Source: Thiomicrorhabdus indica
GTDB taxonomy: Bacteria; Pseudomonadota; Gammaproteobacteria; Thiomicrospirales; Thiomicrospiraceae
DNA: 64,000 nt
Reading direction: 5' to 3'
Assembly (NCBI RefSeq): GCF_004293625.1
Contig: NZ_CP033040.1
Coordinates: 1,860,001-1,924,000, forward strand
The notes beneath the pieces were generated by a model that searched no databases, was not told the origin of the DNA, and saw only the letters and a list, made by a program, of their open reading frames with translations. The position numbers and the translations under genes were made by a program. Positions 1 through 64,000 of this stretch are shown piece after piece. Positions within the stretch are counted from its first letter, which is position 1. Every line of letters begins with the position of its first letter.

Positions 1-700
1 CAACATTTGCTATCAATTGAGAATCTAGGTTTCCAATTGGTAGCCCTCTGTCTTGATGAGCTTTAAAAAGGCTTTTATGCTCTGGAACCTTACTGAAATT
101 CAGGGCATTTCCTTTTTTAATCGCCTCTTCTCTTCGTTGATTAAAAAGGGTTTCATGTAGCAAAAACTGCAAAACATCATTTTCTAAAACACCATCTCGT
201 TTAAAAATTTTCCAAACGGTTGGCAAGTGAATGCTTGCGAAAAAATTTGCTAAATCAAATTTTCCGAAATATGCAATGTCTTTGTAGTTTTTAGTTTCTT
301 TTCGCGTTGCTTTAACCGCTCTAGTAACAGCGTTATGTATTCCTCTTCCTGGGATGCATGCATAAGAATCTTGGATAAATCTTTTGTGATACCAGGGTGA
401 GATTCGGTTATAAATGATGTGGTGAACAACTCTATCTCTAAATTGAGCTGCCCAAACCTCCCTTGGTTTAGGCTTGGTTACAACGAACACTTCGCTCGGT
501 AGTGGCTTATATCTTTGCGATTTGATCTCTTCAAAGAGGTTGATTAGATTTTTTTCAAGATCCATTTCAAACTGTATTTGATGATCTGAATTTCGCTTAT
601 TTTTACGACACGAGTAGTAGGCTTTGAATACCTCTTCAAGAGTGAATGGATAATCTGCGATCGGAACAATATCTTCTTGAAGTTTTTCTATAGCACCAAT
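1..700 (-). CDS. DGR reverse transcriptase, partial (3' end off window)
   Basis: The minus-strand frame translates to a retron/group II-like reverse transcriptase. Visible motifs in order are FKAYYSCRKNKR, REVWAAQFRDRVVHHII, GKFDLANFFASIH (first catalytic aspartate) and GLPIGNLDSQLIANV, which matches the [I/V/L]GxxxSQ motif typical of DGR enzymes. The YxDD motif would lie left of position 1. It copies the template RNA into mutagenised cDNA together with Avd. The start is unclear: between the template repeat and the RT core there is no in-frame ATG, GTG or TTG. The first in-frame ATG (563-565) falls inside the N-terminal domain. The frame is open upstream to a stop at 995-997, with GTG codons at 863-865 and 950-952. 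The end given here (an ATT codon) is a placeholder. Confidence 0.93.
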   Translation of the reverse strand, partial: MGAIEKLQEDIVPIADYPFTLEEVFKAYYSCRKNKRNSDHQIQFEMDLEKNLINLFEEIKSQRYKPLPSEVFVVTKPKPREVWAAQFRDRVVHHIIYNRISPWYHKRFIQDSYACIPGRGIHNAVTRAVKATRKETKNYKDIAYFGKFDLANFFASIHLPTVWKIFKRDGVLENDVLQFLLHETLFNQRREEAIKKGNALNFSKVPEHKSLFKAHQDRGLPIGNLDSQLIANV

Positions 701-715
701 AGGTGGAACGGCTTG
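692..715 (-). repeat. Inverted repeat arm, RT side of the DGR template
   Basis: This 24-bp segment is the reverse complement of 1067-1090 with one mismatch. In minus-strand RNA the mismatch becomes a G-U wobble, so all 24 positions can pair. It overlaps the first part of the RT reading frame, just 3' of the template repeat in the transcript. Confidence 0.92.
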
Positions 716-721
716 GTATTG

Positions 722-846
722 ACTGCGGACACAACGAACTCGGTTGAGATTGTTCTTGTTGTTGTTGCTCTGGCTGCCATCACTAAAGCTCTGGTACCAT
801 GCGTTATTGGCATTGTTCTCAGTGGAAGACCAGTAATTAGCTGTGG
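722..846 (-). ncRNA. DGR template repeat (TR) RNA region
   Basis: 125 bp align without gaps to 1509-1633 at the end of the target gene. The ten differences (754, 759, 760, 763, 780, 795, 805, 807, 817, 844) are all T on the plus strand, that is A in the transcribed minus strand. This is the adenine-specific mutagenesis signature of DGRs. The variable codons are mostly AAC or AAT in the template. The first 32 bp (722-753) match the variable repeat exactly and contain the initiation-of-homing segment. Order target-avd-TR-RT is the common DGR layout. A longer functional RNA probably extends to 1090. Confidence 0.97.
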
Positions 847-1065
847 CAGCGCCATTGGTAAACACTCTTGCCGATGCACTCGGTTGCTTTTGAGCAGCGT
901 CGGTTGCGCAGTCAAGCGGCAAGTTCAGTTGTAAATTCAACTTATTATTCACTTCGTCGCTCTGCCTTCTGCACTTTCTACCTGTCTTATGGATTCAGGT
1001 GGTTTACAACAAATACCAGTCAAATCTGCTCTCTCATATTTACCTTAATAAATATAAATCCGGCT

Positions 1066-1440
1066 TCAAGCCGTTCCACCTATTGGCGCTTGTTTTCTTT
1101 TTTCACTTTTTTTCCAACCTTCGGCTTGTTTGCAAATTTCAACGTTTAAATTAGATAGACGAGCAAACTGTCCAATTGAAATAAAGTGCATGTCTTTACA
1201 TAAACGAAGGCTTAGCATAATTAGCTCCATGCGCTCTAAAATTTCTATTATTTTTGAAAGCCTATCTGTTGAAGAATTGTTGACACGATAGATCATGAGA
1301 ACGATATCTCTAGATTGCTCAATCAAATCCTTGCCTAAAACTAATTTGTAGTCCCGTGGAAAATTTTTTACCACTTTCGTAATCATTAAAACTAGGTCAT
1401 AAGTTTTCTTGTAAATGGGTAGATGGTCTGCTCTTGCCAT
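1066..1440 (-). CDS. avd: DGR accessory variability determinant (Avd)
   Basis: 124 aa, basic and all-helical, with the features of the Avd/bAvd four-helix-bundle family. It starts MARADHLPIYKKTYDLVLMI and continues with helices rich in ILE/LEU/MET (ERMELIMLSLRLCKD). Avd forms a pentameric barrel that binds the reverse transcriptase and template RNA, and is needed for mutagenic retrohoming. It lies between the target gene and the TR, its usual place. The ATG at 1440 has a GGAG ribosome site. Its last codons overlap one arm of the 24-bp inverted repeat that brackets the TR. Confidence 0.92.
   Translation of the reverse strand: MARADHLPIYKKTYDLVLMITKVVKNFPRDYKLVLGKDLIEQSRDIVLMIYRVNNSSTDRLSKIIEILERMELIMLSLRLCKDMHFISIGQFARLSNLNVEICKQAEGWKKSEKRKQAPIGGTA
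1067..1090 (-). repeat. Inverted repeat arm, Avd side of the DGR template
   Basis: Partner of 692-715 (23 of 24 bases plus one G-U). It covers the last codons and stop of avd. The enclosed segment is about 350 nt and holds the whole TR. Confidence 0.92.
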
Positions 1441-1460
1441 ATGGTCTCCAAAAAATTTCG

Positions 1461-1480
1461 CTGAGCCGTAAACGGCTCAG
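1461..1480 (-). other. DGR target-recognition hairpin
   Basis: CTGAGCCG TTTA CGGCTCAG on the minus strand: a perfect 8-bp stem with a 4-nt loop, 28 bp past the 3' end of the variable repeat and between target stop and avd start. Hairpins or cruciforms of this size just downstream of the variable repeat are known to be required for target recognition in Bordetella phage and other DGRs. It could also act as a weak terminator, but no U-tract follows it. Confidence 0.8.
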
Positions 1481-1502
1481 AAAGAATCAAATACTCAAAT
1501 AA

Positions 1503-2345
1503 TCAATAACTGCGGACACAACGAACTCGGTTGAGATTGTACTTGAGGTCGTTGCTCTGGCTGCCAACACTAAAGCTCTGGGACCATGCGTAAGTGGCAT
1601 TGTCCTCAGTGGAAGACCAGTAATTAGCTGGGGAGAATCCTCCAATTAAGTCCTTTTGTGCAAAGAGGCTGTTCAACTGAGTCTTGGCTGGTAAATACCA
1701 GCCACTCCCTTTGTCAGAACAAAGTTTTGCTGCCACAGCATTTGATGAATTATTTGGTAAGCAGCTTTGTGTGATTGAGGTGTTATATTCTCCGTTTGTG
1801 GTTGAGGATGCCCCAGTAGATTGGTTGTAGCATCCATATTCAGCTGTACGATTTTCATCAAAAAGTGCAGCAGCCATACCTGGTTCAACCGTTATGCCTC
1901 CATTTGGACTTACAGTCTTGACATACAAAGAGCCACTGGCTTCTAAATAAAATCGACACTTTGTAACACCTGAATAAGACATACAGTTTGGATATAAATT
2001 ATTATCAATATCTCGAAATTGCACGTTGGTCGATGTTTCTACATCAATCACTCCTGCTGGTGGGGCAGCGTTCATATAATCGCATCCTGCCCCACAGCTC
2101 TCCCCATTAATTGTAATTGTGTAGCTTAAATCAGCAGGGTCTTTTTCTACGGTCAGTTGAGCGGTTTGCATCGCTTCTGCCATTGCTTGAGCATCAAGAG
2201 ATCCTGAAGATGCAGCCGTAGTAGATGGCTCAGGAAAATACAAATAAGATGCTGTGCTACCTGGTTGTACAATGACGGGGGCAGCAACTGCCTGTGCTCC
2301 AACCCCTAACCCAATCATAATGATCGATAATTTTAATGAACGCAT
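1503..2345 (-). CDS. DGR target: secreted Lcl-domain protein, probable pilus-associated adhesin
   Basis: 280 aa. The N-terminus is a Sec signal peptide with likely cleavage after AQAVAA (about residue 22). Residues about 60-160 are a Cys-containing region of unknown fold. Residues about 165-280 are an Lcl/DUF1566-type C-type-lectin-like domain (GSGWYLPAKTQLNSLF, ANYWSSTE, RVRCVRSY). The final 42 codons plus stop lie in or beside the variable repeat. Residues changed relative to the template are P, D, T, Y, S, V, D, L and Y, where the template encodes T, N, N, N, Y, D, N, N and N. The ATG at 2345 has AGGTGG upstream. It lies 5-10 bp after pilV, so it is probably translated with the pilus operon and carried on the pilus. 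Direct pilus attachment is inferred. Confidence 0.9.
   Translation of the reverse strand: MRSLKLSIIMIGLGVGAQAVAAPVIVQPGSTASYLYFPEPSTTAASSGSLDAQAMAEAMQTAQLTVEKDPADLSYTITINGESCGAGCDYMNAAPPAGVIDVETSTNVQFRDIDNNLYPNCMSYSGVTKCRFYLEASGSLYVKTVSPNGGITVEPGMAAALFDENRTAEYGCYNQSTGASSTTNGEYNTSITQSCLPNNSSNAVAAKLCSDKGSGWYLPAKTQLNSLFAQKDLIGGFSPANYWSSTEDNATYAWSQSFSVGSQSNDLKYNLNRVRCVRSY
1509..1633 (-). repeat. DGR variable repeat (VR)
   Basis: Gap-free match to the template at 722-846 with ten substitutions, each opposite a template adenine. The 32 bp nearest the stop codon are invariant, as expected for the initiation-of-homing segment. The VR ends three bases before the TGA stop codon, so diversification is confined to the extreme C-terminus of the target. 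Confidence 0.97.
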
Positions 2346-2352
2346 ATTCCAC

Positions 2353-3051
2353 CTAATTTATAAACTCATTTAAATCTAACTTCCAACCTGATCCACATGC
2401 TTCTCCAGCATTGCAAGCCACGAGATCACTTCCAGGCACAATTCCAGCGGTAGCGCCTAAAAGCTTTCGTGTTTCAAGTGACTTCTCAAAATCAGCCTCA
2501 ATCAGTGCTTGATCTCCGTCAAAGCTAGCCAATACCACCAACATATCAACTTCATTCGTTGGCTCATCATCGGCTGTACCTAAAATGCCATCGACCCCTT
2601 CTGTAAAGATTTGTCGAAAAATGGCCACATAATGATCACTGGTTATTGGCGGTAGTTCTAACGGCCATAGATTCCGCTGTTTTAACGCATAAGCATCAAA
2701 CGCACAGGTATGTAACGTGGTATTAAATGTAGCCACACCACCACTTAATTCGTCAGTTGCACTATCGATTCCTGTTGCATGTATCTGGCAATACTTATTT
2801 GCATCCGTTCCATCGGTCATAGCTTGGGTTATGCCTGTTCGATGATTCAAAAAGTACTGAGCAGCACTATTTTGAAATGTGGCCAAGTTGTCGGATTCCA
2901 AAGCGGCAGATGACTTTATCGACATGGTTTCATTCATCTGTAAAACGGAAGTCATTAATAATGCAACAACACTGAGCGCTGCAACCATCTCAAGCATCGC
3001 CATACCTTTTTGCGTACCCAATTTTTTATTCGCAAAGCGTTTTATAAACAT
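2353..3051 (-). CDS. pilV: PilV-like type IVb minor prepilin
   Basis: About 232 aa. The N-terminus is a basic leader ending GTQKG, then MAMLEMVAALSVVALLMTSV: prepilin peptidase cleaves after G and the mature pilin has Glu5 and a hydrophobic helix. The rest is a soluble pilin domain. It ends in a Cys-containing tail (CNAGEACGSGWKLDL). In R64/SPI-7 systems PilV is the tip adhesin that selects recipients. Here the variable tip domain appears split off into the next gene. Start: GTG 3060, ATG 3057 and ATG 3051 are in frame; ATG 3051 has the best spacing to AGGGAG. It overlaps the end of pilM. Confidence 0.8.
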   Translation of the reverse strand: MFIKRFANKKLGTQKGMAMLEMVAALSVVALLMTSVLQMNETMSIKSSAALESDNLATFQNSAAQYFLNHRTGITQAMTDGTDANKYCQIHATGIDSATDELSGGVATFNTTLHTCAFDAYALKQRNLWPLELPPITSDHYVAIFRQIFTEGVDGILGTADDEPTNEVDMLVVLASFDGDQALIEADFEKSLETRKLLGATAGIVPGSDLVACNAGEACGSGWKLDLNEFIN

Positions 3052-3475
3052 CGGCATCACTCCCTGTCTCTCCCAACACGATATAGTCTTGACTCCCTGA
3101 CGATAAACGAGTTTTCGTCAAATAATTGGCTTCAAGACGTAAAATAGCAGGCTCACTTAACTGCCCACATACAGCCCAATTATTCGTATCTCTAGAAAGA
3201 TAAAAATTTGAATAAGCAGCAGTTGACAAAGATTTCATACCACTTGGTAGCCGTGTATTGGATTGAATATCTACCCATTGATAAAAGGTTTTTGAGCTAG
3301 GTGCAGGATTCTTCTCCACAAAAAGCTTTGCAGCCCAAGTGAAGTTTTTATAAGCACTGACTTCTTCAGTAACCTCAATGATTTTAGTTCCGGATGAATT
3401 TTCCTGAATATGACCATTCAAGCCAGCTTGCAAAGCTACGCTGCCTACCAACAACACAATATAGAGAAATAACAA
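3026..3475 (-). CDS. pilM: PilM-like pilus accessory protein
   Basis: 149 aa with an N-terminal hydrophobic segment (LFLYIVLLVGSVALQAG, residues about 2-19) and a soluble remainder. Size, topology and operon place fit PilM of IncI/R64-type pili, a small inner-membrane accessory protein. It starts at TTG 3475 with a strong GGAGG upstream; no ATG fits. In R64 pilM lies between pilL and pilN, so its place near pilV is a rearrangement. The match to PilM is by general character, not a specific motif. Confidence 0.6.
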   Translation of the reverse strand: MLFLYIVLLVGSVALQAGLNGHIQENSSGTKIIEVTEEVSAYKNFTWAAKLFVEKNPAPSSKTFYQWVDIQSNTRLPSGMKSLSTAAYSNFYLSRDTNNWAVCGQLSEPAILRLEANYLTKTRLSSGSQDYIVLGETGSDADVYKTLCE

Positions 3476-3509
3476 GACCTAACCCTCCAAACCTTAACTA
3501 AAGCCTTAC

Positions 3510-4469
3510 TTAACTAGCTGCTCGTTTTTGAATTAATGCTTGCCGCATTTGATTTTTTTGAAAGAGCACTTCATCTTTAAGTTGAGGTAAATTACGAGAG
3601 CGTATAGTTGAAGCAACTTTTGAAGAGTCTCCCTCTGATTTTAATATCGTTGTATTTAAACGGCCGTCCTCAATCTTTTGATGCAGAATCACGCGTAATA
3701 CTGAAGCAAGTGTATTAGATGAGTTCTCTCCAAGTAATTGATTAAAAGAATCAAGAGAAGAGACTAAATCTGTCCCAAACCCTGTGCAAATAACCAAGAA
3801 ACCATTGGAGGCTGCACGCAAAAGCATTTGAGCGGCTTCAGAATCCCTGACCTCACCCACAAACAAAATTAAATTTTGATTAGCTGGCTGGGATCGAAGT
3901 ACCCCTCTCATCGATTCAGTCCAATCTCGGTCGTTGGCAACGGTTGTCTGGGTGCAATAACCCTTACCATGTCTGCCATTAATCGGATGTTCCGGAGGAT
4001 CCTCAACCGTGTAGGCCATACCTCCTAAAGCCTCCAGTCTAGATACCACCGTTGCAGAAGCGGTCGTCGTTTTTCCTGAACCAGGAGCGCCGCAAATAAA
4101 AATCAACCCTCCCTTCACAATGCTTGAATCAATCAATGCCTCTTGAACATACTCAGGGAGAGGACTGGGAAGTCTACTCAAATTCAGAGCTTCATTCGTT
4201 GCACGACGAACGCGATACCAAATTCCATCGATTGAGCGTGTATCTTTATAAACACGATAATGCTGTCCATTGTGTTCAATAGAGGCATCTTTTGATTGTG
4301 TTGCTTGACAGAGTTCGTAGAGGCTTTGAATTAATTCAGGATCAGAAAAATCCTTACCTGAAGTCAACCCTGGAAATACCAGAGTTGAGTCCAAATCGAC
4401 TTCACTACCGGACTGGTTTTTTCCGGCAGGAAGCGTTTTTACTTTAATGTGAATATCTGTAAAAGACAT
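3510..4469 (-). CDS. PilT/GspE-family ATPase, probable retraction-type motor
   Basis: 319 aa. Walker A GAPGSGKT lies at residues 127-134, with a following His-rich Asp box (EDPPEHPI), and Walker B-like LILFVGEVRD. This is the secretion/twitching ATPase fold without the N-terminal extension of assembly ATPases such as PilQ, so a retraction or accessory motor is the best guess. R64 pilT is a lytic transglycosylase, so the symbol pilT is avoided. It follows pilS by about 17 bp in the same operon. Confidence 0.82.
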   Translation of the reverse strand: MSFTDIHIKVKTLPAGKNQSGSEVDLDSTLVFPGLTSGKDFSDPELIQSLYELCQATQSKDASIEHNGQHYRVYKDTRSIDGIWYRVRRATNEALNLSRLPSPLPEYVQEALIDSSIVKGGLIFICGAPGSGKTTTASATVVSRLEALGGMAYTVEDPPEHPINGRHGKGYCTQTTVANDRDWTESMRGVLRSQPANQNLILFVGEVRDSEAAQMLLRAASNGFLVICTGFGTDLVSSLDSFNQLLGENSSNTLASVLRVILHQKIEDGRLNTTILKSEGDSSKVASTIRSRNLPQLKDEVLFQKNQMRQALIQKRAAS

Positions 4470-4486
4470 AATCTAAAAAACTTTAA

Positions 4487-5116
4487 TTACTTAATGGTAA
4501 AAACAATGACAGGAGATGTTTCAGAGCACCCCGTTGCAATAGCCACTGGATTAGGTGTATCGGTTGATACACTTTTTACCTGATTATCTGCCGTCACAGT
4601 CAAACCTGATGCTAATGACGCTGAATCACCGACTTGCAATTGATGCGAAAATTTTGAGATACCTTTAACCAGATCAACACAGGTTTCTTTGCCTAAGTTT
4701 GCACCGCCAATTTGCATACCAAACTCACTTGTGTTGGCTGCAACGACAACATCATGCCCCCAAGGATCTAAAATTTTTGTATTAGTCGCATCCCAAACAA
4801 ACGGGCTTTTAACCAAGCCTGCATTATTCCAATTTTCAATTGTATTCAGCCCAGTAAAATCATTGGCAATACCAAATAAACTTCGAGCTTTAGTGGCAGT
4901 ATTCACTACGGTTTGCACCGTATCGTTTACCATCTGAGCATCTGTCGCATTTTTTTGCCAAGATATAACCGCTGTTGCAGCGACCCCCATCAAGCCTAAA
5001 GCAATTGCCCATTCCATAAGAGCAACACCACGTTGCTTATGCTTATAGTTATACAGTCGTTTAGGCGGTTGTGATTCAAGCTTATTTAAATCACAGTTTT
5101 TTACAGATTTTTCCAT
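4487..5116 (-). CDS. pilS: Type IVb major prepilin PilS
   Basis: 209 aa. A long basic leader ends KHKQRG, followed by VALMEWAIALGLMGVAATAV: cleavage after G leaves Glu5 in the mature pilin, and the long leader is typical of type IVb prepilins. The globular part has a Cys pair (ETCVDLVK, TGCSE) suitable for the pilin disulfide. Start at ATG 5116 is chosen for its AAGGAGATT ribosome site; a longer frame to 5173 overlaps pilR and lacks one. No prepilin peptidase (PilU) gene is present in the window. Confidence 0.88.
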   Translation of the reverse strand: MEKSVKNCDLNKLESQPPKRLYNYKHKQRGVALMEWAIALGLMGVAATAVISWQKNATDAQMVNDTVQTVVNTATKARSLFGIANDFTGLNTIENWNNAGLVKSPFVWDATNTKILDPWGHDVVVAANTSEFGMQIGGANLGKETCVDLVKGISKFSHQLQVGDSASLASGLTVTADNQVKSVSTDTPNPVAIATGCSETSPVIVFTIK

Positions 5117-5136
5117 GACAATCTCCTTTATGGAAT

Positions 5137-6168
5137 TTACTGAGTGATAGATAAAAGGCTCATGTACACCCAACCAATTACTCCCCCTACCAGGGCAAGC
5201 AATAAACTGGACAAAACATTGCCAAATATAAATTGCAGTCTTGAAAAAACGGTTTTTTCGATTTTTTCAACAATGATTAAGAACGCTTTCGAATCAGATC
5301 CCATGCGGCTGTAGACATTAATAATCCAGTGATATTTTGGAGGGATCATTGATAAAGCAGTTAAAGCCTGCGCTGTTGTCTTACCTTGACGAATGCTACG
5401 CATCACCAATTCACATTGATATTGAATATAGTTTGAGCTACCTGAACGAATATGTTTGATTGCGTCAGATAGCGGAACTCCTGCTGAGATATACCCCTCA
5501 ATGGAATTTAAAAAACGCGTGGATTCTATTTGAGACATCAATCCGAAAATGGGGATGTTACGATCAGCAAATTCTCTGCTTTCTCCAGTCCATCGAGGCA
5601 GCAAAAAACGGATACCAAAAAAAACAGCCGCAATAAATGCGACAATCCCAATTGAAATATAAACAGACATATCCGCTACTTGCGCAAACAGTTGTGCACT
5701 GTATGGCCACTCATACCTTGGTTTGACCTCTTCAAAGCCAGGTAGAACTTTTATTGAAAAAAAGAGCAGTAGAACAATCAAAGCTGCAATATACATCAAA
5801 GGTTTGATGAGTGATGCTGTGAGAGTTTTTGTCAATTTCTCTTTGTTCTCAATCGTCTTTTTTGCATTGGTAAATCCCGCTTCAAGATTCCCTGAAGATT
5901 CACCTGCATGGATAAGCATGTACTCACCTTGAGGAATTAATCCCTTGAGTGAAGCAGTGATTGACAATGCTTGACCGCTTCCACCACGTAATCTTCGATT
6001 CACCTCTTTGATCAAAGGCGACAATGGATGACGAACTTTCTTAAAGTCGCGTTCCATATCCTTCAATGCATCGGTTAAAGGAATCCCTTTATGAATGATT
6101 CCTGATATAGACTCATACCATTCAAGACGAACTTGATCTGTCACTAGAATTTGTTCAAAAAAATTCAA
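5137..6168 (-). CDS. pilR: PilR-like inner-membrane platform protein
   Basis: 343 aa with the GspF/TadC architecture: a cytoplasmic segment with HAGESSGNLEAGF, paired transmembrane segments (residues about 125-145 and 175-200), a second cytoplasmic copy of the motif (ISAGVPLSDAI), and a final transmembrane helix near the C-terminus. It is the polytopic platform on which PilQ assembles pilin. It overlaps pilQ by 4 bp, so translation is coupled. Confidence 0.9.
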   Translation of the reverse strand: MNFFEQILVTDQVRLEWYESISGIIHKGIPLTDALKDMERDFKKVRHPLSPLIKEVNRRLRGGSGQALSITASLKGLIPQGEYMLIHAGESSGNLEAGFTNAKKTIENKEKLTKTLTASLIKPLMYIAALIVLLLFFSIKVLPGFEEVKPRYEWPYSAQLFAQVADMSVYISIGIVAFIAAVFFGIRFLLPRWTGESREFADRNIPIFGLMSQIESTRFLNSIEGYISAGVPLSDAIKHIRSGSSNYIQYQCELVMRSIRQGKTTAQALTALSMIPPKYHWIINVYSRMGSDSKAFLIIVEKIEKTVFSRLQFIFGNVLSSLLLALVGGVIGWVYMSLLSITQ

Positions 6169-7736
6169 AGATTTTCACCCTTTATCAATCCAATCGAAAT
6201 TTCTACGTCATGTGGATCTACGACCCCTTGCAAAACTTTTGTTAAAGCGTGTGAAACGGCTCTTACCCCAAATCGGTCATGTTGCAAATGAGAAAAGTTG
6301 TTCCAAATTTGAAATGCAGTTTCAAACTCCCCTTCTTTAATTGCACTTAACAGTGGCGTGGATGTCGGTAGAAATTCAGAGGCTACGGTTAAACCAACCG
6401 TGCCTTTACTATTGCATGTACTACATTCACAGCCATCACGATTGCGAAAGCGAATCAATTCAAATTCATCGATCTCAAGTACGCCAGCTAATCTTGATTG
6501 CAAGCCTTCTGTTATGTATTTTTTTTCGATTGCTTGTTCATAATTCAATGAACAGTCCGGACAAATTTTAGGAATCAATCTTTGATAAATGACACCTGAA
6601 AGAAACCCTTTCATAAACAGAATATTTTCAGGAACACCGATTTCTCGGAGTCGCATAAAAGCAGCCATTGCATCCGATGCATGTAAAGTGGATAAAATTT
6701 TCCGGCCGGCCAAAGACAAATCTTTCATGATGCGACCAGCTTCTTCATCGCGTACTTCACCCAGCATGACGACATCAGCATCTTGTCTGAGGGTTGCTTT
6801 CATCAGCTGGCCATATACAGAACCTTCCGTATTCTGAAGAGATTTACGTCCGGATGAGACACCCATCTGACAAGCGCCAGTAATGACGTATTCGACTGGA
6901 TCTTCAACTGAAACTAATTTGATATTTTCACCGCGAACTTCTTGAATTCGGGTGGCAATACTATGTAATGAGGTGGTTTTTCCTGAGTTAGTCGGACCGA
7001 CTAATAAAATTGCACCTTGCGCTCCCAACATCATCTCTTCAAGCTCTAAAACCTGACCGCTTGAATAGCCAATTTGAGCAATACTGGGTAAGTCATGATG
7101 TATCAACAAGCGAGTCACAATTTGAAAATTACCACTTGGATAGATCGGTGCAGAATTAAATCGAATCTGAACTTGCTTGTTGTCTTTTGTTACATAATTG
7201 ATAGAAGCATCTTTAACGGAATCCGCAGACCAAGTAACGTCTTTTGAAGAGCTATCTGCATAGATTTGATACAAAATATTGCAAATTGATTCTGCCGTTT
7301 GTTTTGATATTGTTTTTTGTTTGACTCGTAGAGAATCGATTCGAAAAAACACATCGCAATAGCCGCCACGGGTTTCGATATGAATATCTGACGTTTTTTG
7401 TTTTACGGCATCTTCAATTAAATTCCAGACAACTTTCTCGGCTTGAGATACATCATTAATGGCATCATTGGCAACATCCATTGATCGCAAAGATCGAATG
7501 ACTTCTGATGTTGCGCTATAACTCTGATACTCAATATTCCGATTTCTCAAACGAGTCTTTAGCTCAAGTAATTTTGAATCTCTCAGCATTAAGTTATCGA
7601 CAAGCAATGAATTGTTGTGTTTATTGCCGATTAAAATTGCGATATTGTTGAATTCATCAGAATTCGCACTAATATCAGCGAAGCTTAAAATTTTACCGGC
7701 CGGTACTTTGTGAATATCATCAATTAGCACAGTCAT
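6165..7736 (-). CDS. pilQ: PilQ-like pilus assembly ATPase (GspE family)
   Basis: 523 aa. Walker A GPTNSGKTT at residues 247-255, Asp box SVEDPVEYVI, Walker B VVMLGEVRDEEA, and a tetracysteine zinc element (CPDC, CECSTC) as in GspE/PilB assembly ATPases. It powers extension of the type IVb pilus. It overlaps both neighbours by 4 bp. Near its N-terminus (7696-7705) is the only exact copy of the host palindrome ACCGGCCGGT in the element, encoding PAG. Confidence 0.93.
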   Translation of the reverse strand: MTVLIDDIHKVPAGKILSFADISANSDEFNNIAILIGNKHNNSLLVDNLMLRDSKLLELKTRLRNRNIEYQSYSATSEVIRSLRSMDVANDAINDVSQAEKVVWNLIEDAVKQKTSDIHIETRGGYCDVFFRIDSLRVKQKTISKQTAESICNILYQIYADSSSKDVTWSADSVKDASINYVTKDNKQVQIRFNSAPIYPSGNFQIVTRLLIHHDLPSIAQIGYSSGQVLELEEMMLGAQGAILLVGPTNSGKTTSLHSIATRIQEVRGENIKLVSVEDPVEYVITGACQMGVSSGRKSLQNTEGSVYGQLMKATLRQDADVVMLGEVRDEEAGRIMKDLSLAGRKILSTLHASDAMAAFMRLREIGVPENILFMKGFLSGVIYQRLIPKICPDCSLNYEQAIEKKYITEGLQSRLAGVLEIDEFELIRFRNRDGCECSTCNSKGTVGLTVASEFLPTSTPLLSAIKEGEFETAFQIWNNFSHLQHDRFGVRAVSHALTKVLQGVVDPHDVEISIGLIKGENL

Positions 7737-9082
7737 TTACTGCCTCCTAGATACACAGAGAAATTCAACTCGCCACGACTCTGAGAATCTAAGTTGATAC
7801 CAAACGATTGATGTAAAACGTAAAACGATTGTGACTTTGTAAAACTGTTTTTATTAAGTAAGTTCGTTAACAACTCAGCGTTACCAACCGCCTTAATTTC
7901 AGCTTTATAGAACAGTGTTTTATCTGAAATATTTAATTCTTGATTTCCTTTTTGAATGATTGGTTCAAATTTTGATACTTGAAATCTTGACAGCCCAAAT
8001 TGTCCAAGAATTTTGATGATCTCACCTCTATGCTTGAACAGTTGTTTTTCTGTGATTACCTCTTCAAGAGGAATCAATTTAGAACCCGATTTTGATTCTT
8101 TTTGAAGTTCTTGGAGTTTGAAAACAGAGGTAGCAGCCTGATCGTCTTGCTGACTGGAGGCTTTAAAATCAACGCCAATTAAATCGATCTTCCCTAATGG
8201 GTTAACTTTAGCGGTTGCGGCTTGCCATTGGACAGTACAGGTGCTTTGATCGCACTTTAATGACTTTGGTTTATATCCACTTTGAATAACAGGTAACGAT
8301 TGATAAACGTCATGCCAAATAACAGCTGTAAATTGGGCTTTTTGGTTAGTTTGATCCAATTTCATCGACAAAGATTTCTCGTACTCATGTTTCAAAACCA
8401 AAAGACGTTTTTCTCTTTCTTCTTTTTCATTGCTGACATTAGAAATGATGTGTTTCACAACGGGTTGAGAGAAAGATTCAGGTACAGTGACATCAAGTGC
8501 GGCAGGTTTATTTAACTGAGTGTAAGCATACACAGAGGCAGTCATTACAGTTGCAGTGATGAGTAGTGCATAATTTGGTTTGCGCTTATATGCTTGACGT
8601 AATGCTTTTTTAGAGACTTCTTTATCATCAATAGCAAACTCAAGATCAGACCAAAATTGATCCGAAGTTTTTTCCTCTTGCGTTTGAGATCCATACTTCA
8701 GAAGTGGTAAATCTGAAAATGTTTGCAGAACATCTTGGTAGATAGCATCTTCGGTCAGATTATTTGATTGCAGAATCAGATCATGGCCATTGACTGGGAG
8801 ACCATTTTCAACCACTAATACCCAATATTGATCATTACCAAGATGTACGACAAAAATGCCATCAAAGTGCAAATCTGCTAGCAGTAATGACGCAACGTAT
8901 CGTCCAGCCAAAGGCTCAGAACAAAAGCCAATCAAGATATCTTTAGCTTCAAGTTTGACTTCAACTCTATGCTTTATTCCTTCTTTTTTATAATCATCGA
9001 TTAGAGTCTTAGCATCCTTTCTTGAATGCGCTAAACGCCAATCTAGACCGATTAAAAAGGGTTTTTCTCGTTGAATTAACAA
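7733..9082 (-). CDS. pilO: PilO-like type IVb pilus assembly protein
   Basis: 449 aa with one transmembrane helix (YALLITATVMTASVYAYT, residues about 173-190) splitting a cytoplasmic N-domain from a periplasmic C-domain. Length, topology and place between PilP and PilQ match R64-type PilO, which joins the cytoplasmic ATPase to the periplasmic pilus machinery. Its sequence is otherwise poorly conserved and the call rests partly on operon position. Confidence 0.82.
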   Translation of the reverse strand: MLIQREKPFLIGLDWRLAHSRKDAKTLIDDYKKEGIKHRVEVKLEAKDILIGFCSEPLAGRYVASLLLADLHFDGIFVVHLGNDQYWVLVVENGLPVNGHDLILQSNNLTEDAIYQDVLQTFSDLPLLKYGSQTQEEKTSDQFWSDLEFAIDDKEVSKKALRQAYKRKPNYALLITATVMTASVYAYTQLNKPAALDVTVPESFSQPVVKHIISNVSNEKEEREKRLLVLKHEYEKSLSMKLDQTNQKAQFTAVIWHDVYQSLPVIQSGYKPKSLKCDQSTCTVQWQAATAKVNPLGKIDLIGVDFKASSQQDDQAATSVFKLQELQKESKSGSKLIPLEEVITEKQLFKHRGEIIKILGQFGLSRFQVSKFEPIIQKGNQELNISDKTLFYKAEIKAVGNAELLTNLLNKNSFTKSQSFYVLHQSFGINLDSQSRGELNFSVYLGGSK

Positions 9083-9086
9083 GTGA

Positions 9087-9533
9087 CTACCTCATTGTCA
9101 TTGGATTAGCTGTATTAGCATTCATAGGAAGAAGGGTAACTTTGCCTCCGGCCGACACTTCAACTGAAGTTGGGGTGATATTGGAAATCTTGACACCAGG
9201 ATTCACGACACCATTGAGTGAAACAATTCTTTGAGAACCATTTTGATAAGACAGCCTGGCTTGGAATTTTCCATCAACGCCTACAATGGAAAGAACTGTA
9301 GGTAAAACGCCAAATAATTTTTCCTCTAAACGTTTTTGTATATCGATCTTAGAAATTTTAGCGTTTAACTTTGAGTTTTCTTGATTCAACGTTTCCATAT
9401 CAAGCTGATGCATTAATCGTTTCAGTTCGATGTCGGCAATACTGGGTTTACTGACATCCATTGACTCTTGAGCTTGGGATGCATTCGTTGCTAAAATTAA
9501 AGGAATCAAGAATAAAACGGATTTGTTAAACAT
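9087..9533 (-). CDS. pilP: PilP-like periplasmic pilus protein
   Basis: 148 aa. Signal peptide with cleavage after about NASQA, then a coiled-coil-prone segment (ELKRLMHQLDMETLNQENSK) and a beta-rich C-terminal domain (GVNPGVKISNITPTSVEVSAG), the usual PilP layout. PilP links the inner-membrane complex to the secretin. It lies 2 bp after pilN and 4 bp before pilO. Confidence 0.82.
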   Translation of the reverse strand: MFNKSVLFLIPLILATNASQAQESMDVSKPSIADIELKRLMHQLDMETLNQENSKLNAKISKIDIQKRLEEKLFGVLPTVLSIVGVDGKFQARLSYQNGSQRIVSLNGVVNPGVKISNITPTSVEVSAGGKVTLLPMNANTANPMTMR

Positions 9534-9535
9534 AA

Positions 9536-11113
9536 TTACACCACCCGATCGTTAGAGGTTTTTATCGTCAATAAGATAATGCTGATATCTCTAGATTCTT
9601 CGTAATTTCGAGAAATACCGAAGATGCCATTTTGAGAACTCTCTGATGCTCTTGACTGATCCAATCCCACCAACATAATGGTCTGACCATCTTTAAGCAC
9701 CGCTTGTTGCTGCATACTTTGAGAGCTAATACGCGGTAATTGATAAGTTTCTGAGCCTACAGAAACATCCTCCATCGCTATCAGATTTGACATTTGTAGC
9801 TGGTACTGCAAAAGAATACGATTATCAATCAAGATCATCGGCAAGAAATTCGCAGTTAACCCAACGGTCTTAGAGTCAATATTGGGTGTTAAAATAACGC
9901 CTGAATCCTGAATGACATTAGAAGAGATTGATCTTAAGTAAGGAACTTCCTCAGCATTCTGATAGGGAGCAGGTTGTCCGTTCATTGCAACAACTTGACC
10001 TTGTATTCTCAAAGACACATCCCCAAGTGTTTTAATTGCTTTCAAAATTGCTTCAAAACCATAGGATTTATCCATTCCTGACAAAATCAATTGTCCAGAG
10101 CCAGACGAAGCAGTACTGCCCAGTGTTGATTGCAAGACTTGTAGATTTGCATTGTTAATTAATGATTCGAAGTTGATATTTAAAGCGGCACTACTTCCGT
10201 CTTTAAGTGACAAATTGATAACCTTAAGATCCACCAAAATGTTACGACTGAAACGACGATTTACCGAATCAATATAACGTTGAATGGCACTGTGAACATG
10301 AGGTTTAGCAGTGATGGTTATAGACCCTAGATCTGGATTCGCGACTGCAAATCCTTTGCGTCCTTCAACACTCATGGATGCATTTGATTCATTATTGTTC
10401 GACGGATCAGCACGACCGCCTAAAATGGCCAAAACCCCATTAAGTACGGAACGCCAAGGAGACACATTGATATCATTGGAAATCGTGACACTGGCTCCTG
10501 ATGACACCGAATCTCCTGAAGGATTGAGTGACATTGAAGCCATGACTGGCTTTGATCCGGCCGGAATGCTTAATCCGTAAGTTTGCGTTTTATAACGATA
10601 AAAGTTTATGGAGTTATGGTTTTCACCGACCTCCCAGGAAAGATCAAATTCTTTAGCGACCTGATCTAAAAAACCTTCCAAAGTGCCCGAAAATAAAATG
10701 GTTGCTTTAGGCACTTCCTGAACGGCATCTTGAGTAGTTAATAATTTCGCATCATCAAGCGCTTGTTGCGCATTGAAATACAAACCGGTCTGTAGAGTTA
10801 GATCCGCTAAAATGCCTTTGAAATCACGATTTTGGGCGGAGTAACTGATTTTCTTAGAGAGTGCTTCTGGTTTTGATTTGTTCTGTAGTGATACTTCACT
10901 ACCAGCAATTAAAGGTTTTTGAGACAGGTATTTTTGCCCCTCAAACATTTCATTACTTCTTGCAACAATGTCATTGACTTCAAGTTTTGTTTTTTCAATG
11001 GTGTCTTGTGCTTTTTTCTTGGTTGATTCGCAACCATTTAATGAAATGGCAGCAACTCCAAATAGGCAAGCGATCAATATACGTTTGTTAAATACCATTT
11101 CCTTAATCCTCAT
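9536..11113 (-). CDS. pilN: PilN-like lipoprotein secretin
   Basis: 525 aa. Signal peptide with lipobox SLNG-C28, so the protein is an outer-membrane lipoprotein. Residues about 110-180 form an N-domain; the C-terminal half has secretin traits (VLKDGQTIMLVGL, GSETYQLPRISSQSM). It forms the outer-membrane channel for the pilus. It overlaps the pilL stop by 11 bp. Confidence 0.92.
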   Translation of the reverse strand: MRIKEMVFNKRILIACLFGVAAISLNGCESTKKKAQDTIEKTKLEVNDIVARSNEMFEGQKYLSQKPLIAGSEVSLQNKSKPEALSKKISYSAQNRDFKGILADLTLQTGLYFNAQQALDDAKLLTTQDAVQEVPKATILFSGTLEGFLDQVAKEFDLSWEVGENHNSINFYRYKTQTYGLSIPAGSKPVMASMSLNPSGDSVSSGASVTISNDINVSPWRSVLNGVLAILGGRADPSNNNESNASMSVEGRKGFAVANPDLGSITITAKPHVHSAIQRYIDSVNRRFSRNILVDLKVINLSLKDGSSAALNINFESLINNANLQVLQSTLGSTASSGSGQLILSGMDKSYGFEAILKAIKTLGDVSLRIQGQVVAMNGQPAPYQNAEEVPYLRSISSNVIQDSGVILTPNIDSKTVGLTANFLPMILIDNRILLQYQLQMSNLIAMEDVSVGSETYQLPRISSQSMQQQAVLKDGQTIMLVGLDQSRASESSQNGIFGISRNYEESRDISIILLTIKTSNDRVV

Positions 11114-12278
11114 TTACACCGGCTTTCGTTGATACGACTTTAATAGCATTTTCATAGACCATAATGTCAATGGGCTTACCTTCATCTTTTAAGTGTTCGA
11201 CAACTTTGGTTGCAGCTTCGACGGCACTTTTGGCATGAATCTCTGTATCGGCAACAGCTGGCCATGTAAAGTTTGGTTCCCAAATCAATGGAAAGTTTTC
11301 GGCTTCAGCCCAAGAACGAAGTACTTCATCAATTCTTTTGCCTTTGGATAAGGTATAAATCTGATGGCTCGTTTGAATTTCTCGGTCACTATCTAAAGTT
11401 TTTTTCTGTTGTGGGATAGTTTTAGGAGCCTGTGAAATGGATGCTGTCATTGATGTGTTGCAAGCTGGCTGTAAAAACAGTACATCAGTTCTTCTTTGCT
11501 CAGCACTGTTTAAGCTTTTATCTGGGTGTTCACCTAACACTTCATGTTCAACGATATCGTTACCCAATTCAAAATGCTTCAAAGTCTTCATGACATACAG
11601 CATTCGAGCTTGAGCTAAACCTTCGTTATAACGTCGATCACCGGCATGATCCGTATAGGAACGAATGGCTAGCTTTCGCCCTTTCACGCTATTCAATTTG
11701 ACCGCATTCAAAAGTTGGTTTTTAGAGGATTCTGATAACTTAAAAACTTTTTTAGGGTAAAGAATTTTGAATTGATCAACGACATTGAATTCTTTGCACT
11801 GCCCTTGCAATGGTTTTTCAATAAAAACCGTGTTCTTGTACATAGGTTTTTCATCAAGCATTGCTTTTGCACCATCAGCCAACTTAAACGATACAGTGCG
11901 ACGAACAGGATTTATGATTGGAGACCAGTAGCTACCTGCGATTACTTTTAATGCATCTTCCAAAGCGATAGGACCCAAACGTCTATAAACTCTTGGTAAG
12001 GGTTGGCTAAAAAGGTTTTCAATATGCTTGTCTTGATTAAATTCATCTAATCGGTAGCCTGAGCCAACCAGAATGATTTCGAACGCCTGTTTAATATTTT
12101 TCACTGAAGACGGAAAAATAAACTCGACCTCCATACTTAAAGGATTCTTTTGTGCCTCAGTAGGTTCAGTTGAACTCGTGGTATAGCGACCAATTTGAAT
12201 ATCACCAGCCAACGAAAGCATAGAATTTGAACTTGTCAGTACTGAAAGAACGGAGACAACCAAAAATTTACGTGTCAT
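11103..12278 (-). CDS. pilL: PilL-like protein with OmpA-like peptidoglycan-binding domain
   Basis: 391 aa. Signal peptide, then a PilL/TcpQ-type N-domain (residues about 45-150), an OmpA-like domain (about 160-270, with LAIRSYTDHAGDRRYNEGLA and a following Arg-rich helix), and a TcpQ-type C-domain (about 305-385, VLRSWAEAENFPLIWEPNFT). The OmpA-like insert would fix the secretin complex to the cell wall and is unusual for PilL. It is the first gene of the pilus-DGR operon; the ATG at 12278 has an AAAAGG ribosome site. Confidence 0.85.
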   Translation of the reverse strand: MTRKFLVVSVLSVLTSSNSMLSLAGDIQIGRYTTSSTEPTEAQKNPLSMEVEFIFPSSVKNIKQAFEIILVGSGYRLDEFNQDKHIENLFSQPLPRVYRRLGPIALEDALKVIAGSYWSPIINPVRRTVSFKLADGAKAMLDEKPMYKNTVFIEKPLQGQCKEFNVVDQFKILYPKKVFKLSESSKNQLLNAVKLNSVKGRKLAIRSYTDHAGDRRYNEGLAQARMLYVMKTLKHFELGNDIVEHEVLGEHPDKSLNSAEQRRTDVLFLQPACNTSMTASISQAPKTIPQQKKTLDSDREIQTSHQIYTLSKGKRIDEVLRSWAEAENFPLIWEPNFTWPAVADTEIHAKSAVEAATKVVEHLKDEGKPIDIMVYENAIKVVSTKAGVNED

Positions 12279-12573
12279 GCTAAAAAACCTTTTATTTGAT
12301 TAATTAGCATTATCGGGTAAATAAAAAAACAACACCCCGATTACAAAATACAAAAACTTGCATTTGTAAATTCAGATATAAAAAAACCGCTCAGAAGGCG
12401 GTTTTATAAGGCTCACAGCCTAAAATAAGTAAATGCATTTTTTAAGAAAATAAATAATAAAAGAGTATTTAAAGTTCAGTTTAGTCAAGTTAAAGGTAAG
12501 AGAGATTGAACACCGATAGACTTTATTTAAAGCCCATTGGTGTTCAATCCATAGTAGGACTGAACATTAGAAA
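12279..12573 (-). other. Intergenic region upstream of pilL
   Basis: 295 bp without a gene. It holds an intrinsic terminator (12381-12406) for the genes to its right, an AT-rich 100 bp segment that must contain the pilus promoter (no confident -35/-10 pair seen), and the 5' end of the 216-bp duplication. Confidence 0.6.
12381..12406 (-). terminator. Intrinsic terminator before the pilus operon
   Basis: AACCGCC-type stem closing ACCGC with GCGGT, followed on the minus strand by a run of seven T. It separates the small-gene cluster from pilL. Confidence 0.75.
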
Positions 12574-12720
12574 TCAAGGTAACTCATTCATAATCTTCTC
12601 AACTTGAGCGTTTTCACCATAATTGGTAAAAGGCTCAAAATTGCCATCAGCTACAAACAAAGCGACCGTAAGCGCCACAATCAACGCCATGACTGGCGGT
12701 TTAGTAATAAGACTCAACAT
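12505..12720 (-). repeat. 216-bp direct duplication, copy 1
   Basis: Matches 14172-14387 over 216 bp with five differences, all transitions. It contains a 10-bp inverted repeat (12505-12514 with 12539-12548) and a complete 48-aa gene. The two copies flank ardC. Confidence 0.93.
12574..12720 (-). CDS. 48-aa single-pass membrane peptide, copy 1
   Basis: MLSLITKPPVMALIVALTVA begins the protein: a transmembrane helix at residues about 8-25, then an acidic tail (DGNFEPFTNYGENAQVEKIM). Start ATG 12720 with a GGAG site; a longer in-frame extension to 12813 runs into the structured leader. It differs from copy 2 by two residues (VA versus IT in the helix end). No family recognised. The small size, duplication and position beside ardC suggest an element-maintenance or mating-related role, but that is a guess. 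Confidence 0.65.
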   Translation of the reverse strand: MLSLITKPPVMALIVALTVALFVADGNFEPFTNYGENAQVEKIMNELP

Positions 12721-12790
12721 CATATCTCTCCAAATAAGAGATACAGCACTCCCCTTCAGGGTTGTGTGTACCCCGAAGGTTAAAAATAGA
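12721..12790 (-). promoter_or_regulatory. Structured 5' leader of the 48-aa gene copy 1
   Basis: The minus strand forms a hairpin CCTTCGGGGT/ACCCTGAAGG. Its GGGGTAC can instead pair with downstream GTATCTC (two G-U pairs). This is the same two-way fold as in the other leaders of this region but with different bases, which supports the structure. A separate palindrome CGACCGGTAAACCGGTCG lies at 12791-12808. Confidence 0.55.
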
Positions 12791-12834
12791 TCGACCGGTA
12801 AACCGGTCGCCACTTACTCAGTTATCTCGCTTGC

Positions 12835-12903
12835 TTAGAAAGCAGCAGGCGAATACAATAAAAAAGCAAGGAAGATGAAAATTGCAGTAAGGGGCATTTT
12901 CAT
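12835..12903 (-). CDS. 22-aa hydrophobic peptide
   Basis: MKMPLTAIFIFLAFLLYSPA... is preceded by a strong GGAGG seven bases before ATG 12903. It looks like a lone signal peptide or small membrane protein, or an entry-exclusion or toxin-like peptide. A longer frame over the same DNA (12818-13003) has no good start. Real translation is plausible but unproven. Confidence 0.45.
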   Translation of the reverse strand: MKMPLTAIFIFLAFLLYSPAAF

Positions 12904-12999
12904 ACTTACCTCCAAAATAGACGGCATCGAAAGGTGCCGTTTTCCTTTTCTGGCGATTGCCAGACCGGTTGAACGCCCTTACTCGCTCAAACCTAAACA

Positions 13000-13989
13000 T
13001 CAAGCTACTTGATCATCAAACAAATCAGCTTGATAATCCGTCAGCTTATCGACAAAGCGAACCGCTTTCATTGCTTCTTGAGAAGCTTTGAAAATTGCCT
13101 TATGGTCATTTTTTAAAATTTTGATCCAACTTCTAATGTATTTGACATGGCTGTCATCGATTTCTCTTTCAAAACCAATATCTGCCGCTTTAAATACAGA
13201 GAACAATTCCGCAATTAATTCTTCAAAGGCATATCGATCTGATCCAAACGAATCAAAGTCAACAATCCCTTCTCTTGATAATCTATTTTCTGCGCCAGTC
13301 CAATGACCGGCCTCATGCAAAACAGTTGCGTAGTAAGCTTGCTCTGAGTGAAACTTGCCCTTTTCAGGAACTGTAACCGAATCGGTTAATGGTGAATAAA
13401 AAGCTTTATTTCCTTTATGCATTAACTTAAAAGGATCTTCTGAATCTTTTAACAATTGCACAAATGCCTCAGCCTGAGTAATTGGTGAAAATGTTTCACC
13501 AAGCCCTGATAGCCCTTCTTGAGACAATGGTTGGTAAAAGGTTTCATCCAGTCCCTCGATTTGCTCCACATTAAAATAAGGTGCAAATCGATATGACCAA
13601 ATAATTTCTTCACCGTTTTCCATAGCTTGCTGGATACGCTCTTGGTTAGGCGAGAACAACTTACCATTTTCATCTTTCAAAAATGGACGCAGCCAAAATA
13701 CCAAGGTTGATTTACTTCCCTTGATAACTTTGCCCCCTAGTTCAATTGCCTGCTTAAAGGTAAGCCAACGATTAACTTCAAAGCCATGTTGAACCATAGA
13801 CATATAGCAAATGATTTGAGAAACCCCAATTAATCGTTTACCTGTTTTTGCATTAGTCGCAACAGAAGTCATACGATCCCAGGGACATTTCCAAGATTCA
13901 TTGTTGAGTCCATTTTCAAGTGCTTCAACAATTTGGTTTGTGATTTTCTCGAATGCATCTTTATTATTCGATTTCTTTTTAAAAGTCAT
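13000..13989 (-). CDS. ardC: ArdC-like antirestriction protein
   Basis: 329 aa. The N-terminal ssDNA-binding domain (DUF1738-type, residues about 10-150: WKCPWDR, GKVIKGSKSTLVFWL) is followed by a zinc metallopeptidase-like domain with HEAGH at 225-229 and a downstream Glu (AFEELIAEL). ArdC proteins protect incoming conjugative ssDNA from host restriction. Start ATG 13989 is chosen for TAGGAGATAC upstream; the longer frame to 14028 only reads into the leader. Preceded by a full P1-P4 leader. Confidence 0.9.
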   Translation of the reverse strand: MTFKKKSNNKDAFEKITNQIVEALENGLNNESWKCPWDRMTSVATNAKTGKRLIGVSQIICYMSMVQHGFEVNRWLTFKQAIELGGKVIKGSKSTLVFWLRPFLKDENGKLFSPNQERIQQAMENGEEIIWSYRFAPYFNVEQIEGLDETFYQPLSQEGLSGLGETFSPITQAEAFVQLLKDSEDPFKLMHKGNKAFYSPLTDSVTVPEKGKFHSEQAYYATVLHEAGHWTGAENRLSREGIVDFDSFGSDRYAFEELIAELFSVFKAADIGFEREIDDSHVKYIRSWIKILKNDHKAIFKASQEAMKAVRFVDKLTDYQADLFDDQVA

Positions 13990-14147
13990 AATGTATCTCC
14001 TAAATTTATAGGCAAAAAAGGGATACACCGACCCAGCAGGGAGAAGTATCCCTGATGGGTAAAAAAACTAGATCGACTGCAATGAAATGCAGCTTTGGCC
14101 AAACGATCTGTGGCGGCCAATAAGGGCGCTTATTTTAAATAAGCAAA
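13990..14147 (-). promoter_or_regulatory. Structured leader of ardC (P1-P4, two terminator-like hairpins)
   Basis: In transcript order: P1 hairpin GCTTATTT/AAATAAGC (14128-14144); P2 closing AGATCG/CGATCT (14104-14109 with 14070-14075) followed by seven T; P3 ACCCATCAGGGA/TCCCTGCTGGGT (14060-14049 with 14042-14031); P4 GGGATAC/GTATCCC (14052-14046 with 14026-14020) followed by six T and then the ribosome site. P3 and P4 share bases, so they exclude each other or form a pseudoknot. The segment is nearly identical to 16069-16222. Confidence 0.8.
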
Positions 14148-14171
14148 GGCTCGTTGAAGATGCAACGACAC

Positions 14172-14387
14172 ATTGAACACCGATAGACTTTATTTAAAGC
14201 CCATTGGTGTTCAATCCATAGTAGGACTGAACATTAGAAATCAAGGTAACTCATTCATAATCTTCTCAACTTGAGCGTTTTCACCATAATTGGTAAAAGG
14301 CTCAAAATTGCCATCGGTTATAAACAAAGCGACCGTAAGCGCCACAATTAATGCCATGACTGGCGGTTTAGTAATAAGACTCAACAT
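14172..14387 (-). repeat. 216-bp direct duplication, copy 2
   Basis: See 12505-12720. The similarity stops exactly at the start codon, so the two 48-aa genes have different leaders. Confidence 0.93.
14241..14387 (-). CDS. 48-aa single-pass membrane peptide, copy 2
   Basis: Same protein as 12574-12720 except two residues. ATG 14387 has an excellent AAAGGAGGGG site. Upstream, 14410-14470 holds an inverted repeat CTTTTCTCAG/CTGAGAAAAG and a small CCCGAAGGG hairpin, a different leader from copy 1. Two diverged leaders with near-identical coding regions suggest that both copies are expressed. Confidence 0.65.
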   Translation of the reverse strand: MLSLITKPPVMALIVALTVALFITDGNFEPFTNYGENAQVEKIMNELP

Positions 14388-14489
14388 GAACCCCTCCTTT
14401 ATAATCATCTTCGAGACTTTTCTCAGGTTTCTATAAAGAACACTGAGAAAAGCCCCGAAGGGCAGAGAGGTTGTTAAAAGCAATAGGCA

Positions 14490-14729
14490 TCAATTTTTAT
14501 TGACCCACCCTTTTTCATCAAATCCGATCAGATTTAATGCCTCGGATTCTAGCCATGCTTTAAAAGATGTCTCATCACTTAATTGAATTTCACGCTGAAG
14601 AGGGATTACCCCTTCGACACCTTGACACTTAATCGTAACAAGTTCGGAAAAATCAAAAATTGCTTCAACTGCGCCAGCGAAGCCTTCAAAATTAGCAACA
14701 AAGCCATGATTAATTGCTTGTACAAACAT
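14490..14729 (-). CDS. Hypothetical protein, 79 aa
   Basis: Acidic small protein starting MFVQAINHGFVANFEGFAGA with a C-terminal segment SLNLIGFDEKGW-like. No family recognised and no membrane segment. ATG 14729 has GGGAGATAC upstream and a structured leader of the shared type, which supports its being a true gene of the element's early or establishment set. Confidence 0.6.
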   Translation of the reverse strand: MFVQAINHGFVANFEGFAGAVEAIFDFSELVTIKCQGVEGVIPLQREIQLSDETSFKAWLESEALNLIGFDEKGWVNKN

Positions 14730-14806
14730 AACGTATCTCCCAAAAATGAATTAGGGATACGTCGCAGCCCACACGGGATAACAAGTATCCCAATGGGTAA
14801 AAAATA
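14730..14806 (-). promoter_or_regulatory. Structured leader of the 79-aa gene
   Basis: Minus strand CCCATTGGGATACTTG... can pair GGGATA with TATCCC (proximal, 14791-14786 region with 14780-14775) or GGGATAC with GTATCCC at 14760-14754 (distal). Only P3/P4 are present, with no P1/P2, and no clean U-tract after P4. Confidence 0.6.
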
Positions 14807-14826
14807 ATTTTCTAAATGAACGCAAC

Positions 14827-15291
14827 TTAAGTCGAAAGTGACGGTGAATTAATGGACTTTTTGATTTCGGCAACCGTCTTTGGCTCCCAATGAAAATCCA
14901 ATTCAATTAATGGATGTTCACGCAATGCTGAAATCGGGATATAACCAAATTCAGCGTTTTGCGGATCATTAAAGTTCACAAATCCAAAAGCTTGATGCTG
15001 TTCAGTAGCAACAACCAACTGACCATCATCTGGATTTACAACATCTTTCGCAGTTACGTACCAATCACACCCACCTGTAAAGTAATGTAAATGGATAATC
15101 GCATCGTCACCCAAGCCATCCTGAGCATAAACGTCAGGCATGGATTGAATTACTTCATCTAACTCGCGCATTTTTTCTTCAAAATACTCGTGCTCGGAAC
15201 GCTCAATCGCCCCTAAAACGAAGGATGCTTGGGCTTTAGGCAAAAAAGACTTAAATAGTACAGTCTTGGTAAAAAAATCAGTAAATGACAT
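14827..15291 (-). CDS. DUF2958-like protein
   Basis: 154 aa. The central region reads DDAIIHLHYFTGGCDWYVTA, then AFGFVNFNDPQNAEFGYIPI and a C-terminal ELDFHWEPKTVAEI. This pattern resembles the DUF2958 family common on plasmids and ICEs, whose function is unknown. ATG 15291 has AAGGTGAGA upstream and a shared-type leader. Confidence 0.6.
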   Translation of the reverse strand: MSFTDFFTKTVLFKSFLPKAQASFVLGAIERSEHEYFEEKMRELDEVIQSMPDVYAQDGLGDDAIIHLHYFTGGCDWYVTAKDVVNPDDGQLVVATEQHQAFGFVNFNDPQNAEFGYIPISALREHPLIELDFHWEPKTVAEIKKSINSPSLST

Positions 15292-15360
15292 GGAATCTCA
15301 CCTTAAAAAAGAAAAGGGATATTCCTTCCCAGCAGGAAAAGAATATCCCACTGGAAAAAA
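15292..15360 (-). promoter_or_regulatory. Structured leader of the DUF2958-like gene
   Basis: P4 is GGGATATTC/GAATATCCC (15349-15341 with 15324-15316), a perfect 9-bp stem followed by TTTTCTTTTTT and the ribosome site. P3 is a weaker TTCCAG/CTGGGAA pairing. The stem bases differ from the ardC leader but keep pairing. Confidence 0.7.
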
Positions 15361-15373
15361 AGTTAAGCACTGA

Positions 15374-15802
15374 CTAATTGCTTGATGAAAATGAGAAAAT
15401 TTCTCTCGTTAAAAGCCTTTCTGAAATCGAACACCAAGGTGTCTCAGTTGGGCTAATATAATATTGAGCACCAAATTCAGTCATTTCTCGGCCAACGATT
15501 TCTTTCAATCCCCATTGGACTCCAAACGCATTAGTGTAGTAAAGTCGATCTCCGACTTTATATTTAAACCCGTCCTCATCGACTGGTTCGCTATAAGAGG
15601 TCAGATAGGCTAACACTTGAGCCACATTCGCTTCATTAAACTGGGTAGAGCAGCCATCTAGCAAGCTAGCACCGGAATCAGTTATTTCGCCATGAGCACA
15701 GTAACAAATGCCTTCGCTAGCAAAAATTGTTAAGTCACCAGCGACTAACTCGCCTTGAGCTTTTTGAATAACCATCCAATCGTAAATCTCTGTAAATTGC
15801 AT
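15374..15802 (-). CDS. Hypothetical protein, 142 aa
   Basis: Starts MQFTEIYDWMVIQKAQGELV at ATG 15802 with AAGGAGGT upstream; the longer frame to 15856 reads into the leader. The C-terminal part (KYKVGDRLYYTNAFGVQWG, then YYISPTETPWCSISE) looks like a small beta-barrel, perhaps SH3-like. No family recognised. One of the leader-controlled small genes near ardC. Confidence 0.6.
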   Translation of the reverse strand: MQFTEIYDWMVIQKAQGELVAGDLTIFASEGICYCAHGEITDSGASLLDGCSTQFNEANVAQVLAYLTSYSEPVDEDGFKYKVGDRLYYTNAFGVQWGLKEIVGREMTEFGAQYYISPTETPWCSISERLLTREIFSFSSSN

Positions 15803-15880
15803 GACATACCTCCTTAATAAAAAAATAGAGAGATACATCCCCCATTGGGAGATCACTCCCTAATGGGTAAAAATACAGAT
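15803..15880 (-). promoter_or_regulatory. Structured leader of the 142-aa gene
   Basis: P3 is strong: CCCATTA-GGGAG/CTCCC-AATGGG (15867-15856 with 15851-15841). P4 is imperfect (GGGAG with CTCTC) and is followed by TATTTTTTT. The general plan matches the family but this copy is the most divergent. Confidence 0.55.
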
Positions 15881-15882
15881 AT

Positions 15883-16068
15883 TTATTTACTCAACAGTTC
15901 GGCAAAGCCAACTTTGTTGCCATTAAAGTCTCTAAGGTTTATTTCTTCAAAACCTTGTTCAACTTTATCGGCTAACTCTCTCAAGATACGTGAGAGTTCG
16001 GCTTTTTCATCCAATTCAAAGGCTGCGTTACCAGTTTGAATTTCAACAATAAGTTTCTTGTTTGACAT
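15883..16068 (-). CDS. Hypothetical protein, 61 aa
   Basis: MSNKKLIVEIQTGNAAFELD begins a short alpha/beta protein with a helix AELSRILRELADKVEQGF and a C-terminal strand. No family recognised. ATG 16068 has a GGAGATAC site; the frame is open to 16197 only because it reads through the leader. The leader is nearly the same as that of ardC. Confidence 0.65.
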   Translation of the reverse strand: MSNKKLIVEIQTGNAAFELDEKAELSRILRELADKVEQGFEEINLRDFNGNKVGFAELLSK

Positions 16069-16222
16069 GATGTATCTCCTAAATTTATAGGCAAAAAAGG
16101 GATACACCGACCCAACAGGGAGAAGTATCCCTGATGGGTAAAAAATTAGATCGACTGCAATGAATGCAGTTTTGGCCAAATGATCTGTGGCGGCCAATAA
16201 GGGCGCTAAGCGAACTTAGCAA
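16069..16222 (-). promoter_or_regulatory. Structured leader of the 61-aa gene (P1-P4)
   Basis: Near-identical to the ardC leader (13990-14130) over about 138 bp. P1 here is GCTAAG/CTTAGC (16205-16220), different in sequence from the ardC P1 but still paired. P2 keeps AGATC/GATCT. P4 GGGATAC/GTATCCC is followed by six T. Confidence 0.8.
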
Positions 16223-16319
16223 GGGTTTTGAGTTAAGGCACTCAAACAATCCTCTATACCGGCTCGTAAACCGTTATAAAGCATAGCTCGAAGAGACAAA
16301 AAACAAGAAATAAGAAACA

Positions 16320-16362
16320 AAGTGCTTTATTCATAACGTTAAACATCACGAATAAAGCACTT
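16320..16362 (-). terminator. Hairpin, possible terminator
   Basis: AAGTGCTTTATTC and its exact complement, 13 bp with a 17-nt loop, followed on the minus strand by TTTGTTTCTT. The loop is long for a terminator; the T-run is broken. Confidence 0.45.
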
Positions 16363-16559
16363 CATGTAAGTAAGCGTAATCCCAAAATTTACTGCTCACT
16401 ATCGAAAGACAACATGGCACTCTTCAGCACTAAGGGGCGCTGTCTGCAACCGGCGACGCGCAAACCGGTGCTGATTGATGCCAATAAACCCGATTGGCAG
16501 GCTCATAAGCATCGACCAGCACCGGAAATCTGAAAGTGAATGTTGAAAAGCTAGCCCTT

Positions 16560-16711
16560 AAGGAATGCAAAAAGAGCTAGCGAAATGAAAGGATTCCGCC
16601 CTTTCGTGAAACCAAGAAGTCAGTTTGGTTGTGGTTTGAGAATCCAGCCGGTAAACCGGTTGTTTGCTGTCGGATTCGTAGCGCAAACTAAAGGTGCTGA
16701 TCGAAATCAGC
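16560..16711 (-). promoter_or_regulatory. Orphan leader-like element
   Basis: P1 GCTGAT/ATCAGC (16696-16711) is the same as in the DUF3577 leader. P2 is closed by GAATCC/GGATTC (16677-16672 with 16645-16640), another base combination that keeps pairing. A further stem GCTAGC/GCTAGC follows near 16550-16585. No clear gene lies downstream. Confidence 0.5.
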
Positions 16712-16839
16712 AAGGGCTCTTGTGAGACTGCACAAGCACAGGGAAACAAAACATAGGTGGATTTTACACAAAGTAAGATTTATTTGTATATTTTGCGGAT
16801 ACAAATAAAACCTAAGAACGTGATTTATGAAATGAAAGC

Positions 16840-16856
16840 GGCGGTAAAATACCGCC
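16840..16856 (-). terminator. Hairpin after the DUF3577 gene
   Basis: GGCGGTA/TACCGCC with a 3-nt loop, a few bases past the stop codon; the T-rich tail (TTTCATTT) is weak. Confidence 0.5.
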
Positions 16857-16863
16857 ACAAATA

Positions 16864-17403
16864 TTAAGCTACAAGCTTCCATTCAAAATCTGAAATCTGC
16901 TCATAACCTACGTTCGCAAGCCAAGTTTGACGTTCCTCTAGTTGAGGATCTTGAGGTTCAAGAATGACTGTAGGATTATTTTTTTTGTAATAGTCCGTTT
17001 TAGAAAGCTTCTCAGCTTCAAAAACAAGATCACCATCAACTTTCATCATATCAATGCTTAGAAGACGGCCTTTGATTGCTGCTTTAGTTGTGCCATTGCT
17101 GACATAAGTTTCAGGATAGACATCCCCTACTTTAGCAGTAACAAGCACCTTTTGTTTCTCATTATTAATGGATTCTTTCCATTGTTTAAGTAAGTCCAAA
17201 GCATCACTTCCTCGAATGATGCAATCAACATAGGTATATTCAACACTGTCAGAGCTACCACGTAAAAACGCGAGTGTTACAGAAGTGAATGGCTTACCCT
17301 TTTTTGGTGTTACATCACGCATACGATTGACATAAGCCAAACCGTTCATGTGAAGGTTGAAGAAGTTAGAATTAGCTTGGTTATTAGTAGCTGTATTAGA
17401 CAT
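16864..17403 (-). CDS. DUF3577 / STY4534-family ICE replication protein
   Basis: 179 aa. FFNLHMNGLAYVNRMRDVTP, KKGKPFTSVTLAFLRGSSD, VEYTYVDCIIRGSDA and IKGRLLSIDMMKVDG follow the order of conserved blocks in DUF3577 proteins, encoded by SPI-7-type ICEs and thought to act in element replication. The fold resembles a single-strand-binding OB fold. ATG 17403 has TAGGAGATATATC upstream and a full leader. Confidence 0.85.
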   Translation of the reverse strand: MSNTATNNQANSNFFNLHMNGLAYVNRMRDVTPKKGKPFTSVTLAFLRGSSDSVEYTYVDCIIRGSDALDLLKQWKESINNEKQKVLVTAKVGDVYPETYVSNGTTKAAIKGRLLSIDMMKVDGDLVFEAEKLSKTDYYKKNNPTVILEPQDPQLEERQTWLANVGYEQISDFEWKLVA

Positions 17404-17566
17404 GATATATCTCCTAAGATATTAAAAATAAAAAAGGGATATATCTCGCCCCTTGGGGATAAAAGATATATCCCAAGGGGCTAAAAAAATAAGATCCACC
17501 AACAGTTTGGTCGCAGCTATTGGATCTGAAGCGCTGCTAAGGGCGCTGATCGAAATCAGCAAGGGT
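17404..17566 (-). promoter_or_regulatory. Structured leader of the DUF3577 gene (P1-P4)
   Basis: P1 GCTGAT/ATCAGC (17545-17560). P2 AGATCC/GGATCT (17527-17522 with 17497-17492), then seven T. P3 GCCCCTTGGGATA with TATCC(C)CAAGGGGC. P4 GGGATATATCT/AGATATATCCC followed by TTTTTTATTTTT. P2 and P4 differ in sequence from the ardC leader yet keep full pairing. The ribosome site GGAGATATATC repeats the private P4 sequence. Confidence 0.82.
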
Positions 17567-17599
17567 TTCACTCAATGAGTGATAAAAAACAATTTTATT

Positions 17600-19723
17600 C
17601 TAAGCGGTTTTTTTTCTATTTTGAAGTGTTTTTTTTGATTTTTTCCCTTTTTTCTTCATATGTTTACTAATGAAATCACTGCAAATTGCCATGCTTTCCA
17701 AACAGCGCTCAGGCATTTGAACCCCATTTGTTTCCGCAAGCTTAATGGCTAATTTCTTTTGCTTTTCGGAAGGTTGGCGCAAGTTTAAAACTTCGGCTCG
17801 ATGTTTATCAATAAACGCTGAAAGTTTTACCATGCTTTTTAGCAATTCTGGCGCAATTTCAATACCTAACTCACCTGCCAATTTCTCTGCATAATCAATT
17901 TGAGGTTGTGTAGGCGGAAAACTGTCCTTGTATGCATCCTTATTTGCACTCAAAAACTCTGATATCGCTCGACCACTGGACAAATCGACATTATCTAAGT
18001 CGATATTCAAAGCGGTGGCCATTTTCCGCACCGCATCGACTTGTTTTGGCGTGGGCGTATAATCTCGTTGTTCAGGAGGTAAAAAGAAGTCTTCAGGGCT
18101 ACCTTCAAATTCTAGTTTATCGCGAACATCTGCAAACACTTGTTTAAACACACGATTAATACACTGCTGATAAGAGAGGTCACCATTAGATACTAAATCC
18201 ATTTGATCTTCAGATTCCGCAGTAAATTCATACTCCATAAATCCAAAGCCAGATAAAGCATCTCGCAAAGTAATTCCAACTTGCGTTGGTTCAAGCGCTT
18301 TGGATTTAGTGACACCAATATAACCACGCGCACGTATGTTTGACATAATTGATGCCCACGTCGCCGGACGACCAATGCCCAATTTTTCAAGCTGTCCTAG
18401 TATAGATGCCTCAGTATAAAGAGAAGGCGCTTTAGTTTGCTTATCAAGCACCTTACTATCAACCACTTCAAGCGTTTCAATCTGCTCCAAATCTGGCAAG
18501 ACCTTATCTTGTGTTTGCCCAGCAATCACCATAAAACCAGGTTCGACAACCACTGATCCAGAAGCTTCATATTCAAACCTTCCGCACATCGACTGCATAC
18601 GCACCTTAGTATCAACCAACTTAGCCGGTGCCAACTGTGACGCTAACGCTTGCTTGTAAATCAGCTCATATAATTTTGTTGCATCTTCAGAAACCCCAGA
18701 AACGGAGTCAACCGTAAAATCAGTAGGCCGAATCGCCTCATGCGCCTCTTGTGCATTAGCAACTTTAGACTTAAATACATTTGGTTGCCCTGGTAATGGA
18801 TAGCCTTTAGACGTTGCAAACGTTCTAACGGCCTCAATAGACTCAGGTGCCAACTCCACAGAATCGGTTCGATGATAGGTAATAAATGCTTTCTCATAAA
18901 GCTCCTGCGCTGCCTTCATAGCAGCAGCCATAGGAATTCCAATCTTTGTCGCCGCTTTCTGCATTGCAGACGTTGTGAATGGTGCTTCAGGTTTACGATT
19001 ACGCGGCTTTCTATGCACTTCCAAAATCTGAACGTGATCACCGGCAGCTAATGCAGCCTGCTCCGCAAGAGGCCGGTCAAAATTATATTTTGCGCCATCT
19101 TTCAAATAGGATTTGTAATCCCACTCAGCTTTAAAACTACCGAAGTCCAATTCTGCGCCATAGTATGATTCTGGCTCAAAGTCCTGATTCTCTCGCCAAC
19201 GATCTACAATCAAGCGAACCATTACAGACTGAACACGACCGGCTGACAACTTCAACTGCATACGTCGTGATAATACTGGTGACACCATGTAACCGACCAA
19301 ACGATCTAATGCACGTCGAGACTCTTGAGCACGCACTAAATTTTGATCAATGCGAACTGGATTACTCACTGCTTTTTGAATCGCATCTTTGGTAATCGCA
19401 TTAAATTTCACACGTAGCGCGTTCTGCACTGGTATTTTAAGCATAACGGCTAAGTGCCAAGCAATTGCCTCACCTTCGCGGTCTAAATCCGTTGCGAGAT
19501 ACACCTTGTCAGCCTTGGCCGCCAAAGATTTAAGATTAGAATAAGTCTTCTTTCCCTTGTCAGTTAAAACATACTTTAACCTCCAAGAATCATACTCAAT
19601 CCCCATCGCATTCACTGGTAGATCACGTATATGCCCTAACGAGGCAGCTACCGTCCAACCAGAACCCAAGTAAGATTGAATTTTTTTAACCTTACCTGGT
19701 GACTCCACTATAAATAAATTCAT
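17600..19723 (-). CDS. Type IA DNA topoisomerase (TopA-like, plasmid/ICE type)
   Basis: 707 aa. Toprim domain at residues about 2-115 (Glu7 in FIVES, TDLDREGE at 78-85), SAGRVQS at about 160, active-site Tyr283 in ITYHRTDS, and the usual topoisomerase core to about 550. It relaxes negative supercoils or decatenates element DNA during transfer. Instead of zinc ribbons the C-terminus has three tandem repeats of about 38 residues (about 557-595, 604-641, 650-688; pattern KQ..A.K.A...GI) and a lysine-rich tail. It overlaps the next gene upstream by 4 bp. Confidence 0.93.
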   Translation of the reverse strand: MNLFIVESPGKVKKIQSYLGSGWTVAASLGHIRDLPVNAMGIEYDSWRLKYVLTDKGKKTYSNLKSLAAKADKVYLATDLDREGEAIAWHLAVMLKIPVQNALRVKFNAITKDAIQKAVSNPVRIDQNLVRAQESRRALDRLVGYMVSPVLSRRMQLKLSAGRVQSVMVRLIVDRWRENQDFEPESYYGAELDFGSFKAEWDYKSYLKDGAKYNFDRPLAEQAALAAGDHVQILEVHRKPRNRKPEAPFTTSAMQKAATKIGIPMAAAMKAAQELYEKAFITYHRTDSVELAPESIEAVRTFATSKGYPLPGQPNVFKSKVANAQEAHEAIRPTDFTVDSVSGVSEDATKLYELIYKQALASQLAPAKLVDTKVRMQSMCGRFEYEASGSVVVEPGFMVIAGQTQDKVLPDLEQIETLEVVDSKVLDKQTKAPSLYTEASILGQLEKLGIGRPATWASIMSNIRARGYIGVTKSKALEPTQVGITLRDALSGFGFMEYEFTAESEDQMDLVSNGDLSYQQCINRVFKQVFADVRDKLEFEGSPEDFFLPPEQRDYTPTPKQVDAVRKMATALNIDLDNVDLSSGRAISEFLSANKDAYKDSFPPTQPQIDYAEKLAGELGIEIAPELLKSMVKLSAFIDKHRAEVLNLRQPSEKQKKLAIKLAETNGVQMPERCLESMAICSDFISKHMKKKGKKSKKTLQNRKKTA

Positions 19724-19902
19724 CGATAGCCTCGCTTAACCAACCAATTTTCAACAAACTTTTCAGCATCTTCTACGGTAGGAGGTATAAATACTTCAAG
19801 GATTTGAAATTCAAGATTCTGAATGTCATTCAGATTCAGAGTTTCACGAAATTCAAATTCTCCAGATTCAAATAAAACAATCTCCACCGCATAAGCTTCC
19901 AT
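19720..19902 (-). CDS. Hypothetical protein, 60 aa, between ssb and topoisomerase
   Basis: Acidic small protein starting MEAYAVEIVLFESGEFEFRE, with an alpha/beta pattern. It lies 4 bp after ssb and overlaps the topoisomerase start by 4 bp (ATGA), so it is translated in the operon. No family recognised; a role with SSB or topoisomerase is suggested only by position. Confidence 0.65.
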   Translation of the reverse strand: MEAYAVEIVLFESGEFEFRETLNLNDIQNLEFQILEVFIPPTVEDAEKFVENWLVKRGYR

Positions 19903-19906
19903 AAAA

Positions 19907-20422
19907 CTATCCTGGGAACGGATCTTCAGATGGCATCTGATTTTGATTGTTATGACCTTGCATCATGCCTTGTTGATAATTGGCATTCTGATTCATGTCG
20001 TTTTGATTAAAGCCAGTTGCTTGATTTTGCATCGCTGGAGACTCTTGATTACGTTCAGACTTGCGCATAACAATCTGTTCAATACGGTTCAGCTTCAGTA
20101 ATACATCACTTGCCTGACAATTTACTGCCAATCCTAACCCTGTAGTGCGATCTTTTTTCTGAAAGAGTGTAGGCTTAAGCACACCTGTCACTTGAATTCG
20201 CATACCTTTTTGAAGAACTCTCAGGGGGGCTAAGGAGTTTTCATTACCCCATACGGTGACTTGATACCAATTCTGAGAACCTTCGCGAACTTCAACACCA
20301 TTGTCGGTTTGTTTGTATTCTTCACAAACAACGTTAATTTCTGCTAAGTTGCGTTCACCTTGCTCCGTAAAGGAAATGTTTTGTCCAATATTGCCAACTA
20401 ATGTAATTTCTTGATTTGCCAT
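19907..20422 (-). CDS. ssb: Single-stranded DNA-binding protein (SSB)
   Basis: 171 aa. OB-fold at residues about 1-110 (EITLVGNIGQNISF, WYQVTVWGNE, VTGVLKPTLFQ), then a Gln/Asn/Met-rich linker. The tail ends EDPFPG rather than the canonical acidic DDDIPF tip, though EDPF keeps part of it. Coats ssDNA during transfer and replication. ATG 20422; the weak upstream AAGGGTTT site suggests coupling to the XRE gene. Confidence 0.88.
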   Translation of the reverse strand: MANQEITLVGNIGQNISFTEQGERNLAEINVVCEEYKQTDNGVEVREGSQNWYQVTVWGNENSLAPLRVLQKGMRIQVTGVLKPTLFQKKDRTTGLGLAVNCQASDVLLKLNRIEQIVMRKSERNQESPAMQNQATGFNQNDMNQNANYQQGMMQGHNNQNQMPSEDPFPG

Positions 20423-20440
20423 ACTTAAATAAACCCTTGT

Positions 20441-20671
20441 TTAATTATCATTTCCTGTAGCTAGATACTCAATCGACACCTGAAAGTAATCAGCCAATTT
20501 AACCAGCAAGGTTAAAGTTGGATCTACCTCGCCTTTACTTATCTTCATAAGCAAGTGAAATGAAATTCCTGTTACTTCAGAAACATTTCTAAGCGATTCC
20601 TTAGCTGCAAGCTCACTAAAAGTTTCAGCGAATTTATCTATAACAACTTTATCCTGTTGATTTTGATTCAT
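20441..20671 (-). CDS. XRE-family HTH regulator
   Basis: 76 aa. Residues about 18-70 are a lambda-repressor-like HTH (LRNVSEVTGISFHLLMKISK, then DPTLTLLVKLADYFQVSIEYL). Probably represses or activates this operon and may bind the double-palindrome repeat at 20785-20903 just upstream. First gene of the XRE-ssb-60aa-topoisomerase unit. Confidence 0.85.
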   Translation of the reverse strand: MNQNQQDKVVIDKFAETFSELAAKESLRNVSEVTGISFHLLMKISKGEVDPTLTLLVKLADYFQVSIEYLATGNDN

Positions 20672-20784
20672 CTATTCACCTTTATCATTTGATTAAATTA
20701 ATACTCGCTACTTTTTAATTAAACCAAAGCTCAGATGCAAAAAACCTCAAACCAAGTGCTAAAAAATCACACCACAACCACATT

Positions 20785-20903
20785 AAACAAGAACCGTTCT
20801 CAACAACTGTACACACTGTGTACAGTTATTAACAGTCTTTCTCAAATGGGAATTATTCTTGAAAACTGTAACCAGTGGTTACAGTTGTTGCGAGTCTTTC
20901 TCA
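20785..20903. repeat. 119-bp double-palindrome repeat, copy 1
   Basis: Two perfect 23-bp palindromes (20805-20827, AACTGTACACA-C-TGTGTACAGTT; 20864-20886, AACTGTAACCA-G-TGGTTACAGTT) spaced 59 bp start to start, with a conserved middle containing CTCAAATGGGAATTATTCTTG. The palindromes differ in sequence from copies 2 and 3 but stay perfect. It lies upstream of the XRE operon and covers the last codons of the 20879 gene. Confidence 0.93.
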
Positions 20904-21373
20904 TTAACGAGTTTGGGCAATTTTCGCCAGCTTTCAAACTCTTCGATAAATAATTTTGTTCGATTCATTTCATGATAGGTGTAATTCAAAGCGTAATTTA
21001 AATAACAGCGTTTAAAGTCCAGTTCTACTATGTCAGCGATTAATGCCTCATCGACATTAGCTGAACGCAGTATTTCTAGGACATCACTTGTTAATAATGA
21101 AAAAGTCTTGGCAACATGATTAAAGTTAAAACACTTAGCAGATGATAGCTTCCATTTAAGTGCACGAGCGGCACTGTCACTCGAACGATGCAGATATACC
21201 GGTTTCAATTCACCTTGCATTCTTGCCTTAGAAGTCTCAAGTAGCTGATCGACTTCACGGCTTACTTTCTCATACCTTGCTACCATCATTGCATAATGCT
21301 TCTTTGCTTCACGAATGGAGCCAAAATTCAAATAAAGCTCATCACGCCAATGATTCAATATTTCACTATTCAT
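20879..21373 (-). CDS. Hypothetical protein, 164 aa, helical
   Basis: Helix-rich protein from MNSEILNHWRDELYLNFGSI with several Lys/Arg-rich helices (KKHYAMMVARYEKVSREVDQ) and an ending NEKDSQQL. ATG 21373 is preceded by AAGGTTAAC. No family recognised. The last eight residues are encoded by the repeat at 20785-20903. A similar tail, SEKDSQ, ends KfrA for the same reason. Confidence 0.65.
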   Translation of the reverse strand: MNSEILNHWRDELYLNFGSIREAKKHYAMMVARYEKVSREVDQLLETSKARMQGELKPVYLHRSSDSAARALKWKLSSAKCFNFNHVAKTFSLLTSDVLEILRSANVDEALIADIVELDFKRCYLNYALNYTYHEMNRTKLFIEEFESWRKLPKLVNEKDSQQL

Positions 21374-21385
21374 AGTTAACCTTAC

Positions 21386-21504
21386 AAACAAGAACCGTTC
21401 TTAATAACTGTCCACAGTGTGGACAGTTATTAACAGTATTTCTCAAATGGGAATAATTCTTGTAAACTGTTACCACTGGTAACAGTTATTGCGAATCTTT
21501 CTCA
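21386..21504. repeat. 119-bp double-palindrome repeat, copy 2
   Basis: Perfect palindromes at 21406-21428 (AACTGTCCACA-G-TGTGGACAGTT) and 21465-21487 (AACTGTTACCA-C-TGGTAACAGTT), again 59 bp apart. Essentially identical to copy 3. It sits directly upstream of the 20879-21373 gene, so it is its promoter/operator region. Confidence 0.95.
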
Positions 21505-21755
21505 TCAAAAAGAAGCTGACCCTACAGAAATGCCTGGAAACAAAAAAACCAAATTGGCTTCCCCAAAAAGCCGATTTGGTTTTCATTTTCATAATCCAAT
21601 GGTAAGGGGTTCGGTTTACCGAGTCCCCCTTACCCTTAAGGGCTATATAGGAACCCCCACAAGTAAAACATCTGAGCCAAATTCAAAATCCCTAAAGTAT
21701 GAAATCAAGCGACCCAAATTCAGTGAATATTGTGTCGCTAAAGACTGGCTCAAAT
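21505..21755 (-). other. Intergenic stretch with terminator
   Basis: Together with repeat copy 2 this makes 382 bp without a gene. It holds the terminator at 21545-21582 and a second inverted repeat GGTAAGGGG/CCCCCTTACC (about 21600-21633). Nothing else recognised. Confidence 0.6.
21545..21582 (-). terminator. Intrinsic terminator after the 21756 gene
   Basis: AAACCAAAT-CGGCTT pairing with AAGCC-AATTTGGTTT, followed on the minus strand by seven T. Confidence 0.8.
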
Positions 21756-22082
21756 TTAAGTGCTGGCAGTCCATGACTTGAAATTACCAAACTCTGGCAC
21801 AAAGCCCTCACCATGTTCAGCGAGCAATTTTTGCAGTAATGGCTTAGTGACCGCTTCCTGAAACACGACCTTTTTATTTCGCAGTCTGAACCAAAGAAAC
21901 CAATTGGGCACAGTAAAAACAAGTGCAGGCTCTTTATTTACAATGTCTAGTTTTACGTTCAAATAAGGTGACAATAGCTCTTGTTGACTTAGATATTCAG
22001 TCAGAATAAAAAAATACTTCGCATCTCCAAAAACAAGCTCCAATCCATATCCTTCTTCATAACTCCAACCTCCCATATTCAC
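21756..22082 (-). CDS. Hypothetical protein, 108 aa
   Basis: MNMGGWSYEEGYGLELVFGD begins an alpha/beta protein with an aromatic-rich centre (VPNWFLWFRLRNKKVVFQEA). No family recognised and no clear membrane helix. It overlaps the end of the upstream gene by 4 bp, so it belongs to the 22808-21756 operon. Terminator downstream. Confidence 0.6.
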   Translation of the reverse strand: MNMGGWSYEEGYGLELVFGDAKYFFILTEYLSQQELLSPYLNVKLDIVNKEPALVFTVPNWFLWFRLRNKKVVFQEAVTKPLLQKLLAEHGEGFVPEFGNFKSWTAST

Positions 22083-22588
22083 CCTAGCCTCTTTTCAAGA
22101 TCAGCCACTTCCTCATTTCGTTCAGCTGCTTCCTGATGCAATTTCAACCGAGTTTCGACCTCTTTTACTTTCTCTAGATCGATAACTCTAGGCATTTCTC
22201 CGTTTAATGCCTTGTGAAAATCTTTTAGCTCAGGAATTTGATTTACTAGCTTTAAATAGTTCAGATATTCATTTGATTCCTTATTTAATTTCTTAGTCCT
22301 TCTTTCCCAAGAATCAAGTTGGCGTTGTAAAGAATCTCTTTCATCTTTTAAAAACCCTGATACAAATCCAAATAAAGCAAACATCACTATAGAAAATAAA
22401 GTAAGTTCATATAAATCAAAATCTGCTGCCTGCTTATAAAGATTAAATATCGCCCAAAATCCAAGAATAACCGTTCCCATTCTAGCAACCTTAAACCATC
22501 GATTTTTAGCTTTTAATTGCGTAGAGAGATTGTTTTGTCTCTCAATTACTTCCTCATCAGTAATTGGTTTAATTTCACTAATCTCCAT
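22079..22588 (-). CDS. Two-TM membrane protein with coiled-coil domain, 169 aa
   Basis: Start MEISEIKPITDEEVIERQNN (ATG 22588, AAGGTGG six bases upstream). Residues about 33-55 and 62-85 are transmembrane helices; the remainder is a charged coiled coil (about 90-169). No family recognised. Overlaps its upstream neighbour by 11 bp. Confidence 0.65.
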   Translation of the reverse strand: MEISEIKPITDEEVIERQNNLSTQLKAKNRWFKVARMGTVILGFWAIFNLYKQAADFDLYELTLFSIVMFALFGFVSGFLKDERDSLQRQLDSWERRTKKLNKESNEYLNYLKLVNQIPELKDFHKALNGEMPRVIDLEKVKEVETRLKLHQEAAERNEEVADLEKRLG

Positions 22589-22808
22589 AAATACCACCTT
22601 TTAAATTATGAGTACGTTTAAAGGCTTCAGCCTTAGTTGTTATTATTTTGGCAACTGCCTTGCATTCCTTGATATAAATTTCTAACTCTTCTTCGGTTTC
22701 AAGTCCGTAATCATCAGGGTCGCCACCCTCAGTGCCATGCTGACGAATCATTTCAGCGGCTGTCGTCATTGCTTGATAGCGCATTTCTTTTCTTTTATTG
22801 TTTAACAC
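22578..22808 (-). CDS. Hypothetical protein, 76 aa
   Basis: Charged helical protein: MLNNKRKEMRYQAMTTAAEM, an acidic centre (EGGDPDDYGLETEEELEIYI) and a Lys-rich end. First gene of its operon, 36 bp downstream of repeat copy 3, which is therefore its likely control region. No family recognised. Confidence 0.6.
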   Translation of the reverse strand: MLNNKRKEMRYQAMTTAAEMIRQHGTEGGDPDDYGLETEEELEIYIKECKAVAKIITTKAEAFKRTHNLKGGIYGD

Positions 22809-22843
22809 TGCTGTTCCGTTAATTCATCTATCGAGGTATATGC

Positions 22844-22962
22844 AAACAAGAACCGTTCTTAATAACTGTCCACAGTGTGGACAGTTATTAACAGTATTTC
22901 TCAAATGGGAATAATTCTTGTAAACTGTTACCACTGGTAACAGTTATTGCGAATCTTTCTCA
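22844..22962. repeat. 119-bp double-palindrome repeat, copy 3
   Basis: Perfect palindromes at 22864-22886 and 22923-22945, with the same sequences as copy 2 and the same 59-bp spacing. The second palindrome overlaps the stop codon of kfrA; the repeat precedes the 22808 gene. Confidence 0.95.
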
Positions 22963-23930
22963 CTTAATCCCTCGGTGGTTTTAATCTTATCTAACTCAGA
23001 CTGAACATGACCCAGTTCCAAGTGACAACTTTCTAACTTAGAAGTTAATGATTTGTTTTCTGCCTGGGCACCACCCAATTGCTGATTCAGCTCTTTAATC
23101 TCATTTAATAACTGAGCCACTTGAGTATCCAGCTCCGCTTTGCGCTCCGCAATTGAATCAGCTTTTGATTCCGCTTTGGTCAATGTTGCTACAGATTTTT
23201 TAACCTCAGACTGAAGTTCTGCTACAGCTTCTTTATATTCAGACTCAATAGATTTTAATTCTGCTCCATGTTCTTTAACCTGTTCTACTAATTGCTGCTT
23301 CAGTTCTTTAATTTCAGATTTTGCTTCAGCTTGATTCTCAGCGGCCTTCTCTGCTTCTGCCTTTGACTCGCTCTCAAGTTTTGCAATGGTTTTTTCTAAA
23401 CGGCGACACTCACCCTGCCAATTCTCGGCCTCATGAGCGAATTCGGCACTTGTCTGTTCGAGAATCTTGCTAGATTCTTTAAATCCATCAATCTCGGTAA
23501 GGAGTTCATTGCGCTCACCTTCAAGGCGCTTACAGTTTTCAGATAGCGCATTGCGTTCAGCTTCCACTGACTCAAAGGCTCCAGAAATTTCAGCAATCAT
23601 CTGTTCAAACTCAGATTTTTCAGACTCCCAAGCCTGAGTTGCATCACTCAAAGATTTATTTGCAAGATCTTGAGCCTGTTGCCAAACCCCAGAAATCAAC
23701 TGCAAACCGATCTCTCGGATCTGCTCCGGCATATCGCTGGCAATCGCCACTGGCTTAGACGTTAAATTTTTGCGCCATTCTTTCATCACAATTGATGCGT
23801 CATTCATTCCGACCTTGGCCATGCGACGTACCGCATCCACCGCCGGTAGTTTGTCATAACCACTTTGTTCATAAAGCGCGTTTGCTGCTTCAACAATTCG
23901 ATCTTTAATTTCGCTGCTTACCAGACTCAT
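22944..23930 (-). CDS. kfrA: KfrA-like DNA-binding coiled-coil protein
   Basis: 328 aa. Residues about 1-110 are the KfrA N-terminal DNA-binding domain (IKDRIVEAANALYEQSGYDK, PAVDAVRRMAKVGMNDASIV). The rest, about 115-320, is an alanine/glutamate/lysine-rich coiled coil. KfrA of RK2 binds operator palindromes, autoregulates and organises plasmid DNA in the cell. Start MSLVSSEIKD at ATG 23930 with TTGGGTGA upstream; the longer frame reads into an AT-rich palindromic promoter region (23957-23990). It is a candidate binder of the 119-bp repeats. Confidence 0.88.
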   Translation of the reverse strand: MSLVSSEIKDRIVEAANALYEQSGYDKLPAVDAVRRMAKVGMNDASIVMKEWRKNLTSKPVAIASDMPEQIREIGLQLISGVWQQAQDLANKSLSDATQAWESEKSEFEQMIAEISGAFESVEAERNALSENCKRLEGERNELLTEIDGFKESSKILEQTSAEFAHEAENWQGECRRLEKTIAKLESESKAEAEKAAENQAEAKSEIKELKQQLVEQVKEHGAELKSIESEYKEAVAELQSEVKKSVATLTKAESKADSIAERKAELDTQVAQLLNEIKELNQQLGGAQAENKSLTSKLESCHLELGHVQSELDKIKTTEGLSEKDSQ

Positions 23931-24085
23931 AAAATCACCCAACCCGTTAATATTAAGTAATAGTAATAATATTACTACTATTATTATTACAGTCAACAAA
24001 ATTATAACGATTTGGCCAAAACAAATATGGCCATCGATAACGAAAGCCTAATTTCTACGACCACATTTTTTACAGGCAAAAAAAA

Positions 24086-24102
24086 GCCGCGACAAGCGCG
24101 GC
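24086..24102 (-). terminator. Intrinsic terminator after the 24139 operon
   Basis: GCCGCG-CTTGT-CGCGGC followed on the minus strand by eight T. Separates the 26184-24139 operon from kfrA. Confidence 0.85.
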
Positions 24103-24138
24103 AAAAGTCGAGATTTACGACTGTATGAAAAAAGTTAT

Positions 24139-24444
24139 CTAAACATTCTTTATTTGTGAAGGACGATGCATTATCAGAGCGATGTGAGCAATCACAAAAC
24201 CAATAAAGATCGAGCCATTAAACAACTGAGTAATTAAATTTCGGACTTCATCCTGATTCATCTCAGCCAAAGTGCTTAACAACTGGCTCCAGTTCTCCCA
24301 GGCCGCAAGCACGAACAAGACGAATGATATAAAGAGAAAACTTATAAAGCCGCATAGAGTGGTCAGAAAAAGTAACCTCAAAACCATTCCTGTAATATCG
24401 AAAGTAAATTTGGATGACTTTTTAAAGAAACTCAAGCTATTCAT
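24139..24444 (-). CDS. Two- or three-TM membrane protein, 101 aa
   Basis: MNSLSFFKKSSKFTFDITGM leads to hydrophobic segments at residues about 17-50 and 72-92. It overlaps the upstream ATPase gene by 4 bp. No family recognised; position suggests it works with that ATPase. Confidence 0.65.
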   Translation of the reverse strand: MNSLSFFKKSSKFTFDITGMVLRLLFLTTLCGFISFLFISFVLFVLAAWENWSQLLSTLAEMNQDEVRNLITQLFNGSIFIGFVIAHIALIMHRPSQIKNV

Positions 24445-25436
24445 TTTCGCTGTTCCTCAATCTTTCTCGTTATTTCATTTTTATGCTCTTCACCTAGTGT
24501 GATAGGGTCATTCCACAAGGTCTTACGATGATCAGAATTTTCGTAACATAATGCTTGAATCGACAAAGCTGTTTCATTCTTAAAGCCATTTTTGTTTCGA
24601 CATAGGCTTTCTATTGAAGAGCTAATTGCGCCTACTAACCTTGTTAGATAATCATCTATTGCTTCAAAGTGGCATGGATTGCTTGGCGGTTTATCAAAAG
24701 AATTTGTTAAATCGCGAAACTCCTGCAAACATTTCCATGCAGGATAATTTCCCTGGTACACAGCAATGCTCTCCAATAAGTCATTAAGTATTTTTTCTTT
24801 AATTTCTAGCTGCCCTACTTTCTCTTGAAGAAAAACAACTTTAGATTGAATATCTTTATGTAAAGGCATATACCCTGCTGATTTGAAAGAAATCCAGTTT
24901 TCGTAGTTACTACTTTTAGCTCTTTTAAGCTCGGTCATATCAACCACTCGACGCTTTGGGCTACCAAGCACCAATCCAAATACTTTGTTTTCATAGGACT
25001 CGATACAGATAAAATTATCTTCATCCACTCCTTGGGTAATGACATCTTTTAACACCCACGGGTCTTGGATAAAGATGGCCGCAACATTGCCATTAGAGCG
25101 ATTATTATCAAACGCATCACTGCCAAGCCATTCAATAACAGAGCTAATTTGGCCATTAGATTGCGGTTCATCGATAAAGATGATTTGAGACGGTAATAGT
25201 TCCGTTGGCAAGCTGTCTTTAGACAAATCGACATACAGACTGCGCTGCAATCTAAAACTCAACTCTTTAGCCAGTACGGTTTTTCCTACACCAGGTTGAC
25301 CGATCACAAACACTACATTTAAAGCGGCTTCATTTTCATTGACCAAGACCTTGCGCATTCTTCTTAGCACAAACTCATGCTGTTCACGGCTAAATAGTTC
25401 TGGCGTTGCCGGTTCTTTCATGCAAGATTCATTCAT
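24441..25436 (-). CDS. AAA-type ATPase, 331 aa
   Basis: Walker A VIGQPGVGKTVLAKEL near residue 45 and Walker B-like QIIFIDEP near 83, followed by a helical C-terminal half. An N-terminal SREQHEFVLRRMRKVL resembles nucleotide-binding regulators or transposition-type ATPases. Function unknown; in related ICEs this locus holds maintenance or replication proteins. Start at ATG 25436 has AAGGTGG upstream and overlaps the neighbour by 8 bp; the frame is open to 25466. Confidence 0.7.
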   Translation of the reverse strand: MNESCMKEPATPELFSREQHEFVLRRMRKVLVNENEAALNVVFVIGQPGVGKTVLAKELSFRLQRSLYVDLSKDSLPTELLPSQIIFIDEPQSNGQISSVIEWLGSDAFDNNRSNGNVAAIFIQDPWVLKDVITQGVDEDNFICIESYENKVFGLVLGSPKRRVVDMTELKRAKSSNYENWISFKSAGYMPLHKDIQSKVVFLQEKVGQLEIKEKILNDLLESIAVYQGNYPAWKCLQEFRDLTNSFDKPPSNPCHFEAIDDYLTRLVGAISSSIESLCRNKNGFKNETALSIQALCYENSDHRKTLWNDPITLGEEHKNEITRKIEEQRK

Positions 25437-26184
25437 TCGCCACCTTCTTTTTGCCAAAACCGGCAATCTTTAAATTCTTCGTTGGGAAAAATTCCGGAGT
25501 GTACTGATTCTTAACAATCACTTCCGGAAGCCCTCCCATCACTTCGACTGCTTCAGCATAGGCTGCCGTGTTTTCACGGACATCATTTAAAGTTAAATCA
25601 AACGGTTTAAAGCCGCCTATCTCATTTAGAACTCGATTAATCGCACCACGGGATTCTTTGATCTTTCGATCAAATTCACCAGGGGAAATTAATGAAATAT
25701 GACGTAGAGTGATTAATCGTGCAGTGATTTCATCTAGTTTTACCAAGCAATAAACAATCTTATAAGTGTAGGGGGTCGCAAAGTTTAACTCGACCTTGAC
25801 AGGCTTAACCGATAATGACTTTGCAATATTTAAACGTCCAGCTACCACATCATGCTGCTTATTAATATCTTCAAGTAATGAACTTAGATCCGTTTCAGTT
25901 TCTTTTAAGCGCTCTTCGATCTTCATGATCCACCATTTCGCATAGGGGTTACCGGCAAGGCAAGCCCCCCAAATTACACGTAGCAATTTTGCATAAACCG
26001 ATACACCAGGGATGTGATGAATGCCTGCTGTCGCATCCTCTTTTCTGCCCATAAAAATCTTCAGCGCCTCTTTGGTATGTAGCTCAATTGAGACATCACT
26101 TTTGATTACACCTGGTTCATTTATTTCTTCATCAGTCGAAGCAGCTTTTATATTTTCTTGATTCATCTTTACCATCCATTTCAA
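25429..26184 (-). CDS. ICE protein of the PFL_4669 family
   Basis: 251 aa. The blocks LHTKEALKIFMGRKEDATAG, IPGVSVYAKLLRVIWGACLA, NPYAKWWIMKIEERL and PVKVELNF are those of the PFL_4669 (TIGR03761) family, found in PFGI-1/SPI-7-like ICEs and of unknown biochemical role. First gene of the leftward operon at the divergent point. ATG 26184 has AAAGAG eight bases upstream; ATG 26166 is an alternative. Confidence 0.85.
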   Translation of the reverse strand: MKWMVKMNQENIKAASTDEEINEPGVIKSDVSIELHTKEALKIFMGRKEDATAGIHHIPGVSVYAKLLRVIWGACLAGNPYAKWWIMKIEERLKETETDLSSLLEDINKQHDVVAGRLNIAKSLSVKPVKVELNFATPYTYKIVYCLVKLDEITARLITLRHISLISPGEFDRKIKESRGAINRVLNEIGGFKPFDLTLNDVRENTAAYAEAVEVMGGLPEVIVKNQYTPEFFPTKNLKIAGFGKKKVANE

Positions 26185-26243
26185 TACTCTTTCAAGCTTA
26201 AATCATCAGCCAAGATTAGATTACCTTTTTGCTAAGCCGTATT

Positions 26244-26284
26244 CCATCAATCCAAGTGCATGATTTTTGCACTCGGATTGATGG
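26244..26284. promoter_or_regulatory. Inverted repeat at the divergent operon junction
   Basis: A 17-bp inverted repeat (26244-26260 with 26268-26284, one mismatch) with a 7-bp centre, between the leftward PFL_4669 operon and the rightward relaxase operon. Likely an operator or a 5' UTR hairpin; no T-run follows. Confidence 0.6.
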
Positions 26285-26346
26285 AGACAAAATTTGCTTC
26301 TGTCATAATTCGCAAAATGGCAGTTTTTATAACTAAAGGAAGTGCA

Positions 26347-26685
26347 GTGTTAGAACGTCATGCAAAAGCAAAAATAGTTCAAGCAAACCAAAACCAAACA
26401 GAACAATTAAATTCCCATGTTTACCGTGTTTTTCAAATTTTTGACAACCTGTATCAGTTCGGAGCAACCGACTATTTTGCCCGATTTTTAGGTGTTGAAG
26501 AAGGATATCGGATTTTTTCAGAGGCATTAAAAGGTGTAAGTATCGCAAGCATCAATAAAGGGGTCGAGCGAGTAAAACTACTTGAAAATAGAAAGCCAGT
26601 CTTTCCAGATAGTAAAGCATTTTTTAAATTATGTGTAATGAGTGATCAAGAGTTTTCTGAAAACCGGTATTTATATGAAAATTGA
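26347..26685 (+). CDS. Hypothetical protein, about 112 aa
   Basis: Rightward operon, first gene. GTG 26347 has AAAGGAAG four bases upstream and is preferred; in-frame ATGs at 26317, 26281 and 26260 lack ribosome sites, and the latter two lie in the inverted repeat. The protein is helical and basic at its start (VLERHAKAKIVQANQN) with GATDYFARFLGVEEGYRIFS in the middle. No family recognised. Overlaps the next gene by 11 bp. Confidence 0.6.
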   Translation: MLERHAKAKIVQANQNQTEQLNSHVYRVFQIFDNLYQFGATDYFARFLGVEEGYRIFSEALKGVSIASINKGVERVKLLENRKPVFPDSKAFFKLCVMSDQEFSENRYLYEN

Positions 26686-27073
26686 AGAGATTGATGACGA
26701 ATTACTGAATGAATTTCGTCAACAAGTTGCCACACAGATTATCGAGTCATTACGTCTAAACTTCCTAGGTATAGATCGAATAATTGGTCTTGAAATCAAC
26801 TTTAAAAAGCTCCAGTCAAAAATTACAAAAAACATATCAATATTCCATCCCGACATGCAACTTAGTATTGCCAGCGAATTACTCGCTCATGAAATATTGG
26901 AAGTTAAAGCATTCTGCTATATCACGAAAGAGCGATGGAACCCTTTAAGAGAACCAATTATTTGCTTTGCACTCCGAGTTGAAAAGTTTGAGTGTTTTCA
27001 GAGCGAAAAGCCTGTGCTAACACTCGTTGAAGTAGCTGAATGGATAAATGAAAAACTATGCTCCAAACCTTAA
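26675..27073 (+). CDS. Hypothetical protein, 132 aa
   Basis: Starts MKIEEIDDELLNEFRQQVAT at ATG 26675, inside the upstream gene. An alpha/beta protein with one buried Cys-rich stretch (AFCYITKERW, PIICFALRVEKFECF). No family recognised. It overlaps the relaxase start by 16 bp, so it is translated with it. Confidence 0.6.
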   Translation: MKIEEIDDELLNEFRQQVATQIIESLRLNFLGIDRIIGLEINFKKLQSKITKNISIFHPDMQLSIASELLAHEILEVKAFCYITKERWNPLREPIICFALRVEKFECFQSEKPVLTLVEVAEWINEKLCSKP

Positions 27074-29202
27074 AAAACATTAAAACAAAATTTCTTGGTA
27101 AATCTGGCAAAGCTATTGAATCAAAGTTTGTTGTACCAAAAAAAATCCGTTTGATGAAACGTTTAGCCGCTAACCAACTATTAACGCCTTATCAAGACGA
27201 ATTGGAAGAAATCCGTGAGATTGTCGGACTGACACCTGAGCATTTTTCACATTACTATACAAAGCCGCTTGAGCGCTATGCTGAATTAATTCAGTTAGCA
27301 CCGGCCAGTGAGTTGCATCATCACGCCCATGAAGGCGGTATGCTTGAGCATAACCTTCAGGTCATTGTAAATGCTCTACGCATAAGAAGAGGTCAGATCC
27401 TGCCGCCTGGTGTTGTGGCCGAAGACATTGAGCGTAAAAAAGATATTTGGACATATGCGGTTTTTGTTTCTGCTTTGTTACATGATATCGGTAAACCGGT
27501 AACGGATTTTTGTTATGCCGACCAATCAGGTCAGCAATGGGATTTACTCTCTACCCACCCAATGCCGGAAGTGTATGAGATACGCTATCGAAAAGGACGT
27601 GTACATAAGCTACACGAACGCTTGCCCATGCTAGTGATTCACAAAATTATTGATTCAAAGGCGGTTGAATGGCTAGCTTCAGATCCGCTGGTTTTTCAAA
27701 ACTTGGCCAGCTTTCTGAGCGGAGATTACTCAAGCACCCCAATCCTTTCTGAGATCATACAAAAAGCCGATCAAATCAGTGTTGCAGAAAATATTGGCGG
27801 CGATGTAAAACAAGTTGTGGCAACAACTGCCGAACGACCGTTGCATGAGCGTTTCCTTCATACTATTCAGTTAATGCTCTCCGAAGAGGCTATACCGTTA
27901 AATCGAAAAGGTGCTGCGGCTTTTACGCAAGATAACCGCGTTTACTTTGTGTCCAAGCGCCTGCTCGACGAAGTAAAAGATCGTATGCGCAAGGAAGGCC
28001 AATCGGTGCCTGGGCGCAATGATCGAATGATGGACGAATTACAACAATTCAAAGTATTGATTCCAAATGAGGATAAAGCAATTTGGCGCTGTAAAGTGCA
28101 GATTGATGACTGGGAGATGAATCTATCAATGCTGTGCTTTGATGCAGCCAAAGTATGGCCAAGCCTTGAAGACCGCCCAGAGTTACCAACCAATCAAACA
28201 ATTACCCCAATTGATGTTAATGGTGAACCTGTCAATGCGGCGGATAGCAAGTCAACTAAAACCGTCGAACTGCGTTCGGAACCTGAAAAAACTGAACCAG
28301 TTGCAAAAGCACAACCGAAAAAGAAAGACTCTAAAGCTGAACCAATCGTTACCGATGGAGCTTCCAAAACTGAACCAGAATCAAAAGAAGTTGTACCAGA
28401 GCGCAAAAAAGCGCAAGAATCGGCTATAGAGGAAAAGAGCGCAACACTTCCAGAAGAAAAAACATCTGGCATTGATGGAGGTGTATTCGATGAGATGGAT
28501 GAACTGATTGCTATGCCAGTACCGGTTGAAGACTTAATTGGCGATTTCTCGGAATTTGCGGATGATGTCGATATGGAGGATTTCGATGAATACATCGATG
28601 CGCCGGTCGAAGACATAGAACTCCCTGAACCAGAGGTGAAACAACCAAAGCCGATAATGCCACCACCAAAAGTGGATAAGGTTGTTGTTACGAAAGAACC
28701 AGAAGCACTGATTGATCGAGAAGTCGTATTGACCGAAATCAAAGAGAAAGCTGCGCAAGGTCGATCCAACTCTGTTGCTTACCATAATCAAAAAGTGGCT
28801 GAGCAAGCAGATATCCAGATTGAATTTGATGATCCAGACTGCCCTGCTGCACAATTTATTAAATGGCTGCGTGATGGTGTCGCCAGTGCCAAAATTCCTG
28901 CCAATAATCCTGCAAACCAAGTGCACTTTGTCGAAGATGGTCTATTTTTAGTCAGTCCGGCCATCTTTAAAACCTTTGAACGTGATACTCGAATCAACTG
29001 GACAATCGCACAACGCGATTTAACCAAAAAAAAGATCAATTTAAAAACATCCAGAGGGGACAATATCTTCCAGTATGAGATTAGTTCAAAGTCTGGCCGC
29101 AATGCGTCAAGAGTAATAAAAGGAATTTTGATTCCAAATCCTGAAAAAATTGGCTTAAAATCCTCAGCTTTAAATGAGTATTTACGCTTAATTAATCAAT
29201 GA
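27058..29202 (+). CDS. MobH-family relaxase (TraI_2)
   Basis: 714 aa. Residues about 30-330 form the MobH/TraI_2 domain with its HD-type metal motif: the His cluster at 87-91 in ELHHHAHEGGMLEHN and LLHDIGKP at 140-147. A low-complexity Glu/Lys/Pro linker (about 400-560) leads to a C-terminal TraI_2_C domain (about 580-714, FDDPDCPAAQFIKWLRDGVA). Nicks oriT and pilots the strand during conjugation. Its stop overlaps the integrase start (ATGA). Confidence 0.93.
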   Translation: MLQTLKNIKTKFLGKSGKAIESKFVVPKKIRLMKRLAANQLLTPYQDELEEIREIVGLTPEHFSHYYTKPLERYAELIQLAPASELHHHAHEGGMLEHNLQVIVNALRIRRGQILPPGVVAEDIERKKDIWTYAVFVSALLHDIGKPVTDFCYADQSGQQWDLLSTHPMPEVYEIRYRKGRVHKLHERLPMLVIHKIIDSKAVEWLASDPLVFQNLASFLSGDYSSTPILSEIIQKADQISVAENIGGDVKQVVATTAERPLHERFLHTIQLMLSEEAIPLNRKGAAAFTQDNRVYFVSKRLLDEVKDRMRKEGQSVPGRNDRMMDELQQFKVLIPNEDKAIWRCKVQIDDWEMNLSMLCFDAAKVWPSLEDRPELPTNQTITPIDVNGEPVNAADSKSTKTVELRSEPEKTEPVAKAQPKKKDSKAEPIVTDGASKTEPESKEVVPERKKAQESAIEEKSATLPEEKTSGIDGGVFDEMDELIAMPVPVEDLIGDFSEFADDVDMEDFDEYIDAPVEDIELPEPEVKQPKPIMPPPKVDKVVVTKEPEALIDREVVLTEIKEKAAQGRSNSVAYHNQKVAEQADIQIEFDDPDCPAAQFIKWLRDGVASAKIPANNPANQVHFVEDGLFLVSPAIFKTFERDTRINWTIAQRDLTKKKINLKTSRGDNIFQYEISSKSGRNASRVIKGILIPNPEKIGLKSSALNEYLRLINQ

Positions 29203-30047
29203 AACAAAGAATAAAAATACAGTCCAAAAGAATTCGGTATTTAGAAGCCGTAAAACGATATCAGTACGAAACCCAAAATAAAGATTATGTAAATGAACTA
29301 AGCCAGTTTAAACGATTCTCTGAAGTGGTCGGAAATCCATTTATCGATCAGATCGACCGTAAAATGATTGGGAAATTTATCGAAAAACGAAAAGCCGATG
29401 GTGTAACTGGCACAACAATCAACCGAACCTTGCAGAAGCTGCGCGCACTTCTTAACAGAGCAAAGCGAGAATGGGAAATCTTAGATGATGACCCTCCCTA
29501 CATTAAGTTATTTACCGAGTCAGGCAATACGCGTGTTCGCTGGTTAAGTCGAAATCAAATAAAGAAACTATCACAACGTCTACCTGTTCACCTAGCAGAT
29601 ATGACACTGTTTGCTGTTGCAACTGGATTGCGAGAATCGAATATCACCTTGCTTCGTTGGGATCAAATCTATTTTTCTGAAAAAGCCTTAGTAGTTGAAG
29701 GTGATGACATATTAAAATCGGATCGTCCCTTTATTGTGCCTTTGTCTGAAGGTGCGATGGAAATTTTGCATCGCAATAGAGGAAACCATCCTGAGCGCGT
29801 CTTCACTTATCGCGGCAAGCCCGTTCGAAAAGCAAGTACTAAAGCATTTCGAGACGCATTGCGCTCGTGTGGGATTGAGAATTTTCGATTCCATGATCTT
29901 CGTCATACCTGGGCGACTTGGCATGTTCAGCAAGGAACGCCTTTAGAGGTGTTACAACGCCTAGGGGGTTGGTCAAGTATGCAGTCCGTGCAGCGTTACG
30001 CACATTATGGGTATAAAGACTTAAGGCCGTATGTAGAGGACTTCTGA
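29199..30047 (+). CDS. int: Tyrosine integrase of the ICE
   Basis: 282 aa. Core-binding domain at residues about 15-95; catalytic residues R145 (ATGLRESN), H232 and R235 (HDLRHTW), W258 (LGGW) and nucleophile Y267 (QRYAHY). Shorter than many ICE integrases; it lacks a large N-terminal arm-binding domain. It lies 312 bp from the tRNA-fMet 3' end, the presumed attachment site, and is translationally coupled to the relaxase by 4 bp. Confidence 0.93.
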   Translation: MKQRIKIQSKRIRYLEAVKRYQYETQNKDYVNELSQFKRFSEVVGNPFIDQIDRKMIGKFIEKRKADGVTGTTINRTLQKLRALLNRAKREWEILDDDPPYIKLFTESGNTRVRWLSRNQIKKLSQRLPVHLADMTLFAVATGLRESNITLLRWDQIYFSEKALVVEGDDILKSDRPFIVPLSEGAMEILHRNRGNHPERVFTYRGKPVRKASTKAFRDALRSCGIENFRFHDLRHTWATWHVQQGTPLEVLQRLGGWSSMQSVQRYAHYGYKDLRPYVEDF

Positions 30048-30358
30048 AGCAGAGACGCAAGTGATGCGTTTAGTTTACTTTTCATACATGATGGCATAAA
30101 ATTGATGATAAGGTTTTTTTACTACTCAATCAATTAGACAGTAGTTTCAGGATTGTAGACATAAAAAAACCCAGAATTTTGCGGAAAATTCTGGGTTTTT
30201 TACATTCCTTAACCTTATTTTAACAAGCTATCAGAAGTGCTGTTGAATACAACTTAAACCAAACTTGAGATAAATTTATCACAGTTTAGTTGTTCTGTAA
30301 AAGGTTAAATGTAAGCCCATGACTCAGATAATTCTAAAATCACAAGCTTTTTGGAATT
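30048..30358. other. ICE right end between int and tRNA-fMet
   Basis: 311 bp without a gene. It carries a strong bidirectional terminator (30165-30200) and AT-rich DNA that may hold integrase or Xis arm sites. Nothing else recognised. Confidence 0.6.
30165..30200. terminator. Bidirectional terminator after int
   Basis: AAAAACCCAGAATTTT and its exact complement around a GCGG loop, with T-runs in both directions. Ends the relaxase-int operon and also read-through from tRNA-fMet. Confidence 0.9.
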
Positions 30359-30435
<77 letters not shown>

Positions 30436-30493
30436 ACAATTTGTAATCAATTCGTTTCGCTTTGTTTGTGTGCGTCCCGTCTTGATGGGGCGT

Positions 30494-30521
30494 ATTATAG
30501 GCATCTCAATTAGGATTGCAA
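30494..30521 (-). promoter_or_regulatory. Promoter of tRNA-fMet
   Basis: TTGCAA - 16 bp - TATAAT on the minus strand, then the GC-rich discriminator ACGCCCC, as expected for a stringently controlled stable-RNA promoter. The tRNA begins about 58 bp downstream. Confidence 0.82.
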
Positions 30522-30640
30522 GCCACTTTTGAAATAAAAGTGAAATAATTTGAAATTGAATGAAAACAGGCGATTTTATAGGGTTTCAAGCAATCGAAAG
30601 GATAGATTCCCAACATTCAACAGAGATTTATTAAGACTCT

Positions 30641-30668
30641 ACCGGCCGGTAAGAGTTTACCGGCCGGT
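30641..30668. repeat. Paired copies of the ACCGGCCGGT palindrome
   Basis: Two exact copies (30641-30650 and 30659-30668) 8 bp apart, downstream of serS. They belong to the genome-wide iterated palindrome described in the findings. Confidence 0.9.
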
Positions 30669-30674
30669 AAAGAA

Positions 30675-30699
30675 CTTGAAAGCGGAATACCCTTTCAAG
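30675..30699 (-). terminator. Hairpin after serS
   Basis: CTTGAAAG/CTTTCAAG with a 9-nt loop, followed by TTCTTT. Weak as an intrinsic terminator. Confidence 0.45.
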
Positions 30700-30702
30700 A
30701 AA

Positions 30703-32016
<1,314 letters not shown>

Positions 32017-32071
32017 TTAAAATCGTTTTTAAAATTTTTATTACTCATGCAAAGCAAAACACAAATGCTTG

Positions 32072-32467
32072 CTACGAAAACCACTGACGCCCAAGCATCA
32101 TTCCCGCCCAGACCGCACCAATCGTTAGGAATAAACTTGCGCCCATATTGACAAATGCCTTTGACATTTCACCTAATTGCAAATATTGCATAGTCTCATA
32201 GGAGAACGTTGAGAACGTCGTAAATGCGCCTAAAAATCCAACCAAAAAAAACAATCGCCACTCTAAGCTAAGCATCCATTTTTCAACAATAAAAATCGTC
32301 AAAATGCCCATTAGGAAAGAACCCAGCACATTCACACCTAAAGTTCCCCAGGCAAACTCGCGCCCTAGCCAAAGATAGATTTGGTGAGAAAGCAGATATC
32401 GACTCACTGCACCCAGCGCGCCTCCAAAGGCAATTGCGGTTATTCCAAGTGCATTTATTTGCCACAT
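32072..32467 (-). CDS. crcB: Fluoride channel CrcB/Fluc
   Basis: 131 aa with four hydrophobic helices. The Fluc signatures GGALGAVSRYLLS and GFLGAFTTFSTFSYE (with the phenylalanine-lined pore) are present. A dual-topology dimer that exports fluoride. Lies between rarA and serS on the same strand; no fluoride riboswitch was recognised upstream. Confidence 0.95.
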   Translation of the reverse strand: MWQINALGITAIAFGGALGAVSRYLLSHQIYLWLGREFAWGTLGVNVLGSFLMGILTIFIVEKWMLSLEWRLFFLVGFLGAFTTFSTFSYETMQYLQLGEMSKAFVNMGASLFLTIGAVWAGMMLGRQWFS

Positions 32468-32599
32468 GGCTGAATTCCTTATCCAGTCTATTTTAAAAAG
32501 ACCGATTATTTTGTTTGGCGAATACCGAGGTTATTCATACCCTCGCGAATGTTTATTTTTCAAGGTTATTTGTGACCCAATCAGCAATCATGCGCCATG

Positions 32600-33967
32600 T
32601 TATTTTCGTCGTTTATAAATCGATTGCTGATTCAAGCTCTGAAGGTGTCTCATTTTAGCGGAAATTTTAATTTCCAACCCTCTTTCTACCGGTTGATAAT
32701 AGGATTTTTCTGCCATTTCTTCAGGAAAATAACTTTCTCCTGCCGCAAAAGCTTCCGGCTCATCATGTGCATAACGGTAACCTTTGCCGTAATCCAATTG
32801 ACTCATTAATTCCGTGGGAGCGTTACGAAGATGTAATGGCACTTCATGCGAACCGTTGTCTTTTATATCTGCCAAACATGCTTTATAGGCCATGTAAACG
32901 GCATTCGATTTAGGTGCTACCGCCAGATAAGTGGCTGCTTGAGCAAGTGCTAAGTCACCTTCTGGTGAACCTAATCGTTCATAAGATTCCGCCGCATTCA
33001 AAGCCAATTGCAATGCTTTAGGGTCAGCGTTAGCAATTTCTTCACTGGCCATACGAATTAATCGTCTTGCCAAATAACGCGGATCCACTCCGCCATCCAG
33101 CATTCTAATCAACCAATAAAGTGCTGCATCAGGATCTGAACCGCGAACCGATTTATGCAGTGCAGAAATTTGATCATAAAAAGCTTCGCCACCTTTATCA
33201 AAACGTCGTTGCCCTTCTTGAACGACTTCCATCACTGCGTCACGGTCAATTAACCATTTTCCAGCTTCGGCTTCATCGGCAAAATCAATCGCCTGTTCAA
33301 CAAAATTCAGCACACGCCTTGCATCGCCATCCGCAGCTCGAATTAAAATTTGCTTAGCTTCTGGTGTTATTGCCAAACTTTCACCGGCCGGTAGAAACTC
33401 ATGATCGCTCTGAGAAAGGTCATCCAAAGCATGTTCAATCACTTGTTCCAGTTCATCCTCTTCCAACGAGCGGAGAACTAAAACTTTCGCACGAGATAAC
33501 AGCGCGTTATTCAGTTCAAATGAGGGGTTTTCAGTCGTCGCTCCAATAAACACAAAGGTTCCATCTTCCACAAACGGCAAAAAAGCATCCTGCTGCGCTT
33601 TATTAAAACGATGAACTTCATCCACAAACAACAAGGTGCCCTGCTGAAATTGTTCGCGATGCAGTTTTGCTTGCTCAACCGCTTCTCGAACAGCTTTTAC
33701 TCCATCTAAAACGGCTGACAAACTAATAAACTGTAAATTGGATTGTCTAGCGATCAAACGAGCCAAAGTGGTTTTACCCACTCCAGGCGGCCCCCAAAAA
33801 ATCAGTGAATACAAACGATTTGCCTCAAGCATTTTGGTCAGCACGCGCTTTGGGCCCAGTAAATGTTTTTGGCCAATAAATGCCTGTAAAGTTTGCGGAC
33901 GTAAGCGGTCTGCCAACGGTTGATAAATACCCGTTTGAGAAGCGCTTTGATACGTGGATGAAGTCAT
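32600..33967 (-). CDS. rarA: Replication-associated recombination AAA+ ATPase RarA
   Basis: 455 aa. Walker A GPPGVGKTT near residue 59, Walker B TLLFVDEVHRFNK near 110, sensor-1 GATTENPSFE, then the C-terminal tetramerisation domain (VRGSDPDAALYWLIRMLDGG). Acts at stalled replication forks. It contains an exact ACCGGCCGGT palindrome at 33383-33392, encoding PAG. Confidence 0.97.
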   Translation of the reverse strand: MTSSTYQSASQTGIYQPLADRLRPQTLQAFIGQKHLLGPKRVLTKMLEANRLYSLIFWGPPGVGKTTLARLIARQSNLQFISLSAVLDGVKAVREAVEQAKLHREQFQQGTLLFVDEVHRFNKAQQDAFLPFVEDGTFVFIGATTENPSFELNNALLSRAKVLVLRSLEEDELEQVIEHALDDLSQSDHEFLPAGESLAITPEAKQILIRAADGDARRVLNFVEQAIDFADEAEAGKWLIDRDAVMEVVQEGQRRFDKGGEAFYDQISALHKSVRGSDPDAALYWLIRMLDGGVDPRYLARRLIRMASEEIANADPKALQLALNAAESYERLGSPEGDLALAQAATYLAVAPKSNAVYMAYKACLADIKDNGSHEVPLHLRNAPTELMSQLDYGKGYRYAHDEPEAFAAGESYFPEEMAEKSYYQPVERGLEIKISAKMRHLQSLNQQSIYKRRK

Positions 33968-34006
33968 ACTGTTATTAAATACTTTGCGGCCATTCGCCTA
34001 TAAAAA

Positions 34007-34699
34007 TTACTGCGGTTGTCCGATTATATCGGTAGATTCAGGAACTTGCAGGCGAAACGCATCCGGCGTGAGTGTCTGATTGGAAGCGATATTGGAAAAT
34101 GTCACTTTGGTGATGTCTTCTGGTCCGGCATACATCCAAACCTCAACCATTTGATGATTTTTTAAAGCGACTTCAATACTTTGAAAATAAGTCGCCTCTT
34201 TGGGTTGGAGATTATACCATTGAGCACCGTTTCGCGTCCCTGCAGACAAAATATCGAATCGCTCTTCGATTTTTTCATCGAATAGTAACCAACTGAGTGG
34301 AATATCCGCCTGAACATCCGAAAGAGGTCGAATGGTCAACTGCTCCAAATCTTGGTCATACACCCAAAGGTTTTCCCCATCAATCAGAATTTTTTGTCCC
34401 ATCGGTTTTTGATATTCCCAAACCAACTGACCCGGCCGGTGCAACTCAAAGACTCCCGTTTTAACTGGAGACTGAAACAATTCACTCTCAGGAGTGACTT
34501 GCTTGAAATTGGCCGAAAACGTTTTTAACTGATTCACATAAGCTTGAAGCGGATGTTGAACGGTTTCTGTTTCGTTCAATGAATCAACGGCTAGTCGGTC
34601 ATTTGAAACAGTTTGACTGGCCACCGCTGAATGTATAAAACTCACACCACTCAAAGCCAAAACGAGTGCGAAGGTTTTTATTGCGATTTTTTGTTGCAT
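34007..34699 (-). CDS. lolA: Outer-membrane lipoprotein carrier protein LolA
   Basis: 230 aa from ATG 34699, whose signal peptide (MQQKIAIKTFALVLALSGVS) ends near AVASQ. The longer frame to 34780 overlaps ftsK and would bury the signal, so it is rejected. LolA-type beta-barrel features: LKTFSANFKQVTPES, GVFELHRPGQLVWEYQKPMG. Carries lipoproteins across the periplasm. Follows ftsK, as is common. Confidence 0.93.
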   Translation of the reverse strand: MQQKIAIKTFALVLALSGVSFIHSAVASQTVSNDRLAVDSLNETETVQHPLQAYVNQLKTFSANFKQVTPESELFQSPVKTGVFELHRPGQLVWEYQKPMGQKILIDGENLWVYDQDLEQLTIRPLSDVQADIPLSWLLFDEKIEERFDILSAGTRNGAQWYNLQPKEATYFQSIEVALKNHQMVEVWMYAGPEDITKVTFSNIASNQTLTPDAFRLQVPESTDIIGQPQ

Positions 34700-34724
34700 A
34701 AAAGTTTCTCTAAAATTGGGTGAT

Positions 34725-37700
34725 TTATTCATACTCATCACGTTTTGGAACCAGCACTTCTCGAACATTATTCCCACCACGTCCGGCAGAAATTAAGCCC
34801 GCAGCTTCCAAACCTTCAACAATTCTCGCAGAACGGTTATAACCAATGCTGAAATGTCTTTGAAGAAGTGAAACAGATACCTTACGTTTTTCAGTAATAA
34901 AAGCGACAATTTCATCATAAAGTGGATCATCTTCGGCCGAGCCTGAACCGCCGCCCTTTCCATCTTCATCAGAAGGTGGTGCTTCGGTAATCGCTTTTAG
35001 ATACTGTGGTTCGCCTTGTGATTTGACAAATTCTGCAACCTCATTCACCTCTTCATCGGTCATAAAGGCACCATGAACTCGAACAGGGTTCCCACTGCCA
35101 GGTGGCATGTAAAGCATATCCCCTTTTCCGAGCAATTGTTCTGCACCACCTTGTTCAAGAATAGTTCGGGAATCAATTTTAGTGTTCACCATAAACGCAA
35201 TACGCGTTGGTATATTGGCTTTAATCAGACCAGTAATGACATTAACTGAAGGTCGCTGCGTCGCCAAAATCAGGTGAATCCCAGCAGCACGCGCTTTTTG
35301 AGCCAAACGAGCAATGAGCTGCTCAACCTCTTTTCCGACTGTCATAATCATATCGGCAAACTCGTCGATTACCACTACGATATACGGTAGCGGTTCCAAT
35401 GTCGGAGGAGCTTCGCCCATTTCATAACCATAGGATTTGAGTTGTTCATGCAAAGGATCAATAATCGGCTGACCTTTTTCGATAGCCGCTTTAACCTTGG
35501 CATTAAAGCCAGCCACATTTCGAACTTTCAGTTTAGCCATCAATTCATAGCGCCGATCCATTTCAAACACGCACCAACGCAGCGCATTGGCAGCATCATT
35601 CATATCGGTAACCACCGGTGTCAACAGATGCGGGATGTCCTCATAAATAGAAAGTTCCAACATTTTTGGGTCAATCAAAATCATGCGGACTTCTTCTGCC
35701 GTGCTTTTATAGAGCATACTCAAAATCATGCTATTCACACCCACAGATTTACCGGCCCCTGTCGTACCTGCGACCAACAAGTGAGGCATTTTGGCAATGT
35801 CCGCGGTAATCGGTTCACCCGAAATATCCTTACCTAATGCAATGCTTAATGGTGATTTTGAGTCTTGGAAAGCATTAGAGGCCAGTACTTCCCTGAAGCT
35901 CACCACTTCTCGAATTTTATTTGGAATCTCAATACCAATTACTGACTTGCCAACAATGACATCAACCACCCGTACTGATTCGACCATCATGACTCGCGCC
36001 AAATCTTTCGAAAGATTATTAATTTTTGAAACCTTAATTCCCGGAGCGGGGAGAATCTCAAATCGAGTGACAACTGGCCCAGGCTGAACCGACTCGACCG
36101 TGACCTTAATGCCAAATTGTGCGAGCGACTGTTCCAATTTGTAAGATAAATCTGTCAACTCTTCTTCGGTATAACCTTCTTCATATTTAGGTGGTTCTGC
36201 GAGCAACTCAAGACTTGGTAGTTCAGCCTTTTGCTTGATTTCACCGGCCGGTATCGCCTGAGAACGTTGACCAATTTGCACAGAAAAATTCTCGGAATCC
36301 GATGTTTGAACTGATTGCTCAGTCGATGGTGAAGCTTGTGCGGAAACCGAAGTCTCTTCCCACGGAGGTATTTCTGACGGAGTGGGTGTCATTGAACTTG
36401 TCATTTCATTGAACTCAGAAGGCTTTGACATGGATAAATCAGAACGTTCATCGGTTCTAAATTCCAAACTCTCTGGGTCTCCTTGGGTTTGCTCGCCGGC
36501 TGGTACAAATTCCTTACGGCCCTGTAACGACGGTTCAGCACTTAGGCTGTTTGATCGTTCAGAAGTATTTGGGTTATTTCCAACTGCATGAGGGTGTGCG
36601 GCTTGATCCAATTCTTGAACCAATTCGCCTGCCTTTTTCGGGTCAATAACCTGTTTTGGGAAGGCGCTAGTTTCAATAGAGTTTTTCTTAGAGCCATCTT
36701 TTGGAATGGTTTCAACTCGCGGACCTTTAACCAGGTGATTCATAAAGTGTTGAGTTCGCGCCATAACACCTTGTTGAGTTTGCGTCGTTTGTTTGGAATT
36801 CTCAGCCTGAGAATCTCGGTTTGTGACACGCGAGTGCGCCAGTCTAGAGTCAAGTTTTTGTTTCGTCATTTGAAAAAAGTGCTGAGTTTTTTCACCTTTC
36901 CAAACTCGATGGTATAGCCAAAGTCCAAACTGCTCCGTCCACTCCCCAGTCGCTTCAAAAATATTCATCCAAGAACGGTTTAACAATAAACTCAGCGACC
37001 AAGCCCATATACCAAGCAGTAGCAAAGTCGTCCCAAGCAAATCAATAGAATCAACGAGCCAAGAACTCAGACCGTAACCCCAAACACCACCACTGGAAAA
37101 AGGCAATTCTGTTAACCAAATGTCAGGCGCCATAAACAGGTTACTCATTGCTGCACCGGCACTAATAAATAACAATACACCCAACAAACTAAATAAGAAG
37201 CGTGTGTAGTCTTGCTCAGCGATTTGAGTTTTCGGTTTTGCAGGATGCTTTAAAGTCATCCAGCCACCAATGGTGATTCCAATCGGCAGCAAATAACCAA
37301 AAATCCCAAAGATGTATAAAATAAAAGAGCTTAACCAAGCGCCAGTATGGCCGCCATAATTCTCAACCTCGGTTCGAGCATTGTCGACTAATACAAATCC
37401 AGGATCTTTCGGGTTATAGCCAGCTAGAATAATTACCAAATAAAATGACAACCCAACCGCAGCAATAAAAATTAAATCACTGAATACCCATTGATAGCTT
37501 TTTTGGGCAGAATTTGCCACACCAAAACCTTCATTTTGCGGTGCTTGCATAGAAGTTTCAGAAGCGGTATGAGCATCAGTACTCAACTCATTATTATCAG
37601 GCTCTTTCTTCACAGATGAGGCTTTAGGTTTAATCAGCACTTTTTTTCGCTTTGGCACAGAATCCTCAAACGTTTCTGAAATCGGTTCAGATTGGTTACT

Positions 37701-37742
37701 CGATGCATTTTCAAGTGATGAATTGGCGGATTGATTTGGCAT
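34725..37742 (-). CDS. ftsK: DNA translocase FtsK
   Basis: 1005 aa. N-terminal transmembrane segments at residues about 75-260, a Ser/Thr/Pro/Glu-rich linker (about 300-500), the RecA-like motor with Walker [11 protein letters not shown] and Walker [13 protein letters not shown], and a C-terminal gamma winged-helix domain ([20 protein letters not shown]). Couples division with chromosome dimer resolution. Carries an exact palindrome at 36243-36252 and a decayed one near 36490, both encoding PAG. Confidence 0.97.
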
Positions 37743-39199
<1,457 letters not shown>

Positions 39200-39251
39200 G
39201 CCGCCCCAAACACTTGCCAATTTTGATTCAATTTTTATATCAAGGAAACCT

Positions 39252-39953
39252 ATGAAACTTAAAACGATGAGCTTTGCAACACTCATGATGGTTGCATCAA
39301 GCACTGTATACGCGGCAGATGCCAACCTAAAAACCACAGAGCAGAAAGCCAGCTATACTTTAGCGGTAGATTTGGCCAAAAACTTTGAGAAACAAGGCTT
39401 GGCTATTGATGTTAAAGCGTTCCAGCTGGGTCTTGAAGATGCGCTAAGTGGCAAAGAGATGCGTCTAAGTGCGGAAGAAATGAATCAAGCAGTGAGCGAA
39501 GTCAAGCAGCAGATGATTCAGAAACAGCTCGCACAGCGAGAAGCTCAAGGGAAAGCGAATGCGGAAGCCGGAAAAAAATTCCTTGCTGAAAACAAAAAGA
39601 AATCGGGGGTAAAAACCTTAGACAATGGCATTCAATACAAGGTTCTTAAATCAGGTAAAGGTGAATCACCTAAGGCGGAAGATACTGTCTTTGCCCATTA
39701 TGAAGGCCGCTTCATTGATGGAACCGTTTTTGATAGCTCTTATGAACGTGGCAACCCACTAAAATTCTCACTTAATGGTGTGATCAAAGGTTGGAGTTCA
39801 GTCATTCAGAAAATGAGTCCAGGAGATAAGTGGGAAGTCGCAATTCCAAGTGAAATGGCTTATGGCGAAAAAGGTGCTGGCGATGTCATTGGGCCAAATA
39901 AAACGCTGATTTTCACCATCGAATTAATCTCATTCGATCCAGCTAAGTCTTAA
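39252..39953 (+). CDS. FKBP-type peptidyl-prolyl isomerase (FkpA/Mip-like)
   Basis: 233 aa. Signal peptide with cleavage after TVYA (about residue 21), an N-terminal helical dimerisation domain (about 25-115), and a C-terminal FKBP domain (about 125-228: VFAHYEGRFIDGTVFDSSYE, IPSEMAYGEKGAG). A periplasmic folding helper. 52 bp after trxB, probably co-transcribed; terminator downstream. Confidence 0.95.
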   Translation: MKLKTMSFATLMMVASSTVYAADANLKTTEQKASYTLAVDLAKNFEKQGLAIDVKAFQLGLEDALSGKEMRLSAEEMNQAVSEVKQQMIQKQLAQREAQGKANAEAGKKFLAENKKKSGVKTLDNGIQYKVLKSGKGESPKAEDTVFAHYEGRFIDGTVFDSSYERGNPLKFSLNGVIKGWSSVIQKMSPGDKWEVAIPSEMAYGEKGAGDVIGPNKTLIFTIELISFDPAKS

Positions 39954-40000
39954 TCGTTATGCGAAACTAAACTAATTATTTAGTTTTTAAGGCTTTTCTA

Positions 40001-40034
40001 AAAACCTGTTTCGACTTCGGAGCAGGTTTTTTTT
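40001..40034 (+). terminator. Terminator after the FKBP gene
   Basis: AAAACCTG/CAGGTTTT stem followed by a run of eight T. Confidence 0.82.
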
Positions 40035-40162
40035 ATTTATTCAATACACAGTCAAATACTCTGATCTTACTGGCTTTATGCCCATAACATCAATAACTCT
40101 TAAATAAACAGTTTCAGCGAATTAGAAAGCTTTCAGAATTTACCGGCCGGTAAAAATAAAAA

Positions 40163-40204
40163 ACCCCAGAAAAAACTAAACCCGAAGGCGGTGTTTTCTG
40201 GGGT
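40163..40204 (-). terminator. Terminator, leftward
   Basis: ACCCCAGAAAA/TTTTCTGGGGT around a 20-nt loop with its own small hairpin, followed on the minus strand by TTTTTATTTTT. Confidence 0.78.
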
Positions 40205-40462
40205 GTTCCAAAATTAGGGGAACAATCTTAGCTCTTTTAGAGGAGTGTTGTAATGAAACAACGAGTGCAATCTTAATCTAAGAAGACGCTTATATCAACA
40301 AAATCTAATATGAAAAAGTATGACGATAGTGACAGACTTCTCAAGACTTTCATCTAAACTCTCATATCACTCCTTATCACAGCAAACTCTCCCTCCCCCA
40401 TTTGAACAGTTTCAAACCGCAGCAGGTATCGCAAAAAAATTCACCATGTAAGTTCAAATACA

Positions 40463-40813
40463 TCACTCGTATAAGTGGTTGGCTAGCTGCAAGACACCAT
40501 AGGCAGGAGTCTCATAAGGATGCGCTTGCTTTAAAGCTTTTAACACCTGCTCAGCTGTACTGGGCTCAAAAACCATTTCCACTCGGAATTCTTTAACTTT
40601 CTCTAAAGTGCCCTGTTCCCCTATAAAAGGTTGACTTCCCTCAATAGGTCTAAACTGACCAGTACCAGCAACTTGCCAAGCACACCCCTCATAGTTTCCG
40701 ATCTTACCTGCCCCAGCCATAAAAACCGCTTGTTTAACACTTTCCAAATGGGACTCCGGCACATAAAAAAACAATTGGAATAATTCTGAATGAGTAAAAG
40801 TACTTTGCGACAT
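40463..40813 (-). CDS. YqfO/NIF3-like CutA-fold domain protein
   Basis: 116 aa from ATG 40813 (AGAGGA upstream; the frame is open to 40858). Conserved FMAGAGKIGNYEGCAWQVAG, GTGQFRPIEG, QPFIGEQG and HPYETPAYGVL are those of the stand-alone C-terminal domain of NIF3/YqfO proteins, a CutA-like trimer fold. Biochemical role unknown. Confidence 0.85.
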   Translation of the reverse strand: MSQSTFTHSELFQLFFYVPESHLESVKQAVFMAGAGKIGNYEGCAWQVAGTGQFRPIEGSQPFIGEQGTLEKVKEFRVEMVFEPSTAEQVLKALKQAHPYETPAYGVLQLANHLYE

Positions 40814-40903
40814 TTGAAATCCTCTGCGGTGGTTACGTTTTTTCAATACAATAGGCAACCATCATTTTGACAGAGAAACCCTTAACTTTAAAAGAGGCTC
40901 TTT

Positions 40904-41167
40904 ATGAAATTGCTGTTACTCACTTACGGTGTGATTTTAGCGCTAGGTATTACATCTATGCTCTCAGGCGTGCACTATCTTGCGAATATTGCCGGTTTTA
41001 TTTCCGCGATTGGCTTTTTATTGGTATTTTTCAAGGATCGACCAGAAGATGAACCAGATTCAGCGAAACGTCAACGACGTTATTGGTACATTGTTTTTGC
41101 AACAGGTATCTTCTTTAGTCTAATTTTTGGTAGTTTGTGGAATACTCATATGGGGAACATGATTTAG
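40904..41167 (+). CDS. Small membrane protein, 87 aa
   Basis: Three hydrophobic segments (residues about 2-20, 24-43, 63-82) separated by a charged loop (FKDRPEDEPDSAKRQRR). AAAGAGGC precedes the ATG. No family recognised. Faces the MCP gene and shares a terminator with it. Confidence 0.72.
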   Translation: MKLLLLTYGVILALGITSMLSGVHYLANIAGFISAIGFLLVFFKDRPEDEPDSAKRQRRYWYIVFATGIFFSLIFGSLWNTHMGNMI

Positions 41168-41197
41168 TTTTTACTTCTTTTCACCCCTGAAAACAGA

Positions 41198-41231
41198 AAA
41201 CCCGAGCCAAACAGACGTTCAACTCGGGTTT
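41198..41231. terminator. Shared terminator between convergent genes
   Basis: AAACCCGAG/CTCGGGTTT stem with a 16-nt loop; T-rich on the minus strand (TTTTCTGTTTT), serving the MCP gene. Confidence 0.78.
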
Positions 41232-41249
41232 GCTTATCGAAAATCTTTT

Positions 41250-42521
41250 TTAGAAAAGTTCGATTTCGCCCTCTTCCATACTTTCAGTACTCACCCTAGA
41301 CATTCGATTCTGTTCTATCTCATTGCGTTTATTATGAATTTCTTGACGGAATTTTTCTAAACGCATCTGATGTTCCTCTTCACTTTGCGCAGGTGATTCT
41401 GAAGCCTGCTGCAAGAAAAGGTTAATCTCGGCGGAAAACTCATGCAAGTTAGCCAAATGATTCATCACCTGCTCAATTAACTGGCGAACAATATCTTCAA
41501 ATTGTAATGAACGAACCGCATTCGACACACTCATTTCAATTTCGGAAATCATACCGGAAACATCTCCAAGCTTGGTTGAAATACCACTATTCATCTCTTC
41601 AAGATCGCCCAGCATGGTGCCGACTTTAGCTTGCGATGAGTGTGCATGTTCCATGTCCTTGCTAGCCGTTTCACTGACAATGCTTCGCACTTGATCAACG
41701 GTGGTTCTTGCTTGCTCCGCTCGGTTACGAATTTGCTCATTCAGGATATTTGAATTAAGTGATAACTTACGAACTTCATCTGCCACCACAGCAAATCCAC
41801 GTCCAGCCTCTCCTGCTCGAGCAGCTTCAATCGCTGCATTCAATGCCAATAAGTTGGTCTGGTCGGCAATTCCTTTAACGTCCTCAAGTAAGTTGAAAAT
41901 CGCTTCAATTTGGCTGACCATATCATCGATTTTATTAACCGTTTGATTACTGCGCTCACTCGCATTGGTAAGCAAATCAATCAAGTATTGCAAAACACCT
42001 TTAATTTCAGAGGAAAACTTTTGAATACTCATTGAATCACTATTCTCATCACCTCCCAAGTTATCCAAAAGCGAAACCACTAGCTGATATTCCGCTTGTG
42101 TTTGCTCATGTAAGCCTGAAAAACTGGTGTTAAGCGTATCAATTGCTTCAGCAACAAGCGTTTTAACCTGCCCAAGTTCATCATGAACAACATCAATTTC
42201 TTGCTTAATAACTTTATCAACATCATCCATAATCTGTTGCAAAGCTTGATCAGCAGTGGTCATTCGCAACATTGGTTCATCACCACGCGATACATTTTTG
42301 GGTCCGGCAATAATTTCAGCGGCAACTTCTGATGTTTTCTCACCTGAAGAACTTGGGTACTCGGCAAACTTTGCCACAGACCAAGTCCAAACTGCTGAGA
42401 TAATCAGAAACATTACTGTATCTAAAAATGGAATCGCAAAAAAGCTCAGGACGACTCCAAGTATGGTGACACCCCAAGCCAGCCAATACACTCGCAAGTT
42501 TTCAAGCATTCGTTCAATCAT
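41250..42521 (-). CDS. Methyl-accepting chemotaxis protein without periplasmic sensor
   Basis: 423 aa. Two adjacent transmembrane helices at residues about 10-50, no periplasmic domain, then a cytoplasmic helical region and the conserved hairpin tip [20 protein letters not shown] (about 220-240). A signal of internal or membrane state is likely. Separated from cheB by a terminator, so it has its own promoter in 42522-42766. Confidence 0.92.
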
Positions 42522-42848
42522 GATGAATCCTTTCTAATCTCATATTTATTCTTCTTCGATATCGCTCTAGAAGCACTATGTGTGCCATAAGTACCTGCCG
42601 GTATATTTTTAATGAACGTTAAACGGTTTGTCGAAATACTTCTATTTATTTAGATGCCTTATGTTATCTAGATAGTATTTCTGCATTCTGCCTTGTTGAG
42701 TAAAAAACTGGCTTTGCCATAAATTAAACGAGTTATTCAGAGTCGACTATTTATTACCAAAATAAAAAAGGCTCTTTAATAAAGTAAGAGCCTTTTACAA
42801 TAAGCCTGCCTATCGGCATGACAAGCATCAAGAAAATAAATATTTCAC
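42522..42848 (-). other. Intergenic region between cheB and the MCP gene
   Basis: 327 bp. Contains the cheB terminator (42767-42797) and the MCP promoter region; no clear sigma-28 or sigma-54 site was recognised. Confidence 0.5.
42767..42797 (-). terminator. Terminator after cheB
   Basis: AAAAGGCTCTT/AAGAGCCTTTT, 11-bp stem with a 9-nt loop and T-run on the minus strand. Confidence 0.85.
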
Positions 42849-43952
42849 TTATTTTTCGACCAATTCACTGATTTTCCCCGCAACCTGATCTAAAGGCAAA
42901 ACATATTCTGCTCCCCCCATCTTGACGGATTCCCCAGGCATTCCCCAAACCACACTGGTTTTTTCATCCTGAGCGATGGTTGGCACCCCAATATCTCTTA
43001 ATGCTTTTAAACCTTTTGCACCGTCCGCACCCATTCCAGTCAAAATAACACCAACTGAATTTTTTCCAACGTTACGCACCACTGAATCAAACATCACATC
43101 AACAGAAGGCTTATGACGGTTCACAGGCTCTCCATTATTTAGTTTGCACACATAACGCCCCATTTGCTGAACCACTTCTAAATGGCGATCACCCGGCGCA
43201 ATGTATACGTGGCCTGGCAAAATCTCTTGACCATCTTCCGCATGATGCACATACATAGGTGAAACACTGTCCATACGCTTGGCAAATGGCTCACTAAAAG
43301 CGGCAGGGATATGTTGAGTAATCACGATAGCTGGCGTTTGTGCCGGCAATCGTATCAAAACCTCTTTAATGGCCTCAGTCCCTCCTGTTGAAGCTCCTAG
43401 CGCAATGATTTTTTTACTGCCACGACCATGATAGGTTGCTTTGAGTACATCAGAGTGCCCACTATCAACGGTTTTCACGGCAGATTGCTGATTTACTTGT
43501 CGTTCTTTTGTTGCTAAATAACGAGCGTACTGAGACTCCAGCATGTTTTTAGGGACACGCGCTGCCATTTTAACTTTTCGGCGAATTTCAAATGCATAAT
43601 CCTCAAATGTATGCTGCAAATCAATTTTAGGTTTTGTGACAAAATCAACTGCACCAAGATCCATCGCTTCAAACGTGACATCCGCCCCCTTTTCAGTCAA
43701 GGTTGAAATCATCACCACTGGCATAGGATGCAAACGCATTAAGTTTTTCAAAAAGGTGACGCCGTCCATTTTTGGCATTTCAATATCGAGTGTCAAAACA
43801 TCTGGATGAAGCTCTTTGATTTTTGTGCGAGCGTCGTAAGGGTCATAAGCTTGACCAACGACTTCAATCATTGGATCATCATTGAGCATTTTGCTTAGCA
43901 TTTCTCTTACTAAAGCAGAATCATCAACAATCAGGACTTTAATCTTTTGCAT
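42849..43952 (-). CDS. cheB: Chemotaxis protein-glutamate methylesterase CheB
   Basis: 367 aa from ATG 43952 (GAAGAG seven bases upstream; GTG 43958 is an alternative). Receiver domain with phospho-acceptor Asp in LTLDIEMPKMDGVTFL, then the methylesterase with Ser in ALGASTGGTEA, His in VITQHIPAAFS and Asp in GMGADGAKGL. Demethylates or deamidates MCPs. Follows cheR. Confidence 0.97.
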   Translation of the reverse strand: MQKIKVLIVDDSALVREMLSKMLNDDPMIEVVGQAYDPYDARTKIKELHPDVLTLDIEMPKMDGVTFLKNLMRLHPMPVVMISTLTEKGADVTFEAMDLGAVDFVTKPKIDLQHTFEDYAFEIRRKVKMAARVPKNMLESQYARYLATKERQVNQQSAVKTVDSGHSDVLKATYHGRGSKKIIALGASTGGTEAIKEVLIRLPAQTPAIVITQHIPAAFSEPFAKRMDSVSPMYVHHAEDGQEILPGHVYIAPGDRHLEVVQQMGRYVCKLNNGEPVNRHKPSVDVMFDSVVRNVGKNSVGVILTGMGADGAKGLKALRDIGVPTIAQDEKTSVVWGMPGESVKMGGAEYVLPLDQVAGKISELVEK

Positions 43953-44020
43953 ATTCACTCTTCATTTTTTATTAGTTTTGCTCAGGTAACAATGAGCATT
44001 ATTTGAGCATCCAACTCAAA

Positions 44021-44848
44021 TTAAGAAATTCTTTGGTAAATGGTTTTGCCTAATAATTCAAATCGGTCACAGACATTATAAAGTGACTCCGAATGTCCAA
44101 CAAACAAATGTCCTCCCATTGGCAAACGTTCTGCATAACGGTCAAACAAGCGGCTCTGTGTTGGTTTGTCAAAATAAATGACAACGTTGCGGCAGAAAAT
44201 AACATCAATAGAGTCTTTAATCGGCCAATCTTCCATTAAATTCAATTGGCCAAACTCAATTGACTGCTTAAGCTCATCTTTGACTTTTACCTTACCTTCT
44301 ACCGACCCCTTTCCTTTTAAAAACCATCGTTTTTTGCGAGCATCCGTCACCCCCTTCAATCGGTCAATTGCGTAGACTCCATTGGTGGCTGTTTGCACAA
44401 CATTACTATCTAAATCCGTGGCAATGACTTTGGCATCCCAACCTTGCGGAACCGTTTCTTTTAACACTATCGCAATAGAATAAGGTTCTTCACCGGTTGA
44501 GCAGCCAGCAGACCAAATTCGAATTTTTTTGGAACTCGAGTTTGTCTTTAACAATTCAGGGATAACAGTCTCTGCCAAATATTCAAAATGGTGATTTTCT
44601 CGGAAAAAAAACGTCAAATTCGTTGTAATGGCATTGATCAGATGGACAAACTCTTCTTTGCCCATTTTTTCGACAAAATCAAGGTATTCTTTAAAACTGT
44701 CTTGGTTTAAAAAACGAATCCGCTTTGCTAAGCGGTTGTAAACTAAGTTCTTTTTGGATTCATTTAAATCAATTCCAGCGTAGTCATAAACGATGCGTTT
44801 GATTCTCTGAAAATCTTGATCACTAAATGTAAACTCTCTGTCATGCAT
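44021..44848 (-). CDS. cheR: Chemotaxis methyltransferase CheR
   Basis: 275 aa. Helical N-domain (about 1-75), SAM-binding IRIWSAGCSTGEEPYSIAI, and DVIFCRNVVIYFD before the C-terminal end. Methylates glutamates on MCPs using S-adenosylmethionine. Starts divergently from the FliK-like gene; 62 bp before cheB. Confidence 0.97.
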   Translation of the reverse strand: MHDREFTFSDQDFQRIKRIVYDYAGIDLNESKKNLVYNRLAKRIRFLNQDSFKEYLDFVEKMGKEEFVHLINAITTNLTFFFRENHHFEYLAETVIPELLKTNSSSKKIRIWSAGCSTGEEPYSIAIVLKETVPQGWDAKVIATDLDSNVVQTATNGVYAIDRLKGVTDARKKRWFLKGKGSVEGKVKVKDELKQSIEFGQLNLMEDWPIKDSIDVIFCRNVVIYFDKPTQSRLFDRYAERLPMGGHLFVGHSESLYNVCDRFELLGKTIYQRIS

Positions 44849-45069
44849 CGCTGGGATACCTTTGCCTAATTATTGTTATATTTTTATTGTTATGTTTTCG
44901 ACAATAAAAACTCTTACGATTTGACGGATAAAAAGCAACTAAAACTAACTTTTAAGAGGGTTTATCGAAGCAAAATTTTGCAAATCCCAATGAGTTTTTA
45001 TTAAGCTTTATAACTATAGTCTTATTCCAAATTTAGTGGAAGCAAAACCTGTTTGAAAGGCGGCCCAGA

Positions 45070-46176
45070 ATGGTCACAATATTTAACAATCTTAATTTGA
45101 GTCAACTACAAAACTTAAACGAAAGAAACCTCAGTAGCGTTTTAAAAGTTGGCCAACAGTTGAATGTCAATATCGACAAAATCAGCGGCAATCAGGTTCT
45201 GATAAAACTGGGAAGTTTATCCTTAAACGCGACGACTCTTGACACTGCTTTAAAGACAGGGCCAGCAAAAGTTGAAGTCACTCAAACACAACCACAATTA
45301 ATGGTTAGCCTAGTCAAAACGACAAACACGCCTTCAAATGCCTCTGCCAGTAATCAAAAAACCGTTGAAACTCTACTCTTGCAAACGGCACTCCGGCAAC
45401 TTTTGCCCAACCAAGCGTCACTTAATCAAACTTTTCAGCAACTTTCTCTGTTGCCAAATTTACCACCCAACTTACAAGCCCCCCTTCAACAACTGCTTGA
45501 TCAGATGAAAAAAACTAACTTGCCTAATGGCGGTAAGGCTTTAAAAGCCGAGGTGGAGAACAGCGGCTTATTTTTTGAATCCAAAGTGAAAAACATACCG
45601 GCCGGTAAAAATGCCCAAACTTTGCAACAAGATCTCAAAGCACAGATGCTGCAACTTTTAAAAACAGCCCAAAGCACTGAACCTCAAAATGCTAACATCA
45701 AACAACTCACGAAAGCTCTAATTCAAGCGATTAACCGCATCAGTTACCAACAACTGAGTTATTTTGAAACGCCAATGAATTTGCAGATGGAGTTTATTCG
45801 CGAACGCGGTCAAACAACCATAGAAGAGCAACTCCACTTCAAAAAAAACCAACGTGCCAACCAGTCATCCTGGCAGGTGTGGTTACAAATAGGCTTACCA
45901 GAAGGCATACTTCAAACTAAGATAAGCTTAAACGAACTCTCAGCGCCTATTGAAAATGATGGAATGAAATCAAAACCTAAACACCAACTATTTTGTTATT
46001 TTTGGTGCGAAAATTCAGAAATTCTAGACCAAATTAAACAATCCGAAGAAATACTCGTTGAAAAACTCTCCGAATTGGCGTTGGATACTATTTCCGTACA
46101 ACTAAGCCAAGAACCGCTCGAATTCAATCCCGATAAGCATAAACAACCTATTTCGCTGATTGATGTGAAAATATAA
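45070..46176 (+). CDS. FliK-like flagellar hook-length control protein
   Basis: 368 aa. Gln/Leu/Asn-rich N-terminal two-thirds without fixed fold, then a Flg_hook-type C-terminal domain (about 270-365, QVWLQIGLPEGILQTKISLN). Such proteins switch the export apparatus from hook to filament substrates. The FlhB-tail homologue at 47661 is a plausible partner. Contains an ACCGGCCGGT palindrome (45597-45606) encoding PAG. Confidence 0.75.
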   Translation: MVTIFNNLNLSQLQNLNERNLSSVLKVGQQLNVNIDKISGNQVLIKLGSLSLNATTLDTALKTGPAKVEVTQTQPQLMVSLVKTTNTPSNASASNQKTVETLLLQTALRQLLPNQASLNQTFQQLSLLPNLPPNLQAPLQQLLDQMKKTNLPNGGKALKAEVENSGLFFESKVKNIPAGKNAQTLQQDLKAQMLQLLKTAQSTEPQNANIKQLTKALIQAINRISYQQLSYFETPMNLQMEFIRERGQTTIEEQLHFKKNQRANQSSWQVWLQIGLPEGILQTKISLNELSAPIENDGMKSKPKHQLFCYFWCENSEILDQIKQSEEILVEKLSELALDTISVQLSQEPLEFNPDKHKQPISLIDVKI

Positions 46177-46393
46177 CCCTCTACGGTTTTTAAGGCCGTT
46201 TAATCACCAAGACAGGACACTGGTGCAAGACTTGCTTAAAAAGCATTTTGCAGAGGCATTCGATTTACACACAAGATTTGTGGTAAATCAAGTAAACAGA
46301 GTAATTTTAATAAATTTTGGCCTACTCTCTAGACGTTTACTAATGAATCAGTTAATTTAGCGCTAACGATAGATACATTGAGATTATTGGACA

Positions 46394-46921
46394 ATGGATA
46401 AAGACATCGAAGATATTCAAGACAAAATTGAAAACACTCGTGAAGACGATGAACAAATTTTGTCATTTGTTCTGGGGAAGGAAGAATATGGTGTAGATAT
46501 TCTTCGCGTTCAAGAAATCAAAGGCTGGGAAAAAACTACGTCAATCCCTAACACACCCGATTATGTAATGGGTGCTATCAATTTACGTGGTGCAGTTGTC
46601 CCTATTGTGGATTTACGAATTCGCTTCAATTTGGAAGAAGTAACTTATAACGAATCGACTGTTGTGATTATTGTGCGCTCTGAAAACGCAAATGGAACCA
46701 ATAAAATTATCGGTCTTGTTGTCGATGGTGTTTCAGATGTTTATTCAGTCAACTTAAAAGAGCTGCAAAACGCCCCTTCCATGTCTGGCACGATTAATAC
46801 AGAATATGTGAATGGTCTTGCAACATTTGAAGACAAGATGGTTGTAATTTTACATATCGACCAGCTAATAAACGATGGAATATTGAACTCGGTTCAAGAG
46901 TTTCTTCGCAAAAACCATTAA
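46394..46921 (+). CDS. CheW-domain chemotaxis coupling protein
   Basis: 175 aa, one CheW domain at residues about 20-165 (FVLGKEEYGVDILRVQEIKG, GAINLRGAVVPIVDLRIRFN). Links receptors to CheA. A second CheW lies next to cheA at 48112; the two differ clearly, so they may serve different receptors. First gene of the rightward CheW-CheY-STAS-FlhX set. Confidence 0.93.
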   Translation: MDKDIEDIQDKIENTREDDEQILSFVLGKEEYGVDILRVQEIKGWEKTTSIPNTPDYVMGAINLRGAVVPIVDLRIRFNLEEVTYNESTVVIIVRSENANGTNKIIGLVVDGVSDVYSVNLKELQNAPSMSGTINTEYVNGLATFEDKMVVILHIDQLINDGILNSVQEFLRKNH

Positions 46922-46976
46922 AATTTTTTAACGAAACCTTTAAAATAGCCTTTTAAAAAGTAAAGAGAGAATTAGA

Positions 46977-47336
46977 ATGTCAAAAATTTTAGCTGTAGAT
47001 GATTCTAAATCTATGCGCCAAATGGTCGCTATGTCATTAAAATCAGCTGGTCATGATGTGACAGAAGCAGAAGACGGTGTTCAAGCTTTGAGTGCGGCAA
47101 AAGCAGCTCAATTTGACATTGTAGTAACAGACATCAACATGCCTAACATGAATGGTATTGAGTTAATTCAAGCACTACGTGCTATGCCAAACTACAAATT
47201 CACACCTATTTTATGTTTGACAACAGAATCTTCTGGCGATATGAAAACGAAAGGGAAAGAAGCGGGTGCAACAGGCTGGATCGTCAAACCTTTTAGCCCA
47301 GAAAAACTCTTATCTGTTATCAATCGAGTCATGTAA
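46977..47336 (+). CDS. CheY-like single-domain response regulator
   Basis: 119 aa, receiver domain only: acidic pair in VDDSKSMRQM, phospho-Asp in DIVVTDINMPNMNG, Thr in CLTTES and Lys in IVKPFS. With the neighbouring STAS protein it probably forms an accessory arm of the chemotaxis system. GAGAGA site before the ATG. Confidence 0.93.
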   Translation: MSKILAVDDSKSMRQMVAMSLKSAGHDVTEAEDGVQALSAAKAAQFDIVVTDINMPNMNGIELIQALRAMPNYKFTPILCLTTESSGDMKTKGKEAGATGWIVKPFSPEKLLSVINRVM

Positions 47337-47372
47337 GTTAGCACCCAGCCTATTCAAGCAATTAAGGAGTTT

Positions 47373-47651
47373 ATGATGAGTATCCAAATCAACCTACCAG
47401 ATAGTTTGACCATTCATCAAATTGATCAAAACTATTCTCAATTGCTTGAGCAATTAGACGTTACCGAAGAAACCATTGAAATCAATGGTTCAGCGGTTGA
47501 AAGCATCGATACTTCAGGCCTTCAAGCTTTGATCGTATTGATTCGTCATGCCCAAGAAACAAGCAATCAGGTTTCTTGGAACTCTCCTTCAGATGTCCTT
47601 AAACAATCTGCAGAAAAGATTGGCGTCCATAACGACCTACTCTTGAGCTAA
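47373..47651 (+). CDS. STAS-domain protein
   Basis: 92 aa. STAS/anti-sigma-antagonist-like fold with the phosphorylatable loop SIDTSGLQALIVLIRHA (Ser near residue 50). Often found beside CheY-like proteins in chemotaxis clusters; role not settled. Confidence 0.85.
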   Translation: MMSIQINLPDSLTIHQIDQNYSQLLEQLDVTEETIEINGSAVESIDTSGLQALIVLIRHAQETSNQVSWNSPSDVLKQSAEKIGVHNDLLLS

Positions 47652-47660
47652 TTTCTTTCT

Positions 47661-48005
47661 GTGAGCCAAGCCTCAAAAAAACCTAAACAAGACAATACCA
47701 AAGCTCCAACAACCCCACCTGAGAATATATCTGACAAACAAGCTGTTGGCTTGAAATATACAGGTGGTGGCGCTCCAATCGTTACTGCGAAAGGTCAAGG
47801 TTATGTTGCTGAACAAATCATTGCCATCGCAAAAGAACATAACATTCCTATTTCTGAAGATACCGATCTGGTATCAATGCTATCTCAAGTTGAATTAGAC
47901 CAGGAAATACCAGAGGTGCTTTACGAAGCAGTAGTGCAAGTACTAGTATTTGCCTACAACTTAAGCGGTAAAGAAATCCCCTCCTCGCCTGACTCAACTG
48001 ATTAA
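47661..48005 (+). CDS. FlhB C-terminal-domain homologue (FlhX-like)
   Basis: 114 aa from GTG 47661. The C-terminal 85 residues (AVGLKYTGGGAPIVTAKGQG, ISEDTDLVSMLSQVELDQEI) match the cytoplasmic tail of FlhB after its cleavage site; the NPTH cleavage motif itself is absent. Such proteins can replace the cleaved FlhB tail in substrate switching. It is separate from full-length flhB at 57366. Confidence 0.85.
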   Translation: MSQASKKPKQDNTKAPTTPPENISDKQAVGLKYTGGGAPIVTAKGQGYVAEQIIAIAKEHNIPISEDTDLVSMLSQVELDQEIPEVLYEAVVQVLVFAYNLSGKEIPSSPDSTD

Positions 48006-48045
48006 AAAGCAACGGCACTGGAATTTTCCCGCAGCACAAAATAAA

Positions 48046-48083
48046 AAACTTTGTCCAATACAACTAGGTATTGAACAAAGTTT
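48046..48083 (-). terminator. Terminator after cheW
   Basis: AAACTTTGT-CAATAC/GTATTG-ACAAAGTTT stem with small internal bulge, T-run on the minus strand. Confidence 0.8.
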
Positions 48084-48111
48084 GCATAATATCTCTACTT
48101 TTTAAAGAAGC

Positions 48112-48627
48112 CTAAATATGCTGCTCTAGCATGGTATCTGCATCCACTAAAATAATGACCCTATCTTGGAAATGCGCAATACCTTGAATATGGCGAGAGG
48201 CATTGTCTTTGGCACTGGATAATGGCTCAAAACGGCTTTCAGGTATATCTTTAACTTCCTGAACCATATCTACCAACATTCCAACAGTCTGCTCATCATC
48301 TAACTCAACTATAATAATCCGAGATACATCAGTGATTTCTTTTTGTGGCAAATTAAACATAGTTCGCATATCCACCACTGTGACAATCACACCCCGAACA
48401 TTAATAATACCTAAAACCTGATAATTTGAACCCGGAACACTACGGATATTCCCTACCCGTAAAACTTCTCGAATTTTTTTAACTTGAATTCCATAGGTTT
48501 CATTTTCAAGCGTAAACATCACACATCGAGTACTTGGGCCTGAATAATTATCTTCTTCTTCAGCATTCGGATTGATATAAGATTCTGCTGAATTTAAATT
48601 AATGTCTTGTTCCATAAACTTCTCCAA
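48112..48627 (-). CDS. cheW: CheW coupling protein
   Basis: 171 aa, CheW domain at residues about 28-165 (VMFTLENETYGIQVKKIREV, GIINVRGVIVTVVDMRTMFN). Bridges CheA to receptors. 30 bp after cheA in the same unit; terminator follows. Confidence 0.95.
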   Translation of the reverse strand: MEKFMEQDINLNSAESYINPNAEEEDNYSGPSTRCVMFTLENETYGIQVKKIREVLRVGNIRSVPGSNYQVLGIINVRGVIVTVVDMRTMFNLPQKEITDVSRIIIVELDDEQTVGMLVDMVQEVKDIPESRFEPLSSAKDNASRHIQGIAHFQDRVIILVDADTMLEQHI

Positions 48628-48657
48628 GATGAACGTTTTAGTGAAACGCTCATAGCG

Positions 48658-50754
48658 TTACATTTGGAAACGCTGCATGACTCCAGGTAAATCTAGAATT
48701 AATGCAATTTGACCATTACCAGTGATCGTTGCACCGGCATAGCCTTCTAATTTTTTAAGCATGACCCCTAAAGGCTTAATCACAACTTCTTCTTGACCAT
48801 TCACTTGATCAACCACTAACCCGACACGTTGATTTCCAATCAGCACAATAACTACCTTATCATGGCTTCTGTCCGATTTATCAACGCCTGGAGATAACCA
48901 GTCCGATAAGAAAAACAATGGCACACTCTTATGCCGCAAACGAACCATCTGCTGCCCATCAATCACATTAGTATTTTCAGAATTGAAATCAAAAATTTCC
49001 TGAACACTTGTCAAAGGAATAGCGTAATTATCTTCCTGAAAAGCAACCATTAGAGTTGGCAAAATCGCAAGCGTTAGAGGTACTCTTATGCGAATTTGAG
49101 TGCCTTTTCCAAGCACTGAATTGATATCAATACTACCGTTGAGTTTGGTGATCATATTTTTGACCACATCCATACCAACACCACGGCCTGAGATATCACT
49201 AATTTGTTCTGCCGTAGAAAATCCAGCAGACAAAATTAATTCAAACGCGGATTTATCATCCAATTGATTTGCACTGACCTCATCCATCATGCCTTTTTCA
49301 ACTGCTTTCTGGCGTAGCATATCAGGATCCATGCCTTTTCCATCATCAGTAATCGACAGCAGAATATGATCGCCTTCCTGTTCAGCAGCAAGAATAATTT
49401 GCCCAGTGGATGGCTTACCAGCTGCTTCGCGCACATCCGGCATTTCCACCCCATGATCAACGGAGTTTCGAACCAAGTGAACAAGTGGATCTGCCAGAGC
49501 TTCAACCAGGTTTTTATCTAAATCTGTCTCTTCTCCATGCAATTCAAGCTCGATTTGTTTACCCAACTTTCTCGCCAAATCACGAACAACTCTAGGAAAG
49601 CGACCAAAAACTTTTTTCACCGGTTGCATTCGCGTTTTCATTACTGATGTCTGTAAATCAGTTGTCACATGATCAAGGTTTGCCACAGCATTTGAAATCT
49701 GTTCATGAGAAGCTTCCGACCCTCTAAGCGTTAACAAACGATTGCGAACAAGTACTAATTCTCCGACCAAATTCATAATTTCGTCTAATCGACGAGTGTC
49801 CACTCGTACTGTTGATTCAGCCGCTTTACCGGCGGCTTTAGCCGCAGGTGCTTTTGAAGCTGTAGATGCTGCTTTCGGTTCAGGCTTGGGTTCCGCTTTC
49901 GGTGCCGAGGTTGGTTTAGGCGCAACCGGTTTTGGTTGAGGTTTTGGAGTAGCTGCAACTTTCGCCTCCTCAACCTCTGAAACCAACTGATCTCGCTGAT
50001 TCAACAAAGCTTCAAATTCATCATCTGTAATATCACCATCTGGATCTGTACCGTCAGGTAAATGTAACTCTGCTGTTTTCTGCCCAGCAGGTTGATCATC
50101 AATGTCAATTAACTGATCGCGCTGATTTAACAGAGCTTCAAATTCATCATCTGTAATATCACCATCTGGGTCTGCACCCTCTGGAAGTTCTAAATGCATT
50201 TCTTGCGAAACATTACCGGCCGGTGAATCATTGCCTAAATGATCACGTTGGTTTAATAGCGCTTCAAATTCGTCATCAGTGATTTCTCCATCAGGATCAA
50301 CACCTTCTGGTAATTCTAGATGGGCTTCACCCGGTTCTTGTGGAGCAGCTTCTTCAACAGGCTGTTCTGCCACCTGTCCTTTGAAAATTGCATCTAGCTC
50401 ATCAAGCAAACCTGAGTCATTTTCTGGCAATTCTCGTTCTCCGGCATTCAGCTGCTCAATAAAGTCACTGATAACATCAAATGCTCTCAAAATCGCATCA
50501 GCAACCGTTGCATCATAAGCAACCTCACCATTGCGAATTTTATCGAAGACGTTTTCTGCTCGGTGACATACCTCAACTAAAGAGGTGACACCCAAAAACC
50601 CAGCACCACCTTTAATCGTGTGAAAACCACGAAAAATGGCATTTAGCAAATCTGCATCTTCAGGGCTCTGTTCTAAATCAACCAACTGCTCGTTGAGCTG
50701 ATCAACTAATTCAGAGGCCTCAACCAAAAAGTCCTGTAAAATTTCTTCATCCAC
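48658..50754 (-). CDS. cheA: Chemotaxis histidine kinase CheA with three DEFEALL repeats
   Basis: 698 aa. HPt domain with His45 (FRGFHTIKGGAGF), a long linker, dimerisation, ATP-binding and CheW-like domains. The linker at residues about 146-257 holds three near-identical 28-residue repeats with period about 42 (core ITDDEFEALLNQRDQL). The core resembles the FliM N-terminal motif LSQDEVDALLKGM that binds CheY-P. An Ala/Pro/Lys-rich stretch (about 265-315) follows. A palindrome copy lies at 50215-50224. Confidence 0.96.
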   Translation of the reverse strand: MDEEILQDFLVEASELVDQLNEQLVDLEQSPEDADLLNAIFRGFHTIKGGAGFLGVTSLVEVCHRAENVFDKIRNGEVAYDATVADAILRAFDVISDFIEQLNAGERELPENDSGLLDELDAIFKGQVAEQPVEEAAPQEPGEAHLELPEGVDPDGEITDDEFEALLNQRDHLGNDSPAGNVSQEMHLELPEGADPDGDITDDEFEALLNQRDQLIDIDDQPAGQKTAELHLPDGTDPDGDITDDEFEALLNQRDQLVSEVEEAKVAATPKPQPKPVAPKPTSAPKAEPKPEPKAASTASKAPAAKAAGKAAESTVRVDTRRLDEIMNLVGELVLVRNRLLTLRGSEASHEQISNAVANLDHVTTDLQTSVMKTRMQPVKKVFGRFPRVVRDLARKLGKQIELELHGEETDLDKNLVEALADPLVHLVRNSVDHGVEMPDVREAAGKPSTGQIILAAEQEGDHILLSITDDGKGMDPDMLRQKAVEKGMMDEVSANQLDDKSAFELILSAGFSTAEQISDISGRGVGMDVVKNMITKLNGSIDINSVLGKGTQIRIRVPLTLAILPTLMVAFQEDNYAIPLTSVQEIFDFNSENTNVIDGQQMVRLRHKSVPLFFLSDWLSPGVDKSDRSHDKVVIVLIGNQRVGLVVDQVNGQEEVVIKPLGVMLKKLEGYAGATITGNGQIALILDLPGVMQRFQM

Positions 50755-50878
50755 AATGACATCCTCATTTAATTCAGTTGTCAGTTAAGTTTGATGGCAA
50801 TCATTGCCAACCAACAACCTTTTGGTTGGTACAAGCAAAGCATATGCCAAGCTTAATCCCGTCTAAAACTCAAACAAA

Positions 50879-50903
50879 AACGCCGGTCATAAATACCGGC
50901 GTT
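50879..50903 (-). terminator. Terminator after cheZ
   Basis: AACGCCGGT/ACCGGCGTT with a 7-nt loop and TTTTTGTTT on the minus strand. Ends the flhA-cheZ unit upstream of cheA. Confidence 0.85.
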
Positions 50904-50966
50904 GAAACTGCGATAATAAAACTTACTTAAATCTTATATCGAAATGAAACCTAAGTTAAATACCCA

Positions 50967-51614
50967 TTAAATACCTAAGGAATCTAATAAGTCATCCACA
51001 TCATCTTGCGATGAAACGGCATCTTGTTTAGATGATTTAGTCACATTTGGGCCAATTCCATGCTCCAAATCTTCATTGGACTTTTTTCTTTGAGGGATAG
51101 CATCATAATCATGCCCAGATTGCTGAATTAAATCGATTAGGCTATTTTCCAGAGAGCCTAAAATCAACATTACTCGTTTAAGCACCTGTCCCGTTAAGTC
51201 TTGGAATGACTGAGCTAAGATAATTTGTGTTGCATTATCGTGCGCTAATTTCAAAGCCTCTTGCTGCTCTTGTGTCAAAGTTTCATCAGGTAAGTTATCT
51301 AAGAGATTTTGGATTTGTTCAGCGTTAGCGAGAGATTTCTCACTCGCTTCAAGCGTTGCATCCATAACGTACTGCAAGCGCTCAGATGCATCAGGCAAAT
51401 CATATTTGGTCTGCATCATGAGTGAATCGTCTCCCAAATCATCAAGGGTTTGATGCAAATTATCAGTGATTTGACTTAATTTTTGATACAGCTCTTGTTC
51501 ACGCAACTGCGTTAACTCATCCAGTAATTCTGAGCTTCTTGCCTGATCTCCAGAATCAATAGCCTGCAATAACTGCTCAACAGCCTCTCGATTGATATTT
51601 GCCGATAACCCCAT
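50967..51614 (-). CDS. cheZ: CheY-P phosphatase CheZ
   Basis: 215 aa from ATG 51614 (AGGGGAG upstream; the frame extends to 51620). Helical, with the catalytic region SFQDLTGQVLKRVM and a C-terminal CheY-binding tail DDVDDLLDSLGI. Dephosphorylates CheY-P. Follows cheY by 40 bp. Confidence 0.95.
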   Translation of the reverse strand: MGLSANINREAVEQLLQAIDSGDQARSSELLDELTQLREQELYQKLSQITDNLHQTLDDLGDDSLMMQTKYDLPDASERLQYVMDATLEASEKSLANAEQIQNLLDNLPDETLTQEQQEALKLAHDNATQIILAQSFQDLTGQVLKRVMLILGSLENSLIDLIQQSGHDYDAIPQRKKSNEDLEHGIGPNVTKSSKQDAVSSQDDVDDLLDSLGI

Positions 51615-51654
51615 ACACAACTCCCCTATTTTTTGATCAAAAACCTAAACTAAA

Positions 51655-52062
51655 TTAGTTGGCTTTTTGACGCTCAGCAACACGCTCGAAAATCTTTTGA
51701 ATTTTTTCATTTAATGTCGCTGCTGTGAAAGGTTTCACAATATATCCATCTACACCTGCTTGAGCCGCTTCTAGAATTTGAGAACGTTTTGCTTCTGCCG
51801 TAATCAAAAGAAATGGCGTATCTTTAAGGTTTGGATCTTTACGGACATTGCGCAGCAAATCAATCCCTGTCATTTCTGGCATATTCCAATCGCTGACAAT
51901 GAAATCATATTTTCCAGTCTGAACCATTGGCCAAGCTGTTGCACCGTCATCTGCTTCATCAAATTTACTAAACCCAAGCTCTTTGAGTAAGTTTTTAACA
52001 ATTCGGCGCATAGTTGAGAAATCATCAACCACCAAAATATTCATATCACGATTAATCTGCAT
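51655..52062 (-). CDS. cheY: Chemotaxis response regulator CheY
   Basis: 135 aa receiver: VVDDFSTMRRIVKNLLKELG, phospho-Asp in FIVSDWNMPEMTGIDLL, ITAEA and VKPFTAATL. CheY-P binds FliM/FliN to change motor rotation. AAGGAAAA precedes the ATG. Confidence 0.97.
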   Translation of the reverse strand: MQINRDMNILVVDDFSTMRRIVKNLLKELGFSKFDEADDGATAWPMVQTGKYDFIVSDWNMPEMTGIDLLRNVRKDPNLKDTPFLLITAEAKRSQILEAAQAGVDGYIVKPFTAATLNEKIQKIFERVAERQKAN

Positions 52063-52108
52063 AGTGTTTTCCTTAAAATTTTTTGTGTATTAAAACAGTT
52101 AAGCGTTA

Positions 52109-52837
52109 TTAAATCCACTCAGACATCCGCGAACGAATTCGCTTGACCGCTTGGGAATGAATTTGACTGACTCGAGATTCACTTACCTCTAACACCTGTC
52201 CAATTTCTTTTAAATTTAACTCTTCGTCATAGTAAAGCGCCATGACCAGTTTTTCTTTTTCGGGTAGATTGTCAATTTCATGCGCTAGTTGCGATTGAAA
52301 GTCCGTATCGGCTAACTGTTGAAGCGGCGTAGCTGAACCACTAACCATACGATCTTCTGACAATTCCTCATGGTCTGGCTGATCAATCGATAACAACTGA
52401 GCACCACTCGTGTCTTGAAGAATCTTATGGTATTCGCTCAATGAAATACCCATTTCCTTAGCCACTTCATCGTCACGAGCTTCTCGCCCCATACGAATTT
52501 CAACCTGATGAATCGCTTCACTTACTTCTCGAGATTTACGGTGAACCGAACGAGGTGTCCAATCACCTTTTCGAATTTCATCCAACATAGCACCACGAAT
52601 ACGAATTCCAGCATAGGTTTCAAAGCTCGCACCTTGATCTCCACTGAAGTTCGCCATCGCTTCCATTAAGCCGATAATGCCCGATTGAATTAAATCATCA
52701 ACCATCACGCTATCCGGTAGACGGCCTTTTAGGTGATAAGCAATTCGTTTAACCAAAGGCAAATAATCTTCCACGTTTTTCAAAGCCGATTCATTGCTTT
52801 GTTTTTGAACTTGCGCGTATACATTTGCCCTAGTCAT
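52109..52837 (-). CDS. fliA: Flagellar sigma factor FliA (sigma-28)
   Basis: 242 aa. Sigma region 2 (MVDDLIQSGIIGLMEAMANF), region 3 and region 4 HTH (LNLKEIGQVLEVSESRVSQI). Directs late flagellar and chemotaxis genes. Starts 6 bp after fleN. Confidence 0.97.
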   Translation of the reverse strand: MTRANVYAQVQKQSNESALKNVEDYLPLVKRIAYHLKGRLPDSVMVDDLIQSGIIGLMEAMANFSGDQGASFETYAGIRIRGAMLDEIRKGDWTPRSVHRKSREVSEAIHQVEIRMGREARDDEVAKEMGISLSEYHKILQDTSGAQLLSIDQPDHEELSEDRMVSGSATPLQQLADTDFQSQLAHEIDNLPEKEKLVMALYYDEELNLKEIGQVLEVSESRVSQIHSQAVKRIRSRMSEWI

Positions 52838-52843
52838 AATTCT

Positions 52844-53752
52844 TTATTGTCCTTGAAACAGATTTTCAACAAAAAATTGAATATAGCCAGTCATATTCTG
52901 CGGTATCGGCCAACGATTCACTTCTTGTGCCATCGCATAAAAGGATTCCGCAGCTTCACTATTAGGACTGGTAATTACTACTGGTTTTTGTCGCTGTACA
53001 GCTTGTTTTAGCGCTCTATCATAAGGCACAGCGCCCATATAATCTAAAGTAACATTCAAAAATTTTTCAGTGACACTTGCCATCTTTTCATACAGCATGC
53101 GCCCTTCTTTTTTTGAGCCAACCATATTTGCTAACAATCGAAAACGGCTTACACCGTAATCCCGACTCAAAACCTTAATCAAAGCATAGGCATCCGTTAT
53201 AGATGCAGGCTCGTCAGTAACCACAACAATCACTTCTTGAGATGCGCGACAAAAACTCACCACACTATCTGCAATACCAGCTGCCGTGTCAATCATCAAC
53301 ACATCAATTTCATTCGACAATTCGCTGAAAGCGTTGATGATTCCAGCATTTTCCATAGCATTAAGCTGCGCCATTCGTTTGACACCTGAAGCTGCTGGGA
53401 TAATTTTTAAACCGGCCGGTCCTTCGACAATCACCTCTTTCAAGGTCTTTTGCCCATCTAAAACATGCGACAAATTATACTGGGTCTGTAAACCCAACAT
53501 AATATCAACATTTGCCAACCCCATATCTGCATCCATCAACATGACACGATTGCCAAGTTTACTGAGCGCCGTTCCAATATTCACCGAAACATTGGTTTTG
53601 CCCACACCACCTTTACCACTGGCGACCGAAATCACACGAATCGGTTTTCCAGAAGTAGGTTTTGCAGACTTTTGAGAGGTTTCACCGGCCGGTGGTTTTT
53701 CACCTGCTTGCTTTTGCATCGCTCGCAAGCTTGCCGCCTGATCATTGAGCAT
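52844..53752 (-). CDS. fleN: Flagellar number regulator FleN/FlhG
   Basis: 302 aa from ATG 53752, overlapping the flhF stop by 11 bp; the frame extends to 53794. Deviant Walker A ASGKGGVGKTNVSVN, Walker B region DVLMIDTAAG. A MinD-like ATPase that limits flagellum number at the pole with FlhF. Two palindrome copies (53411-53420, 53684-53693), both encoding PAG. Confidence 0.95.
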   Translation of the reverse strand: MLNDQAASLRAMQKQAGEKPPAGETSQKSAKPTSGKPIRVISVASGKGGVGKTNVSVNIGTALSKLGNRVMLMDADMGLANVDIMLGLQTQYNLSHVLDGQKTLKEVIVEGPAGLKIIPAASGVKRMAQLNAMENAGIINAFSELSNEIDVLMIDTAAGIADSVVSFCRASQEVIVVVTDEPASITDAYALIKVLSRDYGVSRFRLLANMVGSKKEGRMLYEKMASVTEKFLNVTLDYMGAVPYDRALKQAVQRQKPVVITSPNSEAAESFYAMAQEVNRWPIPQNMTGYIQFFVENLFQGQ

Positions 53753-55088
53753 TCGAAATCTCCTTAGCAATCCCCATCTTAAAGGCTTGCTCATCGGTTA
53801 CATTGCTATTTTGCTGACCAAGAACAATCGCTTGATCGATTAAATCACGGGCGCGAACCATTTCAATATCTTCCGGCACTCTTTGTCCATTACTGACATA
53901 AGAAATAGGCAACGACTGCTGAATCAAAATGGTCAAAATATTGCCAAGCGAGGCCGCTTCATCCACTTTTGTCAAAACACAGCCTGAAAGCACCACTTCA
54001 TTGAATGCTTCAACAATCTGTTGCATCACCGTCAATGAAGAGGTTGCAGACATTACCAAATAATTCTTAATCGGTACATTCCCATGCGAACCTGACGTTA
54101 ATTGTTGCGACAATTGTAAGGCCTTCTGGCTCATGCCCGCCGTATCAATTAACACCAGTTTTTTATTGGCAAAAGAGCTCAATAAGGCATACAACTCTTC
54201 TTGCGTTTTTGCTACATGTACCGGCACATTAATCAGGTCAGCAAATATCTTAAGCTGTGCCTGTGCTCCGACTTTATAAGAGTCGGTCGTTATCAATGCC
54301 AAATCGTTTGGATGATTTCGCATCACAAAGCGACTGGCGATTTTGGCAATGGTTGTCGTTTTTCCAACACCCGTAGGGCCAACTAAAGCATAAATCCCGC
54401 CAACTTCTAAAATATCTTTATTATCAATCTCTACCTGTTTTTCCATTGCAGCTAAAATGTGTGACCAAGCCCCACTGTCTTTTGCATCGACAGAATCGAC
54501 TAATTTTTGACACAGCTCCCAACCAATACCAAGCGCCAGTAAACGTTTCAACAAATCAATCTGCTCAGGTTTTGAGTGTTCAAGCTGGCCCCAAGCCAAC
54601 CCAGCCATCTGATTTTCAAGCAAAGAACGCATTGCTTGAATTTCTGATGCCATTTTGTGCATCTCTTCTTTTTGCGCAAAATTCACCGCATGGTCGGATG
54701 CAACATTCGGTTCAGGAATTTTATCTACCGGCCGGTGAAAATCATGTTGGCTTTGATTTGAATATGGGTGACTTGCAGGCCGATTATTTATCTCTCTCGA
54801 TGAATGTTCCGGATTAGCTATGTCGCCAGATAAGCCCTGCATGGCCTGATACGCTTGTAAGTTTCTTGGCGTTGCGGCTAAACCTGCAGATTCATAACGA
54901 TCTGATTTGGATGAAGCTTGTTCAACAGACTGACGGTACTCTTCTATTTCAGGGTCAAGTGCGGCCATAACCTCACATCCTGAACTCGTCTCTTTGGTTG
55001 ATAAAATCACAGCATCATCACCATGATCACGCTTTACCAACTGCATCGCTTCTCGCATGGTCGCTGCTGTATAACGTTTGATTTTCAT
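53742..55088 (-). CDS. flhF: Flagellar placement GTPase FlhF
   Basis: 448 aa. Basic N-domain (MKIKRYTAATMREAMQLVKR), variable linker, SRP-type NG domain with GPTGVGKTTTIAKIASRF and LVLIDTAGM. Sets the polar site of the flagellum. Lies 0-1 bp after flhA. The palindrome at 54727-54736 here reads RPV, the only coding copy out of the PAG frame. Confidence 0.96.
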   Translation of the reverse strand: MKIKRYTAATMREAMQLVKRDHGDDAVILSTKETSSGCEVMAALDPEIEEYRQSVEQASSKSDRYESAGLAATPRNLQAYQAMQGLSGDIANPEHSSREINNRPASHPYSNQSQHDFHRPVDKIPEPNVASDHAVNFAQKEEMHKMASEIQAMRSLLENQMAGLAWGQLEHSKPEQIDLLKRLLALGIGWELCQKLVDSVDAKDSGAWSHILAAMEKQVEIDNKDILEVGGIYALVGPTGVGKTTTIAKIASRFVMRNHPNDLALITTDSYKVGAQAQLKIFADLINVPVHVAKTQEELYALLSSFANKKLVLIDTAGMSQKALQLSQQLTSGSHGNVPIKNYLVMSATSSLTVMQQIVEAFNEVVLSGCVLTKVDEAASLGNILTILIQQSLPISYVSNGQRVPEDIEMVRARDLIDQAIVLGQQNSNVTDEQAFKMGIAKEISNAQ

Positions 55089-57188
55089 CTAGCCTCCTTG
55101 CCCTACATTGGCCACCACACTAATCTGTCGGTTTTCCGGCACTTCAGAATACGCCAAAATTGCCAAACTTGGCAAACTAAACCGAAAGAGTCGCGCTAAT
55201 TGCGCTCGAATTTGCGGTGCGACCAGTAGTACTGGCACTTGACCTTCAATTTCTATTTTTTGGGACTCTTCTTTTAACGTATTGTGCAAGCGCTCTGCCA
55301 AACCAGGCTCAATTGCCAACTGACCTTCAGGCGCACCTTGAGTCGCTTGCAGCAAAAGTTGTTCCAGACTAGGTTCCAAAGTAATGACTTTCAATTGACC
55401 GTCATTCCCTACCAAATCTTGCACAATAAATCGCCCTAAAGCTGCCCGTACTTCAATGGTTAAATCGTTTGGGCTTTGCGAAACAGGCGCTTTTTCTGCC
55501 AAGGTTTCCAAAATAGTACGGATGTCACGAATAGAGACCTTCTCTTGCAATAAATTTTGAAGGACCTTGACCAACGTCGCAAGAGAAAGCTTATCTGGAA
55601 TAAGCTCTTCAACCAACTTCGGAGAACTCTGCTTAAGCTTATCAATTAATTGTTGAGCTTCGTCATGCCCAAACAATTCATAGGCATAATCTTGGATAAT
55701 CTGTGAAATGTGCGTCGCAACCACTGTACTCGCATCCACGACTGTGTATCCCAAAACCTGAGCCTGATCTTGATCCGAAGGATCAATCCAAACAGCCTCC
55801 AAGCCAAATGTAGGGTCTTTGGTCGCAATCCCTTTAATTTCACCAAATACCTGCCCTGGATTAATCGCTAAATCTTTATCGGGGAAAACTTCACCATCAG
55901 CAGCCATAACCCCCATTAACATAATCCGATAATGATTCGGCTTTAAATCCAAGTTGTCTCGAATATGAACAGGAGGAACTAGAAAGCCAAGTTCCTGAGA
56001 AACTTTTCGACGAACCCCTTTAATACGATCAAGCAATTGTCCATTTTGACTCTGATCAACCATTGGAATAAGGCGATAACCCACTTCTAGCCCCAAGGCA
56101 TCTACAGATTGCACATCATCCCAACTCAAATCTTTATTTTCGGGCTCGGGCTGTTCTTCAATACTAGCTTCAGGTGCTGGCGCAGTTTCTTGCTCTTGCT
56201 GTCGTTTATGAATTAAATAGGCTCCCCCACCTGCAACCGCTGCAAAACTCAAAAACGCAAAATTTGGCATTCCTGGAATCAAGCCCATCACACCAATAAT
56301 ACCCGCAGTAGTTCCTAAGGCTTTTGGTGTCGAGAACATCTGCAACTGCATTTGTTGGCCAAGTTCTTTGGTCGTGTCTCCACCGGTGACACGAGTCACA
56401 ATTACAGCGGTAGCCGTTGATAACAGTAATGCAGGTATCTGGGCGACTAACCCGTCACCCAAAGTTAAAATGGTATACACTTCTGCCGCTTGCAAAAAAT
56501 CCAGGTCATGTTGTCCGACGCCTATTGCAAAACCACCTATGAGATTGATAAACAGAATAATTAACCCTGCAACAGCATCTCCTCGAACAAATTTACTGGC
56601 ACCATCCATAGAACCATAAAATTCTGCCTCAGTTGCAATATCACGACGACGTGTCTGCGCTTCTTCTTGCGTGATTAGACCTGCATTTAAATCCGCATCA
56701 ATCGCCATCTGTTTACCAGGCATGGAATCTAGAGTAAATCGTGCACTCACCTCGGCAACACGACCAGCGCCTTTGGTGATGACCACAAAATTGATGACCA
56801 CTAAAATTGCAAAGATAACCAAACCCACCGCATAGTTCCCACCGATAACGAACTCACCAAAAGCCTCGATTACGCTACCTGCTGATGCACCTCCTTGATG
56901 GCCTTCTAGAAGAATGATACGTGTAGATGCAATATTTAAAGAGAGCCGAAATAGTGTCGCGACTAAGATAATGGTTGGGAAAATAGCAAAATCAAGTGGT
57001 CGCTTAGCATATAGCGTGACCACCAATACAACCATGGATAGGGCAATATTAAAGGTAAAAAAGACATCCAATAGAAATGGAGGCATCGGTATGGTAACCA
57101 TAGCCAACAAGGCCAGCACAGCGATAGGAATCCCTACACCTTTAAGTGATTTACCTTGTAAAAATGCCTTGATTTTGGAAAAGTCCAT
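55089..57188 (-). CDS. flhA: Flagellar export gate protein FlhA
   Basis: 699 aa. Eight-helix N-terminal membrane domain (about 15-330) with the FHIPEP-type loop (RVAEVSARFTLDSMPGKQMA), then the cytoplasmic nonamer-ring domain. Part of the type III export gate. Begins the flhA-flhF-fleN-fliA-cheY-cheZ unit. Confidence 0.98.
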   Translation of the reverse strand: MDFSKIKAFLQGKSLKGVGIPIAVLALLAMVTIPMPPFLLDVFFTFNIALSMVVLVVTLYAKRPLDFAIFPTIILVATLFRLSLNIASTRIILLEGHQGGASAGSVIEAFGEFVIGGNYAVGLVIFAILVVINFVVITKGAGRVAEVSARFTLDSMPGKQMAIDADLNAGLITQEEAQTRRRDIATEAEFYGSMDGASKFVRGDAVAGLIILFINLIGGFAIGVGQHDLDFLQAAEVYTILTLGDGLVAQIPALLLSTATAVIVTRVTGGDTTKELGQQMQLQMFSTPKALGTTAGIIGVMGLIPGMPNFAFLSFAAVAGGGAYLIHKRQQEQETAPAPEASIEEQPEPENKDLSWDDVQSVDALGLEVGYRLIPMVDQSQNGQLLDRIKGVRRKVSQELGFLVPPVHIRDNLDLKPNHYRIMLMGVMAADGEVFPDKDLAINPGQVFGEIKGIATKDPTFGLEAVWIDPSDQDQAQVLGYTVVDASTVVATHISQIIQDYAYELFGHDEAQQLIDKLKQSSPKLVEELIPDKLSLATLVKVLQNLLQEKVSIRDIRTILETLAEKAPVSQSPNDLTIEVRAALGRFIVQDLVGNDGQLKVITLEPSLEQLLLQATQGAPEGQLAIEPGLAERLHNTLKEESQKIEIEGQVPVLLVAPQIRAQLARLFRFSLPSLAILAYSEVPENRQISVVANVGQGG

Positions 57189-57365
57189 TGCGGTTTAAGT
57201 CTTTATACCTTTAAACAAATGCTGTTTCTGTCGAGGAAATTGGAAACATTCAAAACAGATTTCACCGGCCGGTAAATATACCTCGGCCTTAAATACGAAA
57301 AACAGTTCATTATAGAACACTTAACCGCAATAAAATACGATTTGTCAGTGGGATTCTAGCTGAGT
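57189..57365 (-). promoter_or_regulatory. flhB-flhA intergenic region
   Basis: 177 bp between co-oriented genes; contains a palindrome copy (57264-57273). Probably holds the flhA promoter, but no sigma-54 or sigma-28 consensus was found. Confidence 0.4.
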
Positions 57366-58490
57366 TTAGTCCGTTCGCAAATGATCTGGCACTGGCAAAT
57401 TTTCAAAATCGACTGCTTGGGTTTTGCCAGACTGTTTCAGCGAGAAGACATACGCCAAAACGCTCGCTACTGCTTTAAATAGGTCATACGGAATCGGTTG
57501 ATCAACCTCCGCATTAAAATACAAGGCACGTGCAAGTAATGGCGCTTCAATAACTGGAATATCATTTTCTTGTGCCAAAGTACGAATCTGAGCAGCCATA
57601 AAATCTGCACCAACAGCCAGAACAACCGGCTCTGGCATCATTTCAGGTTTATAACTTAAAGCGACAGCAAAGTGCGTTGGGTTCGTAATAATGACATCTG
57701 CTTCAGGCACTTTTTCCATCATTCGTCTTTGCGACATCTCGCGTTGCAACTGACGAATTCGCCCTTTCACTTCTGGATTCCCTTCTTGTTGCTTAAATTC
57801 TTCCTTAACCTCTTGTTTGGTCATTTTTAGTTGACGGGTGTGGTTCCAAACCTGAAAAGGCACATCAATCGCTGCCACCACTAGTAATGAAAGACTGACG
57901 AAAATAAAGGCTTCAACGATGATTTCCGCTGCATGTGCTAAAGCAAAATTTTTTGGCTCAATACCCAAACCTAAAACTTCAGAAAACACCATATATAAAA
58001 AATACGTGGCAACAGAAATAACCAGTAAAAACTTTGCGAATGCTTTAACTAATTCAAGCAAAGCATTCAAAGACACCATACGCTTTAAGCCACTGACTGG
58101 ATTTAGTTTACTAATTGATGGTGCCAAAGCTTTGGCACTAAAATTCCAGCCACCTAAAAGCATTGGCGAGACGATAGCAATAAAGACCATTAAAGAAAAA
58201 AATGGGACAAGCATCCACAAGGACTCTATCAAAATTGCAATAATCCGATCCAACAACTTCTTCTCATCAAATGCAATATCCCGATCCAAGCTCAGACCTT
58301 GGGTAATCACTGTGGAAAAGGACTGCATCATTTCCTCGCCGAACAGATAAAAATAACCAGCGGCAGACAGAGTCATCAAGAGAGTCGTCAGCTCTTTTGA
58401 TCGCGGGATCTGCCCCTTATCACGAGCATCTTGAAGTTTCTTGGCGGAGGGTTCTTCGGTTTTTTCTGTGCCGTCTTCGTTTTCAGCCAT
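57366..58490 (-). CDS. flhB: Flagellar export switch protein FlhB
   Basis: 374 aa. Four transmembrane helices (about 30-210) and a cytoplasmic tail with the autocleavage motif NPTH (VIITNPTHFAVALSY). Switches export specificity. 8 bp after fliR. Confidence 0.98.
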   Translation of the reverse strand: MAENEDGTEKTEEPSAKKLQDARDKGQIPRSKELTTLLMTLSAAGYFYLFGEEMMQSFSTVITQGLSLDRDIAFDEKKLLDRIIAILIESLWMLVPFFSLMVFIAIVSPMLLGGWNFSAKALAPSISKLNPVSGLKRMVSLNALLELVKAFAKFLLVISVATYFLYMVFSEVLGLGIEPKNFALAHAAEIIVEAFIFVSLSLLVVAAIDVPFQVWNHTRQLKMTKQEVKEEFKQQEGNPEVKGRIRQLQREMSQRRMMEKVPEADVIITNPTHFAVALSYKPEMMPEPVVLAVGADFMAAQIRTLAQENDIPVIEAPLLARALYFNAEVDQPIPYDLFKAVASVLAYVFSLKQSGKTQAVDFENLPVPDHLRTD

Positions 58491-58498
58491 AAACTACA

Positions 58499-59275
58499 TC
58501 ACTCTCTAAGACGAAAACGTGCGATTGTATCGCCAGCAGCATGAATCAATTCCTGAAGATGGGGCAACAAAATTGGAGAGGTTAAAGACAGTAAAACCAA
58601 TCCGGTCAATAATGTAACAGGAAAACCCACCGCGAAAATATTCAATGCAGGGGCTGCTTTTGTTACAACTCCGAAAGAAACATTAATCAATAAAAGTGCC
58701 GTAATCGCTGGAAGCGCAACCAAAACCCCTGAAGCAAACATGTAGCTGCCGAATTCAAACACACTTCGGATGGAGTCTTGATTTAAAAAACTCGTACCAA
58801 TTGGCAAATATTCAAAACTATCAATGACAATTTGAATCACAACTAAATGACCGTTTAATGCGAGAAACAACAAACTAACAATAATCGTAAAATATTGAGA
58901 AACGATTGGAGCCGTCACCCCACTGGTAGGGTCCGCCATCTGAGCAAATGCCAACCCCATTCCCATTGCGATCAAATGCCCAGCAACAACGAACGCTTGA
59001 AAAACAACCAGAAAGATAATCCCCATTGCTAAGCCAATTAAAACTTGTTGTGTGATAAATAACACACCTTTCCATGTAAAAGGATCAACAGGTGGAGGGA
59101 CAGCGATCGATGGCGCTGCTGCAATGGTAATAAAAATGGAAAGCAATACTTTTCCACGCATTGGAAAGGATTTAATCGCAAACAGAGGCACAATTGACAG
59201 CATCGCTGCAATGCGGACAAATGGATAAAAGTACCCTCCAATCCATTGTAAAAACTCTGTATAGCTAAAACTCAT
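58499..59275 (-). CDS. fliR: Flagellar export protein FliR
   Basis: 258 aa, six hydrophobic segments, with MGLAFAQMADPTSG and the C-terminal TGLVLLSLTSPILLPHL. Forms the export gate with FliP and FliQ. Confidence 0.96.
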   Translation of the reverse strand: MSFSYTEFLQWIGGYFYPFVRIAAMLSIVPLFAIKSFPMRGKVLLSIFITIAAAPSIAVPPPVDPFTWKGVLFITQQVLIGLAMGIIFLVVFQAFVVAGHLIAMGMGLAFAQMADPTSGVTAPIVSQYFTIIVSLLFLALNGHLVVIQIVIDSFEYLPIGTSFLNQDSIRSVFEFGSYMFASGVLVALPAITALLLINVSFGVVTKAAPALNIFAVGFPVTLLTGLVLLSLTSPILLPHLQELIHAAGDTIARFRLRE

Positions 59276-59296
59276 TGACTGCTTCCAAATTTAAAA

Positions 59297-59566
59297 CTAG
59301 CCTATATAAGCAGGAATATTCATAATCAATTCTCTCGTAAAACTGACAATAATTCCAAGCATCCAAGGACCTAAAACGATTAACACAACGACCACAATCA
59401 TTAGCTTTGGAATAAAACTCAACGTCATTTCATTGATTTGTGTGGCCGCCTGAAACATCCCTACGAGCAAACCAATAATGAGTGCTGGAATCAGTAAAGG
59501 CCCAGCTAGCATAACCACCAGCTCAAGCATTCTTTGACCAAGAGTTAAGACAAATTCTTGCTGCAT
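59297..59566 (-). CDS. fliQ: Flagellar export protein FliQ
   Basis: 89 aa, two transmembrane helices, with the conserved GLLVGMFQAATQINEMTLSF. Usual size for FliQ. Confidence 0.97.
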   Translation of the reverse strand: MQQEFVLTLGQRMLELVVMLAGPLLIPALIIGLLVGMFQAATQINEMTLSFIPKLMIVVVVLIVLGPWMLGIIVSFTRELIMNIPAYIG

Positions 59567-60382
59567 TTATATCCCTCCTGGTACGACAAAACTATTCGCC
59601 ATGGTTCCAACAACAAGCGCCCAGCCATCTACCAATACAAATAACATTAATTTGAAAGGCAGTGAAATAATCATAGGTGATAGCATCATCATCCCCATAG
59701 ACATCAGTAGACTTGACACCACTAAATCGATAATCAAAAAAGGAATAAATAACATAAAGCCAATTTGAAAAGCCGTCTTAAGCTCTGAAGTCATGTAAGC
59801 AGGAATCAATACTTTAAAAGGCACAGACTGCGGATCTTCAAGTGTTACATCTGCCATTTCAGCAAACATACCTAAATCGTCTTCTCTGGTTTGTTGTAGC
59901 ATAAATTGGTGCATCGGTTTCGCCCCAATTTCAACGGCTTCCTTAAACTGAATTTGTTCCTCAAGATAAGGTGCCACAGCAGTGTCATAGATCTTGTCAA
60001 AGACAGGAGCCATAATGAATAAAGTCAAAAATAATGCCAGTCCAATCAATACTTGATTCGATGGTGTCTGCATGGTGCCAAGAGCTTGTCTCAACAATGC
60101 AAAAACAATGATGATTCGTAAAAACGATGTGGTCGCAATTAAAGCTGCTGGCAATAGCGTCAACCCTGTCATTAACAACAGAATTTGCATTGTTAGCGTA
60201 TAGTCTTGATTCCCTGCTGCATCGGTTTCAACTGTAAAAGCAGGAATTCCAGGCATGGCATAGACGCTTCCGGCAACCAACAGTAAAACAAGCAATAAAC
60301 TGATTAAAAACGTTTTTGAAAAGAGTAATGATTTAAAAAACGTTGTTTTTTCAGTCACGGACGTCGTGTGTAAATGACTCAC
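59567..60382 (-). CDS. fliP: Flagellar export protein FliP
   Basis: 271 aa. Signal-like N-terminus, [20 protein letters not shown] and [20 protein letters not shown] are diagnostic. Core ring of the export gate. Abuts fliQ and overlaps fliO by 4 bp. Confidence 0.98.
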
Positions 60383-61023
60383 TTCCGCTCCTTTTTGTTA
60401 GTTTCGTTGCTTGAATCTTTTGCTACTCCAACCTCTTGAGAATCCAAATTCGATTTCTTACCGGCCGGTATATTCGTCAAAACTTCGTCAGAAGTTTCGG
60501 TATTTTGCGTTGTTTGAAGAGCCTCTTGCAATTTTTGTGCAAAACTTGAAGATTCTTCCGTTTTTTTTTGCTTTGCCCCAAAAGCCATTTTCCCCAGGCC
60601 CATTGAAGTGGGTTCAGGAATCTCAACAGGGATTTCAAGTTGATGTAACTTAGAAATTCGACTTGAAGTAACGCCAACTAGAATCTGCTGCTCTCCGACT
60701 TGCAATAGCATAATACGTTCTCTTTGCCCAACAGAAAGCGTCCCAAGAACTCGCAAATTACCATCTGCCACGCCTGGAAAACGCCCATAACGACGTAGCA
60801 TCCAAGCTGAAAGAAAAATAATTCCGAGCACAAGAACCAGAGAAAAGAATATTTCGAGAAAATAGTCGCCCGTTTTAGGGACGGATTGACCAATTTCAAC
60901 AGTATTGTCAACAACACTTTGGTCCTGAGCTTGCGTTTGGAGCTGAGCCCAACTAGTTGAACTGAAGATCAATAATGTGAAAGCGGCTATGAAGGGTAAA
61001 AAATGAGCCTTTAAACTGTGCAA
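60379..61023 (-). CDS. fliO: Flagellar protein FliO
   Basis: 214 aa. Signal peptide, a transmembrane helix ([18 protein letters not shown], about 58-76), then the small cytoplasmic domain ([20 protein letters not shown]). Helps FliP assembly. Palindrome copy at 60460-60469 encodes PAG. Confidence 0.92.
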
Positions 61024-61147
61024 AATCTTTATTCCTGTGAATTACGATAGATGAATTCAGCAAACTTCGGCATCAACTGCGAAATCCAATGTATTAAGCA
61101 GTGTTATAGCAGATTGCAAAAGATTTGGCATTAAAAACACCCAAAGA

Positions 61148-61168
61148 AAAACCACAGGTTGTGGTTTT
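61148..61168 (-). terminator. Terminator after fliN
   Basis: AAAACCAC/GTGGTTTT with a 5-nt loop and TTTTTCTTT on the minus strand. A further 11-bp inverted repeat (61237-61247 with 61278-61288) lies before it. Confidence 0.75.
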
Positions 61169-61304
61169 AGAATATTCAAACATAAAAAAGCTAATCACAG
61201 ATCATTTTGTAACAATTAGAGTATCTGCGATTGAGGAACGCAAAAGTCGAAAACACCAAAACAAATAATTTCGATACACTTTTGCGTTAGAGGAAAGAAA
61301 GAGG

Positions 61305-61760
61305 TTATTTTAGTTTTTTAATTCGCTCTTGAGGACTGACAACATCCGTTAAACGCACACCAAACTTATCATTGATGACAACCACCTCTCCATGTGCGAT
61401 TAAAGTGCCATTAACCAACAAATCCAAAGGCTCACCGGCAAGACGATCCATTTCAACCACCGACCCTTGAGTATAGGAAAGCAGATTACGAATAGAAACT
61501 TTTGCTCGACCGATTTCCAACTGTAATGTGACCGGCACATCTAGAAGAACATCTAAATCGATTTTATCTTTGCTCCCTCCAACTGCTCCATCACTCAAAG
61601 TATCAAAGGATGCTGCTGACGCATTGGCCTCCGTATCAGCTTGTTCTGCAAGTGCATCACCCCATGCATCTGCAGCATCATCTGTAGAGCTCGAGCCTTC
61701 AGCATCTGCTTGCTCTGCAAGCGCATCACCCCATGCACTCAAATCATCTTCTTCACTCAT
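61305..61760 (-). CDS. fliN: Flagellar motor switch protein FliN
   Basis: 151 aa. C-terminal SpoA domain (about 70-148, VPVTLQLEIGRAKVSIRNLL). The acidic N-terminus has a duplicated 13-residue unit AWGDALAEQAD (about residues 9-19 and 33-43). C-ring component. Overlaps fliM by 8 bp. Confidence 0.96.
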   Translation of the reverse strand: MSEEDDLSAWGDALAEQADAEGSSSTDDAADAWGDALAEQADTEANASAASFDTLSDGAVGGSKDKIDLDVLLDVPVTLQLEIGRAKVSIRNLLSYTQGSVVEMDRLAGEPLDLLVNGTLIAHGEVVVINDKFGVRLTDVVSPQERIKKLK

Positions 61761-62772
61761 TTAACCACTCCTTGATGTTTTTCACAGCCGGCTCTTGATA
61801 AGCAGGATGGTGAAGAATTTCCTCAATTTTTACTGCTTTCTTGTCTTGGCTTTGTCCAAGTTTTCCACGCATTATTGCAATGTCTTCTATTTTAAGCGAG
61901 ACTTGTTTTGGCATCTCAATTGGCAAAATATCACCTTTCTTCATGGCCATTAAATCTTCAACACTGATATTCACTTCGGCTAGATTAACACTCACGTCAA
62001 GTTCAATATTCTTCGCCTCTTCCTTAAGAGTTCTTGACCAACGGTTATCACTTTCACCCTGAAGATTCGACATCCCCTCTTCAAGTTTATCTCGAACCGG
62101 TTCCAACATTGCGTATGGCATCACAATATCAACACGCCCTTCAACCCCTTCAAAACGAATATTAATCGGGCTGACAACAATCATGTCGGTCGCATCAACA
62201 ATCGCTGCAAATTTAGGGTTCATTTCAGAATGCATGTACTCAATCTCAACATCCATTACAGGCCCCCATGCCTTCTTCAGGTTGGTTGCAACGATATCCA
62301 AAATACTACGCACCATACTCATTTCAACGGGTGTATATTCACGCCCTTCAATTTTAAACGGTAACAAGCCTGTTCCACCAAAATAGATATCTACAGCGGT
62401 AAAGACTAATTTTGAATCCAGTGTAAAGAGCGACACACCATTAAGAGGATTGAAACGATAAATATTCAAACTGGTCGGAACGAATAGGTTTCGCAGATAA
62501 TCAATCATTTTGATAATCTTTACTTCACCTGCCGTAACTTCAACACTGGACATAATCATTTCATTAAAATGACGTTGAAATCCGCGTGCAAAGCGTTCAT
62601 TAATGATATCAAGCGCAGGAAGGCGACCACGAACAATCCGTTCTTGGTTAGTAAAGTCATATGCTTTAGCTCCTGGAGCATTGGAACCGTCGTCGCTTTC
62701 AACGTCAACGTCTCCTCCCCCCATACCCTTGAGGAGTGCATCAACTTCATCTTGGCTTAAAATATCATCCAT
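61753..62772 (-). CDS. fliM: Flagellar motor switch protein FliM
   Basis: 339 aa. N-terminal CheY-P-binding motif DDILSQDEVDALLKGM (2-17), the CheC-like middle domain (about 50-235) and a C-terminal SpoA domain. Receives CheY-P and changes rotation. 28 bp after fliL. Confidence 0.98.
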   Translation of the reverse strand: MDDILSQDEVDALLKGMGGGDVDVESDDGSNAPGAKAYDFTNQERIVRGRLPALDIINERFARGFQRHFNEMIMSSVEVTAGEVKIIKMIDYLRNLFVPTSLNIYRFNPLNGVSLFTLDSKLVFTAVDIYFGGTGLLPFKIEGREYTPVEMSMVRSILDIVATNLKKAWGPVMDVEIEYMHSEMNPKFAAIVDATDMIVVSPINIRFEGVEGRVDIVMPYAMLEPVRDKLEEGMSNLQGESDNRWSRTLKEEAKNIELDVSVNLAEVNISVEDLMAMKKGDILPIEMPKQVSLKIEDIAIMRGKLGQSQDKKAVKIEEILHHPAYQEPAVKNIKEWLNE

Positions 62773-62800
62773 GAATCACTACTCTTCCTTATCTATCGAC

Positions 62801-63394
62801 TTATTGCATGACAAATCGAGTCATGTATACATCTTCTAATAAATCTGGATAAATATTATGCTTTTCCAATACGTTACGAGCGACTTTTAAAATCTCTGCA
62901 CGCAGCTTATCTGGCCCTTCAGGCAGAATCAAATCATTGTAGTGTTGATTTCTCAACAAACGTTGAATGTCATTTTTCAAAATAGGCCGGAGATTTGACA
63001 TTTCACCAGTATCTCCCACAAGCTGTGAGTAATAGGACATAAATTGCAAATCAACAGCTAAAAATTTTGCCTTACCATCACCATTAAAGTTCACCACAAA
63101 TTTATCCATAACAAAATAACTAGGAGGTGCCTCTGGTGCTGGCGGTTCAAATTGCTTATATTTTGGAGAGTAGGTTTTTGCATGGCCTGCAAACTCTTCG
63201 CCTTCACCATGCTCAGCAGACCCGTGAACTTCCTCAGCTTCTGCTTTTTCACCATCTGACTTATCTCCACTCATAAGCAAATAAGCCATAACACCCAACC
63301 CAATCATTAATAAAATGACGATGACCAGTAGTAAGATAATTAAACCTTTCCCCGACTTTTTCCCTTCTTTTTCTTCAACTACTTCTTCTGCCAT
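62801..63394 (-). CDS. fliL: Flagellar basal-body protein FliL
   Basis: 197 aa. One transmembrane helix (LIILLLVIVILLMIGLGVMA, about 19-38), an acidic, His-containing linker, and a periplasmic domain with the characteristic end LEDVYMTRFVMQ. Supports stator function. Confidence 0.95.
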   Translation of the reverse strand: MAEEVVEEKEGKKSGKGLIILLLVIVILLMIGLGVMAYLLMSGDKSDGEKAEAEEVHGSAEHGEGEEFAGHAKTYSPKYKQFEPPAPEAPPSYFVMDKFVVNFNGDGKAKFLAVDLQFMSYYSQLVGDTGEMSNLRPILKNDIQRLLRNQHYNDLILPEGPDKLRAEILKVARNVLEKHNIYPDLLEDVYMTRFVMQ

Positions 63395-63432
63395 CTTGGA
63401 TTTCCCTTTGTTTTATCAATTTGGGTTAAAGA

Positions 63433-64000
63433 CTATTGTATGGTCTGAGTGGTTAGATTTTCTAAATCTGGCGCATCGCTCAGACTTTTCAAACGTGCTT
63501 CTGCTTCTTTATTCAAAACAATAATACTAATGCGTCTGTTTCGTGGATTATACGGATTTTCCTTATCGAATGGCACCGTATCAGCAAGCCCAACCACTTG
63601 AGCGATCCTCTTATCATCCACTCCACCATTGAGCAGTAATCTTCTGGCAGCATTAGCTCGATCTGCCGATAATTCCCAGTTTGTATATTCTGAATTGGAA
63701 TGGTATCCAGAAGAATCGGTATGACCTGCGATACTGATGCTTTTATCCGTGCTCGCCAAAACACTTCCTACTTCTTGTAAAATTTTGGCCGCATAAGCCT
63801 TAGGAATATCGACTCCTGTACCAAACATCGGTTTACGACGATCATCAAGAATTTGAACCTGAAGACCATTGGGTGTAATTTCGATTTTTAATTGCTCTTT
63901 GAACTCTTTTAGTGCTTCGCTCATCTCGATTTTTTCTTCAAGCTTTTGTTTCATCAGCTCCATCTGTTCTTTTTCTTCTGCCTTGCCTGAGCCGTCTTCA
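63433..64000 (-). CDS. motB: MotB-like OmpA-domain protein, partial (5' end off window)
   Basis: The frame is open to the right edge. Visible: an acidic/lysine-rich helical linker and a C-terminal OmpA-like peptidoglycan-binding domain (ISIAGHTDSSGYHSNSEYTN, then RANAARRLLLNGGV and NPRNRRISIIVL). This is the C-terminal part of a MotB/stator protein; the membrane helix with its catalytic Asp would lie beyond position 64000. Lies 38 bp before fliL in the same direction. Confidence 0.88.
   Translation of the reverse strand, partial: EDGSGKAEEKEQMELMKQKLEEKIEMSEALKEFKEQLKIEITPNGLQVQILDDRRKPMFGTGVDIPKAYAAKILQEVGSVLASTDKSISIAGHTDSSGYHSNSEYTNWELSADRANAARRLLLNGGVDDKRIAQVVGLADTVPFDKENPYNPRNRRISIIVLNKEAEARLKSLSDAPDLENLTTQTIQ

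Follow-up and report, generated by a model that had tools for sequence, protein, structure and literature searches.

The closest known counterparts of the locus analysed here are the BPP-1 DGR RNA (RF03022, Phage_DGR), the RT-15 RNA (RF03018) and the group 3 DGRs of the DiGReF survey. PMC12875486 assigns two tasks to the BPP-1 spacer, recruitment of bRT-Avd and, through an internal adenine, priming of cDNA synthesis within the IMH*. The mechanistic DGR studies in the literature examined use BPP-1, in which the spacer lies 3' of the template. In group 3 of DiGReF, the TR overlaps one end of the RT ORF, either 5' or 3', an arrangement that the survey judged to be irrelevant to the mechanism (PMC3521204). 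The main text of PMC3521204 uses none of the terms RNA structure, secondary structure and inverted repeat. The locus described below resembles this group in that the TR is located beside or inside the RT frame.

The window, which refers to the whole 64-kb stretch of DNA analysed, was identified as containing a DGR by the RT and avd genes, an adenine-specific TR/VR pair and a stem-loop downstream of VR (Table 1). All mismatches between TR and VR in the ungapped register (10/10) are located at TR adenines, and the RT showed approximately 40% identity to RTs which themselves adjoin TR/VR pairs. The RT frame is open across the TR, starting from a stop codon at 997 (565-997, minus strand), and contains candidate start codons at GTG 952, TTG 940, TTG 922, GTG 865 and ATT 700, the last of which is located in arm 2 of the inverted repeat. 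The RT may thus have a TR-encoded N-terminal tail or be initiated at a rare codon. The RT frame was also open across the TR in 80 of the 98 loci analysed below. A conserved TR-RT fusion frame was considered and rejected, as the RT frame coincided with the VR frame in 35 of 98 loci, which is what is expected by chance.

Table 1. Positions of the DGR components, RNA elements and neighbouring genes in the window, and clamp arms of changed sequence in four related loci.
Feature	Position	Strand	Remarks
DGR reverse transcriptase	1..703	(-)	RVT_1 E 9.3e-19; runs past window edge (L002:1622-2704)
Clamp arm 2	692..715	(-)	3' arm in RNA, within RT frame; inverted-repeat pairing; 6 nt past TR
TR 3' end (IMH*) strand CAGUCAA, inner helix	719..725	(-)	3 nt from arm 2
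TR	722..846	(-)	125 nt, 92% identity to VR
Presumed primer strand UUGACUG	1017..1023	(-)	pairs with 719-725; MFE, probability 0.47-0.64
Sp-like element	1018..1065	(-)	hairpin and most of presumed primer strand; covariance model R1 match
Hairpin of Sp-like element	1036-1055	(-)	loop UAAG; folding
avd	1066..1440	(-)	Pfam bAvd PF22296 E 7.3e-15; stop TGA at 1068-1066
Clamp arm 1	1067..1090	(-)	5' arm in RNA, last avd codons; inverted-repeat pairing
Stem-loop 3' of VR	1461..1480	(-)	8-bp stem, loop TTTA; 28 nt past VR
DGR target gene, Lcl_C domain	1503..2345	(-)	Pfam PF07603 E 1.7e-8
VR, 3' end of target gene	1509..1633	(-)	match to TR
ORF without Pfam match	2353-3060	(-)	pilus-like cluster; prepilin-like start by eye
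T2SSE ATPases	3510-4469 and 6165-7736	(-)	pilus-like cluster
Bundlin/N-methyl	4487-5173	(-)	pilus-like cluster; weak matches
T2SSF	5137-6168	(-)	pilus-like cluster
PilO-like	7733-9082	(-)	pilus-like cluster; weak match
L122 clamp arms			UUAAAUCCGCAUCGU/ACGAUGUGGAUGUAA
L145 clamp arms			GUCCGCAUCGU/GCGGUGCGGAC
L025 clamp arms			UCGGGGAAGGGG/UCCCUUUCCCGA
L068 clamp arms			CUGGCAGCGU/GCGCUGCCAG

An earlier note on this DNA had called attention to a near-perfect inverted repeat with a G-U exception, formed by the end of avd and the start of the RT frame and enclosing about 350 nt including the TR. Our analysis confirmed this observation. The arms are 24 nt long, 96% complementary and separated by 351 nt, with the TR inside, and in the minus-strand RNA (AGCGCCAAUAGGUGGAACGGCUUG and CAAGCCGUUCCACCUAUUGGUGCU) all 24 positions are paired, one of them as G-U, with a duplex energy of -46.2 kcal/mol. 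Among perfect inverted repeats whose arms are at most 1 kb apart, the 20-bp core (696-715/1067-1086) is the longest in the 64-kb window, as compared to at most 15 bp in 60 mononucleotide shuffles. The fold proposed as a check in the note, that of the 690-1092 minus-strand RNA, yielded -133.7 kcal/mol (z -5.8), which was equalled by none of 100 shuffles, and the pairs of the repeat, hereafter the clamp, had a mean pairing probability of 0.996. The clamp, the hairpin and the inner helix listed in Table 1 were all present in the unforced MFE structure of the window RNA.

Loci with related RTs were collected from genomes (the best 80 of 510), from viral sequences (the best 80 of 567) and from 6 phages, which together with the window amounted to 167 loci. 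A TR was found in 147 of these, and the remaining 20 were dropped. Thinning of the 147 loci by 8-mer overlap resulted in 98 loci including the window, such that 97 non-redundant relatives were available for the test of the clamp. The TR finder gave 1875 of 1907 TR/VR mismatches at TR adenines, a share that is biased since mismatches elsewhere lower its score. None of the relatives among the matches listed had an RT identity above 48% (best segment), and the window RT as a single query against viral contigs retrieved no close relative. A near copy of the DGR was found neither in 62 genomes of the order (E 1e-40) nor in 369 genomes of the class (E 1e-60), and the RT of a relative in the genus (G006) showed 34% identity. 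Because no near relatives were found, compensation in the arms was tested over deep relatives only. The DGR looks sporadic in its distribution: the order-wide matches (62 genomes, E 1e-40) were confined to the window's own genome and one member of the genus, and at E 1e-10 distant RT matches were obtained in two further members of the family.

In 140 of the 147 DGRs with a found TR, the TR is located at most 60 nt from the RT match and a conserved element is present 5' of the TR. The RT-15 RNA was found in 11 of 24 related loci scanned with Rfam, where it fills the stretch 5' of the TR. From the position of RT-15 and the short distance between TR and RT, we place the window in a large group whose structured RNA precedes the template instead of following it. 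The window itself gave no match to RT-15 (RF03018) even at E 10, being too diverged, although RT-15 occupies the same place, between the avd end and the TR start and inside the clamp. The RT-15 model stops at the start of the TR and thus holds neither the clamp nor the IMH* helix.

In part of the relatives, a helix of different sequence occurs at the same place as the clamp, with arm 1 adjoining the conserved hairpin and arm 2 adjoining the 3' end of the TR (IMH*). Examples of such arms with changed sequence are given in Table 1. For each locus, the 38 nt at the 5' edge of the hairpin were paired with the 25 nt past the IMH* helix, using either its own or swapped arms. Pairing was better with own arms (z 8.1 when the window was left out, 0/20,000 permutations), and 15 of 98 loci, the window included, reached p < 0.05 individually. 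Among the control zones, the next zone downstream, beside arm 2, gave z 3.7 (3/20,000) and the zone further upstream z 2.3 (289/20,000), with z -0.8 further downstream and z 0.0 inside the element. In a scan of registers from -8 to +18, only the one that places each arm directly against its neighbour scored high (z 5.6, 0/5,000), the next-best registers having z 3.1 and 3.0.

In this fixed register, uninterrupted runs of at least 5, 7 and 10 bp were present in 25, 18 and 6 of the 97 relatives, as compared to 4.3, 1.6 and 0.3 expected. The runs in the 18 relatives with at least 7 bp span 7-12 bp, which makes the 24 bp of the window the longest uninterrupted helix. Ensemble folding gave at least 4 expected clamp pairs in 45 of 97 relatives versus 13-19 with swapped tails (four rounds). 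When wider zones were used, the mean duplex energy was better than in all 20,000 permutations, with only 4 of 75 loci standing out singly. Several of the clamp loci are related and have a common CCGCAUCG-like core, and are therefore not independent events. The clamp is not universal, as in 72 of the 97 relatives all runs in the fixed register are shorter than 5 bp, a count to be read with the possible misplacement of MAFFT anchors in diverged loci, which would lower the number of clamps. Thus, the compensation between arms that the earlier note had suggested looking for was observed at the same place in part of the relatives but not in the majority, and the opposite outcome, arms that diverge without compensation, did not occur among the deep relatives. 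A second clamp register located further 5' may exist in L143 (for example CGGGUGGCG/CGCCACCCG), L175, L127, L120 and L169; registers +6 and +11 scored z about 3.

Besides the TR, the clamp arms enclose the conserved RNA element 5' of the TR. The span from arm 1 to the TR is 220 nt and that from the TR to arm 2 is 6 nt. A BPP-1-like spacer between TR and RT is lacking in the window because the TR ends 6 nt short of arm 2, which is already in the RT frame; RF03022 has no match in the window. The covariance model R1, which describes the hairpin and the next strand and was built from 38 relatives with the window excluded, had its sole match in the 64 kb at 1065-1018 (minus strand), with 27.6 bits and an E-value of 1.4e-4 that is rough owing to the short calibration of the models. 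With filters off, the second-best match in the first 6 kb of the window had 5.4 bits. The match begins at 1065, such that a single base (1066) separates the Sp-like element from arm 1.

The strand following the hairpin pairs with the 3' end of the TR, and the equivalent of this inner helix was the top covarying 8-bp helix of 12,650 candidates joining the 5' element to the end of the TR in the 98 loci, window included (score 8.4 versus a candidate mean of 0.09, sd 0.73). The consensus pairs uUuAAUCUG in the 5' element with CAGAUuaaa at the TR 3' end, and one of its column pairs was paired in 87% of cases versus 42% expected. Self pairing was better than cross pairing (z 8.2 without the window, 0/20,000 permutations). 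The window's own inner helix was not individually significant, being absent from the 60 best rows of this test.

We consider it probable that the inverted repeat forms a long-range helix in the RNA and thereby closes a DGR template RNA of circularly permuted order. The order is TR, IMH*, hairpin, primer strand, rest of the spacer and RT in BPP-1, and it would be arm 1, hairpin, primer strand, rest of the spacer, TR, IMH*, arm 2 and RT in the clade of the window. The permuted order would put the break between the IMH* and the hairpin, where arms 1 and 2 sit, and the clamp would therefore replace the covalent link between TR and spacer. The arms probably pair in the RNA, returning the end of the template to the start of copying. 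The clamp would place the TR 3' end beside the hairpin and the primer strand, whereupon the IMH* would pair with the primer strand and RT-Avd would begin cDNA synthesis there. The sequence of the clamp would be free to vary, its length would set the firmness of the RNA closure, and ribosomes could open it, given that the last codons of avd form arm 1 and that arm 2 belongs to the RT frame. We infer a priming role for the inner helix, homology with the BPP-1 spacer and a contribution of the clamp to assembly or priming.

Judged from its sequence, the window carries the features of this proposed class, namely an Sp-like element 5' of the TR, an IMH* helix and a clamp in the abutting register. 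Representatives of the permuted type occur in phages and, judged by record titles, in bacterial genomes from at least two phyla. The probable closure of the RNA by the arms suggests that one and the same RNA machine occurs in two versions whose parts are ordered differently, by circular permutation. We see about even chances for the broader proposal that DGR RNAs have two natural circularly permuted topologies, of which the permuted one has the spacer before the template and a clamp of variable sequence in place of the covalent link, with the same RNA serving as messenger, RT cofactor and template and with its assembly opposed to translation of the flanks.

The comparison was extended to a BPP-1-like set of 67 loci, in 55 of which a TR was found. 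In these 55 loci the TR ends 144-187 nt before the RT match, as it also does in annotated BPP-1 (TR 2887-3020, brt from 2742). The GYYANGGC hairpin motif was present in 83 of 98 loci in the permuted group (4% in shuffles) and in 31 of 36 loci of the BPP-1 type (2% in shuffles); the hairpin loop of the window, AUUAAGGU, departs from the motif. For pairing between IMH* and spacer in the BPP-1 type, the loci used were those with the UGGUCAGC motif (58 of 67, of which thinning left 37), and the anchored self/cross test displayed a modest signal (z 3.3, 27/20,000, 37 loci). The column-pair scan of the BPP-1 type revealed no covarying helix (best score 3.0), for which variation in the TR end and in bulges is perhaps responsible. 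The IMH*-pairing strand of the BPP-1 type runs into a GGUCAGC motif. In BPP-1 itself the strand is AGGUGGU, and the adenine one base past it is presumably the priming A56.

Thus, the two RNAs are alike in the GYYANGGC-type hairpin loop, in the GGUC at the IMH*-pairing strand and in having avd and RT as neighbours, whereas in BPP-1 the Sp is located 3' of the TR and covalently joined to it, and the TR abuts avd. Model R1 missed the BPP-1 spacer and, at the right place, the spacers of the 37 BPP-1-type loci, and model R2, built from 33 BPP-1-type loci, missed the permuted element in 93 loci and in the window. Common descent of the permuted-type and BPP-1 spacers is suggested by shared motifs, with covariance models that do not detect each other's elements. 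In an alignment of 33 BPP-1-type loci (A4, L184-L241), RNAalifold joins GACC to the GGUC by which the IMH* helix could otherwise be lengthened; this predicted pairing is a possible switch between a resting and a priming form.

The earlier note had placed the repeat around the template RNA, which is feasible at the RNA level but incomplete, since the arms also enclose the 5' element and abut a second covarying helix. For the same reason, that the arms enclose the 5' element and abut the IMH* helix, we favour an architectural role of the clamp over RNA processing or the hiding of the RT start. The latter, also raised in the note, would make the clamp a switch between messenger and template, which translating ribosomes open and which, when closed, masks the RT start. 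In the window, both arms lie in coding sequence, and avd-like ORFs, called by length and place, have their stop at or past the edge of the hairpin that adjoins arm 1 in 91 of 95 loci (window included). In 54 of 98 loci the RT frame has an ATG, GTG or TTG between -5 and +45 relative to the TR end, and arm 2 of L016 itself contains an ATG, so that start hiding is conceivable in some relatives. The other 44 loci have no start-type codon in that interval, and the case is weak in the window, where the last ATG/GTG/TTG upstream of the conserved RT is GTG 865, 5' of the TR and outside the arm, with ATT 700 as the sole candidate in arm 2. We regard such a switch as unlikely.

Alternatively, the helix could delimit the template RNA so that it is processed or protected, as an RNase III site or an exonuclease block, consistent with its position as the boundary of the TR and the Sp-like element. 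A near-perfect duplex of 24 bp is long enough for RNase III, but 7-12 bp is short for this enzyme. The runs in the 18 relatives with at least 7 bp are all of the shorter kind, which argues against cutting, and so against the RNase III site of the earlier note, as a shared function. This explanation as a whole appears quite unlikely. The repeat could also have arisen by chance or by a recent inverted duplication without function, given that most relatives miss the clamp in the fixed register and that the window is an outlier in length. We find this very improbable, since the perfect core exceeds the longest repeat in any shuffle and since the placement against the hairpin and the IMH* helix is common to relatives of different sequence. 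Least probable of all is a terminator or attenuator between avd and RT, for although a strong hairpin could stall the polymerase, the loop is 351 nt long, no U-tract is present past arm 2 and the TR has already been transcribed before arm 2 exists.

Closure of a permuted template RNA by the clamp would, if true, explain the TR-overlaps-RT arrangement that one survey deemed irrelevant (PMC3521204), and the clamp together with compensatory mutants would provide a simple handle on the placement of the IMH* for priming. If many DGRs are permuted, RT-15 as modelled would be only part of their template RNA, and reconstitution would need the end of avd and the start of RT on one RNA. Neither a permuted DGR RNA nor such a clamp was described in the literature titles and abstract openings examined, a set that does not include the main structural papers.

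The stem-loop 3' of VR is located at the same place as the retrohoming hairpin/cruciform of the BPP-1 VR, which is an inverted repeat needed by the DGR but, unlike the template clamp, a DNA element at the target site (PMC3240598). The TTTA loop of the window's stem-loop differs from the GRNA loop reported for phage DGRs in PMC3240598. A run of six T is located 5 nt past the stem-loop (1450-1480, minus strand), which could double as a weak terminator. In the region 1503-9082 (minus strand), the target gene, with its Lcl_C domain and signal-peptide-like start, comes after a type II/IV pilus-like cluster (Table 1), and the DGR may diversify a pilus-borne adhesin.
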